Assembly: GCA_025526935.1 (NCBI GenBank)
Contig: JAHLKD010000086.1
Coordinates: 171,370-235,369, forward strand
Length of the DNA: 64,000 nt
Source of the DNA: Cladochytrium replicatum
Lineage: Eukaryota; Chytridiomycota; Chytridiomycetes; Cladochytriales; Cladochytriaceae
Direction of reading: 5' to 3'
The notes under the pieces were generated by a model. It made no database searches, was not told the DNA's origin, and saw only the letters and a program-made list of their open reading frames with translations. How positions within the stretch are numbered: position 1 is the first letter of the stretch; every line of letters starts with the position of its first letter. The position numbers and the translations under genes are program-made. Shown here in pieces: positions 1 through 64,000 of the stretch.

Positions 1-2323
1 CACTTCGAATTCCGAATGCGACGGACGATCCGCGCACATCCTTGAGACAGCGCTGTTGGCTACACCCTTTGCGATTGTCTCGTAGTGGTTGACGTGAACC
101 CGGAACGAAGATCCACCGCCGGAAGACGCCAATCGCCGGAGCGCGACACCGTCAGAGAAATTCGGTGCCGTCGGTGCGAGCCTGAATGCAATCTCACCCG
201 TGACCAAAATCTTGTCAAGGTTTCCCGCCTTGAGCATCACGTTGGCGGTTTCTGTTACAAAGACATGGAGAGGCACAGGTGGCGCCAGCCCAGCTTCGTC
301 GTGAATGGATGCCGTTTCGCCGGATCCCCCCCACATGTTAAACGATGAGATCGAGGCGGTTTCAGAGCGGAATGCCCCAGACATGGATGCTCTGCTGGGA
401 CTGTCGATACTGTCAAAGATATTATCGTGATCGTCGATGGTACTCATTCCAGATGCTCGGCGTGCCGTGCTGTTCATAAATTGGAAGGCATTAAAAAAGA
501 CGATACATCTGCTGTTGTCGTACCTGACGCTTTTGAGCCGGCGAGGTGCCGCTGGGCCACCCAAGCTGGCAGCTGCACTCCTGAGAGCACTCAAAGTAAT
601 ATCTTGTGGTTCCGCAATAGAATCTTTTCTTATATCGATTTTGATGCGATTCGATTGGGCAAGGCTAACAAGAAAAGTTTTAAGAGTGGTTGCTACGGAC
701 TGAAATGATGCAAACCTCGTTGAATCAGAGTCGTCCGCCTCATGGTTTGCCGCTTCAGGAACTGTATAACCATCAGCATCAACCTTAGTCTTACTCTTAA
801 GTTAATTGAATCGTCAAGTTTATGAAAAATATCTTCCCAACAGCACATACTGAAGAAGCATTTTCGGCAAGTACAGCAAATGGATCCAGTGCAAATGGTG
901 TAAGCGGAGCTGGTCTCACTTCCGCACTACCGTTGGATGCCGAAGCAGTGGGGACAGCAGAAAAAGTGGGAGAGGAAGGCTCATGAGGAGGCTGCGCTGT
1001 AGATGGCTTTGGCGAGGAAACGGATCCACGAGGAAGTGATAGACTAATTTATGTGATGAGTCAAAACCATACATAACCCAGTGGTAGGAAACGTCTCACC
1101 CAGCAGCTTCGCTCGGTCGGCGGCTATCAGGAACATCAAAGTCTGTTGGAACATATGATTCTGAAACAAAATAAGCATAAAATGCTTGGTGAATGAACTG
1201 ATCTACCTTTATTGGATTTTGCCGCGCAAAAGGCTTCGATATCAGCATGGAAGTCGAATCCTAATGCCGCGGCAACTAATTTATCGGGTATCTGATTCAC
1301 GTATGCGCTTCAAATGTTAGGCAATTGATCAAACACTTGCCCACTTACGCTGGCGAGTGCACCACCCAGTGTCGACTCCGCTTGGGCGACCATTAATAAA
1401 CTATCCTGCAAACTTGTAATCGAGACTCGTCCATAGATTGAAATTGATCAAAGAGTTTCGCGGCTTCACTCGTCCAGTGACTTTCTGCACCCTCCAATGC
1501 CGTTCTTGCTTCAGAGACTTTCCGCTCTGAATTGAGAAATATTCTTTAGTTATTCGAAGCAGCGATGATGAGCGGCAATGATGAGCAAACTGAACTTACC
1601 CGCCTTCTCTCCGGAAACTCTTCTTCTCGATATTGCTTTTAATATTCCTCTGGGAGCAGTTGCTGGTTCATCATCGTTCACGCTGTTGAACTTTGCGCGT
1701 TTATCCTCGACATCCTTTGCGAGTTTGAGCACTTCTGTCTCGTACTACGCAAAAATATAAAGGCTTAATAAGGGTGGTGAAATATAATTGATAACTCATA
1801 CTTGCTTCAGTTTCCGCCACTCCGGATCGACATCTCCGCGACTTCTGAGTTTTGCTTCAGTTTTGGACACAACCTGTGCAAACGAAGTGTGTTCTTTCGC
1901 TGTCTCCTCGGCCGATACCATCAAAACATCCCATAGCTGCGCAGAAAGGCTAATGGACGGGTTTACAAGGCATCAGCATTATTCAATTTCCAAACCTCAG
2001 GACATCTCGCTCAACCGAGAGAACGCGCTTTCCAAGTCTCGAAAGTTCAGCAGCATACCGTTCCTCAATTGCCGCTCTGCAAATGATGCACAAATGAGTT
2101 AAATGTTACCATAGGAGAATGTTCAAGTACCCCCCTTACCTCTCCCTCAAGAAGTCTGCAAACTCGAGGTCAAAAGATCTTCCGCCCTTTAATCTGCGAA
2201 ACACAATGTCGGCCGACTCGCGAGCCTTATTCAGCTGTGCAAATGAATTAGGTCCGGCCGTTGTTGTGCAATTCCTTTACAACTCCACGGACACACGAAT
2301 TCTTCTCCATATATTTCCATCAT
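1..2323 (-). CDS. SYP1/FCHO-type muniscin (F-BAR plus mu-homology domain), 3' end off the window
   Basis: Early endocytic adaptor that bends membrane and recruits cargo at clathrin sites. Read on the minus strand, successive exons (about 2240-2145, 2090-1990, 1960-1800, 1755-1600, 1530-1420, 1410-1350, 1320-1205) give an F-BAR domain: the KARESADIVFRRLKGGRSF segment, then EERYAAELSRLGKR, then a helical region with W near FDQFQSMDESRL. A Ser/Pro-rich low-complexity linker lies at about 1030-830. A mu-homology domain starts near 280 with TETANVMLKAGNL and KILVTGEIAF, as in muniscins, and runs off the left edge. The start at 2323 (a 27-nt first exon) is a guess from splice phase. The linker exon at 440-1 is one open frame. 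Family assignment is from both domains occurring in the right order. Exact exon ends are not resolved. Confidence 0.75.
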
Positions 2324-2349
2324 TATCCACTGAGAGATCATACGTACAG

Positions 2350-4100
2350 TGAATGCCTCAGCGAATCCCATCGATCAATGTTCCAGCAACAACTGTTGTG
2401 GAGAAAGTTGGTCTCAAGCCACGTGGAGTTGTTTGAAACCTAGCACACACAAGTAAGCTGGATTGTTACTGATTTCATGCACCGAGAGATTCGTTTCTTC
2501 AACTCGACCCTGCAAGGCGAAAAGAATTGGTTTCACCTTTGGAATAACCTGGAACCTTGTGATGAAATGCATAACAGAGAAGTTGCATTGGATCAGTCTG
2601 TGTGGTATTAAACCGTAGGTAAGTCTATTCAATATGACATTTCTCACCTCAACTTTTATTATATGTAGATGCGTGCATTGCGGTTTAAATTATGTAAAAC
2701 GATGAAGAAGATCATGATAAAGAAACCTTTGAATACGCTTGCCGACGGTTACAGTCGGAAGTTTGGGATCGCTGGTACGAGACCCGCCAACAGTCACACA
2801 CCATCATGAGTCGTTCAAAAATCCAGCGCATCAATCAAGTTGTAACAATAGATAACTCCCGATCGACTGCACGAACTGCGCACATCTAGATCCATTGCCC
2901 AACATCGTCAGGTAAACGTTTCTCCCTTGATCACTCAATGGGGTTCCCCGAGCGACTCAGAAGTTTCAAAGGCACTTGGATATCCATGGTAGGTGGAACT
3001 TGATGAAGTATATGTACCTTTCTTTACCAGTAGAACACGATATGCGCCTCGCTGAGGCCAACAGCAAAAAGGTGAAACTGGATGACGCTGACAATTGGTT
3101 GGAACTTGCCTGGCTTGTCACCAACTGGACTTGGGTCAGATAAAACAATTCCATATCAGAGCTTGTCATCAAATCGACCTCAAGTCAAGCAGATCAACCG
3201 GTCCTAATCACAACTTTCTGGATCAAGCAGCGGGATTCTTGTCGATTCAAGGAGTTGTTTGTGCCAGGCTGCCAGCACGCCATGCAACACATGGAATCAT
3301 AGGTTTCGAACTGGGAGAGAGGAGTTGTCCATGGCAGCAGTTGCATTTAACCAGACAGCTCTACCATGTTTGCGCGGTCATGGACAGACGTGCAGATGCT
3401 GGGAGATGTGTTTCACTCCTTCTATAAGGTGTGCCTGGGGTGGACCAAACCAGTTGCTCAAACGTTCCGTTTTCCAATCTGCTTAAATGTCACTCCACTC
3501 ATTCATGTTACAGACAATATGCCTGGTTGTTTGGTTTCAATTCCGCTTGGGGAGATCAAGAGGTTGATGATCAACATTGAGAAAAAGATTATATCAGCTA
3601 GAATTGCTGTTTTAATATTGTCAACAGGGTTCTTTTTCCAGCAATCAGATACCGATGGCGAACACAGGTGCTGCCACGGACAGATACAGTGAAGCTTCAA
3701 CGTGCTATCAACACAGCTGTCAAGCGGAAGTTTGGTCTCCCTATGAGCTGTGCATTAAAAAACGCTTGGTTGAAATAAGTCAAATGGCTAAATTATCAAC
3801 TTTTTCTCAAATTGCTCACCAAACGATCGTCGTTCGCCGGTACATATCGAATTGTTGGCGTGCTCGCACCTCTGAAATCGATGAACCCATGTCTGCCTCT
3901 GGAGAAGTCCGCGTTTCACGGTATCTGCGATCGGCAGTGTAAAACAACCGTCACTTCACCAGTGTGCTCTGCGGCTGGAAGATTTTTGGCGAAGGTACCA
4001 AGATGAACATCCTCTGCATTTGATGGCCTCAGATGCTGCTGTTCGTTCTGCTTGTGTACGAGACTTCCGACTCTTGGATGTTTCTGATCATTCTGGGTAT
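2350..4100. other. No convincing gene; weak coding-like scraps
   Basis: Only short overlapping open frames on both strands with no consistent splice pattern. A plus-strand stretch at about 2700-2890 reads as a charged helical peptide and another at 3650-3780 has a basic helical look. Neither could be assigned to a family. The base composition and broken frames suit decayed coding or mobile sequence. Confidence 0.4.
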
Positions 4101-4159
4101 GTTCGCCTGCGCTGTGCATTTGGCCTCTCTGCGTGCTCGTCGTAAAAGAAGCTGTGTGA

Positions 4160-4489
4160 TTAAAAGGTCTCGTAATAGTTGGGTCCGACGACATCCTGTG
4201 TCTGGGCCTGAAATTGCTCTTTCGCATGATCTGGAGTCAGTCCGTGCCCACTTAACCTCTTCGTTTGGTTGCTTCGGTATCTTCGATATTCTCTGTTGTC
4301 ATTTTCGTACGTGTTCAGCCGCTCCCTGAGCTTTCTCGCCTCTCTTTCCACTTCTACTCCCTCTTCACGAGCAAGCTCGAGCTCGGCGCGCAATGCTTCT
4401 GCCGTTCCTTCCGCTTTTGATGCGGCTCGAGTTTCGATACGAGGGGCCCGAAAAGCGGTTGCTGCAGCGCGAGAGCCAAAAACCAGCAT
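4160..4489 (-). CDS. Coiled-coil exon of an unrecognised protein
   Basis: A minus-strand open frame with a strongly Ala/Glu/Arg-rich heptad-like stretch (KAEGTAEALRAELELAREEG, then EREARKLRERLNTYENDNRE), predicted to be a coiled coil of about 50 residues. The frame upstream of 4489 meets a stop shortly before, so the real exon probably begins at an acceptor near 4520 rather than at this Met. Open minus-strand frames continue to about 4870. It may be the 3' part of a gene whose 5' part is the HMG-like exon at 5.1-5.7 kb, but no joining exon was found. Function unknown; it could equally be a pseudogene exon. Confidence 0.3.
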   Translation of the reverse strand: MLVFGSRAAATAFRAPRIETRAASKAEGTAEALRAELELAREEGVEVEREARKLRERLNTYENDNREYRRYRSNQTKRLSGHGLTPDHAKEQFQAQTQDVVGPNYYETF

Positions 4490-5122
4490 TTGTTGTTGGA
4501 GCTGGATCGAGTCTCAGGCCCGAGTTTTGCTGCTTGCGGCTGAGCAGGCTTTCCATAGCTGACTCTGGCGTGCGAATGTGAATCGAGGTCGTTGAGCAGT
4601 TGGTCAATTTTGTGTTCTCAATCGCAAAGGATTCCGTTGGACGAATGGCTCTGCTTTCCATTGGTACGATGATGCCGATGGCTTCCTCACAGGGGCTAAA
4701 GGCCACGCAAACGTACAACTCAGCTCTGGTGATCCATTTCCTTGCTTGGATTTCCATGCAGTTAGGGGCCGTGCAAGGCAAAATTTGAAACTGTTCGAAA
4801 AGCGATCAGTTGAACTTGACGCATTCTTGTTTAAGGATGTCATATGGATCACCATACAACTAATTTTAAACACTGATGATGATTATGTTAATCATTAAAA
4901 CTAGCAAGTACGGTATAGCGGAATGCAAATTTGGAACGACATATCAATCTCTCGTTGTGGGAAGTCACGTAAGCTTGGGCATTCTTGTGCTCTCCAGAAA
5001 TCTTCCTGCTGTTGTGCCCTGAAATCTTCCTGCTGTTGTAGTTTTCGTTTCACCAAATGCTACAGATGGATTTGAGACAAACAAAGATCAGCTTGATTTC
5101 TCTTTTTGGCGAGTTTGGGTTG

Positions 5123-5678
5123 TCATCGCATTTGGGACAATTGTAAATTGAGACGTTTGAGTTGCGCCAACCCGTCAGTCACGTCGCGAAGGGCTGCAAA
5201 ACGGAAGGCAACTGGCGACGGAACAGGGCAAGCTTCTTCCAAACCTCCTTGCGCAAACGGGTGATCTTTGGCAACTTTTTTTGCCATCATTTGAAATTTC
5301 TAAGATCCCGGTCAATTGATAAAGTGACACCTTCGACGAGGATGAAAACCTACACTTTTCCTCCGGCTCGGACAGTTCTTTCCAGGACTGACCAATCAGC
5401 TTCATTCGCTCTGCGGTCGACTGAGTTTGTTTTTGCTCTGACAACTGTCGGCTTTCATCAAATTGAAAGTTTGAACGAAAAGTTACATGATTCGCAGCAG
5501 TGTTGGTGGTTGCGGCACCTGGCAAGGTGGGAGCGGGATCATCAGAATGATGTGCTAATGGAGCAACACCGCTGGCAGTCGGAATCGGAATGATAGATTC
5601 TGGAGATTCAAGCCGACTCCTTCTATGGTATTTCTTTGGTTTACTAGAATTAGCTCGATTGCTTTTCGAAAAGGTCAA
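5123..5678 (-). CDS. HMG-box-like exon(s), possibly decayed
   Basis: A Ser/Pro/Thr-rich segment is followed by ERMKLIGQSWKELSEPEEK, which matches the second and third helices of an HMG box (I-G-x-x-W-K-x-L-S-x-x-E-K). After a candidate intron (about 5355-5300) the continuation FQMMAKKVAKDHPF on the same strand would complete helix 3, ending at a TGA at 5125-5123. The two pieces do not join in frame at a clean GT-AG pair: the AA|GTGTAG donor gives the wrong phase. So either the junction is different or the gene is broken. The first helix of the box was not found. Probably a chromatin or DNA-binding protein if functional. Confidence 0.4.
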
Positions 5679-5699
5679 ATCTCACACCACTCGGTCAGC

Positions 5700-6411
5700 C
5701 TCGGTCATATTCTTCCAGCGTTCAGTAAGCAGCTTTTTTGATCTCGCAAGCCAGTAGCTCAGTTTGCACTCTTTTTATTATACGTCTGCCAAGACAGGTA
5801 AGTATTGATACAGTTATTGGTATTTCTTACCTCACGTCCTCCAGGAAGCATTTGAACGGTTCCTTGGGGCGTGTGTTATTAAAGAGCGAGCTAAATTCAG
5901 AAAATAAAAGACAGAGCTTTCTCCTGGAGGTATGTTCTGATCCAGGATGATAAAAGTGTCCGACATCCTGTCTTGAGGTCACGCCGCACGCTGGTTGGCA
6001 CACACCTTAACTTTCGCATCCGGGCGTCGTTGAAGAGACGCAGATTCTCGACACAGGAAGCGAATGATTGTCGTTATCTTGCAGCATGGCGATGTGGGAG
6101 TGGTTTGAAAAATGCCGTTGCTCATGACTGTTTTTGGTGATGCAGCTGGAATTCGAGATTCCTGATACCAGCGGAGTTTCAAGATGATTTTTCCTGCAGC
6201 GGAATTGTCTTTCGGCCTTTGTATAAAAGGAGGAAGCATTTCGAGAAAGATTGGAATTGCCTTATTTGGAATAGTTGCTTGGGCCCAAAATGCTGTGCAT
6301 CTGGCGACAAAATCTAGCCATGGCCAAGTCCAGTCTCAACTTGACGCACACAGTTTAGATAAATCTAATAGCAGCTCAAAAAACAACACTCATCGACAGA
6401 CCATTCAGCCA
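5700..6411. other. No assignable gene between the HMG-like exon and SNF7
   Basis: Short frames only. A minus-strand frame at 5979-6239 (86 codons) has no recognisable motif. The stretch also serves as the 3' flank of SNF7. Confidence 0.4.
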
Positions 6412-7264
6412 TTAAATCGCCATGCTTGCACGCAACTCTGCAAGCTCTTTATCCTCATCATCATCTGCAAAGAATTGCTGTCGTGCTGGTCTAGGTGGTT
6501 GTGCGATTGCTGGGATGGTTTCTGTGTTGATAATAAGCCAAAAAGTCAAAGTACCGAAGCTAAAATACTTTACCGGGTGTTGATAAAGGTGCGTCGGGAA
6601 GGGTGTCGACAAAGGGGATATCGAGGAGCTTGGCATCGAGCTCCTCCTGTTCCAGCTCCTCCAGCTCTGCCAATAGTTCATCGTCGTCCATCATTGGGTC
6701 CCCTAGTGCTCCAATGGGCTGGGATATTGCTGTCGAGAGTTCGTTGGCAAGGTCCATCTGCTCGCGGATGTCATCCATCGTCTGATCGACTTTATCAATA
6801 TTTCTAGTTGTTGGCGATTAATTAGAGCAAATTGGGTCAACGCAGCGTTTCACCAACAATGATCCGTGTATGTTCTTCATAGCTGAAGCGCCATGCCGCA
6901 TTGCGTCCATTGTTTCCTTCATGACCGTTGAGCTCTCGAGGGCCATAACTTGTGTCTCGAGAGTCAACTTTGAGTTTCCAATCTTGTCAACCATGTCTTC
7001 ATACATTCTCTTTCTCTTCAGTGCAAGAATCGCCGCTTATGAGACATTAATATTACAAGGTGTTCTATCAGTTCTGCTCTATTATGCACCTCTCTTGTTC
7101 TTTGAAGCATTTGCCTTGGCCGTCTTCAGTTCCTGGTCCACCTTTGCCAGCAGGTACTTTTCCCTCTTGTCGAGGGTGTCAAGACTCTCTCTTAGCCGCA
7201 TGATGGCTTCGTTTGGGTTAGCCTTAGCCTTCCCCACTCGCCCGAACAGGCTCTGGATGTTCAT
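6412..7264 (-). CDS. SNF7: ESCRT-III subunit Snf7/Vps32 (CHMP4)
   Basis: Core filament-forming subunit of ESCRT-III on endosomes, acting in multivesicular-body sorting and membrane scission. Four exons join in frame: 7264-7090, 7035-6858, 6803-6574, 6521-6412, giving 230 aa, the usual family length. The N-terminal basic helix starts MNIQSLFGRVGKAKANPNEA. The core includes KNKRAAILALKRKRMYEDM across intron 1 and IHGSLNIDKVDQTMDDIREQ across intron 2. The acidic C-terminal helix has DDDELLAELEELEQEELD, followed by a proline-rich tail ending ELRASMAI. All introns are GT-AG and 44-54 bp. The Met at 7264 fits the family N-terminus. It is divergently arranged with the TPR fragment 157 bp away, so the two may have shared a promoter. 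Confidence 0.93.
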
Positions 7265-7421
7265 CCGTGAATGTCGTTGATGTGGCTTGTTTTGGGATTT
7301 GTGGAAATTGGGAATTTGGAGACTTAATTGAATCGAAGGCATTGGTGTAGCAACTCTTGGAACATCTGATTCGCATCGCTCGACTCTCAATCAATACTCC
7401 TGGCTGCCGTTCGAACAGGCA

Positions 7422-7783
7422 TTGCTGCATCGTATGTTACAACAAATGTCTCCATCAGACTCCATAGATTCAATAGCTGAAAGAGGAAACGTCGCTCACT
7501 GCACTGGAAACTTCCCCAGGGCCATCAGCGAGTACACTCGCGCACTCTCTTTCCTTCAAACTCAACAAACCCCATCCCTGTTCAACGCAATTGCAATGTG
7601 GTTCTCAAACGGAAACATCATCGAACCTCTATCGACACCCACTAGTGAAAGCCCAACCACAACATCCTTCTTCCGTCCATTGACACCCTCATACTCAGAA
7701 GAGAATCGACCACCCACCCTGCAACCACAGAAACCACTCGAAAACCTCGATATCGCTGGTCGCTCCACCAATACCACCCCCCC
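7422..7783 (+). pseudogene. 5' fragment of a TPR-repeat gene, cut by a LINE
   Basis: The open frame begins with several possible Met codons and holds one tetratricopeptide-like unit (AERGNVAHCTGNFPRAISEY, then TRALSFL), typical of cochaperone or adaptor TPR proteins. After about 115 codons the sequence runs through a C-tract (about 7779-7790) directly into the minus-strand ORF1 remnant of a LINE copy, so the rest of the gene is missing from this locus. The frame ends at 7814 inside the LINE. It is divergent from SNF7. Without the downstream part the specific protein cannot be named. Confidence 0.5.
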
Positions 7784-9139
7784 CCCCCGCCGAAAACTAC
7801 AGGATCATGAGTAATTCGCAAGAGGTGAGCAAATCTTTTGTGAACAGCCTTTGCTACAGCAACTTGACGTTGCTCACGTGATTGAACAGATCCAGAACGA
7901 AGCTGCCCAGGGTAAAAAAGATCAACGGGCACCTCATCACCTGGAAAAATGTCCTTGTGGAGCTTGTCAGCACAGTCAGAAGTACAAATAAACTCTGCAA
8001 TGTTACACACAACAAACTAATATGTTGAATGTCATGCAAAATTGAGGGTTTCCAGAACTTCAATTAATCAGATGTGGAGCTGATTAAGTGACTACGACTA
8101 ATTTTTTTTAAACCTAAAAGTAGTAAAGCCAGCTGCACAATCACGAACAGGTTGAGGAGGATTGATCAAAATTGGCGACTCAGTTAGATAATCAATCACC
8201 AATCTGCGCAGCCATAGTGATCTACGAGAGAGGGAGTCTACTACAGCAACCACTTACTGATAAAGGGCAGGCTGAGCATCAACATTGCCAGCTTCAATAC
8301 GAACAATAGCATTTGTTGCACTAGATGCAAATTTTGCAGTGCTGAAAGGCCCAGGATTGCGAGTTGCAGGGGCAGGCAGCGGTCGGCTAGCACTCGCAAC
8401 TTGAGCATAGGAAGGCACAGCAGAGACAGCAGCAGGAGGGCTGCTGATAGTTTCAACCAACGGAACAACAGCAATAGTCAATGCAGCAAAGAAGGCAGCC
8501 TCGGTTTCTGGTTCCAACACTGGGAGAAATTGCATTGCATGAGTGAAAGCAGACATCACTAATGGATGAGATCCAGAAGTTTGAGCAGGGGCCAGCACAT
8601 GCAGAGCATCCAAGAATCAGTCACGAGGAGTGGGCAAGGGAGAGGTAGCAAGATCAGCTGCAGAGGCATTCGTCTCGACCCTGGCACGAGAGGCAGGTCG
8701 GCGAGTTGAAGGTGATTTTGACCCTCGACGTTTCCCTTTTGGGTCAGCATCAGCGACAGTAATTGACATTTCAACAGTATCATCCATCTGAACATCAACA
8801 GCACTTGCAGGGGATCTTCCACGAAGTTGAGCACGATCTGAGGTGGATGATACACGATCACGTGATTGGCAGTCACGTGATTTGCGAGGCACTTCATTGG
8901 CCCACAGAAAATTCTCTCAAGCAAAGTTGTTGGGTTGTGAGTCAGGAATATTTTCCTGAGTGGTGCGAGGGCGGGATGCAGAGGTGGCACGGGAGAGCAA
9001 ATTTTGGATGGGGGTGCAGCGGGCGGCATGTAAGGTGGCTGTGCAGGCAGAGTGCTGGGAGGCAGCATTGATTTTTGAGAGAGAGAGAGTGAGAGAGAGA
9101 GAGAGAGAGAGAAAAGCAATGGTTAGAGAGAGAGAGAAA
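7784..9139 (-). mobile_element. LINE copy B, 3'-truncated, ORF1 only and frameshifted
   Basis: Minus-strand relic of the same LINE family as the full-length copy next to it. It starts with the same CT-microsatellite leader (GA tract 9076-9139 on the plus strand) and an ORF1 Met at 9068 with the same Pro/Ala-rich N-terminus. ORF1-like peptides then appear in different frames: a QSRD/SRD-rich region near 8880, a SYAQVASAS stretch near 8400, ESPILINPPQPVRD near 8150, and EQRQVAVAKAVHKRFAHLL with THDPVVF near 7900-7790. The last matches REAAVREVVHKRYAHIL of the intact ORF1. At least two frameshifts are needed. ORF2 and the 3' end are absent, so this is a 3' truncation rather than the usual 5' truncation, implying a later deletion or rearrangement at the junction with the TPR fragment. 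Confidence 0.75.
9076..9139. repeat. GA/CT microsatellite, leader of LINE copy B and insertion site of LINE copy A
   Basis: Interrupted GA dinucleotide run that ends directly against an 11-T tract (the poly(A) tail of LINE A on the minus strand). It corresponds to the GA run at 14079-14140 that forms the leader of LINE A. Confidence 0.85.
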
Positions 9140-9294
9140 ATTTTTTTTTTTGAACTTAATAATATGTATTTATTGTCCAACCAATACATATCACCCGCTG
9201 GTGCAAAATCCAAATACAAGTGTAAAAATACACGTAAATTGGCAGCACATGGGGAGCCGTGCGAGCCGTAGGAAAAGTAAAATGTTTCAAAACA

Positions 9295-12200
9295 CTAAGG
9301 CATATCCAAATCAACAAAAGCAGACAAGATACAATCAGGAGCTGGAGACAAAACTAACTCATAACCAAGACAGTTTGACCAAATGCGGTTAAGTGCACGA
9401 AGAACAAGAACCCAATGGGAAAAGGCAGGGGAAGGATAAAAAGGCCGTGGTGAAAGCATATCAATTGCAATGTCAAGAGGTAGGCGGGGATCGTCAGGCG
9501 GGCCTAAATCAAAACTAGCAGACAAACTAGCACGCAAATGTAGACACACAGAGACATGGGCACGCGACACTTCAGGGGCATCATGACAGTTCCTACAATA
9601 AGGTCGGGGGTTTGGAAACAGGCGGCCAAGCCGATATAGCAGGAACAAACGAAGACATACTGTTGGGAGATGTTGGTGTGGGGGTAGCAACAAAGGGTGG
9701 CGAAGTTTCAAATTGCGGACAGGGGCAAACGAAACTGCAATTGGTCCATTATGCGCAACAGCTAAAGACTGAAAATGCAACATCAACGGATGAAGTGGGA
9801 GCACAACAGGCATAGGAACAATGAGATCATTGTGACAAGCGGAAAAATAAGGAGATGAACCATAACCGACTGGAGATGACCGATAGAATTGCAACACAGC
9901 AGCTGGTAACAGAGGGCTGGAATCACTAGACCAGCGAGCAAACATACGTGCTTGAAGGTACTTCAGCCTGAACTCAAAAGTAGGAATTTGCGCTAACAGC
10001 AACAAACCAACACGCGAAGTGGTATGGGCTATCGAAAACAGACGACACAGTGCATGATAACAAAAACGCTCGAGTACCTGAAGCTGAGCAGTGGAAGGCC
10101 GAATAAATGCTAAACCAAACTCAAGTGAAGGTCTAATAAAAGACAAAAACAACAACCTGGCAACACGAGGAGCAGACCCACCAAAGTACGAGACATAAGG
10201 TGCAAAAAGATACAATGAGGCACGAGCTTTCTCTAAGCGATGATCAATAGTTGCAGCAAGATCAAACCCTTCAATAGTAAAATAGTGACCAAGGTATCTA
10301 AATGAAACCTCTACAGGGAGGGCAGAGCCATGAAGCTTCAAGGGGGGGGGTAACCGTTGAGAAGATAACACAGCACACTTTGAAGGTGAAAACACAAAAT
10401 GAGAAGCTAAAGCAAAATCTTCACAAATTTTCAATGCACGTTGGGCTTGCTCAGGGGTGGCAGAAAACAAAGCTATGTCATCAGCAAAAAACAACGAATT
10501 GAAAACAGGAGTGTTATAAGAAAACCTAGCAAGATGAGAAGATTCACGACGAAGGAGCTGTGCTAAAGGATTGATGAAAACTGAGTACAAGAACGGAGAC
10601 AAAACAGAACCTTGAAAAAGACCTCGTGGAAGCGAAAACAAATCAGAAGAACGATTCTCTATAACAACCTGAGAAGAACAACGATCAAACATACTCATCA
10701 AAACAGAGATCAAACGGTTTGGAATTCTGGGAAATTGACGAAGACGTTCCCACAAAAGAGGCCTATGCACAGTATCATACGCTGCTTTAATATCTAAGAA
10801 AGTAACACAATAAGGCAGAGCAGTGCGGGAAGCCCGTCGAAGGGTAGCATCTAATGCAAAAACACACTCAACACCTGAACGATTGGCCTGGAAACCAGCT
10901 TGGGCGGGATCAAGTTTACCAACATGAGCTACAAGCATAGGAAGCAGGGTACGCTCAAAGATTTTTCTATCAACATTGGTTAAAGTAATGGGGCGGTACT
11001 GACTAATATCACCAATGGAGCCCTTATTCTTCCAAACAGGTAACAACAAGCCAGCATTCCAGGCAGAGGGCGACAAACCTGAACGGAAAATAGCGTTTGA
11101 AAGTTGAACAAAAAGGATAGCAACATCAGAAGCTAACGGCTTAAATAACTCAGCTGGAATATGGTTTGGGCCAGGAGCAGAGTTGTTTGGGGAAGAACGA
11201 ATAGCACAAACAAAGTCACTAACACTAACTGACACAGAATCATTCAGCGCATGTAGACGAACGTGTTCTGCACTGGCAGAGGATTGTGCAAACTGAGTCT
11301 GATAAACGGAGGCAAAGTGATTGCGATAATGAGATAAAGAGGCAGGATCAGACAATAAACCACTTGCAGCTGAGCGCCGTTGATGACACCTACGCGCGGT
11401 GGAAAGAACTTTGCTAACCTCGGTTAAAGAACTAGGAGAAGAACTAAACATATTGTCGCCAGAAGCCTCTCGAGCTCGCTGAGAAAGAGACCAAGTACGA
11501 AAAGCTTTGACACGCTCACGCGATAGCCGGTCACGCTCCAAGCGGCAATACTCAACTAAACCAGGATCAGGAGCATCACAGGAAGAAACAGCTAAATAGT
11601 GCTTATGAGCAAGTAAGTAGCTCCGTCGCAAGGCCACTAAATGCGGCGGCAACAATGGCAGGGCAGGGCGACGGCGAACTAAACTGGGGGGTCCAATGAC
11701 ACAAGCAGCACATGAAGTAACAAAGGACAAAATAATATCCAATGCAGAGTCAATACATCCCTGTGCAACATCCACAGACATTTGGGCAAAGGCGGGAGCT
11801 TCTAAAATTGGACTGAGTGCAGCATTGACATCAGCAAGGGTGGGATCAAAAAACAAATGTCCCACATCCTCCATTGCTTGAAAGACAGCAGGTTCACGCA
11901 ACAGATGAGCAGCCCAGCGCTTGTGGGGGGGTGCAGCAGAGGGAGCGCTGGCATTGGGAGGAGCAAAAGAAAAAACAGCTGTAACCGGAAAATGGTCAGA
12001 AGCCCAAGGCATAAACTCGCCGTCGGCTAGACGACTATGAACTATGTAAGAAATAGGATCACATTGAAGCAGAGGATTGACAAACAACAAATCGATAATG
12101 GAGTCACCATTGCGAGAAGAAAATGTGGGGTTATGACAGGAAGGGTGCTTAACTAGAGAGAAACTAGCGGCAGAAATAAACTGCTCAAACAACCTACCCC

Positions 12201-12675
12201 TACGATTTGAAGAATGATCACCAGTAGCTAAAAAACGGGCATTGAAATCGCCCAACAAAAGAACAGGGCACGGAGACGACGGGACATGTTGAGGAAGTGA
12301 AGCAATAAACTCTTCAAGGAAGGGGTCCTGAGCAATACCACACGGAGGCAAATAATACCCTCCAACCAAAAGCCCACGATATGTAAACCATAGAGAGGTG
12401 CCACCATAACTAGAAACGAGACGGAAATCAGAAGCTCTACAAAGACTGCGATTGATCAAGACTCCCACACCAGCCCGTCGTGTACCCGATGACCCAGGAG
12501 AAAAACGAGTGTCAAAAATCAAATCTGGAGAAGGCAGCGGGTCTAAAGGAAAAAGGTGTGTTTCAGTCAGGAGCAGAAAAACAATGTGATTTGCGCGCAT
12601 AAAACGAAACAGTGAATCAAGAACTCCAAAGCTCAAATTGCGACAATTGAAGGTACCAACTCGAACACTAATCAT
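9295..12675 (-). CDS. LINE ORF2: AP endonuclease and reverse transcriptase, 1126 aa
   Basis: Polyprotein for target-primed reverse transcription. The N-terminal exonuclease-endonuclease-phosphatase fold shows VGTFNCRNLS, LLTETHL, GVGVLINRSL, LLGDFNARF, DSIIDLLFVN and ASDHFPV, the full set of catalytic blocks (N, E, D/N, D, SDH). The RT domain shows YRPITLTNVDRKIFE, PAQAGFQ, FLDIKAAYDTV, GLFQGSVLSPFLYSVFI and the catalytic FADDIALFS. The C-terminus has a CCHC-like knuckle (CRNCHDAPEVSRAHVSVC). No RNase H domain was recognised. The start ATG overlaps the ORF1 stop by ATGA, suggesting termination-reinitiation. No internal stop or frameshift. The exact clade was not assigned. Confidence 0.95.
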   Translation of the reverse strand: MISVRVGTFNCRNLSFGVLDSLFRFMRANHIVFLLLTETHLFPLDPLPSPDLIFDTRFSPGSSGTRRAGVGVLINRSLCRASDFRLVSSYGGTSLWFTYRGLLVGGYYLPPCGIAQDPFLEEFIASLPQHVPSSPCPVLLLGDFNARFLATGDHSSNRRGRLFEQFISAASFSLVKHPSCHNPTFSSRNGDSIIDLLFVNPLLQCDPISYIVHSRLADGEFMPWASDHFPVTAVFSFAPPNASAPSAAPPHKRWAAHLLREPAVFQAMEDVGHLFFDPTLADVNAALSPILEAPAFAQMSVDVAQGCIDSALDIILSFVTSCAACVIGPPSLVRRRPALPLLPPHLVALRRSYLLAHKHYLAVSSCDAPDPGLVEYCRLERDRLSRERVKAFRTWSLSQRAREASGDNMFSSSPSSLTEVSKVLSTARRCHQRRSAASGLLSDPASLSHYRNHFASVYQTQFAQSSASAEHVRLHALNDSVSVSVSDFVCAIRSSPNNSAPGPNHIPAELFKPLASDVAILFVQLSNAIFRSGLSPSAWNAGLLLPVWKNKGSIGDISQYRPITLTNVDRKIFERTLLPMLVAHVGKLDPAQAGFQANRSGVECVFALDATLRRASRTALPYCVTFLDIKAAYDTVHRPLLWERLRQFPRIPNRLISVLMSMFDRCSSQVVIENRSSDLFSLPRGLFQGSVLSPFLYSVFINPLAQLLRRESSHLARFSYNTPVFNSLFFADDIALFSATPEQAQRALKICEDFALASHFVFSPSKCAVLSSQRLPPPLKLHGSALPVEVSFRYLGHYFTIEGFDLAATIDHRLEKARASLYLFAPYVSYFGGSAPRVARLLFLSFIRPSLEFGLAFIRPSTAQLQVLERFCYHALCRLFSIAHTTSRVGLLLLAQIPTFEFRLKYLQARMFARWSSDSSPLLPAAVLQFYRSSPVGYGSSPYFSACHNDLIVPMPVVLPLHPLMLHFQSLAVAHNGPIAVSFAPVRNLKLRHPLLLPPHQHLPTVCLRLFLLYRLGRLFPNPRPYCRNCHDAPEVSRAHVSVCLHLRASLSASFDLGPPDDPRLPLDIAIDMLSPRPFYPSPAFSHWVLVLRALNRIWSNCLGYELVLSPAPDCILSAFVDLDMP

Positions 12676-14069
12676 TGACGAAGATGGGTTGAGCGAGGCT
12701 GACGCGCAATCCCGCGGGCACTGTCCAGCACAGTTTCCTGAGCATCCATGGGGAGCTGACCACGGACATACAGGAAAATAGCAGGATCAGTAACTGAACT
12801 GAGGATATGTGCATATCTCTTGTGGACAACTTCCCTGACCGCAGCCTCCCGCTGCTCCAAAGGCAGAGTAGAGGCTCGGCGAAGAAAGTCAGGGTTTGAT
12901 TCGTCAGTGGAAGCTTCCTGGGTGGAGAAGTGCGCACGGAGAGCAATTGCGGTTGAGCGAATACAGATAAAGGAAGCAATGTTGCGACCAACGAAACTGA
13001 TGTGGCGGATACCACGCACCACCTCATTGCCCAAGAGAGCCCTCAGCATGGTCCGCACAAAGCCGAGCCGCTGTCTCATGATGTCCTTGATGTACACAGT
13101 GGTCAAATCATCCACACGGGCCTGAAGATCAGCAGGTGGGGAGACCAGCAGCGGAGAGGTCGGAGGATAGAATACGACAGGCCGAGGGCCACGAAGGCTG
13201 ACATTCGAAGTGGGGTCACGACCAGCAAGGGCAGTCCTGACAGCTTCTGTACGAGATTCAGCACTCAGTGTGGGGAGACTCTCAAGCACACGGGCACGGG
13301 CATTGGCAGCAGCAGCGGCATAAGTGCGTGGACCACGAGGTCCACGTGGGGCAGGTCGACTAGACGGGGGGCGAGGGCCAGGAGCACCAGAGTTCCCAAG
13401 ATCGTCCTGAATTGGAGGATTACCATGCAGTTGTCTAGGGGGAAGGCACACAGGCGCAGCCACATCATCATGGCGGGAGACTGGGGCAACTGGAGGTGAA
13501 GGCGAAGGCAGCGGCCTCCCAAAGCGACCCACCAGATCCTCGGCCATATCACGACAAACACTAAAAAATTCAGCAGGAGTGTCCCTCGGCAAATGTGCAA
13601 GCATAGGATCCAGCATCGCCAACGGATCAAAGGTTGCACAAACAGATCGCATCTGAGTGAGAACGACACGGAGATCGGCCAGAGATGCAACACTCGAGGG
13701 AGCAGCCACAGCAGCAAGAACCCGGACACCCGGCAGATGTGATCGGGAACGAGAACGGGAGCGACCACGGGGCAATTCATGTTCAGCAGGTCTTTTGGCG
13801 CGTCGGTCACGTGATCGGAAGTCACGTGATTCGGCATTTTCATCCTCCCCCATATTCACATCATCGGCCCAGTGAATTGGAGAGGCAGGAGCGGAGAATG
13901 GAAGCTGTGGAGCGGAATTTTCAACAGAGGAGGCACGGGGGTGCGAACGGGCCTCAAAAATCACGGTGCCACCAGAAAGTCCATCAGGGGGCACAGCGGG
14001 GGGTGCGGCAGGCGGCGCGGCATGCGGCGCATCAGGCGGCTGCGCATGCGGAGCGCTGGGAGGCGGCAT
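12672..14069 (-). CDS. LINE ORF1, gag-like nucleic-acid-binding protein, 465 aa
   Basis: The frame is open up to 14240, but the region above 14069 only encodes Leu-Ser dipeptides from the CT microsatellite, so the Met at 14069 (MPPPSAPHAQPP) is preferred. The N-terminus is rich in Pro/Ala, followed by acidic and SRD/RSRS-type basic stretches, then an Ala-rich helical segment and a C-terminal block with EAAVREVVHKRYAHILSS that is conserved in LINE copy B. No clear CCHC knuckle was seen in this ORF, unlike many fungal LINE ORF1 proteins. Role inferred from position (first ORF of a LINE) and composition: RNA binding and RNP assembly. Confidence 0.85.
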   Translation of the reverse strand: MPPPSAPHAQPPDAPHAAPPAAPPAVPPDGLSGGTVIFEARSHPRASSVENSAPQLPFSAPASPIHWADDVNMGEDENAESRDFRSRDRRAKRPAEHELPRGRSRSRSRSHLPGVRVLAAVAAPSSVASLADLRVVLTQMRSVCATFDPLAMLDPMLAHLPRDTPAEFFSVCRDMAEDLVGRFGRPLPSPSPPVAPVSRHDDVAAPVCLPPRQLHGNPPIQDDLGNSGAPGPRPPSSRPAPRGPRGPRTYAAAAANARARVLESLPTLSAESRTEAVRTALAGRDPTSNVSLRGPRPVVFYPPTSPLLVSPPADLQARVDDLTTVYIKDIMRQRLGFVRTMLRALLGNEVVRGIRHISFVGRNIASFICIRSTAIALRAHFSTQEASTDESNPDFLRRASTLPLEQREAAVREVVHKRYAHILSSVTDPAIFLYVRGQLPMDAQETVLDSARGIARQPRSTHLRQ

Positions 14070-14074
14070 TGATT

Positions 14075-14078
<4 letters not shown>

Positions 14079-14140
<62 letters not shown>
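14079..14140. repeat. GA/CT microsatellite forming the 5' leader of LINE copy A
   Basis: Nearly pure GA dinucleotides with one 'gata' interruption. On the minus strand this is the CT-rich start of the LINE transcript, directly upstream of ORF1. Confidence 0.9.
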
Positions 14141-14147
14141 GGATGAG

Positions 14148-14204
14148 GCCCGTGTAGCTCAGCGGATAGAGTGTTTGCGTGCTAAGCAAAGGGTCGCCGG
14201 TGGG
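14148..14204 (+). pseudogene. Truncated tRNA-Arg-like fragment cut in the T arm
   Basis: With its 7-bp leader (14141-14198) it matches 14975-15032 except for two bases in the anticodon loop (GTGCTAA instead of CTCCTAA). The acceptor 5' strand, D arm and anticodon arm are present. In the T arm the sequence changes to ggtggga and runs into the T-tract of a minus-strand retroposon tail, so the 3' T stem and acceptor strand are lost. It cannot fold into a tRNA. Confidence 0.75.
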
Positions 14205-14205
14205 A

Positions 14206-14425
14206 TTTTTTTTTTTGAATGTTATAACATGTATTGACAATGCTTAATCAGTACATGTCACCCACGTGTACTTCAACCAAGATTTGGAATCTTCAGTACT
14301 TGGGGAGCCGTGCGAGCCGTAGGAAAGAGGAGCGAAGGCAATGGCGAATCGAAGGAGGTGTGGCGCGGTACTTGCACGTGACACGATATTGCGAGAGATA
14401 TATTTCGTAGGAAATTCGAATCCAG
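14206..14425 (-). mobile_element. LINE copy C, short 5'-truncated 3' end
   Basis: On the minus strand it ends in poly(A) (plus-strand T-tract 14206-14216) and carries the same 25-nt 3'-UTR element (14302-14326) as LINE A. Only about 220 bp are left. It interrupts the tRNA-Arg-like fragment on its 3' side and abuts a tRNA-like sequence on its truncated 5' side. Confidence 0.7.
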
Positions 14426-14427
14426 TC

Positions 14428-14493
14428 CCCTATAGGATTCGAACCGCGGAGTTTAGCTTCGAAAAGTCGCATTCGTACCGACTGAGCCACTAT
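14428..14493 (-). pseudogene. tRNA-like sequence with perfect A and B boxes
   Basis: The minus strand carries TGGCTCAGTCGG (A box, 14489-14478) and GGTTCGAATCC (B box, 14445-14435) at tRNA spacing. The anticodon stem and T stem do not pair properly and the 5' acceptor strand is replaced by the tail of LINE copy E, so no isotype can be given. It is either a damaged tRNA gene or the head of a tRNA-derived SINE. Confidence 0.55.
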
Positions 14494-14495
14494 GA

Positions 14496-14974
14496 TTTTT
14501 TTTTTTTTTTTTAACAATATTATTATTTATTTTGCACATACAATGCATAACAAAAAACAACACCCAAAGTGCCTTACAAGATGGTCATGGACCAGCACAT
14601 AGGGAAGCGCGCGCAGCATAAGGAAAACCAACAAAGCAAAACAGAGAATGTAAACTCAAACCTGTGGCTACCCGTCAGATACTGCTAAGGTGCCAAAAAA
14701 ACAGGTGAGTAATAAATAATGAGAAAAGAAAACGTTAAAGATCCACAAATGCAGGGCCAAAGAGGGAGTCTGGAGGAGAAACTTCTAATGGCAGACCCAT
14801 ACAGTGAAGCCAAATCTTATGGAGACAACGAAAAACTAGATACCACGGTGCAAGATTCACTGGGTTGACAATGCGAAGTGGACGAAGGCCATCAATTGCA
14901 ACGTCAAGCAGAAGTTGTAAAACAGGAACAGGAACAGGAGGCAACAATAGGTCAAGACGCAAACATTCTGAAAC
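14496..14974 (-). mobile_element. LINE copy E, 5'-truncated and divergent
   Basis: The poly(A) tail (T-tract about 14496-14512) is followed by a 3' UTR with a diverged form of the family element (near 14601-14626) and the last 75 codons of ORF2 (14962-14735). That peptide, with LDVAIDGLRP, CLHKIWLHCMGLPLEVSP and FVDL, aligns with the C-terminus of ORF2 of LINE A (LDIAIDMLSP, ALNRIWSNCLGYELVLSP, FVDL). The truncated 5' end stops 7 bp before the intact tRNA-Arg. Confidence 0.8.
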
Positions 14975-14981
14975 GGATGAG

Positions 14982-15054
14982 GCCCGTGTAGCTCAGCGGA
15001 TAGAGTGTTTGCCTCCTAAGCAAAGGGTCGCCAGTTCGATCCTGGCCTCGGGCT
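14982..15054 (+). tRNA. tRNA-Arg (anticodon CCT)
   Basis: 73 nt that fold as a cloverleaf: acceptor GCCCGTG/CTCGGGC with one T-T mismatch, D arm with GCTC and GAGT, anticodon stem TTTGC/GCAAA around CTCCTAA, T stem GCCAG/CTGGC around TTCGATC, discriminator T. No intron. The anticodon CCT reads AGG. A near-identical damaged copy lies at 14148. Confidence 0.93.
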
Positions 15055-15121
15055 CATGAATTGCTGTTTATGGTGGGTGCCTCTCAATGAGAAGTCAGCC
15101 TTAATTAAGGTGACAATGTTT

Positions 15122-15202
15122 ATTTTCTTATACTCGAATACATACACTTAAATTGGCGACTGTTTTCTTATACTCCGACATATACACTTATATTGGCGAT
15201 TG
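15122..15202. repeat. Two imperfect tandem copies of a roughly 41-bp AT-rich unit
   Basis: The unit beginning tttcttatactc and ending with tggcgac/tggcgatt occurs twice in a row just downstream of the tRNA. The function is unknown. Confidence 0.6.
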
Positions 15203-15579
15203 GCACAGTAAAAATCTGTACTCTGTTTGAGCATGGTTGAGTACACTTCATCCTGAGACTTATTCACAGTGTACTCACAAAGTTGTTAATCTTGTACGCA
15301 AATTGTGCATGTTTTCTGAAGAGGGGTAACTACCTTCCAAACCAGCTTTCAATGAATGCCCACTGTTCAAATGCATGACTCTAGGGAAAAGAGAGGTGGA
15401 GAGGCAGAGAAATAGAAGATGATTTTAGGGGCTACACAGAGTACTATTGAATGTAACGTTTGCAACAACTTAAGTTGGTATGCCCATTTGTGGTGAATAA
15501 TGATGTTTAATTGGCTGTCACACTACTATTACCAGAATCAGCTCCAGGGGATGAGCTGTGTTTATTTTGCTTTGACATA

Positions 15580-16390
15580 GAACAACGAGCCATTCTTGAA
15601 GTTGGTCAGTGAAGCAAATAATTAGCGTCGCAGATGAACTGGATGAACACTCACAGGTTTTGGTTGTTTATAATGGTACCAGCACTGGGAAAATTGACAG
15701 ATAGACATTCTAAAGACTAAAACTACAGTATCATTTGTTGGTACTCACAATGTCTTGATCATGGTGCTGAACGCCCCTCCTCATCTTTTGGATTTCTGAA
15801 AACATGTTGCTTTCATTAATCTTGCCACCAGCATGCTAAGATCAAGGTTTGTAGCCTAGAATTTTTTAAAGTTTCCATAGAAAAATGGTCTTCAACTGTA
15901 ACAGACACTACGCATATCTCGTCCCTGCTCCATGTTCCGATTCATTTTCAGAAGCAGCCACACAGCTGATAAGGTTAAAAACCCTTAAAAAACCTCCAGG
16001 ACAGCAAATACATAGCAGAACGGTAAGTAAACAATGAGATAACAAGGTAAAACAAGATATCGCAGTTGAAAAAAAACTGAAACATTATCCAAAAGGTTAA
16101 TTCCAAAAAAGATAATAATCACTTCTGTTTCAATGATTGTACCACGATTCAATGTCCTTTTTGAACTGTTTCCTTGGAATTTCGACAACCAGTGCAAAAT
16201 TTTTGCGCTTCCACTTTTGCAGCTGTTGTTGCCCACACATTTCCCTCATCAGATGGAACCTTGAATTCATTGATGAGAGAGTCTTTCCTTGGCATTGCCC
16301 ATAGTCGAGAAAGAAGTTGCCAAACGAAAAAATTGCTTCCCAGTTACCTGTGGATGGAGCCTAGTCGCGAAGTAGGGAGTTGAGTGGAGT
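15580..16390 (-). pseudogene. Decayed, internally deleted paralogue of the neighbouring membrane sensor
   Basis: Minus-strand fragments match the intact gene at 17.1-19.7 kb in the same order. PSTGNWEAIFSF and FFLDYGQCQGK correspond to PSTGEWEAVLGE and LYLDYSRCPTK. NEFKVPSDEGNVWATTAAK corresponds to NDFNVPSDNGNVWATTAVR. Further on, LDLSML, NESNMFSEIQKM and SAGTIINNQNL correspond to LDFSML, NESNFFLEVRNM and SAGAIKNNRNL. About 150 residues between the first two blocks are deleted, and frameshifts break the rest. It is a tandem duplicate that has died. Confidence 0.75.
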
Positions 16391-16399
16391 GGTTTGGTG

Positions 16400-17060
16400 G
16401 AACTTAACCAGGGCAGATATGGTTAAAACTCAATTGGAGTTGTTTTCTATGCTCACTCAAGTAGACTTCATATTTGGAATATACCTACGTTCATTGGGGA
16501 AGTTGTGTAGAATACTGTGGTGAATCCATGTCGTCAGAGATAGGTACAAAAGTGATTAAGTAGAGTTGATCCTGAGACTCACACGCCATTCCATCATCGT
16601 TATCAACTCAACAATTATACTGACGGGTCTCTCTGCATCATGCATTGAGAACTCCTGGAGGTCTCCATGCTATCTGTTGTGGTGTAGTGTGTTATGTGTA
16701 TGGTTATTAAAGTGACTGTGGTAATAGAGTCCTATATTCATAATCCAACAAGTTGCCCCAAGAATCTGCCGCCTTATAATCAACCACAAGCATTCTGAGA
16801 GGTGTTCAGCTCTTTGCATGCATCAACCACAAGTCTGCCACTTCTTGCAGTCCAGACTGAAAATGAGCATAGTATGTTGGTTTCCAGAATTTTAAACCTG
16901 ATCAATTGCATTGCTGGCTGTTTGTAGATTGACAGTAATTGAATTCAATAATACGTTTGATCTTGTTTGATTGCTCCCAGCACACAATCAGGATCAGCCT
17001 TTTTATTGGAGATGTACTGGAATTTAGCAAACTTTGATCTGTTTGGCCTAAACCCAAAAT
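16400..17060. other. Intergenic, no gene seen
   Basis: AT-rich sequence between the dead and intact sensor copies. No open frame or RNA feature could be supported. Confidence 0.5.
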
Positions 17061-17099
17061 GTATTGTTAAAAGTTCGACATTATGGCAACCAGAACAGC

Positions 17100-19740
17100 T
17101 TTAGAAATTCCACATTTGACAGATGTAAACGCATAAAACAAGTACAATTGAGCAGATGGATGTACCACCAGGGGGCAGTGGACTGCTACCGTTTACATAG
17201 CCATCATGCTGCGCTCTGCAGGGATTGCCATCATACTTCGTTCTGTTTGCTTGGATCCAGATGCACCTGTCATCCTAGGATTATTGTTCAACAGTAATCT
17301 TTGAAAGTGAGTAGATGTATGATACGTACAGGTTTCGGTTATTTTTGATTGCACCAGCACTTGAAAAAATTAGCAGTCAGAAAGGTTGGCCATTGAACGG
17401 AAATCTGGGGGCAAAAGCTGAACTTACAATGCTTTGATCATGGTGTTGAATGTGCGCTGCATGTTTCGGACCTCCAAGAAAAAGTTGCTTTCATTAAACT
17501 TGCCGTCTTCCAACATGCTGAAATCAAGCTTCGTAGCCTAGTGTGTGTTTGTTTGCGAGGTTACTGTAAGCACACACACAAAAAAGAGAAAAAATGCTTG
17601 GTTCACAAACCTTTTCCATATTCTGGGTCATGGTCTTCAATGGCCATGTGGCCAAAAGAGTCAACACGACCCCAAGCACCAACCCAAGGCCGGCAAACAC
17701 AATTGCAAGAATCGTACCCTTTGTCTTTGATACATCAATGTCCCTTGTAAACTGATTCCTCGGCATCGCGACGACAAGTGCAAAATCGTCTCTGATCCCG
17801 CTCTTGAGCCGCACCGCCGTGGTCGCCCACACGTTGCCGTTGTCCGAGGGCACGTTGAAGTCATTGATGACCGAGTCAGTTTTGAATGTCGTGGCGTTAA
17901 AGTACGGGAATTTAGAGACTCCGCCTCCGTAGTAGGACAGGAGGGCTTTGCCTAGGTCTGCAATGATGGGGTCGGAGGCGTTTGTGACTGCCACAAAATC
18001 AGAATTGTTGGCGTTGGCGACACTAATGTTGACAACGTTGGCAAGTCCGAGCTTGTTCTCAAGGGTCATGAGGAACATGCGGTTGACGCCGTCAGGAGAT
18101 GAGCTTTCCAGAACCTGAAAATTGGAGTTGGATCAGGGGTGGAAACACATATATTTGTTTGTTTTTGGCCCCTTACTCTGTAGTCTGGCTGGAAGATTGT
18201 GATGCAGAGGTAGGAGCCTGTTTGACCTGTTTCTTTTGTGGGACAGCGACTGTAGTCGAGGTAGAGGGCGTTTTTTTCTCCGAGAACGGCTTCCCATTCA
18301 CCTGTGGAAGGGCACTCTAGGATTGTACGGGCGCTTGGGTTGTTGTTTGGGAACTAAAGAAAAGAGATAAGATGAGATGACACTAAAGTGAATTGAGTGC
18401 ACTCACATAGACTTTATCTGCCATAAGGGATGGATTCCGAATACGGGGCTGTGGTATGCGTTGGCCAGTCGCTAACAAATTTTTGGGGTGAGAGGTTTGA
18501 ATAGGTTGGTGTAATGTTTGTTAGAGAACCCACTTCGATTGAAGAAGTTGCACCAAGATGACGTAGCATTGTAATCAAGCCAGCAGAATCTGAACGCAGG
18601 CTACCTTAGTTAATTGATCAAGTAAACCTATATTCTCAGCCCTTACAGGCCGGGGTAGATCAAGGCATAGTATGTTTCGTTCCAACTACCATCAGGAGCA
18701 TTTGATTCGAGCTTTTGGGGTTCTATTATTCAACGATAGAAATGCTGACATTGATACTTACTGGTCGCACCAGTCCCTGCCTCTGAAAACAAGCTGGAGT
18801 TGCAAGTCTGGTGAGTAAATTTGATGACTTTAGGGCTAGTCGTTTGGGACTCTCACCAACAGCACCGCTTGACTGGCTGAAGACGGTGTCAGCAAATAGA
18901 TTGAGCTCATTGTTGTCTCCATAGTTGTAGATCTGAGTAGAAAAGTGGTTGTACACGACTGGAGCGTCAGTGAACACTGTGGTCATTCTCTGGATCTATC
19001 AAAGTTTCAACAAGATTCAGATGAAAAAAGAGTCGAGCATATGGAGAAACTCTTCGCACTTCTTTGAGCATGGTTGTGAACGAATTAGCGGCTGCCAATG
19101 TGGTCGACTTGAAAGTTTATCGGTTAGATTTATGTGGACGAGGATACCGATATTTTGTCATCCACTCACTTCAACAATCTTTGTTGTCATGTCATCGATA
19201 GATTGTTGGGCCGTGCCCAAGACGGTGACAAGACTCTTTTGGATCACGATCAGTCTCATGAACCAAGGTGCATGTTTGAGTGTGACTCACAGGCACAATG
19301 CCCAATGTCAGCGCACACAGAAACACGAACGGTAAGGCGATCACAAACGGGATTCCTTACAAGTCAAGTCAGTGATTGTTTATATTGGGGTGTTTGCTGA
19401 TTTTTGATTCCTACCTGGGAGCATGCCGGTTCTGGTTTCACGCTTCGGTGCCTGCTTTGCAAGCTCTGCGACGGTTTGCTCCTTTTCGATCGGGAGTTCT
19501 TTGGTTGAGCTCAGCTGTATCTCCCTGGTGGAGGGCATCGGTAGCTCTCTGAAAGAACTCATTGATGGCAGACTTATTGATTGTTTGAGGGGTAGTGAAT
19601 CTTTGTAAAGCAAATTCAATACGTTCACATTAACCGATCACCAATATGTGACTTTACATCCTCGTTGTTGTCGTCGATGAGCTGTTCGAGGGACGGGCTG
19701 TTGTTTATAACAGGTCTGGACGGGAAGTAAATTCGATCTT
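17100..19740 (-). CDS. Two-membrane-segment extracellular sensor protein (Cache-like), multi-exon
   Basis: At least a dozen minus-strand exons can be followed. An N-terminal cytosolic Ser/Pro-rich region (19740-19416) is followed by membrane segment 1 (GIPFVIALPFVFLCALTLGI, about 19336-19270). A large extracellular region (19266-17740) comes next, with QQSIDDMTTKIVE, APDGSWNETYYALIYPGL and GEWEAVLGEKNALYLDYSRC. Membrane segment 2 (ILAIVFAGLGLVLGVVLTLL, about 17700-17640) is followed by a short HAMP-like and helical stretch, SNFFLEVRNMQRTFNTMIKA (about 17500-17435). This layout is that of double-Cache receptors common in zoosporic fungi, where an output domain such as a cyclase often follows. 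Here no output domain was found before 17100. The start codon and last exon are not resolved. A decayed copy lies directly downstream. Confidence 0.65.
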
Positions 19741-19965
19741 CAGAAGCATTGGTCGCTGGTTGGCTGGGTGCCGATCATGATGCACACAACGGGAGCCGGA
19801 GAATCTGGAGCGAATAAGCGGTTCCATTTTCTGCACATGTTGCGCAAGTACTCGTATCATAATAATTCGTACATCATTATCAGGCCTCTCGATTACTCAT
19901 ACTCCTCGTTTTAATATCACCCTCGGTCAAGGTCTGGGCCGGGTCGAACACAAATTTTTTTTTCA

Positions 19966-20523
19966 ATGTTGTTTTTGCAACGAGCGGCGCAACATTGGTG
20001 GTTCAAGTTCAGACGCAATGCGTCGACGAGGACGAGCACTTCCACCCAGTCGCCCTCAATGACCTCAATGGCGCCACCACCCGGCCTGGTCACGCTGCTT
20101 CTGGTCTACCACGGAGCGCTTTCAGCAGCGTCGTTCGGACTTTTTGCGTACGACAAGCACCAAGCGACGAACAAAGGCTGGCGAGTTCGTGAGCGAACAC
20201 TTCAGCTCACAGCGCTGCTGGGGGGATGGGCAGGCGGGATGGTAGCGATGAAGACGTTCCGACACAAAACGATCAAGCAGAGTTTCCAGCAGGGGTGGGC
20301 GGCGGCGACTGCTGGACACTTTGTTGTGTGCATTGGGGCAGCGGCGGCGTGGGCTGGAGTTCCTGGGCTGAGGGCGGCAGGGTGGAGGGTTTTTGGGAAC
20401 GGTGCGGGGTTGGTGCAGCAGTGGATGCGGTTGGGCGGGGTTGGAGGAGAGGGAGGTGCGCCGGCAGCGGCGATGTCGAGACCGACATATCGAGCAAACA
20501 CAAACAGGCGGCATCAACGATGA
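19966..20523 (+). CDS. DUF1294 family small membrane protein
   Basis: Single open frame of 185 aa. The core contains FGLFAYDKHQA, GWRVRERTLQLTALLGGWAG and KTFRHKTIKQSFQ, the conserved blocks of DUF1294 (D-K-x-x-A, W-R-x-x-E, G-G-x-x-G, F-R-H-K-T). Two or three hydrophobic segments flank the basic FRHKT loop. The first Met gives a basic Arg/Ser/Thr-rich N-terminal extension of about 30 residues. A later Met (MTSMAPPPG) would give the usual bacterial-like length, so the start is uncertain; the extension could be a targeting sequence. The C-terminal tail is Gly/Ala-rich and not conserved. Molecular function of the family is unknown. Confidence 0.8.
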   Translation: MLFLQRAAQHWWFKFRRNASTRTSTSTQSPSMTSMAPPPGLVTLLLVYHGALSAASFGLFAYDKHQATNKGWRVRERTLQLTALLGGWAGGMVAMKTFRHKTIKQSFQQGWAAATAGHFVVCIGAAAAWAGVPGLRAAGWRVFGNGAGLVQQWMRLGGVGGEGGAPAAAMSRPTYRANTNRRHQR

Positions 20524-21312
20524 GAGCATTGGAAACAATGTATACACAGACTTTACGCAACCAAATTCAATCCAAAATACACAGCGCCATTGCGCTCCCG
20601 AGCACACAGCACAGAGTACAGAGTGTAGTGATTGGATTGGATCCTATCTTCACAGTTATATATAACCAGTGGATCGCATTGTTTTTCTCATGTTTTCTCA
20701 TCGGGTCCAAAGGGTGTGCCTGCACGCACCACACCATTGTAATGAGGCTGGACCCAGGGCAAAATATGAGCCACTTCTGGCTAATGCAGTGAGAGTTAAT
20801 CAGTTTTGAGTGATTCAGTTCTGGGATTGCTTTGGACTTGCTTGTGCATTTTATTTTGGGCTCGAGCGGATACCTTTGTTGGACAGATGGACGGTGCACA
20901 GAATCTATTTAACCAATCCCCCCTTGTTTCTCTGTGCTCTAACCTCAATCAACCTCACAGTCTACAAAGGACTCAACACAGTGGACCTCATACAATTTGA
21001 GCGAAAATACGATTTGCGCGAAAACACGATTTGAGCGAAAACACCGCCAGGTTAGTGGGTCATAGACACGAGTGCAAATTTTGCACCTTAAGGAGTCCAA
21101 ATTGATCGAGCTATTGTATACCACTGAAACCTGAAGGAGGATACCGCCTGAACCAACTGACCGAGAGACAAGATCTGGACGTCCACCAACATTCTTCGAA
21201 GCACTCTTCGGAACCTCTGAATGCGAGAGTTCTGAACCTGAGGCTAAAGCCGAAGTTGAATTCAAATAATTCCCCACGTCTGTGAGCACATTGCAAGCCG
21301 ACGAACCAGTTA
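20524..21312. other. Intergenic, no supported gene
   Basis: Overlapping short frames on both strands. The region may include decayed 5' sequence of the Copia element, but no LTR matching the 3' candidate was found. Confidence 0.4.
20994..21045. repeat. Three tandem copies of a 17-bp unit (gatttgagcgaaaacac type)
   Basis: Consecutive variants of atttg(a/c)gcgaaaa(t/c)ac in direct orientation. The role is unknown. Confidence 0.65.
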
Positions 21313-23800
21313 TTGTCGAAGAGTAACCAGCTACTAGACACCGAACCTGCAGCTTATCACAATTCATCAATTGAGGACCCACTTCAGACAAAGAGAAGCC
21401 TAACGCTGAAGCAAACGAAGAAGTCAAAGTTACTGTTACGACTGCTATCGTTGAACATATTGCCATACCTCTTTTTATGTATGGCCGATGCTGGTGAATC
21501 TTCTCGTGCACGGGCTCTGCCGAAGCTTGATGCGACAGCGACCAGTTTTCCTGTCTGGCAATTCTGGTTCCTACAGTGGCTTGAGTTGCAAGATCTCAGG
21601 GCGACAATTAAGAATGACTTTTATGTGACAGCTCCAGATGGGAGTAAGAGTAATCGCAAGGCGTTTGCGGGATTGGTGGAGGCACTACCTGACAAAATGG
21701 TTCAGCGTATGCTGGACATAACAGCCATGAAGGATGCCTGGAAGCGTATCGTGGTTGCACACCTTGCAAAGACAGATGTCACAGTTGCGATGCTGACCAG
21801 GGAACCTGCTGTAGGCAAGAAGAAATCGCATGAGACATGTGCTGCGTTCTGTCAGAGGGCCAGAGGGATCGCTCAATGGTTGAACGCGGTCTGCACTGTC
21901 ACTTTAACAACCATACAAATGCCACACTACTACATAACAGACAGACTGGAGACGTCCAGGAGTTCTTGATGCAGGATGTGGAGAGACCTGTCGGTTATAA
22001 TTGTTAAGTCGATAACAATCATTTACTCGGAAATATGTATTTATGATGGTGGAAACACGTACTTACATGTCTTCTATGTTGTTATCACATATGGTAATAT
22101 TCCTTATAGTACACAATACTTCAGTCCAAGGATTTTTTGTTCCTGTTTAGGAACGAAGATTCTATTGTCTGATTGAAGCACTATTTACTTATTGGGAACA
22201 GTGGTTTAGTAATCAAGCCATGCTACCATATAAGAGTATGCAACGCTGATTGAATGGCGTGTATGTCTCAGGATCAACTCTACTCAATCACGTTCGAACG
22301 AAGTTTACCCTACTCCAACTACTCCGATTCACCACAACGTTCTACGCATCAAAATCCTATCGTGTCGTCGGAGCGCGCAAGATCAAGCAACTGGTCAAGA
22401 CATTCGGCCCCAGTATCTTCTCGGCACTCCTGTTAAAGTCCAACCTCAGCAAGGACACGGTTGTGGCGCGCCGTTAAGCACGGTTTTCGGCATGGCCATA
22501 TTGCAAATGGCCAAGGGCAAAGTTCTGACTCATCCTCAGTACCTTCACCAGCCCGCGGCTCCTATCCAGCAACAGCAACAACCGGTTCAGCACACGACTC
22601 CGACAGATCCCTCGATCACTTCCTTTGGCTGTGTTACGGTCGTCCATGCAGCGTTCGCCAACATCGCCTCCACCTCCAACATTGGGCTGGTTCCTCGACA
22701 GCGGCGCTACCAGTCACATCTGCAAGGATCGATCGGCTTTCTATGATCTGAAAAACATCGACCCTGTTCCGATTCTGGTCGGCAACAACGAGACGGTCGT
22801 GGCTCGTCTGCAAGGAGCTGTTTAGTTCTTGATCGCACCCGATGGGATACCGCACGCCGTTACTCACCGATTTCTTGTATGCCCCAAGTTTCTCCAACAA
22901 TCTGTCTCGGTCAGCGCATCTTACTGCGGTATGCCCCAAGTTTCTCCCACAATATGGTCTCGATCAGCCCATCTTACTGAAGCCGGGTGCTTACCACAGA
23001 TCCTGTAGTGAGCGTAAATGCAGTCTGCGATGTTGCACTGCTACTCGCAGCGGTTGACAATCCAGCGGTGAGAAGAGCGGCGGTCGTCGATTGCCTTTCT
23101 GAAGCTGTCGTTTCCTGTACCCTATCGTATCCGACGGGTCATGGGTGAGAACTTCCTTCACGCCGCAAAAGCGACCTCGCGTTCTGTGGCGGCTCTCCGG
23201 TCTCGACCATTTCCTACCTGCCCCCGTCCAACTCCGCCCTTCTCGCTTCTACACCTGGGCGACCCTGGCAGCGCTCTCCGCTCGATCCGGCATGCTCGCA
23301 CTGAACTCGGCATTCGCTGCGAGAAACCTACCAGCATTGCGATCTACAAAGACAGCCAGGCTTGCATTGCTCATCTGAAAGATCCCAACGGAACGTGGCC
23401 GAACAAAAGCACATTGATATTCGGCTTTACCTTCGCCCACTCTAGTTTCCCTTGCTCAAAGTTTGGAATGATTTGATAATATATAGTGTTTTGTTTCTTT
23501 ATTTGGGTTCTGCGCTGATGTGTGAAAGGGGGAGTTGTTGTTTATCCAGCACTTTGTTTTCTTATTTTCTTATTTCACAAATCGTTGCAAGTTTTCTTTA
23601 ATGGATTCCTTTCTTGTTTTCATGGATTGTTTTCTGTCTTCGATCTTGTTTTCTTGTTTCAAACTCACTTAAGCGATCTTCCCCTTTCATCTTTTCTTCC
23701 TGATCCGGATTTGTAACTTTTCTCCACAACAAACACCTTGTTTGTTCCCGAACAGAACTGAATCAAATTCAAAATATAATTCTAGAATAATAAATTCAAA
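21313..23800 (+). mobile_element. Decayed, internally deleted Ty1/Copia element
   Basis: Plus-strand remnants appear in Copia order. A gag-like frame (21481-21969, MADAGESSRARALPKLDATA, then FPVWQFWFLQWLE and TAMKDAWKRIV) is followed by a protease with WFLDSGATSHICKDRSAFYD (22683-22745), the aspartic DSGA signature in the Copia context. An RNase H piece has SIAIYKDSQACIAHLKDP (about 23332-23390). Integrase and most of reverse transcriptase are absent, so about 3 kb is deleted. Frames are broken by stops. A purine tract (gaaagggggag, 23525-23535) just before a T-rich stretch fits a polypurine tract and the start of a 3' LTR (about 23535-23800). No matching 5' LTR was found. Confidence 0.75.
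22867..22978. repeat. Tandem duplication of a roughly 55-bp segment inside the Copia relic
   Basis: A block starting tatgccccaagtttctcc and ending gcatcttactg is repeated once immediately, with a few differences. Confidence 0.7.
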
Positions 23801-23880
23801 AAAAAAATCGAAAAAATCACCTCTTTTTGATCACGGCGACATCGTCGACATCGCTGTGAGAGAGCCGACTGGAACACAAC

Positions 23881-25759
23881 ATGGCAGACACAGACTACAA
23901 GGTAACCAACCAGACGAAATGAATCTATCCTGTTACCGTACACCCGTCTCATAATGTCTACTTCCGTGGTCGCGGCGAATTTGTGGTGGTGGCGACTGGC
24001 AGTCTCTAACCACGGCTCTCGTTCCCGGCCTCAAGGTCGCACAGCTGAAAGACGTGCTGAAGCGACTGCACCTCAAAGTCTCGGGGAACAAGCCTGACTT
24101 GCAGGACAGGCTCATCTACTTTATTGACCACACCCACCATGAAAACCCCTCTCACATCCACCACATTGCCGCCCTCGTGAGGGCCATCAGCGCTGGGTAA
24201 TTAGCAAAAGGTTTACGCGCGTAGGGAAAGAGTGACCTTGGACCTTCTCTTTTTTTCGTTTTCACAACGGTAGACAAAAAGACTATGCGTATTCTCCGCT
24301 GCCTACTCCGACACCCACGCCCTCCGTCCCGCCAGGTCGACCCACGCCACCGCCGAACGCTCCGGGATTCCATGCAGGCGGGACGACGACGATGCATTTG
24401 CCGATGGCGATGTTGGCGAGCGGGAGGCCGATGCCGTTGGGTGGAGTCACGAACGGGGTGAATGGGACCCACAGACCGAATGTCGCCTATGCGTTTCGAC
24501 CGTCGCCGTTCTACACCGTTGCAAAGAGACTGAGCCATCCCGTTCAAATCGATGGTGAGAAATATGGGGAGGCGATTTTTCTGGCAAGAGTGTTAATGTT
24601 AACCTCGTTTCCCTTTTTTTTTAAAAAAAAGACAAGGTGTCGACGGCGCGATTCTATAGGTTTGAATTCAAAGCGCCGTCGCTGCCGCTTGCAAAGGACC
24701 AGGCGGTATGTTTCTTTATGGGCGTGGTTCCTCCGACGGCTACGGGTGCGGTGGAGTTGGAGTACCCCATCACCTCGAGGGACCGGACGCACCCGCACGG
24801 CCACTTTTCAGTCTATGTGAGCGCGGAGATGGTTGCGCAGCATTATGTGGACAAGTGCAAAGGAGTCAAAGGGAAAGTCGGGACGGCGAAACCTGTGGAT
24901 ATATCGTCGTATTTGAGGAGGGGGGACGTGTCGGAGAGGCTGGAGATACGGTTTGATGAGATTCAACAACACAAGGTGAGGGCGGGGGGAGAAGCGAGAA
25001 AGGGTTGAAGGTGTGAGCTGACAACTTTTTTGTGGATTTACAAGCGATATTACCTTGCGGTACAGCTTATTTCAAAGCGGAAGGTCTCGGATGTCGTGAG
25101 TCAAATACGGGCGGACAAGTTTGTGGCAAAGGACGACATCCTCAATCGATGTGAGCCAGCAACCTACATTATTGTTTGTATGTGCTTACGGGTATCTAGT
25201 GAAAGCGAAGCAGGGACACACGGACTCGGATGATGTGATTCCAACTGCGGTCTCGGTATCGCTGAAAGACCCGTTTTCGCGATTGCGGATACAGACGCCT
25301 GCTCGGTCGTTGGACTGTACGCATATACAGTGCTTTGATCTCGCGACGTTTTTCGAGATGATGGAAGTACTTCCGACGTGGGATTGCCCCGGGTGCAATC
25401 GCAAAGTGAAGTGGGAAACCATCATCGTCGACGGGTACAAAGACTAGAGATGTATTTCCATTTTCATAGCTAAACAGTTTATTCTTGTGCAGGTACTTTC
25501 AAGATATTTTGAACAATGTCCCGCCATCAGCGGATACAGTAGAAATCGACCCTGTGACGTATGAGTATAAAGTCACATCATCGGCATCAGAAGAACCGGA
25601 CGACTCTGATGACGATGACGATATGAGAGCACCGCCCCCACCGAAGCAGCACCCGGCCAAATCCCATAGTGAGAATAGTGGAGGAGGGGATAGGCGGGCG
25701 ACGCATGGGATGAGCGTGATTGATCTGACAGATGACTCTGACGAAGAGAGGCAGAGGGT

Positions 25760-25800
<41 letters not shown>

Positions 25801-26528
25801 CACAAGCACCACCGCCAACACCTAACGTCCAGTTAGCAACACCACAACAAGCTTCACAGGCACCCATTCAACTACCACATCTTACACTGTCGCCACATCA
25901 TCCGCCATTGCACCACCCGACACCAGCACACCACCCATTCTCTAACGCACAGCACGCAAATGCACAGCACCACGCTCTTCATTATCCACTGCCATCGATG
26001 CCGCCACTGGTATCACTCGCGCAGCACCTTTCACACTCACATTCCCCGCAATCGCACATGACGGTTCCGCCAGCACACATTTCCACATCAGGGTCGGGGA
26101 CGGAGTCACCGGTCGGATCGACAAGTTCGCGTGGGCCGGGGACACCGCGGTTTTCAGTGGGAGGACCGTCGGCGGCAGCTCTGAGCAGTCTCCTGCACGC
26201 GCACCACCACCAGCCGTACGCATTGGCGAGCCACCACCATCGAGGGCAAGGAATAGGAGTGGTTTCGCAGGGCCATTCACCGGCGCAGTACGGGTACGGT
26301 CGACAGGGGTGGGCGACGATGGGCAGCAGTGGGCCATGGGCGGATCAGCATGCGCATGGGCAAGGACAAGGGGACGTGGTTCATGATAATATGGGATCGC
26401 TGTTGATGCATTCACATTCACATTCACAGCAGACACAGCAAGATTCGCTGAGAGGAGAGATGAATGTGATCGAAGGGGAAACAGGGATTGGAGAGCTGGG
26501 CGACTTTAGCGGGGGGCCGTGGTATTGA
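23881..26528 (+). CDS. Siz/PIAS-type SUMO E3 ligase (SAP, PINIT, SP-RING, SIM)
   Basis: Transfers SUMO from Ubc9 to nuclear targets. Seven exons join in frame with GT-AG introns: 23881-23901, 24003-24196, 24274-24554, 24632-24975, 25045-25150, 25200-25434, 25493-26528, giving 738 aa. SAP domain at residues about 8-72 (LKVAQLKDVLKRLHLKVSGN). PINIT domain at about 165-300, with ARFYRFEFK. SP-RING at about 350-400: CTHIQCFDLATFFEMM, then WDCPGCNRKVKWE, zinc ligands C, H, C and C in place. An SUMO-interacting motif (SVIDLTDDSDEE, about residue 465) is followed by a 15-residue polyglutamine run and a long His/Ser/Pro-rich tail. The 21-nt first exon is supported by phase but is the least certain part. 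Confidence 0.93.
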
Positions 26529-26848
26529 GTGACCGCTCGCTGGGTCACCGTATTGCAGTAACCCTACTAACCCTGAGCGCACAGCAACAACAACCAACCC
26601 TAGCCACCCCCCCCCCCCCCCGCAACAATACACACAAACGCCAACCCTACCACCCGCCAACAACCCACACTTCACACTTGCAGCTTCTATCTAATACACG
26701 TTCGTTTTCGCACCCCCTTCATCACGTGCCCCTCCCTTTTGCTAGGAGTGTGTTGTTGCTGTTGCGTTCAGTGTACGTATCAGACCCGCTTGGCGTTGGC
26801 GTTGGCGTTGGCTCATCTGTGCTAGGAGGACCTCTCGCTTACCTCGCC
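26529..26848. promoter_or_regulatory. Intergenic region between SUMO ligase and Furry gene, likely Furry promoter
   Basis: Contains a 14-C homopolymer run (about 26607-26620) and CA-rich sequence. No defined promoter element could be assigned. Confidence 0.3.
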
Positions 26849-29800
26849 ATGTACCGCCCTTCCGTGCTGGGAAACTCGCACAAGGATCCCCAGGAGGTAT
26901 ATACATTCCATTTTGTGTTGCCCAGCACCACGACTCATTGCACCGTTGCAGGCCTACCTGACCAAATTGCGCAAAACTATCCTAGAACTCCATCAGAGGA
27001 AGGAGCTCGCCATTCGTGACGAAAACTATGCCCTCGCCGACGAGACAAAGCAAAAGATGCAGGACCTGAAGGTCCAGGTCGTCAAGATGGAGCACCAGCT
27101 CAACGCTGACGTCCTCGTCTCGTGCCTCACTCAGTGGCTCGTCGACCTGGCTGACGCTGTCTCAAACATCCTCGCCGGTATCTCCCCAGTCACTGCCTCC
27201 CCTGGGAGGTCTTACACCTCGCTGTCCATCAATGGCAGGGCGGTGCCCATCCCAGTCGACTTCCCGCTCGCTGAACCGTTCCATACGAGAATCATCGATC
27301 TGATCGAGGAAACCCCCATGGAGTACCACGACTCGTTGCTGAGGGCCATTGCCGTCGCCTTGCCGCAGGATTTGCCCGACCTGCCAAAGTCGCCGTACGG
27401 CTGGGACTCGTACGCGAGGCGGATCGTGGGCCTGCCCAAGACAGGCGATGTCGTGGACTTGGTGGTACGTCGAGATATCGCATGGCACTCGCATACAGAC
27501 TCCATTTCCTTTTTTTTCAGAAATCTGCGTTTACGCTTGGTTTGGCTGACATGGCCATGAAGATGACCCAGAACCTGCAACCGAAAGTGATCAGGCGCGA
27601 GTCGATCGATCTGATCCTGCGCCATGCGTTCTTCTACGTCCGCACCACGCCGTCGTTGAGACGGATTTCGGCCGTTGCCGTCGCGTCCGGCCCGCCACCG
27701 TCGAACTCGACCCCACCGCCCTCGTTGAACCCGCTCGCTTCGTCCGCGAGCTCGCCGCCAAGCTCGCCGACCCTCTCGAAGCTCAAATTGCAGTCCACCG
27801 GACCCCCGCCCGTCCCGTCGACGCGGTCCACGGTCGCGGAGCTGGACGTGAGGTTCTTTGAAGCCATCATGCTCCGATGGAGCATCGTGGTCGGCGACGT
27901 GGCGCTGCATGACCGCACCGACATCATTGCCAACATCAACGCCGTGATTCTGCCGGAGAGCGCCATGCTGCTTGCCGCCGCGTACGGGCAGGGGGTCCCT
28001 CCCGTCTCGGGAACGGGGACCGTGAACCGACGCACGGGTGCCGCGCTCGCCCCTACATCGCCCGCGGCGCTCCCGCCCGCCTCGCACGAGGAGATCATCG
28101 CGACGCTGAGCGTGACGCGGTATGTTTCGGGCAAGATTGCGAGGGAGACGCAGGCGCGGCAGATGACGGAGCTGATTAGAGATTACTGTGGTCTCTTTGA
28201 CCGGGTGAAGAAGACGGCGGTCAGGGTCGCGATCATCGTTGCCCTGGAGAGGTTGGTGCAGCCGCTGGATTACAGTGCGCCGAGCCAGATCGAGCCGTGG
28301 GAGACCCCACTTATCAATGAGGTGAGAGACACACATTTGACAAAATTTACGTCTCTACACCAATATGGACTGGTGGGCACCTACACCAACGAGACGTACC
28401 CAACCCCGCCGCCCGCCGTGCGGATGTTTTTTGACTACACTAGGGTTAGTTGAGTCGTTTCTGATCCTTTTTTTCGTTTTTTGTTGCCTAGATTGTGGAA
28501 CTCCATAAGCGAGCAAAGAAGTGGGCACAGTCGGAAGACTTGCGTGGTGCCGCGCTGCGACTTGTTGCCATCATCCTTGTCAACTCAAAGATTGACTACT
28601 TTGGCAAAAACATTGAGACTTACCTCAGGGAAGATCTCTGCGGAAAGACAAAGATCAAGCCGTACATTTACGACTGTCTGCTCCAGCTGCTGCGTGGGCG
28701 GTACTACCTGGACACGTTGCTCCACGCCCGTCAGAGGGTCAACGGAACGTTCAACATCTCCGAAGCGTATGCGTTTGTGACCCGGCCCCTCGGCGAGGAA
28801 GCTTCTGACGAAGTCGTGAAGCGTCTGCGTGAGATTGCGGACCTGCTCTTTGTGAGACGAAAGGGTCCCATAGGAGAGGAGAACCTCGACACGTGCGCGG
28901 AGATCGTGGTGCAGATGGCGGTGCACAACCTGGACATCACGCTGCGACTGATGCAGCACCTCTTCCACGCCGCGACGAACGCGAACGCGGAGGGCAACAC
29001 CGAGGTGCTGTACGTTGTGCTCCGTGCGCTGCGGACCGTCGTGGACGCTTCGGAGAGCGGGTTTGCGGGCACCGCGGAGCGGGCGGCGTATCTCGCGGAG
29101 CAGGCGTTCGAATTTGCGCCGCGGATCGTGCAGATCCTGGCGCTGTGCGAGCATCATGTGGGGATGAACGTGTTTGGGCGGGCCGGGAGGGTGGTCGAGC
29201 CGCCGTCGTGGTGGGAAGGGAAGGTGAAGAACGCGCTTGCGGCTGCGGAGGCGGCGAAGCCCGGGGGACTTGGGGTCAGCAGTGGCGGGAACGAGGAGGG
29301 GGTGTATACGGGGCGACAGCCTGGAGACGACATCGTGTCGATGCTTGGGGATGGGGTTGAGAGGATGCGGTTCGAGGATGGGGACGAGCAGTTGAACTCG
29401 TTGCTTGGGATACGGAGGGGGAGTGTGGGGACCGTGAGGACGGATGCGGGGTCGTTGGTTGGGAGTGTGGCGGAAGCGCCTGCTGCCGCTGCCGGGGCGG
29501 GTGCGGTGAAGGGCACGGATGGGGAGAGCATTTATGCAATGAACAGCAAGGTTGTGAGTGCGGTGACGGAATGGTATAAAGGCGTCGGGGTGAATCTGCA
29601 AGGGGATGTAGCGAGCAAGTTGGTTGAGACGACGAGTCTTGTGGATCCGGCGCAGTCGAACCGGTTCAAGAAGGGGGATGCGCTGAAGGGGGAGCAGGCG
29701 ATGCTGGTGAAGCTTTTGAAGGAGGCGTTGAGGATTGTGCCGTGCATGCCGGTGCCGGCGCTCGTTGCGGGAGAGTTGTTTGTGGGGATGTATGTGGTGC

Positions 29801-32800
29801 ATTGCAACGAGAGCGTTGCGTACGAGGCCGGGCTTGCGATCCAGAAGATCTTTTTCCGATACCCGGACACGAGGATCAGGTGAGTGATGGAATGGAGCTG
29901 AACCGAGCAACGACTAACGCGGGGTGTGTGTGGGTAGTGTTGTGAACGGGTTCCTGAACTACATCAAGACGACGCCGTTCCAGGACGACATCACTATGAC
30001 GACTGTGCTCACGCACATGTCGACGCTCCTGCGCGTCTGGACGCAGGTCGAGAAGCCTTTGCGCCACCTCGACAACACGGCAGCGTTGAACGCGGTTGCA
30101 ATGACCGGGCTTCCGATCCCGCCGCAGATCGACCGCAACGCGCTGTACAAGGTGTCGTGCAAGCTCGACGGATGCATGCTCGTCATGCTTGCGCGACCGA
30201 ACGCGGTGCTGAGGCACCGGGTGCTTGAGATCCTGAAGGACTTTAACGGTCTGCTCGAGGAGCAAGGGATTTTGGAGGCTTTGGATGCACCCACACTCCG
30301 GACCATAATGCTTGTGCAGGGACGACACGTGTCTCGGCACGGCCTGTACGGGTTCATGGAGAAGGATCTGCATGGATACGCACTCGGGCCAAAAGTGACT
30401 GCCGGGTTGACGCTGCTTACGATCGAGGAAGTGGCGAAGAGCGAGGTGAACAGTTTGAACCGGTACTTTGTGGGGGAGCTAGCGAGGCTGTTTGCGAGGG
30501 ACGCGAGAGGCAAGGCGAGACGACATGCGGCCAAGTTCCTTGTGAGGTTGGCGCTGCCGTTGATGACGAGCGTGGCGAACATCGACGCGAGCTTTGTGAT
30601 GACTTACGGAAGCTTTTCGGCGCTTCTGTTTGCGCTTGCGGGCGTTCCGGTAAGAGGGTTCAAAAGATTTGTGGAACGAGCCGAGTGGGGTCGCTAATGG
30701 ACGGTTTTTTTTGGTACAGTTGAAATCTGAAATTCCGTTTGCATATGGATCTGTGACGGAAGCGGAAGGGTTACTCTTTGGGCAGTTCAAGTCGTTCCTT
30801 ACACCCGTAAGTTGGCAGTAATTTTGAAATGCTGAGAAGATGCACTAATAATTTTAGATCCTGAACTCGGATAATGCGTGGGAGATTAAAGCTGTCGTCC
30901 ACGCTGCCTACTTTGTGCATCCTTGTGTCGTGCAGCTTCTTCTCGTTCACCTTCTTCAGTGGTTCAACGAGATGCGACGTGGACCGGCGACACGCGCGTT
31001 GAACCCGCGCATGCCTGACAACGTCATGTACTTGCTGCGCTGCATGTCGAGTGCCCCGCAGTGGGAGCTTCTTGTGCGTGAGCCCAGCGTTTTCGGATCC
31101 AATGCGACGCTGACCGACATCGTGACCGAGTTCCTTCATTTCACGCAAAACCAGCTGTTCTCGGACCCCGGTACGACACTCCAGTCGTTCATCTCGGGTC
31201 CCGTCTACCGCTTAAAGTCTGCGATCCATTTCTGCGTGCTTGTTGAGCGACTTGCGGAGGGCGTTGCGCCCCTGCATGGTCAGTGGGATGTGATGCGAGG
31301 ACAGGTTCCGGATGACTCGGCGATGCAGAACGGGGTCAATGGTGAGGCGATGCCGAGGCTGCCTCCGGGCTATTGGAACACGCGGTCGCGACGTGCGATT
31401 TTGCAGAGTCTGAAGGATTGGTATAATGCTGCACAGGATGCCATTGTTACAGTCCAAGCTTCGGGTGCGGGAGGCGACCCGACGTTCAGCAACGTAAACT
31501 ACGCGTTGGGAACTTCATTCAACCCGTTGATTAGCGCAACGAATGGAAGCATGTCGGGAACTTCGTCTACTGCTGATCGTGGGAAGATATTGTACTCTCT
31601 GCACCGACTTGTTGGGAAAATCGGGCAAGCTGCCGAGAAGCTGTTTTCTGTGGGCGATCCCTTCGATATTCCTGAGGGCATGAACGGCGATGGAGGAGTC
31701 GGGCCCAGTGCGGGAGTTGCCCCGGATATTCTGACATGGATGGCGCGACTTCAGAGCAACGGCTACAGCGTCATTATCCCGACGCTGTTGTACCAGTATG
31801 AGACGGTTCTGGGCACGGTGCTGGCGCATTCGTACACGGGACGAAGCGAGTTCCCGATGGTTTTCAGCGACGCTGTGTTTGACCAGGTGCTTCCGAGGGT
31901 TTGGCTGGGACCGCAGATGTTCCTTGATGGAGTGGAGGGTCCTGATGGCGCGGGGATCAACGAGACTGCGGCGTACGCGAGCTCGGAGGAGTATATTGCG
32001 AGTATTCACGGGTTGCCGGAGAAGGCTGATGGCACAAAGAGTGGACTCCTTTTGCCGAACCTCGATGGAGAGTCCGCGAGCAAAATGCGGCAGCACATGG
32101 GAAGTCTGATATTCTTTGGTATGTGATGAAGCACATTTCTTTCTTTTTTTGCTAATCTATCATTTACTTTGACGATCATTGTTTTCCTTAGGTCTTTACA
32201 ACATGATGAATGTGAGCAAGATGGTGCGAAACAGAGCATTCCTCTTCGTTCGAGAGCTGTTCATCTTGTTCAACCCGGACCCGTCGGTGGATGTTGAATC
32301 GTTCTTTGCAAAGTACAGTGGGAGCTTCTACTCCAACGTTGGACACCGGCTCCGTCCGAAGATTCTTGAAATGTCGAAGCTGGCGTCGACGTTGTTCGCC
32401 GACGACGCGTCGACGTTCCTGTGGGAAGCTGTTCGATGCTCACGCAGTGTGCAGAAGGCGGAGAAGCCGTCCACGCTCCTCCCATCTCAACAATGGGTGC
32501 TCACTCTGATTCTCCCGTGGTGTCAGTATGTCAACTTTTCGAACGTGCAGGAGGACCCTGTGTTTGGAGAGTTCTATCGGTACTTGATGGATGCGGCGTT
32601 CTACAGGCCATCTCAACCAACGATGCCGTCGAAATTGGGCTTGCACGACGATACATTCGACGCACTGCAGCAGTGCTGGACTGAGATTATCGGGAACCGG
32701 GAGTACGGACTTGCCAACGCTTTGCTCGTGACGGAGACGCTGATCCACGTGTGCGGCAAGGTGGACAGGCTACGTGAGCAATCGCTTGCGCTTCTCTCGG

Positions 32801-35522
32801 CCACTTTTGCGGTCTATCCGGACATGGTTGCGGACGCGTTGGCATTCCAGCTCTCGTCTCAGGCGTTCCCGTGGAAGCCGCGTGCGCCAGCTACTGGCGA
32901 CATGGCTGTGATGGGGCCCGATGGTCAGCCGGTTACCTTTGGACCATTCCAGAAACACACGACACCGATCGTTCGTGAATATTTGGCCGCTCTGCGAGCA
33001 ATGTACGGGGATAGCACCGCGATCGGAGGATTCAACAATCTTGACTTTATTGGAGGCAATCTCCAAGAGTCGATGGGAGAGTACGGGACGCTTTGCAAGG
33101 CGAGCGTGATGATGCTGAGCGAGTTGTTACTTCAAAACTACACTGTCGTTGCCGACCGGCATCTTCCCGTCCTTCTCAACTACGTGATTCTGAACCTTCC
33201 CGACCAGTTGCACGAGAACTCGGTGTCAACATTCTTGCTAGCCAACATGGTGGAAGGGTTCATTGCACAACTGCACGCTAGCAAGGCACCGGGTGGCGAT
33301 GGTCCTGGAGGGATCACGGCGTGGATGGCGGGTGCGAAAGGAGGAGAGCGTGCGCGAGTGATGGATTTGGTGAGACGAGCGCTTGTATTGTTGGATTCCA
33401 CCGTCTGTGTTGTCAGTTGGGAGACGGATGAATTGACAACCGGGAATCCTCCCCCAACTGCGCCGGAGGAAAGTGCCAGGCGGATCGCAATTTCAGATCT
33501 CTTGAATCTACTGCTGGGCATTTTCTCGACTTTCTATGAGAATTTGAGGATCGACCTTGCGGCTGAAGTTCTTGGCTGGGCAGCGGAGGGTCTTCTGGTA
33601 CGTATTACTAATCCACTGCAGTTCCCCAAGATTTTGACTTTTTCGACGACAATAGGGTCCAAAACCAACGATACGAGCCATCGAGACATTCACGATTTTG
33701 ATTCGATCGGACCCACCACTACCCCCAGAAATGCTGAACGCCCTTTCTTCGCGACTTTTCGATCATGTTACTATTCTTGCCACCATGGAAATGGAAGCGG
33801 TTGCAAGGAGCAACACAACTTCTGCTGCTATGAATGCAGGAGTCGGACCTGGAATGCAGAGCGTCATTTTGGGATGGTCGGAGGTGCTCGAGAACAAGAG
33901 CCAGCTTAAGCGCAATACCGAAAGCGTTTTGACAGCAATCTTGCGGTTGCATGGGGTATTTTACCATGGAAAAACTTTTGGCATCGATCAGCACTTAAGT
34001 TAGCTTTTTGTTAGACGCTGATTGACTTGCATGCGAAGGCAGGGGAGCTGATCGAGCACCCTAAACTCTTCTGGGGATCGGTTTGGTGAGTTATGTACAA
34101 CTTATTTTTTCAGTGGTGCTAATAAGTTCCATGATTCATTCAGCATGCTCAACATCCCAGCGCTTGTTTTCCCGCGAATCTATTTGCTTGCGTTGGATAA
34201 CTGTCGTAACTTCCTGAACCATCAGCGCAGGGTCCAAAACATATCTCAGGAAGACTTTGTGGAGGCTTATGACGCCATTTGCGACAAAATCAGAGACGCT
34301 TTCCAGGGTATTCAGCAGCAGGTCCTGCAAGTTTTGTTCCCTCCCCAAAAGCTTGCGGCGGTGGTCGCGGAATACAATGTCCCAGCTTCAGCAGGCAATC
34401 AGCTGGCTGCCTCTAATGCCTTGTTGACGAGCATGCAAGAGAAGGCGTTTGATTTGCTACTGAAGACTTGGACGATGCTGCCGGATGTCATCGCCGATGC
34501 TACGGAGCCTCCTTTGGCATTGCTGTACACTCTGTTGTACTCATTGACGTACTTGTTTGCGTTAATCGAGAGCAACTCCTTTGAAAAGGTTTGAGCTTTA
34601 GAGGATTCCAATTTTTCTTTCTGACAGTGTTTTTTAGGCTGAATCTTTTGCCGCAAACTTGAGACAAGCAATTGAAGCCAAACGGCCCTACGAGTTCCAG
34701 GTGGTGATCAAGTGCTTGCAAACCATTGAATCACGAGACCCGAGTGCCCGCGGTGCTGGTGCTTGGGATCTTCTCGGCAACTGTGTTGCCAACGTTGCAC
34801 GAGTGTTCTTGCCCGAGTATGTCAACAACATTGCAGGTATGCGCAAACAAATCTGTCCCCAAGAAATGATGATTGATCTATGCGTTCCAAAGAATACCTC
34901 ACGTTTGCGATGAAGTTTGATTCGATCTACTCTCGAATCATCCTGAGAATGTTTGCAGTTTTCTGGGATCTTGCTGTCAGAGAACACATGAGCTCTGCTC
35001 CTCCAATGCCGCCGACTACACCATCGATGGCGGCAGCTGTTCCTCCGATGTTCATCGGAAGCATGTATGGGCCAGCACCACCCATGCCTGGCCAACCACC
35101 AAACAGTCCGCCAATGAGTATGCCAAGTGCAGCAATTGCCAGCGCACTTGCCGGCACCAACAGCGCTACAATGGGAGCACCACTACCACCATCACTCATG
35201 GCATCATTCAAGTCGTTCGTGAGAAAGTTGCCGTACCTCAAAGAGAACTTGGACGAAGGGACTCGTCTCATCAGTGCTGTACTTGAAATCGGGGCCGATA
35301 AAGACGGCACATTTGTGGAAGTTGATTTGACTGCAAACGCAAACGCTAAAATTGAAGCATTTGAAGAGGTTATCTATCCCGTTGGAACTGCCAAGTACGT
35401 GTTCTCTTCCAGAATGAATGCTTTTTGCTTGAATCGATTTGCTAAACTTTTTTTTCAGGCTAACGCAGCTGTGCCTGTCGCACCTTGGTGTCCAGCCCTC
35501 CGCTGTGATGTACGCCTATTAG
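26849..35522 (+). CDS. Furry/Mor2/Tao3 cell-morphogenesis scaffold, 2639 aa
   Basis: Giant helical-repeat scaffold that works with NDR/Orb6/Cbk1 kinases in polarised growth. Fourteen exons join in frame: 26849-26896, 26952-27464, 27521-28444, 28492-29879, 29938-30649, 30720-30806, 30858-32118, 32192-33597, 33656-33955, 34015-34085, 34144-34588, 34638-34836, 34893-35394, 35459-35522. Identification rests on several blocks in family order: LVAGELFVGMYVVHCNESVA then IFFRYPDTRISVVNGFLNYI; a following LDGCMLVMLARPNAVLRHRV block; WNTRSRRAILQSLKDWY; and QQWVLTLILPWCQYVNFS, the LLPW...N-I/F signature region, followed by CWTEIIGNREYGLANALL. The N-terminus has a short coiled coil (KTILELHQRKELAIRDENYA). 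No RasGAP arginine-finger motif is present, which excludes NF1/IRA. The segment 28322-28444 is in frame and kept as exon, but could be intron. Confidence 0.85.
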
Positions 35523-36186
35523 TTGGTGGATGCAAGACATTCTTTCCTTTTCTACATTGGTTTCTTGTTCCTTTGGATCACTAGAGATGTTTACGTGTCT
35601 TTTCAAGTTTTGAATTTTTTTTTCTTCCCTGCCTCCTTATTTCTGCAACAGACCCGCTCTCAAGGAGCGGCTGGCCTCGTGACTCTTTTTGTTTCTTTTC
35701 CGTCGAAGAACCCGAGCATATGCCACTGCTAGTATCGGTAGTTGATCAGAGTAGGTCGGATTGTGATTTTTCTTCGCACTTTCCTTTGTAAGTGAGCTGT
35801 CTCCCATTTCACTGTGTTTCTTCTTCTTGCTTGATCCTGTATTCATTCGTCCAGAAAAAATCGCGGTGTTTTTTTCACCTGTTTGTTGCACAGCAGCCAA
35901 AGAAAAAAAACATGTTCTTGTCAAAAGAAAGTTGTAAAACGCCGGCAGCCAAAGAAAAAACATGTTCTTGTCTAAAGAAAGTAGTAAAACGTCGGCATTT
36001 CTTTGAGATACACAGGAAAGATAAAGAAGCTACAAAAACAGCTGTGCCTAGCAGTTGCAGTTATAGGGATATTTTAAGTTCAGAACCATTCGTTTGTATG
36101 TTCTGATTGGAATGTAGCTATTGCTGGATCAAACTCCACAGTTCAGTGTAAACAAAATGCCGTGCCTTGTTTAAAGTGTTCGATCA
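35523..36186. other. 3' flank of Furry gene and intergenic; one 52-bp tandem duplication
   Basis: At 35894-35996 a 52-bp segment (core acatgttcttgtc, then aaagaaagt and gtaaaacg) is repeated twice in a row. No gene was seen. Confidence 0.5.
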
Positions 36187-39100
36187 ATGCTTGGCTGTAA
36201 CATGACGCAAAAGGTCGTGCTAGTATTTTGGCTGCTCATCGCCATTCTGAAATGTGCTTCGGCAAGTCCGCACCCAGTAGAAGAGGACTCTGATAAGGTC
36301 GAATTCGAACCTGGGAAGGATAACGCTGGAATCGACAAACGCGGGAACGATGCATCTGGTGGTGCCCGGGTACTTTCCGTGTCACAGATCGCTGGAGGGG
36401 TCATTCCAGACCAGTATGTGATCTTGTTTCATAGCAATGCTTCCAGCACTGTTGTGCAGAACCATCTGAACAACTTCTTGAACACGGTCAAGTCGCACAG
36501 TCCACAATACGCCGGTGCACAAATTCGGCGGAAGTACTCAAATGTGTTGGGCTACTCAGCAAGGATTCCGCGAGCGTTTGCGCTGTTTCTGCAGAGAAAC
36601 TTTCCGGAAGTGAGACTTGTTGAGCAGGATAAAACAGTGGATATGGCACAGTTTCAGGTCCAGTGGAATGTCACGTCTTGGGGAATACCTGTAAGGCAAA
36701 GGCAAATTTCGTTGTTCTGCTCGTCTGACTACCTTGTTATAGCGAGTAACGTACCAGAACGCAATTCAGCCGGACGACGCACGAAGTCGTACCTATCGAT
36801 ATCCTCAAACCGCAGGACGAGGAGTGGACGTCTACGTAATAGATGGTTATGTCAGGACTCAGCATCCAGATTTTGAAGGGAGGGCAACACTTGGATGGAG
36901 TGCTTTTCCGAACGATTTCTCGGCGGGATGTAAGTGGTGAAAAGGAGTGCGAGGACACAAACTGATTCCCTATTTTGTCTTTTAATAGTTGACCATGCAA
37001 CAGCGGGTAAGCTCGATCGAATCTTGTCGATTGTTGGACTGAGCTGTCAAATCACTGCAGTCGCCGGCGTTATTGCATCACGCACTTACGGAGCAGCAAA
37101 AGGTGCCAACATTGTATCTGTGAATGTGTTTAGAGGTGGAACAACAACCATGGAGTCTTGCATAGCGGGATACGATTGGGTAGCGGCAGAAATTATCAGG
37201 AGGGGACGTCGACCATCTGTTTGCAATTTGTCGTTGATCGGTGGGGCCTCGGACGCTGCGGATGCCGCTCTACAAAAGGTACCTTTTCAAACATTCGCTG
37301 TTCCACACAATGGTAAAATGTATAACTGAGATCGATTTGTCGTAGGTGATGGACGCGGGATGCGTGGTCGTCGCTGCTGCAGGTATGAAGCAGACATGTG
37401 CTGTGCTTGAACTAAGTTGATGAGATGACCGTATGTTAAGGAAACACTGGAGATGATAGCTGCCTCTATTCCCCTGCTCGTATGCCTGCTGCTATTACAG
37501 TTGCGGCAAGCACTCAGGGGGACAGTTATGCGACATGGTCGCATAGAGGAACCTGTGTTGACATTCAGGCTCCTGGACAGGATGTTCGAAGGTAGGCATA
37601 TTGTTAGTCGGTAGTATTCGTTGAATAACCATTTTCCAAATCAATTTTAAGTTTACACGGCGACTTGTCCCAGCCCTTCAATACTGTGTCGGGGACATCG
37701 ATTGCAGTAAGTCACAGCACCTAATTCATCGTTGAGTTCTTGAGTTGATATTTACGTATAGGCACCACATGTCGCTGGCGCCGTTGCCCTCTTACTAGCA
37801 GAGAGATTCGTTCAAAATGCAGCAGACATTCAAACTTGGTTGCGGAATGCAGCACGCCCAGTTCTTTCCAATGTGCCGACCAATACGCCGAACGGTCTTC
37901 TCTACATTGGTGATATCATTCCGCAGCTTTACATCGTGATCTTCAAGCAAGGGATCCAGAAACCTGCCATTGACGACCATATAGGTCGTGTTCGAGCAAG
38001 TCTGTCGACACAGTATCCAAATATCAATTGGGCTGCTGTACTGAAGCGCAATTTCACCTCCGCGGTGAGCGGCTATTCCGCTTGGTTCCCTCCTCCATTC
38101 GTGAAAATTTTGTCTTCATTCTCGGAAGTGTCGATTGTGGAGCAGGACGATGCTATTGAGATGTACCAGTCAGTTTCGTCAGTCGCTGGTAACTGGGGCC
38201 TTCCAGTATGTAGCAAGTGACCAAAGTTGGTTGATTGATCTTTGCTTAATGCAATGCTCAGAGGATAAATAATCTTCGCGGAAATTTGGACCCTTCGTTG
38301 TTGCAGAACTATGTCCAGCCGCAGGGGCAAGGAGCAGGAGTAGACATTTACGTGTTCGATGGGGCGATCAACACACGGCACTATGACTTTGGTGGACGAG
38401 CGCGCTCTGGTTTCAACGCTTCGCAGGGAGGAGATGGATCTCGTAAGTTTTTGACGTATTGAATACTCGGAACCGGTTTAATATACTTCTTGTCAGGCGA
38501 TCACGGAACCGCAGCAGCCAGTATTGCCGCTTCGAACAGCTTTGGGGTTGCGAAAATGGCCAACATCATTTCGGTTCGTGTGTTCGACGATGCACTTCCT
38601 TTTGCGAGTGGAGCAGGTGGGACAATCGAAGTAGCCATTGCTGCGTTCGACTGGGCCCATCGAGCAGTGAGCGGAAGTGGTCGTCCGTCGGTTTGTCTGA
38701 TAACTTTTGGATCGTCGGCGAGTGCAAGGTATCGTTGCAGTGATTCTCTTTAATGTATTTTGGGAGCTGAACCGAAATTCGTGCTTGCTGTAATGATAAA
38801 GTCTTGATGCGGCGGCTGCGGCTCTTGTCTCGAGTGGATGTGCTACCATTGCAGCGGCCGGTAAGAAAGTTACTCGAGTGGAACGTTGGATTTCACATGT
38901 CGCCATGTTTTGTATAGGCAACAGGGGAGTTGATGCTTGCAATATCTCTCCCGCTCGCGTGCCATCGATTGTCACTGTGGCGGCTGCTGATAAGCAAGAT
39001 CAGCTGGCACGCAACAGCAACTTCGGATCTTGCGTTAAGCTCATGGCGCCTGGAACGGACTTGTGGGCGTAAGATGTCATATATGGATATAGAAGGCCAG

Positions 39101-40861
39101 CTTAATTCATGTGTGAAAATAGAGCGTTTGGTGATCCCCGTTACATGTGGAGTGTAAGCGGGACTTCGTACAGTGTAGGTTCAGTGCCGATCAAGCTCGT
39201 TTTAGCACTTTTTTACACGGTTTTCTTGCTTTAATCCCAAAGGCAGCATTTGCAGCAGGCGCGGCGGCACTCATCATGTCGCAGAAATATGCTTTGACAC
39301 CGAATGCAGTGACCAACTTCCTCACCAGAACTGCACTTTCATCCCCTCTGATGCAGCAGGGTACTTCACGTGGGACTCCGAACGCATACCTCTACACTGG
39401 CAATATGATTCAAGACCTTAGAATAGTGAAGTTGCGATCAAATACCACCGTCAGTGGAATGTTGGACCACTTGAATATTCTAAGTGGGCTAATCCGGACG
39501 GTTATTCCTGGATACTCGGATAACCCGGTTCGACAGATCTGGATTAACGCAAGAGCTTACTCGACTGTCCTGCCTGTGATTATCGCGCCAGCCTTGGCAG
39601 GTCTACCTGAAGTTGAAGCGGTAGAGTTGAATGCATCGTTTGATCTCTATCAGTCCAGCTCTCAGCTAGTCCAGCAACAAAACACAGATAACTGGGGTTT
39701 GGCGGTAAATATGGCTGTAAAAGTAGTACGTCGCTTCAGTTTCACCATCGTACTCTTTCTCAGAGGATCATGCTTCAAAGAGCAGATCAAACTGCGTTGA
39801 GGACGTACAACTATCCAAGTAGTGCAGGCCAAAACGTCACAATTTACTTTATCGACGGCGGTGCCAACATGCAGCACAAGGACTTTGGAGGTCGACTTGC
39901 GGGAAGTAACAGCACGACAACAATGTTCGGTGCACTTGATCATGGCACTGCGGTCGCGAGTGTAGCAATGAGCGCACCGTTTGGAGTCGCCAAAGCAGCG
40001 CAAGGTGTTATTGTTCGAGCGTTTCAGCCGAATGTACAAGGGAACACGGTTGGGGTGGGCACAAAAGACACAATTCTTACCGGAATCGATTGGATTATTG
40101 GGAATCTGGCTACGCTTTCGGGAAGGAACGCTGTATGTGTATGTGGGTTCGGTGGACAGCCATCGCCCGTTATTGACAGCGCTGTTAGGTAGAGTACTTA
40201 TCACAACATGCGGATTTCACTTTGCTGAGTTCTGTATTAGGGCATTAATTGCGGCTGGTTGTGCAACTTTCGTAGCGGCTGGTATGGTCAAAAGCACTTT
40301 GGTTTTGGAGGTAACGCTCACTGGCTCACATGGTAGGCAATGCAAGGCAGGATGCATGCAATGTTTCGCCGGCTCGAGTCCAAGAAGCGATCACAGTGGC
40401 ATCTGCTGATAGCACCGATAGATTTTCAGGCACATCAAACTTTGGGCCCTGTGTTGACATCATAGCACCTGGAGAGAACCTATGGGGGTAATTCGAAATC
40501 TGCAGTGACATCGTTGGCGGTAGTGCATATTAATACCCTATTATTGAAAAATAGGTCTTGGCCCAACTCTGACTTCATGAGCAAATTCAGCGGAACTTCA
40601 TATGCGGTAATGTGTTTGCAGAAAGTGAGATCACATCAATGCTGACTGTTTCAGAGCGCTATTGCAGCCGGAGCTGCAGCTTTGATCTACAGCGAGAAGA
40701 GAGCTTCGAACCCCGGTCAAATAACCAGCTTCATGATCAACAACGCCGTGCAAGGGGTGGTTGGCAATGTTCCTACCAACACTCCCAACCGATATTTATT
40801 CTTGGGATCACTGCTGCCAACGTCCAGAGTGAAGTTTGTGCGTTTCAAAAAGTCTCTTTGA
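36187..40861 (+). CDS. Triple-domain subtilisin-like serine protease (three S8 domains in one polypeptide, 1208 aa)
   Basis: Secreted protease. Nineteen exons join in one frame: 36187-36690, 36743-36929, 36989-37006, 37061-37278, 37346-37382, 37441-37591, 37652-37706, 37762-38205, 38262-38442, 38497-38728, 38802-38860, 38918-39068, 39123-39174, 39243-39704, 39764-40188, 40241-40281, 40337-40487, 40555-40606, 40655-40861. The N-terminus has a signal peptide ([18 protein letters not shown]) and a KR processing-type site. Three units follow, each an inhibitor-I9-like prodomain plus peptidase S8. All three keep the triad: D202/H233/S388, D571/H601/S761, D948/H977/S1138 (VIDG, VFDG, FIDG; DHAT, DHGT, DHGT; SGTS in each), and the oxyanion Asn (AAAGN, AAAGN, VAAGN). 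Units 2 and 3 have no signal peptide and no stop before them: prodomains 2 and 3 are read straight on from the preceding catalytic domain within exons 8 and 14. Intron positions repeat between units, showing intragenic triplication. Second Met (36202) is an alternative start. Confidence 0.9.
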
Positions 40862-41017
40862 AAGATAATAGAAATATCTATGCTTATTTTTTTACGAAGT
40901 TCGCTGAATCCATCAAGGACAATATCAAACGTGCCACCGAGAAGTGACTTTGTCTGATGCATGGCAGAACTACCTGCCTAACGCCTTGGCTCTTTGACGA
41001 ATAGCGAATCGGAATAC

Positions 41018-44000
41018 ATGCCCCTCAACGCCTTTCCACCACAGTCGACCGTGATGGACTTGCATGCTCTCCCGCAGACGCCTCCATGCTCCCCACCGCC
41101 AAAATCACCACGCTTTCATGCCTTCTCAGAAGGCATCCCGGTACCTAATGCTGTTGCAGCTGCACACTCGGACTCGCTTGCTGAGGTATGCGACCACATC
41201 ATTATCGTGCGTCAGCATACTTACCGATTCTTGAAGGTGATGGCAATCATTTCAAACCATGAAAATTCCGATGAGATGCTTCCAGAATACTTTGCGTCGT
41301 CGTTAGACAACTTCAACTCACAAACAGCCTCAGACCTTCTATCCTACTCACACGGCGGCCCAAGAAGACCTTCCGCAGAACAACCATCAACGTGCCACTG
41401 CTCGGGCTGCTCGAACTCAAATGCGATTCATCATGTCGGACAACTTTCGCCATCGGACGCCATCGATTTGTGTAAATCGCTGGGAACACTTACACCGCAA
41501 TTGGAAGCAGACTTCCTTTCTGCACCTACAGATAATAATATCACAGAGAATAAGAAGAGGCAGAGGAAGAGGAGGATATATTATTTTCCACCATGGATTG
41601 TACCGCTGCGCGGAGGAACTCTCGCTCCAAAACCAACTGCAGAAGATGGTGTCCCAACCCCTACTAAGTCAAGTGAGTAGACAACTGGGGTAGATTTCTC
41701 TTAAACTAAACCAATTCGAATCAGCATTGTATCCACAGCTTGGAACGCCCCTGATCCCACCCCATATTCTTGATCCACCCAGTGCAGGACCGAAGGAGGT
41801 GCCACCGCTCGACCAGATATTTGTGGGAGATTCTCTGCATCACAGATACGAGGTGATTCGGTTACTGGGATGCGGATGGTGTGGACTAGTGCTTCTCGCA
41901 TTCGATCATCGGATCAACCAGCACGTTGCCGTGAAAATCATCGGAAGAGGCGAGCTGAGAGAGGAAGCAGCAGGCGCAGAGTTTCGGATTCTTATTAAAG
42001 TTCGCCAAAAGGTTGGTACAAAGAAAGTAGCCATTGGAGTGGTTGGATTAAAGCTAACATATTTGCAGGATCCCGACGGATTAGCGTATATCGTGCGAGT
42101 TTTGGCAACATTTGAACACTTAGGCCAGAAATGTATTGTCACAGAGCTGCTTGGTCCAAATTTATTGGATATCTTGGATGCTGCAAACGTAATCCTCCAG
42201 ACATCAAGTGGTTTGGATTCAGATACAGTATCGCAGCGCAAACAGACGTTTTCGATGGATCAGATCAGAGCTGTTGCATCCCAGCTGTTTAAGGCACTTA
42301 CGCTCTTACGGAAGCTTGGCATTGTACACGGTGATATCAAACCAGAGGTTCGTATGCGGAAATCAAAAAAAAGCACTACCGTTCGTCTCATTACATCTCG
42401 TTGAAAATTTCGTACAGAATGTAGTCACGGCACTCCCATCCTTAGTAGTCCCGTCTATCTCTGCCGACCAATACGTCAGGCAGTTTATTTTGAAAACCGC
42501 TCCCACGCAATCCGTCGCTTCAGCTTTTGAAACAATCATTGTGCCACCATCAGTAACTTCTACGAGTGCCTCAACACCTCCATCTATAGAAGCTAAGGAG
42601 AACCCTACTGGGCAACTCACACTGGAATCTGAGCAATTTTGTCCGTCACTGGTGCCATCTGGCGCGTCAGCATCGGAAAAGCAGTCGGGGCACAATGCTC
42701 CTGCCGAACAACCATTTTTTTCAGGCTGATTGATTTTGGAACAGCTGGACCCGGTTGGGCCCAGAAGGGGATGTATTTGGGAACAAGGTTCTATCGGAGT
42801 CCAGAGATTGTTTGGGGTACGCCAAAACTTACGAACGTTCAGTCGTTTGCTGATTTATAAGTTGCTAGGCACAAATGTGACACCGGCGGCGGACATGTGG
42901 TCGGTCGGATGCCTGTTGGCAGAGTTGTATCTAGGACGTCCCTTGTTCCCGGCAAGAGACGAAGACGCGCTTATCGAAATGGTCGCGTACGTTCTCGGCC
43001 CACCACCAAAGAAGCTGACCAAGGGATCCGTCCGACGAACGGCGCTCCTCCGTTAGTTTTGCAATCAAAAATGATCAGTAATAGTGTTGACGGATAAAAT
43101 CAATGTTAGAACGCATCGAAGAGAACGCCGCTCAGAGGGTCACTTCGATCGCGACTTCCACGCCTTCGCTTCCTCCCAGTTCACACATGCCATCATCCAC
43201 CAAGTCATTCACAGATCCTAGCCCGTTCATTACTCCAGAAAATTCCGCAGCGTCTTCACCGTTCAGTCCGATCGTCTTCCCAAAGCTACCCGGGACTGGT
43301 GAGAGTTACACAACCAGTGACCGCGACCTGGCGAAACGGTCGCTTCGAGTGCAAACTGATTTTGCCCCAGAGTCGCAGGTAAGCACGGACTGTGATTCGA
43401 CCATGGAGGTGGACACCGGGTCCGCAGTGACAGAGGTACCGACCTTGCCTGACGAGCTGAGAACGCCGCGAAGGCCGAACCGGTTCCATTTCCTGTCGTT
43501 GGGGAAGCGGTGGCCAGCGAAGGCCGGGGAGGCGGGCGAGGTGACTCTGAGAGCTGGTGAGGTTTCAACTCAAGGGACACCGACGGGGGAGAGCGGGGAA
43601 TTTGATTTCCGGGGTTTTGTGGAGGGCGACGGGTCTACTATGACGGTGGGTTCGCTGGGAGGTACACCGACAGGTTGGTCCGACACTGTTCTACCAATCC
43701 AGACGCCGACAAAGGAGAGCGTCGAGAAGGGTTCGAGCAAAAGTGTGCCGGTTGGGAGCGCGTTTGATGTGCGGGAGATCTTGAGCGCAATGTTTGGAGC
43801 AGGAGTTGAAGAAGGGTTTGTCGATCTTGTTGCACAGTGTCTGGAGTATGATAGTAAGAAGCGGTTGACGCCATCTGCGGGGCTTTTGCATCCTTGGGTA
43901 GTTGCAGGGCAGGTTTCCGAAGTGACGGCGCAAAAGTCCGGGGTGGGGGTAGGACGAGGTCTTTCCAAACGATGGAAGGAGCCAAAGAAGAAGACTGGGA

Positions 44001-45607
44001 AGTTAGTGTTCGGAGATGAAGGCTTCGGAGAGGAAAGCATTGAGGACAAGTTAAAGTTGGGAGTTGGAAGTCAGATAGTGGAGAAGCGGAGTTCAAGGTG
44101 GTTAGATTTGTTTGGGCTGCACACTGGGTCACATGCGCCTTCGAGAACGCCGAGTCGGAGAGCGGGAGCGCTTACACCGTCGCCTGCTATCGCCGCAGAA
44201 GTAGCGGAGGGAGCCCAGGCAAGTCTTTCGTCGGAACCACCACCTCCCGCAGACATGGTGGATCGGGAGCCAGACTCTCAGAAATGCATATCAGACGACG
44301 AAGCGGATGGTGGCTCGAAACGATTCACTAGAGGTTTGAGAAGGAGTCTCGGACTTGTGTCGTCGCGGTCAGTAGATTCTCTGCGTATGGCAATCAGCAA
44401 GACTACCTCGGACATGTTTGCAGAGCGGACAATCGGGAAGCGACGATCTAGCAAGAATTTGGCAGCACAAGGGAGCTCGGATGATGTGGATGGGGCTGAG
44501 CATGGAAAGAGCTCGCGGCTCTCAAGGACTGGTTCGGTGCGGATGGTGATTCCAAAAGCGTTAAGAGACAGCTCTTCAATATCGTCGACGCTGGAAAGGA
44601 AGCATTGCGAGGTCGATGATCCTGATATGGATGGGAACCGACGGCTGTTGGAAGAGGTCGTCGCGTGGTTGAGACGACCCGCAGAGTCTTCAAGTATGGC
44701 GCCACCACTCCCAGCTCCGCCGCCACCGGAAAAGCCCGCATCATTAAAAGACGAAGGCGAGAGGTTGCGGGAGAGCACTGTGAAGAAGCCACGACGTCTT
44801 GATCCTGTGAAACAGCTTCAGTCACTCCCACTGCCCCCGTTGTCGCCGAATACTTCGATCCACTCGACTTGGTCGACTTCGCCGTCAATGGTATCCGACC
44901 ACGATGAAAATGGCCCGAGAACAACCAAAGGGTCCAATCCAGAGCTACAAAAGGGACGCCGGCGTTCCGGTGTGTCGGCGCACACGAGCGACGTGAATGC
45001 TCGCGGTAGCGTGGACTTTCCGCAGATTTCAAATGGTGATATGGTACCATCCGTGATCCAGGACGCAGCTGCAGCATCGGACGACGAGTTTGAGAGCGGG
45101 AGCATGCGATCCTCTGTTGACTTGCATCGGTTCAAGCAGACCCGCTCGCGGCAACGGAGCCGCGGCGCTGCGACGATAGAGTCGAGCGACTGGAGTGCTA
45201 CGGACGGCGAAGACGATCTGCACGGATTTTTTGGGCTTCGGGACGAGATTAGTCTAGGTGTGGGTCATGAAGAGGAGGTGGAGGAGAGCGGGGCTGGGGA
45301 TGATGACGATTCGGATGCGTTGGATTTTGCGCTGTATTCTAGTTTGTCGAAGTCGTTGATTCAAATGAGCCGACAGATGGCGCTATCGCCGACCCCTGCC
45401 CCGATTCCAATTGTTCCTGTTGTACCGCCGAAGAACTCGGCGCCGGTGGTGGTTGTTGAGGATGTGGAAGTTGGAGTGGACGAGGGTGAACAAGTGAAGG
45501 TGGGGACCGAAGAAGCATTGGCAGGTGGGAAGGGTGGTGGTGGGTGGGGAGCGTGGTGGAGTGGAAAGTGGGGACGGCCACAACCAGCGGCCAAGCGAGC
45601 ACGATGA
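41018..45607 (+). CDS. DYRK/HIPK-like CMGC protein kinase with long inserts and tail
   Basis: Starts 157 bp after the subtilase stop on the same strand. Exons: 41018-41672, 41725-42011, 42069-42347, 42418 to about 42710 (uncertain), about 42721-42816, 42869-43051, 43110-45607. After a Pro/Ser-rich N-terminus the kinase shows LLGCGWCGLVLLA (Gly loop), HVAVKII (catalytic Lys), VHGDIKPEN (catalytic loop, HGD instead of the usual HCD/HRD), LIDFGTA (DFG), LGTRFYRSPEIVWG (activation segment and APE region) and DMWSVGCLLAELYLGRPLFP. A final LEYDSKKRLTPSAGLLHPWV gives subdomain XI after a long insert of about 230 residues. Between KPEN and DFG lies about 370 bp whose frame does not join cleanly, so an extra intron there is likely but its donor was not found. 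The C-terminal 550 residues are Ser-rich and acidic. Probably a cell-cycle or growth kinase; exact subfamily uncertain. Confidence 0.8.
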
Positions 45608-47340
45608 AAGGATAATGTTTTGGGATCAGAGCGCACAATCCGATGTATATGGTGGTTTTCTTATTTTGAGAATTTGCGTGTTGCCTGGCATGGTGCTGCA
45701 GTGTGGTTCTATTTTATACAAAACTAATGCGGTTGGGGAGGAGGTTGTTTTCTTTAATTCAGTTTTCTATAACAATAAAATAGAACTTTGGAGATTATGT
45801 CAGACTCGGTTGTGTTCCTGCAGATTGTTGTCAACTCACGCTCAAAGAAGCCAAAGCTTTACCTGACTAGCCCCAATGGCAAACTGCAATGAAAGAAGAA
45901 ATTGTTGGTCTCTTGAAACGATATTCCGGGGGTACCCTGAAGGAAGTACCAACCCACAAACTACATGTGAACCACAAATGGGGATTTGTTACAAAACAAG
46001 ATTCTGTTAGTGCCAAGACGAGGGGTTTCTTTTCTTGCTACAAGAAGGGGGAAAATAAGACTTGGCCACATGAAAACAGGAAACGTGAACAAGGCTGGCC
46101 GGTGCAACTATGTTGGTTAGAGTGTGGATCACCTTTCAATGTACAATGAATCGATCACGAAACCCACAGGCTCTCCCGGCCAATCCAAGAATGCTAGTTT
46201 CGTGTCTCAATCCATCGCCATTACTCATGAACACACTGCTATTTGCCACGGTATTGTCGCATAGATCCTGGGAAACATTCCTTCAGTGTGTCCGGTTGCA
46301 CTCAGCAATTGGCGGGAACCGGTGTGCTATACCAATGCTTAAACTTAGTTGTTACTACAGATGGATAAACTTAGTTGTTAGTACAGACGAAGAAAAAGTT
46401 AGATAAACAACTGGAAAAAGCAAGTCTTTCGTGCATTTGAGTGTACAGTAACCAATGGCCATGCGGAATGCAGGCGATTTGTTCTTTATCAACAATCCTT
46501 ATTGGGTTGCGGTGGTTGGTTTAGTATATGTTTTCAAGGAAACACTGAAGAGGCGGTATGCTTGTGCGGTCATTCAGAAATGCGATGTGTTAAATTCGAA
46601 AGATTGGTGTAAACGTCCATTAATCTAACTGCCGTCGGGGAAAAACAGTATCAGAATGATCGCGATCGTCAGTATCCTGGCCTGCGAGCCACCGGCACAT
46701 TTCTGACTGTTGAATGGCTATGAGGTGTGTTCAATTTTGGAGAACAGTAGCCCAGCGACCAAGCTTCTGCACAGCATTATGTGAGGTTGATCTTTGAAGT
46801 TGAAATGCAATCATATTTTCAGAGAGTCCCTCTAATAAAACCTGACCAAAAGAAACAAAAAAGAAAAAAACGGATCGGTCCTGGTTTCAACCAAAACAGA
46901 ACAATAAAAACGAGGAGGGTTCGAAGATTAAACAGGGAGAATAAAGGGAAAAAAAACAAAATGCACTCACAGACGTTCAACCCCAGGCATAAGGCAAAAG
47001 CACGGCTGAAAGTGGGTAAAGCAATTAACAAAGAACAATGGAGAAGTACATGAGATTTTTCTGACCAAATATTAGTAAACCATCCAACGATCCATCACAA
47101 AACCAACAGACAGAAACGGTGAGGGGCGTGATATGAGTCGGTGGGATCACAACAAAGAGAGCGAAGAGACGATGGATGGTGTAGTGTGTGATATCACTTT
47201 CAAATAGAAAAACAACACCAAAAATCACGCCGTGATAACAAAATGTGAAGAAGAGATGATGGACGGTAATTTTTATGAGTGTGATATCACAAAACCACCA
47301 AGTAAAACCACGCCGTGAAATTATCAACCCCAACTGTTAG
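45608..47340. other. Intergenic region of about 1.7 kb without a supported gene
   Basis: Only short frames with unlikely composition (Lys-rich at 46850-47000 from A-rich DNA). No repeats or RNA genes recognised. It is flanked by convergent genes (kinase plus strand, VAP minus strand), so it is shared 3' flank. Confidence 0.5.
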
Positions 47341-47344
47341 TACG

Positions 47345-48373
47345 TCAGAAGAAGGTCGCGCCGAGGAGGAAGGCGATGATGCAGAGGATGGCGACAACCT
47401 GGATGGGTAGGGCCAGATTCTGAGCGACGGCGGTGGAGGACGATGAGGCGGTAGGGTTTGCTGCACCCGAGATCTTTTCATCCGGGGATCTCCTCTGCCT
47501 GATGGACGAAAGTCTCTCAACTTCTGAGCGGTAAGCTTCGATGGTAGCCTGGAGTTTCTTGATCTGCTCCTTTGCGTCGCGGACTTCTCTGTCGTTTTCT
47601 GGTTTGAAGGTTTGCTGTAGGGTGTGGAATGTCTGGGCAGGGGTAGCTGTAGTCACCGAGGAAACGCTGTTGCGGATGGGAGCGGGCTGCGCGTTTGGTT
47701 GAGGGGGAGGAATTAACGTGTTTGTGGTGGTAACAGCGGATGAGGAGATGGAGACCACGGAAGGGGTTCGAGTGGAAGGATCGACTGCTGTGACAGCGCG
47801 GGGCAGAGGAGCTGCGTGGAATTCTTCGACTGGGGAAGGTGGTTTGTTGTTTGTGGTCGAAAATGTAGAAGATTTGTTGAGATGGGGCGGGGAAGCAGTG
47901 GAGGTGTTAGCAGGATCCAAGGGTGGCAGGTAGTTGACTCTGAGTTTCTTTTCAGCCAAGGAGCGGGACGCAGGGTCTGGGTTTGATTTTTTGACGTTTT
48001 CAGCAGTGGTCCAGAGGTCCTGCAGGTAGGGAGCAGCGTCGTCGGGGAGCATGCCCATGACATCGTTGTTGATTGGGATGCACTGGACGAGGAACTTGTC
48101 TTTGCACCTAAAGTCCGGGGGAGGGTCCTCGCGCATTGCCTGCAGCAAGACATGTACCTCGACGGACTGGCCGGGACGTACGCGGCCCGAGTTTGGTCTG
48201 ACGCAGTACTGCTTTGGTGCGGTGGTTTTTACTTTGAAAGCGATAGGGGTAGAGTGCAGGTTCGTTACGGAGAGCGACTGCTTGACGACAGTGTTGAACG
48301 GCCTGCGGAACTCGAGGTCTCTGTCGGGTTGGAGGGCAAAATAGGAGGCATTCGACGAGGACGAGTCCATCAT
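47345..48373 (-). CDS. VAP/Scs2-type ER membrane protein (MSP domain, C-terminal anchor)
   Basis: Tail-anchored ER protein that binds FFAT motifs at membrane contact sites. Single exon, 342 aa from the first of two adjacent Met codons (48373 or 48370). An MSP domain fills the first about 130 residues: LEFRRPFNTVVKQSLSVTNL, AFKVKTTAPKQYCVRPNSGR, DKFLVQCIPI. A Ser/Thr/Pro-rich linker follows, then a coiled coil (DREVRDAKEQIKKLQATIEA) and a C-terminal hydrophobic anchor (LPIQVVAILCIIAFLLGATF) ending two residues before the stop. The order is that of VAP proteins. The frame is open to a GTG at 48430, but that codon is an unlikely start. Convergent with the kinase gene. Confidence 0.92.
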   Translation of the reverse strand: MMDSSSSNASYFALQPDRDLEFRRPFNTVVKQSLSVTNLHSTPIAFKVKTTAPKQYCVRPNSGRVRPGQSVEVHVLLQAMREDPPPDFRCKDKFLVQCIPINNDVMGMLPDDAAPYLQDLWTTAENVKKSNPDPASRSLAEKKLRVNYLPPLDPANTSTASPPHLNKSSTFSTTNNKPPSPVEEFHAAPLPRAVTAVDPSTRTPSVVSISSSAVTTTNTLIPPPQPNAQPAPIRNSVSSVTTATPAQTFHTLQQTFKPENDREVRDAKEQIKKLQATIEAYRSEVERLSSIRQRRSPDEKISGAANPTASSSSTAVAQNLALPIQVVAILCIIAFLLGATFF

Positions 48374-48871
48374 TGAGAGAGCGAGATTGAGATCCGGACC
48401 GACACTGATCAGTTTGGATAGCCAAGACACACCAGCGGAAATATTAGAAAATAAGAAATTTTAACAATAATTATAAACAATAATAATGTTGTGGTGGAGC
48501 AAAGAAAGTGGTAACAGAGTATACAGAGTATGTTAGGGTAACCCAGCGCAGTATTATTGCACTGGGTTGATGATCTCATAGAACTTCTTGCCGCTCGTCC
48601 ATTTTTTTCAGCTTCGTTTATCGAATACTAACCTGCAAAAAGACAGTTAAAGTTCTGGGCTAGTTTTATTTGTTTGCAAAGCCACACTGCGCAATGTCCC
48701 AGCCCAGCCATCCGATGTCAGGGCAGAAGAAATACAAAAAGCTGTTGTAGATCAAAAGTCTGATTTCAATTGGCTCTCAGGTGGCGAACCTATCTACCTC
48801 CATGTTTGTGAACCGCTTTTGATCCATCAATTGTCAAATCTCTAAGCACGAGTGTGTCCTCTGGTCACTTT

Positions 48872-49587
48872 CGCAAACCTGTGGATCCATGCGCAAGATT
48901 AGAAAGGATGGCAACTGCTTTTACCGAGCTTTCGCCTTTCGGTTATGCTTGTCGCTGCATAAACTTCACCGACATTTCAAAACAACGTGCGCGCACGAGT
49001 GTCCGGAACGAGCGACTCGTTGAGTTCGCAAGGCTATGATATGGGACTATTGCAAGATTTATGGAACCATTCGTGGAAGCGCTAAAGGCGGAGAGTGTAG
49101 CGAAGGTCGAAGAATCTATTGGAACAGAGTACTGTGAGCGACACGGTCGTGTGTTTCTTGAGGCTCTTCACGGCTGCTGACCTGAAGAGGGTGAGAGAAA
49201 AGATAGACAAACGGAAATACTGACCGATTATTTTGGTGCATAGAACAGAGAAGTTTACCAGGCATTCAACGATGGTACGATGACGCTGGGTCAGTTTATT
49301 GGGATGCAAGTGGAACCAAGTGCGTAAAATGAGCATGTTTACTTTAACATGCACCAAAATCTCGTGCTGATTTCATGATTTCAGTGAATGCCGAAGCCGA
49401 TCAACTTCAGATGGTTACACTTTCACATGCTCTTGGGATTCGCATCCGGGTAGCGAATCTCAACGCATCCAAGATCAGTGATGGTTCGATCAACTGGCAT
49501 ACGTTGGATCCATTCATGAGTGAGGTTGTGCCAGGCAGCGACTCTGTGATGCTCGACACCCAGGGCACAACCGATATGGTGTATTAA
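48872..49587 (+). pseudogene. Otubain-like deubiquitinase (peptidase C65) pseudogene
   Basis: Peptides in otubain order: RKIRKDGNCFYRAFAF (with the catalytic Cys in DGNCF), SQGYDMGLLQDLWNHS, NLLEQSTVSDTVVCFLRLF with AADL, then YQAFNDGTMTLGQF with MQVEPMNAEADQLQMVTL, and the C-terminal DTQGTTDMVY. Two introns still have good splice signals (about 49195-49244 and 49322-49382). However a frameshift separates the first and second blocks, two stops (TAA, TAG near 49083-49098) interrupt the next, and the catalytic His of the family (normally G-H-Y-D) is Thr. An intact functional enzyme is not possible. The alternative, a very short protein from the C-terminal part, seems unlikely. Confidence 0.7.
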
Positions 49588-49599
49588 TGAGTGGCACAG

Positions 49600-50160
49600 T
49601 GACTGTGGCTGCGCACTGCTGCGGTGCGTGTGGCTCAATGCTGCGGCGCAGACCCAAAAAAAGAGCAAACACAGAACTTTTGATAATTCGAAAGCGACTT
49701 GGGCAACTGAAGGAAGTGCGGACGTGTGTGTGGAACTAGCGGGCATTCATTGCATTGGGAGACATCGACAGCATACGTATTTCATCGCGCACCATCGAGA
49801 AATCCGATTCTTTCTGTCTGTGGTGCTACTCTTCGACTGTCCCAGAAAGTACGACTGAACTTGAACAGTCGTTCACGAGGCAAAACTTATTCGAATAAAC
49901 AACGAAAGCCAGCACCAGGTCGGCTAATGCGGAATCAGCCCATTTTGGACCTGATTTTGATGAGTTGCTTGGTAGAGTAGGTGTGGAATCAATTCTGCCG
50001 TGATTTCGTTCCTGTCCAATCTGGGGAATTTCGCCATCTATTGCCCATTGGAAACATTTTCTCTGAACTGTGAGTGCGCAGTTTGCTTTGAGTTTCCCCG
50101 ATTTCTCACTCTCGTTGTTAAATTGGATCTACTTCTATTTTGAAGACTTGAAGAACAAAG
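49600..50160. other. Intergenic, upstream region of eRF1
   Basis: No supported gene. It should contain the promoter of the eRF1 gene, which starts at 50168. Confidence 0.5.
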
Positions 50161-50167
50161 AACAATC

Positions 50168-51783
50168 ATGGCTGAAACGGATAAGAACGTGGAGACTTGG
50201 AAGGTCAAAAAGCTCATTAAGAGCTTGGAGGCTGCCCGAGGAAACGGAACCAGCATGATCAGTTTGATTATCCCACCGAAGGATCAGATTGCACGGGTTG
50301 TGAAGGTGAGTGCAATGGGAGGAAATTAATGGAACCCTATGCGGGGCATTGCAACCTCTGGAGCTAATTTGATTTTCCAATACTAACGATTATTTTTTCT
50401 AAACTCTACTGGCTGACTCCAAAAGATGCTTGGTGAGAAATATATTGGATTGGGGTTTATTTGAGGTGGTGTTGGGCTTTCGTTTACAGAGAGGGCTGAC
50501 GCTTACTCTCCACATTATCTACAGCGGACGAATACGGCACAGCCAGCAACATCAAGTCTCGCGTGAACCGACAGTCGGTTCTTGACGCGATCGTTTCAAC
50601 ACAAACCCGATTAAAGCTCTACACCAAAGTTCCTCCGAACGGGCTCGTCATTTACTGTGGTACCGTGCTGACAGACGAAGGCAAAGAGAAGAAAGTGACG
50701 ATTGATTTCGAGCCATTCAAACCCATCAACACATCCCTTTACTTGTGCGACAACAAATTCCACACCGAACCCCTCCAGGTTCTTCTCGAATCAGACTCCA
50801 AGTTTGGTTTCATCGTCATGGACGGTAACGGAACTCTTTTCGGCACACTCTCCGGCAACACTCGCGACATCATCCACAAGTTCTCCGTTGACCTTCCGAA
50901 GAAGCACGGACGTGGTGGACAGTCCGCCCTTCGTTTCTCGCGTCTTCGAGAGGAAAAGCGTCACAACTATGTCCGCAAAGTCGCCGAATTAGCTGTACAA
51001 TTCTTTGTCACCCAGGACCGTGTCAATGTCGAAGGTTTGATCTTGGCTGGTTCAGCAGACTTCAAAACAGAGTTGGGTCAGTCCGACATGTTCGACCAGC
51101 GACTTCAGGCCAAAATCGTAAAGGTGGTCGACGTGTCATACGGTGGCGAGAACGGGTTCAACCAAGCGATTGAGCTTTCGGCGGAAATGCTCCAGAACGT
51201 CAAATTTATCCAGGAGAAGAAGCTTATTCAGAAGTATTTCGACGAAATTTCGTTGGACACTGGAAAATACTGCTTCGGTGTGGAGGATACACTCAAGGCG
51301 TTGGATCTCGGTGCGGTCGAAAGGCTGATCGTCTGGGAGAACCTCGAGACTATGCGATACGTCTTGCTCAATCCTCAGACTCAGGAACAGAAGGTCCTGT
51401 ACTTGAGCAAAGAGCAAGAAAAGGACCGGGAGAAGTTTGTAGAGAACGGTGTGGATCTCGAAGTCGTACAAAAGGACCCGTTGATCGAATGGGTAAGCGC
51501 TTTTAATGACGATCAGTGGCCGGTGTTTAACCTTGCTCGGGTTAGTTTGCCGAAAAGTACAAGGACTTCGGCGCCACGCTCGAGTTTGTTACAAACCGAT
51601 CACAAGAAGGTTCACAATTCGTAAAAGGATTCGGCGGTATTGGTGGGCTTCTGCGATACAAGGTAAGAACAGGAACTCGAATTGCCTTGCACTTCCTAAA
51701 ACCGTAATTAATTGCAGGTTGACTTCCAAGTCATGGAGCTTGACGACGATGATGATTACTACGATTCAGATGCCGATCTGTAA
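50168..51783 (+). CDS. SUP45: Eukaryotic translation termination factor eRF1
   Basis: Recognises all three stop codons in the ribosomal A site and triggers peptide release. Five exons join in frame: 50168-50305, 50426-50432, 50525-51492, 51546-51662, 51718-51783, giving 431 aa (family about 437). Domain 1 has [12 protein letters not shown] (NIKS at residues 57-60) and YLCDNKF (the YxCxxxF motif), the stop-codon reading elements. Domain 2 has [10 protein letters not shown] (GGQ about residue 180), needed for peptidyl-tRNA hydrolysis. The C-terminal domain ends in an acidic tail ([13 protein letters not shown]) as in eRF1 that binds eRF3. Exon 2 is only 7 nt and supplies ML and the first base of the Ala codon in the conserved [15 protein letters not shown] run. 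Normal stop-codon reading residues imply the standard code. Confidence 0.97.
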
Positions 51784-52157
51784 ACGAATCTTGTATGTGG
51801 TCACGGTGTGGCAGTCTGACAGATGTTGGCGGGATTTTCTGTTTGTCGCCGATGATGGATTAGTTGTCCTGGATGATGCTTGTTCTTGCTATTGTTCTCT
51901 TTCTTTGTGGTGTAATAAGAAATTGGGCAACTGTTTCAGTATGTCAAGGTCGTTTCACAATATTTACCTGGAACATGCCTCTCCAGTGCAAGTGGTTTCG
52001 AAGTTGTTAACTTTATTTGTTGATTTTTAACAGCGAATCAAAATGAAGTTGCGGATTATGAACCATTACATTATAAATGTACCGAGCAGAAATGAGGGGT
52101 TAGTGTTGTAGAAATGAATTCCTAACAGTTATTCCAAGCCGGAATGTTAATAACATT

Positions 52158-52345
52158 CAGACGGACCGTCCGACGCGAATTTATTAAATGCGGACGGACT
52201 GTCCACCTCGAATTTATTAGCCACGGACCGACCGTCCAACACGTTTTTATTAGCCACGGACGGACCGTCCAACGCGTTTTTATTAGGCGCGGATGGACCG
52301 TCCAACCCATTTTTATTAACCATGGACGGACCTTCCAGATGCAAT
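52158..52345 (+). repeat. 32-bp repeat cluster with CGG-A-CCG inverted repeats, unit 1
   Basis: Six degenerate copies of a ggacggaccgtcc core separated by T/A-rich ttttattag-type spacers. The core is a 6-bp inverted repeat around a single A. This first unit carries more core mismatches than units 2-3 (gactgtcc, gaccgaccgtcc). Confidence 0.85.
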
Positions 52346-53218
52346 TTATTCTGCTTCAACTGTAATTCATGCTATCTCAATCTCTCTTGTAGGTGGGTTT
52401 TTCACTAAGTCTTTTCATTTCATGGGTTAGGCGATGATGCTGTTGGGAGAGACTCCTTTGATTTCGTGGGCTAGAGCATGCTACTGGTGTAGAGAACTGA
52501 TTCTTTGTATTTGTTTGTCCAAAATCTCCACCAACCATACACCTTGATAACAAGCTTCTCTGCCACGCCGGGGGTTATCAGGGCAAGACCTGGCCACAGG
52601 GCCTTCCTGCTATAGATAGTGGATCTCAACTTCCTCTCCGTCCATACCACAGCTTCCACCGCTGCTATTAGTGCAACTTCCACTCTCGTCAAAGCTAGTC
52701 AACAATCTGAAGTATGCTCTCACACGGTACAGTATACACTAGGTGCTCATGGTCCTACCGTTAGATGCAATCTAGCAGCAGTGATGTTTCTGCAATGGAC
52801 TGCAATGAGTTTGTTCAACCAGGTATCACTGAAACCACTCCTAAATCTGCCCCTGGTGAGCTTCTCACTACATGTGAACATACCCAATCTCGACCTTTCT
52901 CACTAAAGGGCTCATGTTTTTTGAGTAGCCGGGCCAATCTCGATCATGTCCATGTTAGACCAGCTGAGCAACCGCATCAAGGAACCCAGGATGGAGTGGA
53001 TCACCAGGGAAGATGGCATGCTCGTGTGCACGCTTTGCACTGGCAAGGACCACAGGGAATAGAAGGAGAGAGATGCTTTGAGGAAGCATTGTCGAGCTTC
53101 CCATCCTGCCAAGGAAGGGTTGGGCACCAATCCTAGAGTTCATACAGAGGAGTTCCTACGCGACACGTTCGAGATTGCGGGCCTAACAGTTATTCCAAGC
53201 CGGAATGTTAATAACATT

Positions 53219-53406
53219 CGGACGGACCGTCCGACGCAAATTTATTAAATGCGGACGGACCGTCCACCTCGAATTTATTAGCCACGGACGGACCGTCCAA
53301 CGCGTTTTTATTAGGCGCGGACGGACCGTCCAACGCGTTTTTATTAGGCGCGGATGGACCGTCCAACCCATTTTTATTAACCATGGACGGACCTTCCAGA
53401 TGCAAT
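53219..53406 (+). repeat. 32-bp repeat cluster, unit 2
   Basis: Six copies; the first four have the perfect core. Identical to unit 3. Confidence 0.9.
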
Positions 53407-54279
53407 TTATTCTGCTTCAACTGTAATTCATGCTATCTCAATCTCTCTTGTAGGTGGATTTTTCACTAAGTCTTTTCATTTCATGGGTTAGGCGATGATG
53501 CTGTTGGGAGAGACTCCTTTGATTTCGTGGGCTAGAGCATGCTACTGGTGTAGAGAACTGATTCTTTGTATTTGTTTGTCCAAAATCTCCACCAACCATA
53601 CACCTTGATAACAAGCTTCTCTGCCACGCCGGGGGTTATCAGGGCAAGACCTGGCCACAGGGCCTTCCTGCTATAGATAGTGGATCTCAACTTCCTCTCC
53701 GTCCATACCACAGCTTCCACCGCTGCTATTAGTGCAACTTCCACTCTCGTCAAAGCTAGTCAACAATCTGAAGTATGCTCTCACACGGTACAGTATACAC
53801 TAGGTGCTCATGGTCCTACCGTTAGATGCAATCTAGCAGCAGTGATGTTTCTGCAATGGACTGCAATGAGTTTGTTCAACCAGGTATCACTGAAACCACT
53901 CCTAAATCTGCCCCTGGTGAGCTTCTCACTACATGTGAACATACCCAATCTCGACCTTTCTCACTAAAGGGCTCATGTTTTTTGAGTAGCCGGGCCAATC
54001 TCGATCATGTCCATGTTAGACCAGCTGAGCAACCGCATCAAGGAACCCAGGATGGAGTGGATCACCAGGGAAGATGGCATGCTCGTGTGCACGCTTTGCA
54101 CTGGCAAGGACCACAGGGAATAGAAGGAGAGAGATGCTTTGAGGAAGCATTGTCGAGCTTCCCATCCTGCCAAGGAAGGGTTGGGCACCAATCCTAGAGT
54201 TCATACAGAGGAGTTCCTACGCGACACGTTCGAGATTGCGGGCCTAACAGTTATTCCAAGCCGGAATGTTAATAACATT

Positions 54280-54467
54280 CGGACGGACCGTCCGACGCAA
54301 ATTTATTAAATGCGGACGGACCGTCCACCTCGAATTTATTAGCCACGGACGGACCGTCCAACGCGTTTTTATTAGGCGCGGACGGACCGTCCAACGCGTT
54401 TTTATTAGGCGCGGATGGACCGTCCAACCCATTTTTATTAACCATGGACGGACCTTCCAGATGCAAT
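54280..54467 (+). repeat. 32-bp repeat cluster, unit 3
   Basis: Same as unit 2. Confidence 0.9.
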
Positions 54468-55340
54468 TTATTCTGCTTCAACTGTAATTCATGCTATCTC
54501 AATCTCTCTTGTAGGTGGATTTTTCACTAAGTCTTTTCATTTCATGGGTTAGGCGATGATGCTGTTGGGAGAGACTCCTTTGATTTCGTGGGCTAGAGCA
54601 TGCTACTGGTGTAGAGAACTGATTCTTTGTATTTGTTTGTCCAAAATCTCCACCAACCATACACCTTGATAACAAGCTTCTCTGCCACGCCGGGGGTTAT
54701 CAGGGCAAGACCTGGCCACAGGGCCTTCCTGCTATAGATAGTGGATCTCAACTTCCTCTCCGTCCATACCACAGCTTCCACCGCTGCTATTAGTGCAACT
54801 TCCACTCTCGTCAAAGCTAGTCAACAATCTGAAGTATGCTCTCACACGGTACAGTATACACTAGGTGCTCATGGTCCTACCGTTAGATGCAATCTAGCAG
54901 CAGTGATGTTTCTGCAATGGACTGCAATGAGTTTGTTCAACCAGGTATCACTGAAACCACTCCTAAATCTGCCCCTGGTGAGCTTCTCACTACATGTGAA
55001 CATACCCAATCTCGACCTTTCTCACTAAAGGGCTCATGTTTTTTGAGTAGCCGGGCCAATCTCGATCATGTCCATGTTAGACCAGCTGAGCAACCGCATC
55101 AAGGAACCCAGGATGGAGTGGATCACCAGGGAAGATGGCATGCTCGTGTGCACGCTTTGCACTGGCAAGGACCACAGGGAATAGAAGGAGAGAGATGCTT
55201 TGAGGAAGCATTGTCGAGCTTCCCATCCTGCCAAGGAAGGGTTGGGCACCAATCCTAGAGTTCATACAGAGGAGTTCCTACGCGGCACGTTCGAGATTGC
55301 GGGCCTAACAGTTATTCCAAGCCGGAATGTTAATAACATT

Positions 55341-55528
55341 CGGACGGACCGTCCGACACAAATTTATTAAATGCGGACGGACCGTCCACCTCGAATTTAT
55401 TAGCCACGGACCGACCGTCCAACACGTTTTTATTAGGCGCGGACAGACCGTCCAACGCGTTTTTATTAGGCGCGGATGGACCGTCCAACCCATTTTTATT
55501 AACCATGGACGGACCTTCCAGATGCAAT
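55341..55528 (+). repeat. 32-bp repeat cluster, unit 4
   Basis: Six copies with changes in copies 3 and 4 (ggaccgaccgtcc, ggacagaccgtcc), shared with unit 5. Confidence 0.9.
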
Positions 55529-56401
55529 TTATTCTGCTTCAACTGTAATTCATGCTATCTCAATCTCTCTTGTAGGTGGATTTTTCACTAAGTCTTTTCA
55601 TTTCATGGGTTAGGCGATGATGCTGTTGGGAGAGACTCCTTTGATTTCGTGGGCTAGAGCATGCTACTGGTGTAGAGAACTGATTCTTTGTATTTGTTTG
55701 TCCAAAATCTCCACCAACCATACACCTTGATAACAAGCTTCTCTGCCACGCCGGGGGTTATCAGGGCAAGACCTGGCCACAGGGCCTTCCTGCTATAGAT
55801 AGTGGATCTCAACTTCCTCTCCGTCCATACCACAGCTTCCACCGCTGCTATTAGTGCAACTTCCACTCTTGTCAAAGCTAGTCAACAATCTGAAGTATGC
55901 TCTCACACGGTACAGTATACACTAGGTGCTCATGGTCCTACCGTTAGATGCAATCTAGCAGCAGTGATGTTTCTGCAATGGACTGCAATGAGTTTGTTCA
56001 ACCAGGTATCACTGAAACCACTCCTAAATCTGCCCCTGGTGAGCTTCTCACTACATGTGAACATACCCAATCTCGACCTTTCTCACTAAAGGGCTCATGT
56101 TTTTTGAGTAGCCGGGCCAATCTCGATCATGTCCATGTTAGACCAGCTGAGCAACCGCATCAAGGAACCCAGGATGGAGTGGATCACCAGGGAAGATGGC
56201 ATGCTCGTGTGCACGCTTTGCACTGGCAAGGACCACAGGGAATAGAAGGAGAGAGATGCTTTGAGGAAGCATTGTCGAGCTTCCCATCCTGCCAAGGAAG
56301 GGTTGGGCACCAATCCTAGAGTTCATACAGAGGAGTTCCTACGCGACACGTTCGAGATTGCGGGCCTAACAGTTATTCCAAGCCGGAATGTTAATAACAT
56401 T

Positions 56402-56589
56402 CGGACGGACCGTCCGACGCAAATTTATTAAATGCGGACGGACCGTCCACCTCGAATTTATTAGCCACGGACCGACCGTCCAACACGTTTTTATTAGGCG
56501 CGGACAGACCGTCCAACGCGTTTTTATTAGGCGCGGATGGACCGTCCAACCCATTTTTATTAACCATGGACGGACCTTCCAGATGCAAT
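56402..56589 (+). repeat. 32-bp repeat cluster, unit 5, about 600-790 bp upstream of the helicase start
   Basis: Same variant pattern as unit 4. It lies in the 5' region of the open helicase gene, so it is the copy best placed to act as a regulatory element. Confidence 0.85.
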
Positions 56590-57189
56590 TTATTCTGCTT
56601 CAACTGTAATTCATGCTATCTCAATCTCTCTTGTAGGTGGATTTTTCACTAAGTCTTTTCATTTCATGGGTTAGGCGATGATGCTGTTGGGAGAGACTCC
56701 TTTGATTTCGTGGGCTAGAGCATGCTACTGGTGTAGAGAACTGATTCTTTGTATTTGTTTGTCCAAAATCTCCACCAACCATACACCTTGATAACAAGCT
56801 TCTCTGCCACCCCGGGGGTTATCAGGGCAAGACCTGGCCACAGGGTCTTCCTGCTATAGATAGTGGATCTCAACTTCCTCTCCGGCCATACCACAGCTTC
56901 TACCGCTGCTATTAGTGCAACTTCCACTCTCGTCAAAGCTAGTCAACAATCTGAAGTATGCTCTCACACGGTACAGTATATACTAGGTGCTCATGGTCCT
57001 ACCGTTAGATGCAATCTAGCAGCAGTGATGTTTCTGCAATGGACTGCAATGAGTTTGTTCAACCAGGTATCACTGAAACCACTCCTAAATCTGCCCCTGG
57101 TGAGCTTCTCACTACATGTGAACATACCCAATCTCGACCTTTCTCACTAAAGGGCTCATGTTTTTTGAGTAGCCGGGCCAATCTCGATC

Positions 57190-60100
57190 ATGTCCATGTT
57201 AGACCAGCTGAGCAACCGCATCAAGGAACCCAGGATGGAGTGGATCACCAGGGAAGATGGCATGCTCGTGTGCACGCTTTGCACTGGCAAGGACCACAGG
57301 GAATACAAGGAGAGAGATGCTTTGAGGAAGCATTGTCGAGCTTCCCATCCCGCCAAGGAAGGGTTGGGCACCAATCCTAGAGTTCATACAGAGGAGTTCC
57401 TACGCGACGCGTTCGAGGTTGCGGGCCTCCCGGCTGCTGGCCAAGAAGGGGTTGACATGGTTCTTCGCATTCTGCAAGGCACTGTCAAGAGAGATAAGAA
57501 CAGCCTCAACAATGACAGTTACGAAGAGGACCTCGCCAACGTACGTGTAGCACCCCTTCACAATGAGAACCCTGTGAACAACCCTCTGATTCAGAGCGCC
57601 ATAGCTACAGGAAACCTTAGGCGTAAGCTTCCTTCATCAGGACTGCTGAAAGCATCTCACCTCTATCATTTCCTATCCTCCAGGCATAGCCTTGGATTTC
57701 TTCATAGCAGAAGAGTTTGGTGTGCTGGTTTGTATCAGCTGTGGCATTCTCGTGGACGCGTCTTCATGCGGGGCCCATGTCCAAAAGTACCACAGTCAGG
57801 TCGACAGGAGCACCCGCCTGATTGCTTCAAGAGCACTTTTGAATCTAAACGTGGTTAACCAGCTTACACCGCTGTGGAACAACAAGGTCATTCTGGAGCG
57901 TATAGACAGAGACAACAACAAGCTTGCCTCATTTACCCCAATCCCAGGAGTCTGTGTACAGGATGGTTTTCAGTGCCGAGGCTGCGGCTATGTGTGTGGC
58001 ACCTTATCTACCTTTCAAAAGCATTGTTGCAAGTCCAATCCAGCAGCAAGAGGTACCTCTCCAAAGCAGGTCAAAGTCCAGAGTATTGTCATGCCGTACT
58101 ATGGACTTCACGGTTACTGGGTCGTGCAAATGGCTCCTCTGGGCACCCTATTCCCCTGATCCATCCTTGCAGCTCACTGAAATGCAGAAGGCAAGCCTGC
58201 AGTTGCTGCTTGCTGACGCATTCACCTCTGTCCCTGCCTTGAAGCTATCTGAAGAGCTTCCTCCCTGGATTCTTGGTTGCGACTTTCACCATGTGGATCC
58301 TAGGCACAGGAGCGGCCAAAAGATCAACGAGCGCATCACGTGGAAAGATGTTGTCGGGGAACAAAACCAGGACATTGGCCTGGGGTTCAACCGCAAGGAG
58401 CTGGGGAAGACTATGGTTGCCTACCACAAGGCACTGCAATCACGGATCATGCGAATGCCCTTCATGGTCAGGCAGGAAATCATGAAGCCCAGGTTTGATC
58501 AGGAGCAGCAAGTCAACGAGAAGCAGAAATTCCGACAGCTTCGGGACGCAACACTGTCACGCTATGCACAGACATGGACCTGTGTTCTGTGGCTGACGAT
58601 CTTGGTGTGGAAGCGCATTATAGAGACACCCTTTGTGCAGATCAGCAGCTCATTGGGAGCATCTTTGGAGCAGTTTGCAAGAATGTTGAAGCAGAAGGTT
58701 GGAAACTCTGGACCTGAAGAACCAACAGGAATACCACTGTTTGATCCAGTAGGGGATCAGGGGCTAGACGTGGCACAGCTGCTGTCTGGCGACACCAATC
58801 ATGAGGACGAGGTGGACTCTGAAGAAAGCTCCAGTGAGTCAGGCGACGAGGATCAGGAAAGTCCGGTGGGGCCAACACATCTTCTCCCTGTTGGATCTGC
58901 GGCAGAGACAGGAGAAGAACTTTTTGCAGCTCTGCTTGCTGTTACAGAGTCTCTCTTCCAAGCAGAAACTGTCATATCAACCATCCCCGAAAAGGTGTTC
59001 AACAATCCCCTTTTCACCTGGTGGGTGATTGATTCGAGAGATGTGCTGGGGGCCTGGAGACCTGCCAACAGCGTGTCCAGAACCGGAGCTGCATTACTCA
59101 GATGGGCGTATGTCACAGGTCTGCACCGGTTTTGGCAGGATTGCAAAGTAACTGGAAGTGTGGAGCCAGAACGTTTAATGCAGATTGGACACTTTACCTC
59201 TCGCTTCAATAGGCACACAATGTCAGGGAGGATCGGGGTAACGTTAGCTTGGATCAAAAAGGTTGCCAGCCAGACAATTGCCACCAATCGCATGCAGTTT
59301 GACTCCCAGGCATGTGCGTACCTGCTGGCGAAGGATACATACTTCAATATGACCACCATAGGGCATGCTTACAGTACCTTAATCAGGGACCTCAGTCTAC
59401 TCATGAAGAAGATCGCTTATCCTCTCCAGCCAGATCAAGAGACATGGTTAACTCTATCGTGGCTCATAGAAAATGCTCCCGATGTTACATGTGAGACAGT
59501 GTCAGACTATGAGTGGGCGCAACACACAACTCTCTCCAGTACGCACCTGCAGCCAGCTTTGGGAGGCATATTGGCATCCTGGGTTAGAAATATTGGGCCA
59601 GTGACGGATCACCATGATCTCTGGCAGCAGCATGGACAGCTGCTGGAATGGAACAAGAAGATTGCAGCAGCGGTTCTGCTTGGATGTGGAGCCCCGCCTC
59701 GTCTCACGGACCTAGTTGCTCAGAATGCAGTCAATTCTTCTGCAGTTCCTCGCTCTGTTTATCATAAGAATGATCGTCTGGTGCTGGTGAGCTACCGGTG
59801 CAAGACAGAACAGATAAAGGAGGAGCGGACAGTGGTTCCGCGCTTTGTTCCAAGGTCACTGGAGAGGCTGCTCATCTTCCACCTCTTTATAGTGCGGAGG
59901 TTGCTGTTCAGTACATTCAAGTGGGTGCAGAAAAAGACATTCCCCGAAGAATGTAGGCGATCCTTGTTCCTGGGAAAGAACGGGACATTGGAATGTTCAG
60001 ATTTGTCTACTACCCTCACAGAGACTTTCCAGAGCATTCTTGGGGTGCGCGTGACATATGCCGAGTACCGTAGATTTGCGAGCAACTTTTCCCAGATTGA

Positions 60101-63100
60101 CTCCCGACTAATGCCTGCACAAGTAAGCACGTTGCTAAGGAAAGGGGACATGGCGAACCTTGGAGAGGGCCATTCGTCACACACAGCAGAGGCAATCTAC
60201 AACCGAACAGGTTCAAGCATCCCTCAGCTTCTGGATGTAGTTGCAGCGGAGCGGCTGAGGATATGTGAGCACTGGTTCCAACGTTGCGGGATAGCAGATC
60301 AGGAACACGAGCAACTGGTCCCAGCAGTGACATCTCCAGAGGCAGTTCTCCGATCAGGGGACAGGTCCAATGTATCTGAGACAGTAAGAGATACGGCAAA
60401 GGTATCAGAGACGGAGACTGTGTTGGGGACCCTGACTGTGTCGGAGGTGTTGGAGACGGTGAATGTCCATGCCACATTCCGTGAAGATTTCCTAGCGAGT
60501 GGGGAGGATGCAGCAAGGGCAAATACTGTTCTGCAAGCCACGGAGCTACTTCGTACTTTTACTGGAAACCGATATGCACACTTCAGATCAGATTCCATCA
60601 GAGAGGCCATCTGCAAGAGTGAAAAACATACTCTACTGGTGTCACCAACTGGGTCTGGAAAGACCGTGGTACCGGCCATCCTGGCAGCGTTGAACACAGC
60701 AGTTCTGCATGTGCTGATATCTCCCCTACGAGCTGTTGCAGCGGAGATCAGAAAGCGACTGGAAGAGCTGCGGATTCCTTGTTACCTGTGGAGTGAAGTG
60801 AAAGCCCACAAGAACAAGCTGAACGCAATAGCTGGTCATCCGGGGCTACTGCTATGTCAAGTAGAGCAACTTGACAATCCCGGCCTGCTTTCCACAGAAT
60901 TGGTCCAAATATGGGAGAACGGGAGGCTGGGGACAGTGATACTGGACGAATGTCATATTCTCCTCACCCAACGTCACTTCCGTGAGGCCATGACCAACGT
61001 CAGGGAATTTGTACACAAGTCAAAGTATGCTAGTCGACCACTCGGAAGTTGTCGCTTTTTGTATATGACAGCCACCATGCCTGTAGTTCTCCAGTCCGCA
61101 TTCGAGCAACAGGTTGGCCTGGGCCGTGGAGAGCTGAGCGTTTGCAGGTCTCCGACCGACCGTCCCGAGTTGGCATATTTTGTTAAGAGTTGGCCATTAG
61201 CGGAAGTGTGCGAGTATGTACGGGCCACATGCCAGCGCACCATCATATATATTGCCAACGAAGAACAACAGGCTCAGACCAAGAGTTTGCTTCTGGGAGG
61301 ACCCAGCGCCAAAGAAGCAGTTCCGACAAACATGCACCCATGCTGTCATCATGGATCGAAAATGTCAGAACTGGACAGAAATGTGGATCTGTGTCGATGG
61401 CTAGGCTGGGAGGGCCTAGATCAGGGGCGCGACCCTATTGCTGCAATGGCGGACATGTCAAGGGTGATGATAGCAACCAGTGGTTTGGGTGCAGCTCTGA
61501 ATGTGGACGACGTTGGCCTTGTAGTTATTGTCAGTTGCTCTGGGATGATGGAGCTCAGTCAGATGGGGGGGAGGGCTGCAAGAAACGGTTCAGTTGGCAT
61601 TGAGATCCTCATTCGGAATGAGGGGTTTATGCATGTACGCACCGAAGAAGAACTATCTCCCGACCGAGCTGCACTACTGGAGTACATGCAAACCAGTTCA
61701 TGCTTGCGCAGAGCAAAGATCACATTCTTGGACGGAAACCCCAATGCACCCGAGTGTCGCAATTCCTGTGCGAAGCTGTGCGGAAACTGTGGCGGACAGT
61801 CCAACCTTTACCTAAAATTGGGGCAGCAACAGGAGACTCCACCTGGTCAGCAATACAGCGGTACCCTCTTTAGCAGCACATCCTCCACAACCACCTCTAC
61901 GCAATCGGACGTATCGCGCGTTCCAGAAACTCCGAGGATCATCAGGACACAAACTCCAAACTACTGGGACTCACCTACTCCACTATATGGGCCTCCTGGT
62001 GCAACGCAGCCTTTAGGGACTTATCACGAAAGACCCTTCCTGATCAAACCCATACCTAATAGGGGGCACATATCTCCAGGTAAGTGTTAGTTGAAAAGAC
62101 AATAAGTTAACCACTAAGGGTTATTGGCAAAATTTGCACTCAGACTCATTCTCGGGCCATCATTTTGGCAAACAACGGTCATCTTCCAGCTCATACACCT
62201 TGAAGAACCAGAAGGATTATGAAGAGAGTCCATCTTCTCGCTCATACACCATGAAGAACCAGATGGATTATGAAGAGAATCCATCTGGTCTGTCTCTGAA
62301 AAGGCCAAAGGTTTGGATCCCCGTTTTGACATGTATGTTATACTTCGCCTGATCATCTTTCAAGTAGTTGCTTCAGCACTCCTCTGTTAAGTCAGATTGG
62401 TCTTGGTCACACCCGGAGGATGGTTCAGTTCAGTGGCTTCCAGCGGATGTTGGGAGCACCCAGTCAAAGTGGAGGACCTTTACTACAGAACACAAACCTA
62501 ATGATTTCCAGGTAGATATGGGTTTGTCACTGTCACAGCAAAATCCACACCCTAAGGTCTTTCGGCCATCTGCAAACCCATTACCTGCTGTCTCCACAGC
62601 TTCAGTCATCCCACACCTTAAGAGAGACTTCACAGCTCTATACCATAGCATCTTCAACCGTAGTAGGTGTATTGTGTGTGAGACTTTCCAAGGTTTCCCC
62701 TGTGGTTGCCAGAATGCGGTGCAGACTGTTGCAAGTTCCTCAGCAACACGGCGTGACCATCGTTGCTGGGTCTGCGGAGAACCGGGACATCGTCGGTCTG
62801 ACTGTGCTGCAAAGAAGGCGTTAGACAACTTCGCAAAATTCCGACCTAACCAGTTATGCATCTACTGTCTCCTGCGGCGGACACAACAGCATCATTCCTC
62901 AAACGAACCGTTCTGCACCACGGACAATAAACGAGCCGCTCTTCACTGCTATTGTCGTCTCCACTACGAAAGCGCCAAGAGTAATGACGTTTCGTCCTGG
63001 CTGAAGCGGAGATATAGGAGTCAAGAGGTAGTAGATGCTTTGAGGCAGTTAGACAGTTGGGTTGAGTGGGGTATCCAGACCTACAGTATTCACGATTTTA

Positions 63101-63186
63101 GCAACAAGTGCAACATAGCTGGTGGGAATATATGTCGGGCACTTGTTCTGGTGTTCGATATACTTCTTTCAGAGGAGGGCTGTTAG
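57190..63186 (+). CDS. Telomere-linked RecQ-type helicase with N-terminal zinc fingers, recombinase-like middle and C-terminal zinc knuckle (1918 aa)
   Basis: Five exons join in frame: 57190-57622, 57684-58123, 58173-62079, 62144-62310, 62377-63186. Near the N-terminus are C2H2/C2HC-like fingers (CTLC then HCRASH; VCISCGILV; FQCRGCGYVCG then FQKHC). A middle region (about residues 800-965) has GAPPRLTDL and GHSSHTAEAIYNR, an R...HxxH...Y pattern like tyrosine recombinases. The helicase core shows SPTGSGKT (Walker A, about 1116), DECH (about 1215), TATMP, and QMGGRAARNG (motif VI, about 1421), then a Cys cluster (CRNSCAKLCGNC) as in RecQ zinc-binding domains. A CCHC knuckle (CWVCGEPGHRRSDC, about 1780) is near the C-terminus. 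Members of this type sit next to telomeres in many fungi. The first Met is at 57190 within repeat unit 5; an upstream exon is possible. The 49-bp intron at 58124-58172 is short but restores the frame. Confidence 0.85.
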
Positions 63187-63346
63187 ATTGTTATCTGTGG
63201 CAATGTAGAATTTCAACAAAATCGTAATTTACCCTGTGGCGATCTATGTCAATAACAAGCTTAGAATAGAGGAGGATCAGGTTAGATATAGACAGCTGTA
63301 TTTAATGACCAAGCAAATTGTCCACGATATTTAACTGCCTCCACAA

Positions 63347-63858
63347 CTAAGTGTTTTCTTCTGTGTTTAAAAAGACACCTTTGTGCATTTTGAATACAAG
63401 GCACACCCAGAATTCGCGTGGGCTAGTTCCCCACTTCTCCAGCATATGTTCAAGGGCGCATGATCTGATGAAAAGAATGTCACCACTCTTGAAAGGAATC
63501 TTAACTCCGAGATCAGGAAGCACGGTCCTCCCACCCTTGAATCTGCCAAAGCACACCATCGCACACCAACCATCTGGAATGTCCTTGAGATCCCGGTGTC
63601 GGACTATCCATTGATTGAGAACAACCACAAGCATTGCAAAAGTCTTGTTCGTATGGTTGTCCCAGAGTAATTTGCCGCTAGGGTTCAGCCTCCCCATCGC
63701 CGCACTGTACCGCCCCGCCATATCTGGGTCAAGGCGCCTGAATAATGCCTGGACAGTCTCAGCGAGGTCAAGAATATGTTGGTGGCGTAAGAACTCAACA
63801 ACCGCATCTGTTTTTCCGCTGCTGCCGGGGAATGTTTCAGCGGAGGGGCACCTCCCGC
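63347..63858 (-). pseudogene. TET/JBP-like 2-oxoglutarate/Fe(II) dioxygenase, 5' end cut off by the telomere
   Basis: A minus-strand frame stays open from the telomere junction to a stop at 63347 (about 170 codons). It contains HRDLKDIPDGW (HxD iron ligands), CFGRFKGGRTVLPDLGVKIP, SGDILFIRS, LEHM (second iron His) and SPREFWVCLVF (2-oxoglutarate-binding Arg), in the order of the TET/JBP-like dioxygenases that are expanded in fungi, often with transposons. The coding frame continues, without a Met in good context, right to the base where telomeric repeats begin (63859). The N-terminal part is therefore missing. The first internal Met (63721) would give 124 residues that still hold all catalytic residues, but promoter and start are lost. 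Convergent with the helicase gene. Confidence 0.75.
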
Positions 63859-64000
63859 TAGGGTTAGTTAGGGTTAGTTAGGGTTAGTTAGGGTTAGTTT
63901 AGGGTTAGTTAGGGTTAGTTAGGGTTAGTTAGGGTTAGTTAGGGTTAGTTAGGGTTAGTTAGGGTTAGTTAGGGTTAGTTAGGGTTAGTTAGGGTTAGTA
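63859..64000 (+). repeat. Telomere, 10-bp repeat TTAGTTAGGG
   Basis: About 14 head-to-tail copies of gggttagtta to the end of the sequence, with one variant having an extra T (around 63897). The G-rich strand runs toward the window end, as expected for a right chromosome end. Confidence 0.97.

Follow-up and report, generated by a model that had tools for sequence, protein, structure and literature searches.

Helicase genes of the kind considered here lie at the chromosome ends of several fungi, as far as the available part of one published account extends (PMC5576322). Their descriptions, in the available parts, give little beyond a helicase core and an OrsD domain. The present locus lies toward the end of the stretch of DNA analyzed here (64,000 nucleotides; hereafter, the window), closes 0.7 kb short of a telomere repeat (63186 versus 63859), is preceded by a tandem array with a period of 1061 bp, and had been taken, in an earlier sequence-only reading, for a helicase fused to a recombinase-like domain. 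If its middle block is a tyrosine recombinase (YR), mutating a single tyrosine would test whether such genes move or rearrange themselves. By its recognized parts, the gene is a telomere-linked helicase (TLH) of a known kind; the recombinase-like block is plausible but unproven; and the array clearly derives from the gene's own 5' end.

The five-exon gene model (Table 1) removes four putative GT..AG introns of 61, 52, 64, and 66 bp, placed from the sequence, and the joined product of 1917 aa contains a single stop, at its terminus. The largest exon lies inside a frame of 1388 codons (57924-62090; protein P0001), and the residue numbers of the full protein, which are used below unless stated otherwise, equal the P0001 numbers plus 207. 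Models employing a donor at 57545, or an exon end at 62080 together with an acceptor at 62189, were set aside in favor of better splice sites.

Table 1. Features of the chromosome end and of the helicase gene, with positions in the window.
Feature	Position	Strand	Remarks
Four tandem 1061-bp units	52121-53181, 53182-54242, 54243-55303, 55304-56364	+	
Gene's own upstream region, fifth array register	56365-57189	+	six palindromic 33-bp subrepeats
OrsD/RecQ-like telomere-linked helicase gene	57190-63186	+	inferred five-exon model, 1917 aa
Inferred exons of helicase gene	57190-57622, 57684-58120, 58173-62079, 62144-62310, 62377-63186	+	GT..AG splice sites
C2H2-like finger, exon 1	57271-57348	+	by eye
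OrsD domain PF12013 (formerly DUF3505), exon 2	57695-58036	+	E=9.9e-14; 1.3e-12 in joined model
Candidate YR catalytic block	59502-60323	+	residues 734-1007 of full model
Candidate YR residues	R800 (codon 59700), R923 (60069), H957 (60171), Y966 (60198)		lysine K834 or K839
SF2 RecQ-like helicase core, DEAD + Helicase_C, exon 3	60609-61589	+	DEAD E=3.6e-14
CCHC zinc knuckle PF00098, exon 5	62764-62805	+	E=6.7e-5
Tet_JBP-like dioxygenase frame without start, running into telomere repeat	63350-63877	-	E=3.2e-8
Telomere repeat, unit TTAGTTAGGG	63859-64000	+	

The gene belongs to the known OrsD plus RecQ-like TLHs, and the chromosome end on which it lies is fungal-type. Specifically, a RecQ-like SF2 core and an OrsD domain occur in the same inferred gene with a telomere within a few kb, and the assignment was made because OrsD and a helicase that matches no zinc-binding or RQC family together resemble published subtelomeric helicase families; the label "fungal-type" likewise follows from OrsD and the published helicase cassettes. 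OrsD itself was found in none of 14 prokaryote control genomes. Within the gene, the OrsD and DEAD matches both exceed their cut-offs. The OrsD match comes from the frame 57692-58159 and the CCHC match from the frame 62368-63186, and the Pfam search of exon 3 also returned ResIII (4.3e-7), while Helicase_C in a trimmed stretch of that exon reached 0.0047, below its cut-off. The NCBIfam matches to exon 3, namely DpdF (1.9e-11) and recQ (1e-6), both fall far below their equivalog cut-offs. None of the RecQ zinc-binding, RQC, or HRDC families, one of which would mark a canonical RecQ protein, was found in the helicase protein at E<=10 (Pfam), and a Cys cluster after the helicase core was seen by eye. 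The finger of exon 1 was likewise recognized by eye and had no Pfam match, either in its separate frame or in the joined model. The earlier description of a subtelomeric helicase with several zinc modules therefore holds, with OrsD, DEAD, and CCHC matched by profile, the finger read by eye, and the telomere downstream; the DUF3505 search that it had recommended did recover PF12013.

Comparable genes have been described in other fungi. In Colletotrichum higginsianum, subtelomeric repeat families such as DHX_G198 combine OrsD (DUF3505) with DEAD/Helicase_C next to telomeres and, in the available part of their description, no zinc-binding or RQC domain was found (PMC5576322), much as is the case here. 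The same part of that description mentions no stacked truncated 5' copies, no C-terminal CCHC knuckle, and no YR-like block such as is proposed for the present gene (PMC5576322). In Ustilago maydis, UTASa is a RecQ-like helicase beside telomere repeats, and UTASb is a shorter element carrying OrsD, a core sequence, or both, located near telomere repeats or 5' of UTASa (PMC10532341). As far as the portion of that work at hand describes them, however, neither element includes a tandem array of the helicase upstream region or a recombinase-like domain (PMC10532341). The Y' elements of yeast are also helicase-coding repeats at chromosome ends (PMC4522978, in the part available), whereas at this locus the tandem units consist of truncated 5' ends, with no telomere repeats separating them.

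The block between OrsD and the helicase core is most likely, to judge from its residues and predicted models, a diverged, Crypton-like tyrosine-recombinase domain. It offers candidates for the Arg I, Lys, Arg II, GH, and +9 Tyr of Cryptons and other YRs, the Lys being placed at a predicted beta hairpin. The end of this series belongs to GHSSHTAEAIYNR, located at residue 749 of the 1388-aa frame (956 of the full model). Y966 follows the GH histidine, H957, by exactly 9 residues, the same distance as in a XerD-like recombinase (L027), whereas Arg II and the His are separated by 34 residues in the candidate block versus 23 in that protein. A well-spaced Arg, an "HxxH" pair, and a Tyr had been reported for this region, and the residues are indeed there, but in YR terms they form GH-x8-Y, and the box that should read HxxR is AEYR (920-923), with its His replaced by Ala. 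Similar R..EL, YxK, and GH.H.A..Y strings are presumably carried in the same region by the helicases of Fusarium-type fungi.

The placement of these residues was assessed with a profile of 61 bacterial YRs, for which 90 loci were reduced to 68 non-redundant frames and 7 were then dropped, the longest open frame of the locus having a poor match to the profile or none. In a full-length alignment, five of six catalytic columns were occupied by R800, K839, R923, H957, and Y966, a result that was obtained with none of 231 decoy proteins and with 3 of 300 shuffles; four columns were matched by 7 of the decoys and 29 of the shuffles. A spacing pattern composed after the sequence had been seen (R..[DE]-hydrophobic, Lys, Arg, GH, and Tyr at +9) occurs in 24 of the 61 real YRs and in none of 440 E. 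coli open frames, and it arose in 33 of 20000 shuffled versions of the 1388-aa frame and in 8 of 20000 of the 274-aa block. Predicted structure points the same way. Two AlphaFold models calculated without an alignment are of low confidence (mean pLDDT 38.3 and pTM 0.34 for the first; 37.2 and 0.25 for the second), and both show the order helix-helix-three strands-helices, which is the order of elements in YRs. In these models, R800 starts the helix before the strands, K834 ends strand 2 at the turn between strands 2 and 3, R923 lies in a helix, and Y966 lies in the helix after the GH loop. As a side observation on recombinase loci, lambda int (L005-L011, L014, L016) was 100% identical in assemblies of Streptomyces, Leeuwenhoekiella, Oceanobacillus, and other unrelated bacteria, probably as a result of lambda contamination.

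Score-based tests gave a different picture. Neither the large exon nor the block alone was listed with any YR family in Pfam, PHROGs, or NCBIfam, and sequence searches of the PDB returned no YR and nothing else relevant. An HMM of the 61 YRs gave the block -2.4 bits, a value that 269 of 2000 shuffles equaled or exceeded and that the reversed block surpassed (-0.9); the full 1388-aa frame had no match to it. The hhalign score of the block (14.6) was reached by 30 of 150 decoys, drawn from the 231 that served in the residue-placement test, by 10 of 50 shuffles, and by the reversed block; when hhalign was run in global mode, scores at least as high came from 137 of the 150 decoys and 41 of the 50 shuffles. 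The search with tyrosine-recombinase profiles suggested at the outset gave no family match and, for our own profile, scores not above those of decoys. In comparison to Cryptons and other YRs (PF00589 and the 61 bacterial members), the block differs in having no profile-level similarity, no HxxR His, and a fusion to OrsD and a helicase. With the first, low-confidence model, none of the Foldseek matches reached E<=0.001, and the 50 matches listed include no YR, a result that means little given the low confidence of the model. When the block was compared with phage records by tblastn, 33 were hit, all from Klebsiella phages, at a best E of about 1 and over the GH...Y end; the 20 matches listed are mostly annotated as SbcD-like or exonuclease subunits or as hypothetical proteins, with one "recombinase," and they were too weak to be used as evidence. 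A search for close relatives with six exact 8-residue patterns in each of the genome contig and viral contig collections found none.

The motif was also sought on its own. An exact DNA pattern for GHSxHxAxx[IV]YxR found five stretches in viral contigs. Judged by their reading frames, none is a YR: a single kind of phage protein accounts for four of them, of which two have identical frames, and the remaining one falls within a frame of 189 codons. The phage protein looks, from its sequence, unlike a YR and appears to resemble a PD-(D/E)XK nuclease. The string alone is therefore not diagnostic of a YR. Such occurrences, along with the uniformly negative scores, fit the main competing explanation, namely that the gene is an ordinary TLH with an unrelated helical domain in its middle, that the Arg/His/Tyr pattern is due to chance or convergence, and that the array reflects simple tandem duplication of subtelomeric sequence. 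The rarity in controls of a placement on five of six catalytic columns and the fit of the predicted strand/helix order to a YR argue against it, and we regard it as a genuine possibility that falls well short of even.

A diverged recombinase remains the reading favored by residue placement, spacing pattern, and secondary-structure order, and it is weakened by the failure of every score-based test and by the missing HxxR His; it is in this qualified form that the proposed fusion of a helicase to a recombinase-like domain stands. On balance, the sequence and the models suggest that the block probably has the YR fold, while activity as a recombinase is rather doubtful on the residues present. The domain may have been retained to bind DNA or to exchange strands, and it may no longer be a full recombinase. 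No report of a YR domain in telomere-linked helicases or OrsD proteins was found in the open-licence literature; a paper there on fungal fusions between host genes and transposons mentions neither OrsD nor telomeres.

The array in front of the gene is built of tandem copies of the gene's own 5' end. Each unit consists of the 825 bp upstream of the helicase gene plus its first 236 coding bases (78 codons) and is truncated at the 3' side. A repeat search recovered five copies at 1061-bp spacing, the fifth register of which (56365-57425) is the gene's own 5' end. The array had been called adjacent to the gene, and this understates the relationship, as the period runs into exon 1; it had also been proposed as product or substrate of the protein, and it does derive from the gene's own 5' end, but there is no support for its having been made by the protein. 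Over their 1061 bases, units 1-4 differ from one another at 1-9 positions and from the gene's own copy (56365-57425) at 11-16. In each of the four, codon 39 is TAG, and the repeated coding part shows three additional differences from the gene that all four units have in common. The first splice donor (57623) lies outside the unit, and thus the upstream units cannot be alternative first exons of the inferred model. No further copies of the element were detected in window positions 1-52120 by blastn or tblastn, and no report of an array of a subtelomeric helicase's own upstream region was found in the open-licence literature.

The joints are informative as to how the units arose. All four internal joints are identical and read GCGGG|CCTAACAG, the left flank of the array reads GAATT|CCTAACAG, and the gene itself reads GCGGG|CCTCCCGG; comparison of joints, left flank, and gene reveals a CCT common to both sides of the breakpoint. 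The simplest history that we infer from these sequences would begin with one 3'-truncated copy of the upstream region and gene start being duplicated in tandem at the 3-bp CCT overlap. The truncated unit would then have taken the stop at codon 39, and the stop-bearing unit would finally have expanded to four by unequal exchange. A short dyad, CGGG-CCT-CCCG (57422-57432), contains the array breakpoint; CCTCCCG is found again at 63851-63857, next to the telomere start, which may be chance. The array is a tangible record of subtelomeric change, in which tandem copying of a gene's upstream region and start has placed 30 palindromic sites near a telomere, and it provides a feature to compare with the remaining chromosome ends of this genome.

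The palindromic sites occupy the same place in each 1061-bp unit (52159-52336 in the first). Every one of the five copies contains six matches to GGACGGACCGTCC with at most one mismatch, at exact 33-bp steps, for a total of 30, of which 13 are exact; elsewhere on the + strand of the window there is none at up to one mismatch and one at up to two. The 13-bp core is an inverted repeat of the form 6+1+6, and the 33-bp spacing corresponds to about three helical turns. With thirty sites at this spacing in front of a single gene, the sequence most likely serves as a regulatory array or as one that nucleates heterochromatin. Just before the palindromes in each unit, an AT-rich inverted repeat, GAATGTTAATAACATTC, was also seen by eye.

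How the protein and the array might be connected depends on the reading of the middle block. An active Crypton-like element, in which the recombinase excises circles that reinsert at CCT and the array represents non-autonomous truncated copies made by the protein, would account for the YR-like residues and for a joint that is the same in four of four cases with CCT common to both ends. Microhomology gives a 3-bp overlap equally well, however, and the stop and three other differences common to all four units fit one founding duplication; moreover, the HxxR His is missing, and neither an empty site nor a second copy was seen, with no copy in window positions 1-52120. We therefore consider such an element improbable. 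It is hardly less of a long shot to suppose that the fungal OrsD-type TLHs in general might be Crypton-descended recombinase-helicase fusions, with this one making or maintaining promoter arrays by recombination at CCT and thereby multiplying finger-bound palindromic sites beside the telomere.

The best explanation, which we hold with slightly better than even confidence, is a TLH gene with a probable diverged Crypton-like YR block and an array derived from the gene's own 5' end. In line with what has been published on TLH genes and Y' elements, the fingers may hold the protein on subtelomeric DNA and the helicase may power the exchange of strands, or copying, from one chromosome end to another, which would spread the cassette and may protect the ends. 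A selfish or telomere-maintaining role, as had been suggested for the locus, would be consistent with the published views of such genes.

The chromosome end itself deserves brief description. The last 150 bases of the window contain 12 exact TTAGTTAGGG units and one with an extra T. The unit is a 10-mer rather than TTAGGG and resembles that of Yarrowia, whose telomere unit is TTAGTCAGGG. The minus-strand Tet_JBP-like frame matches its family at 33.4 bits, just under the cut-off of 34.9, and displays by eye the HRD, later H, and R expected for a 2OG dioxygenase. Since this frame enters the telomere repeats without a start, the chromosome end looks healed or recombined inside a Tet_JBP-like gene; that is, a TET/JBP-type gene fragment appears to lie directly at the chromosome end, with its 5' part truncated by the telomere repeat. 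On the other side, an eRF1 gene (50563-51624) is situated just inward of the 1061-bp array. Farther inward, a Copia-type gag fragment (21313-21969; PF14223, 2.2e-5) falls just under its cut-off, and a non-LTR retrotransposon occupies 9295-14240 on the minus strand (RVT_1, 2.9e-30), its preceding ORF having no Pfam match. The only tRNA gene found in the window, Arg-CCT (14982-15055), lies about 0.7 kb beyond this retrotransposon.
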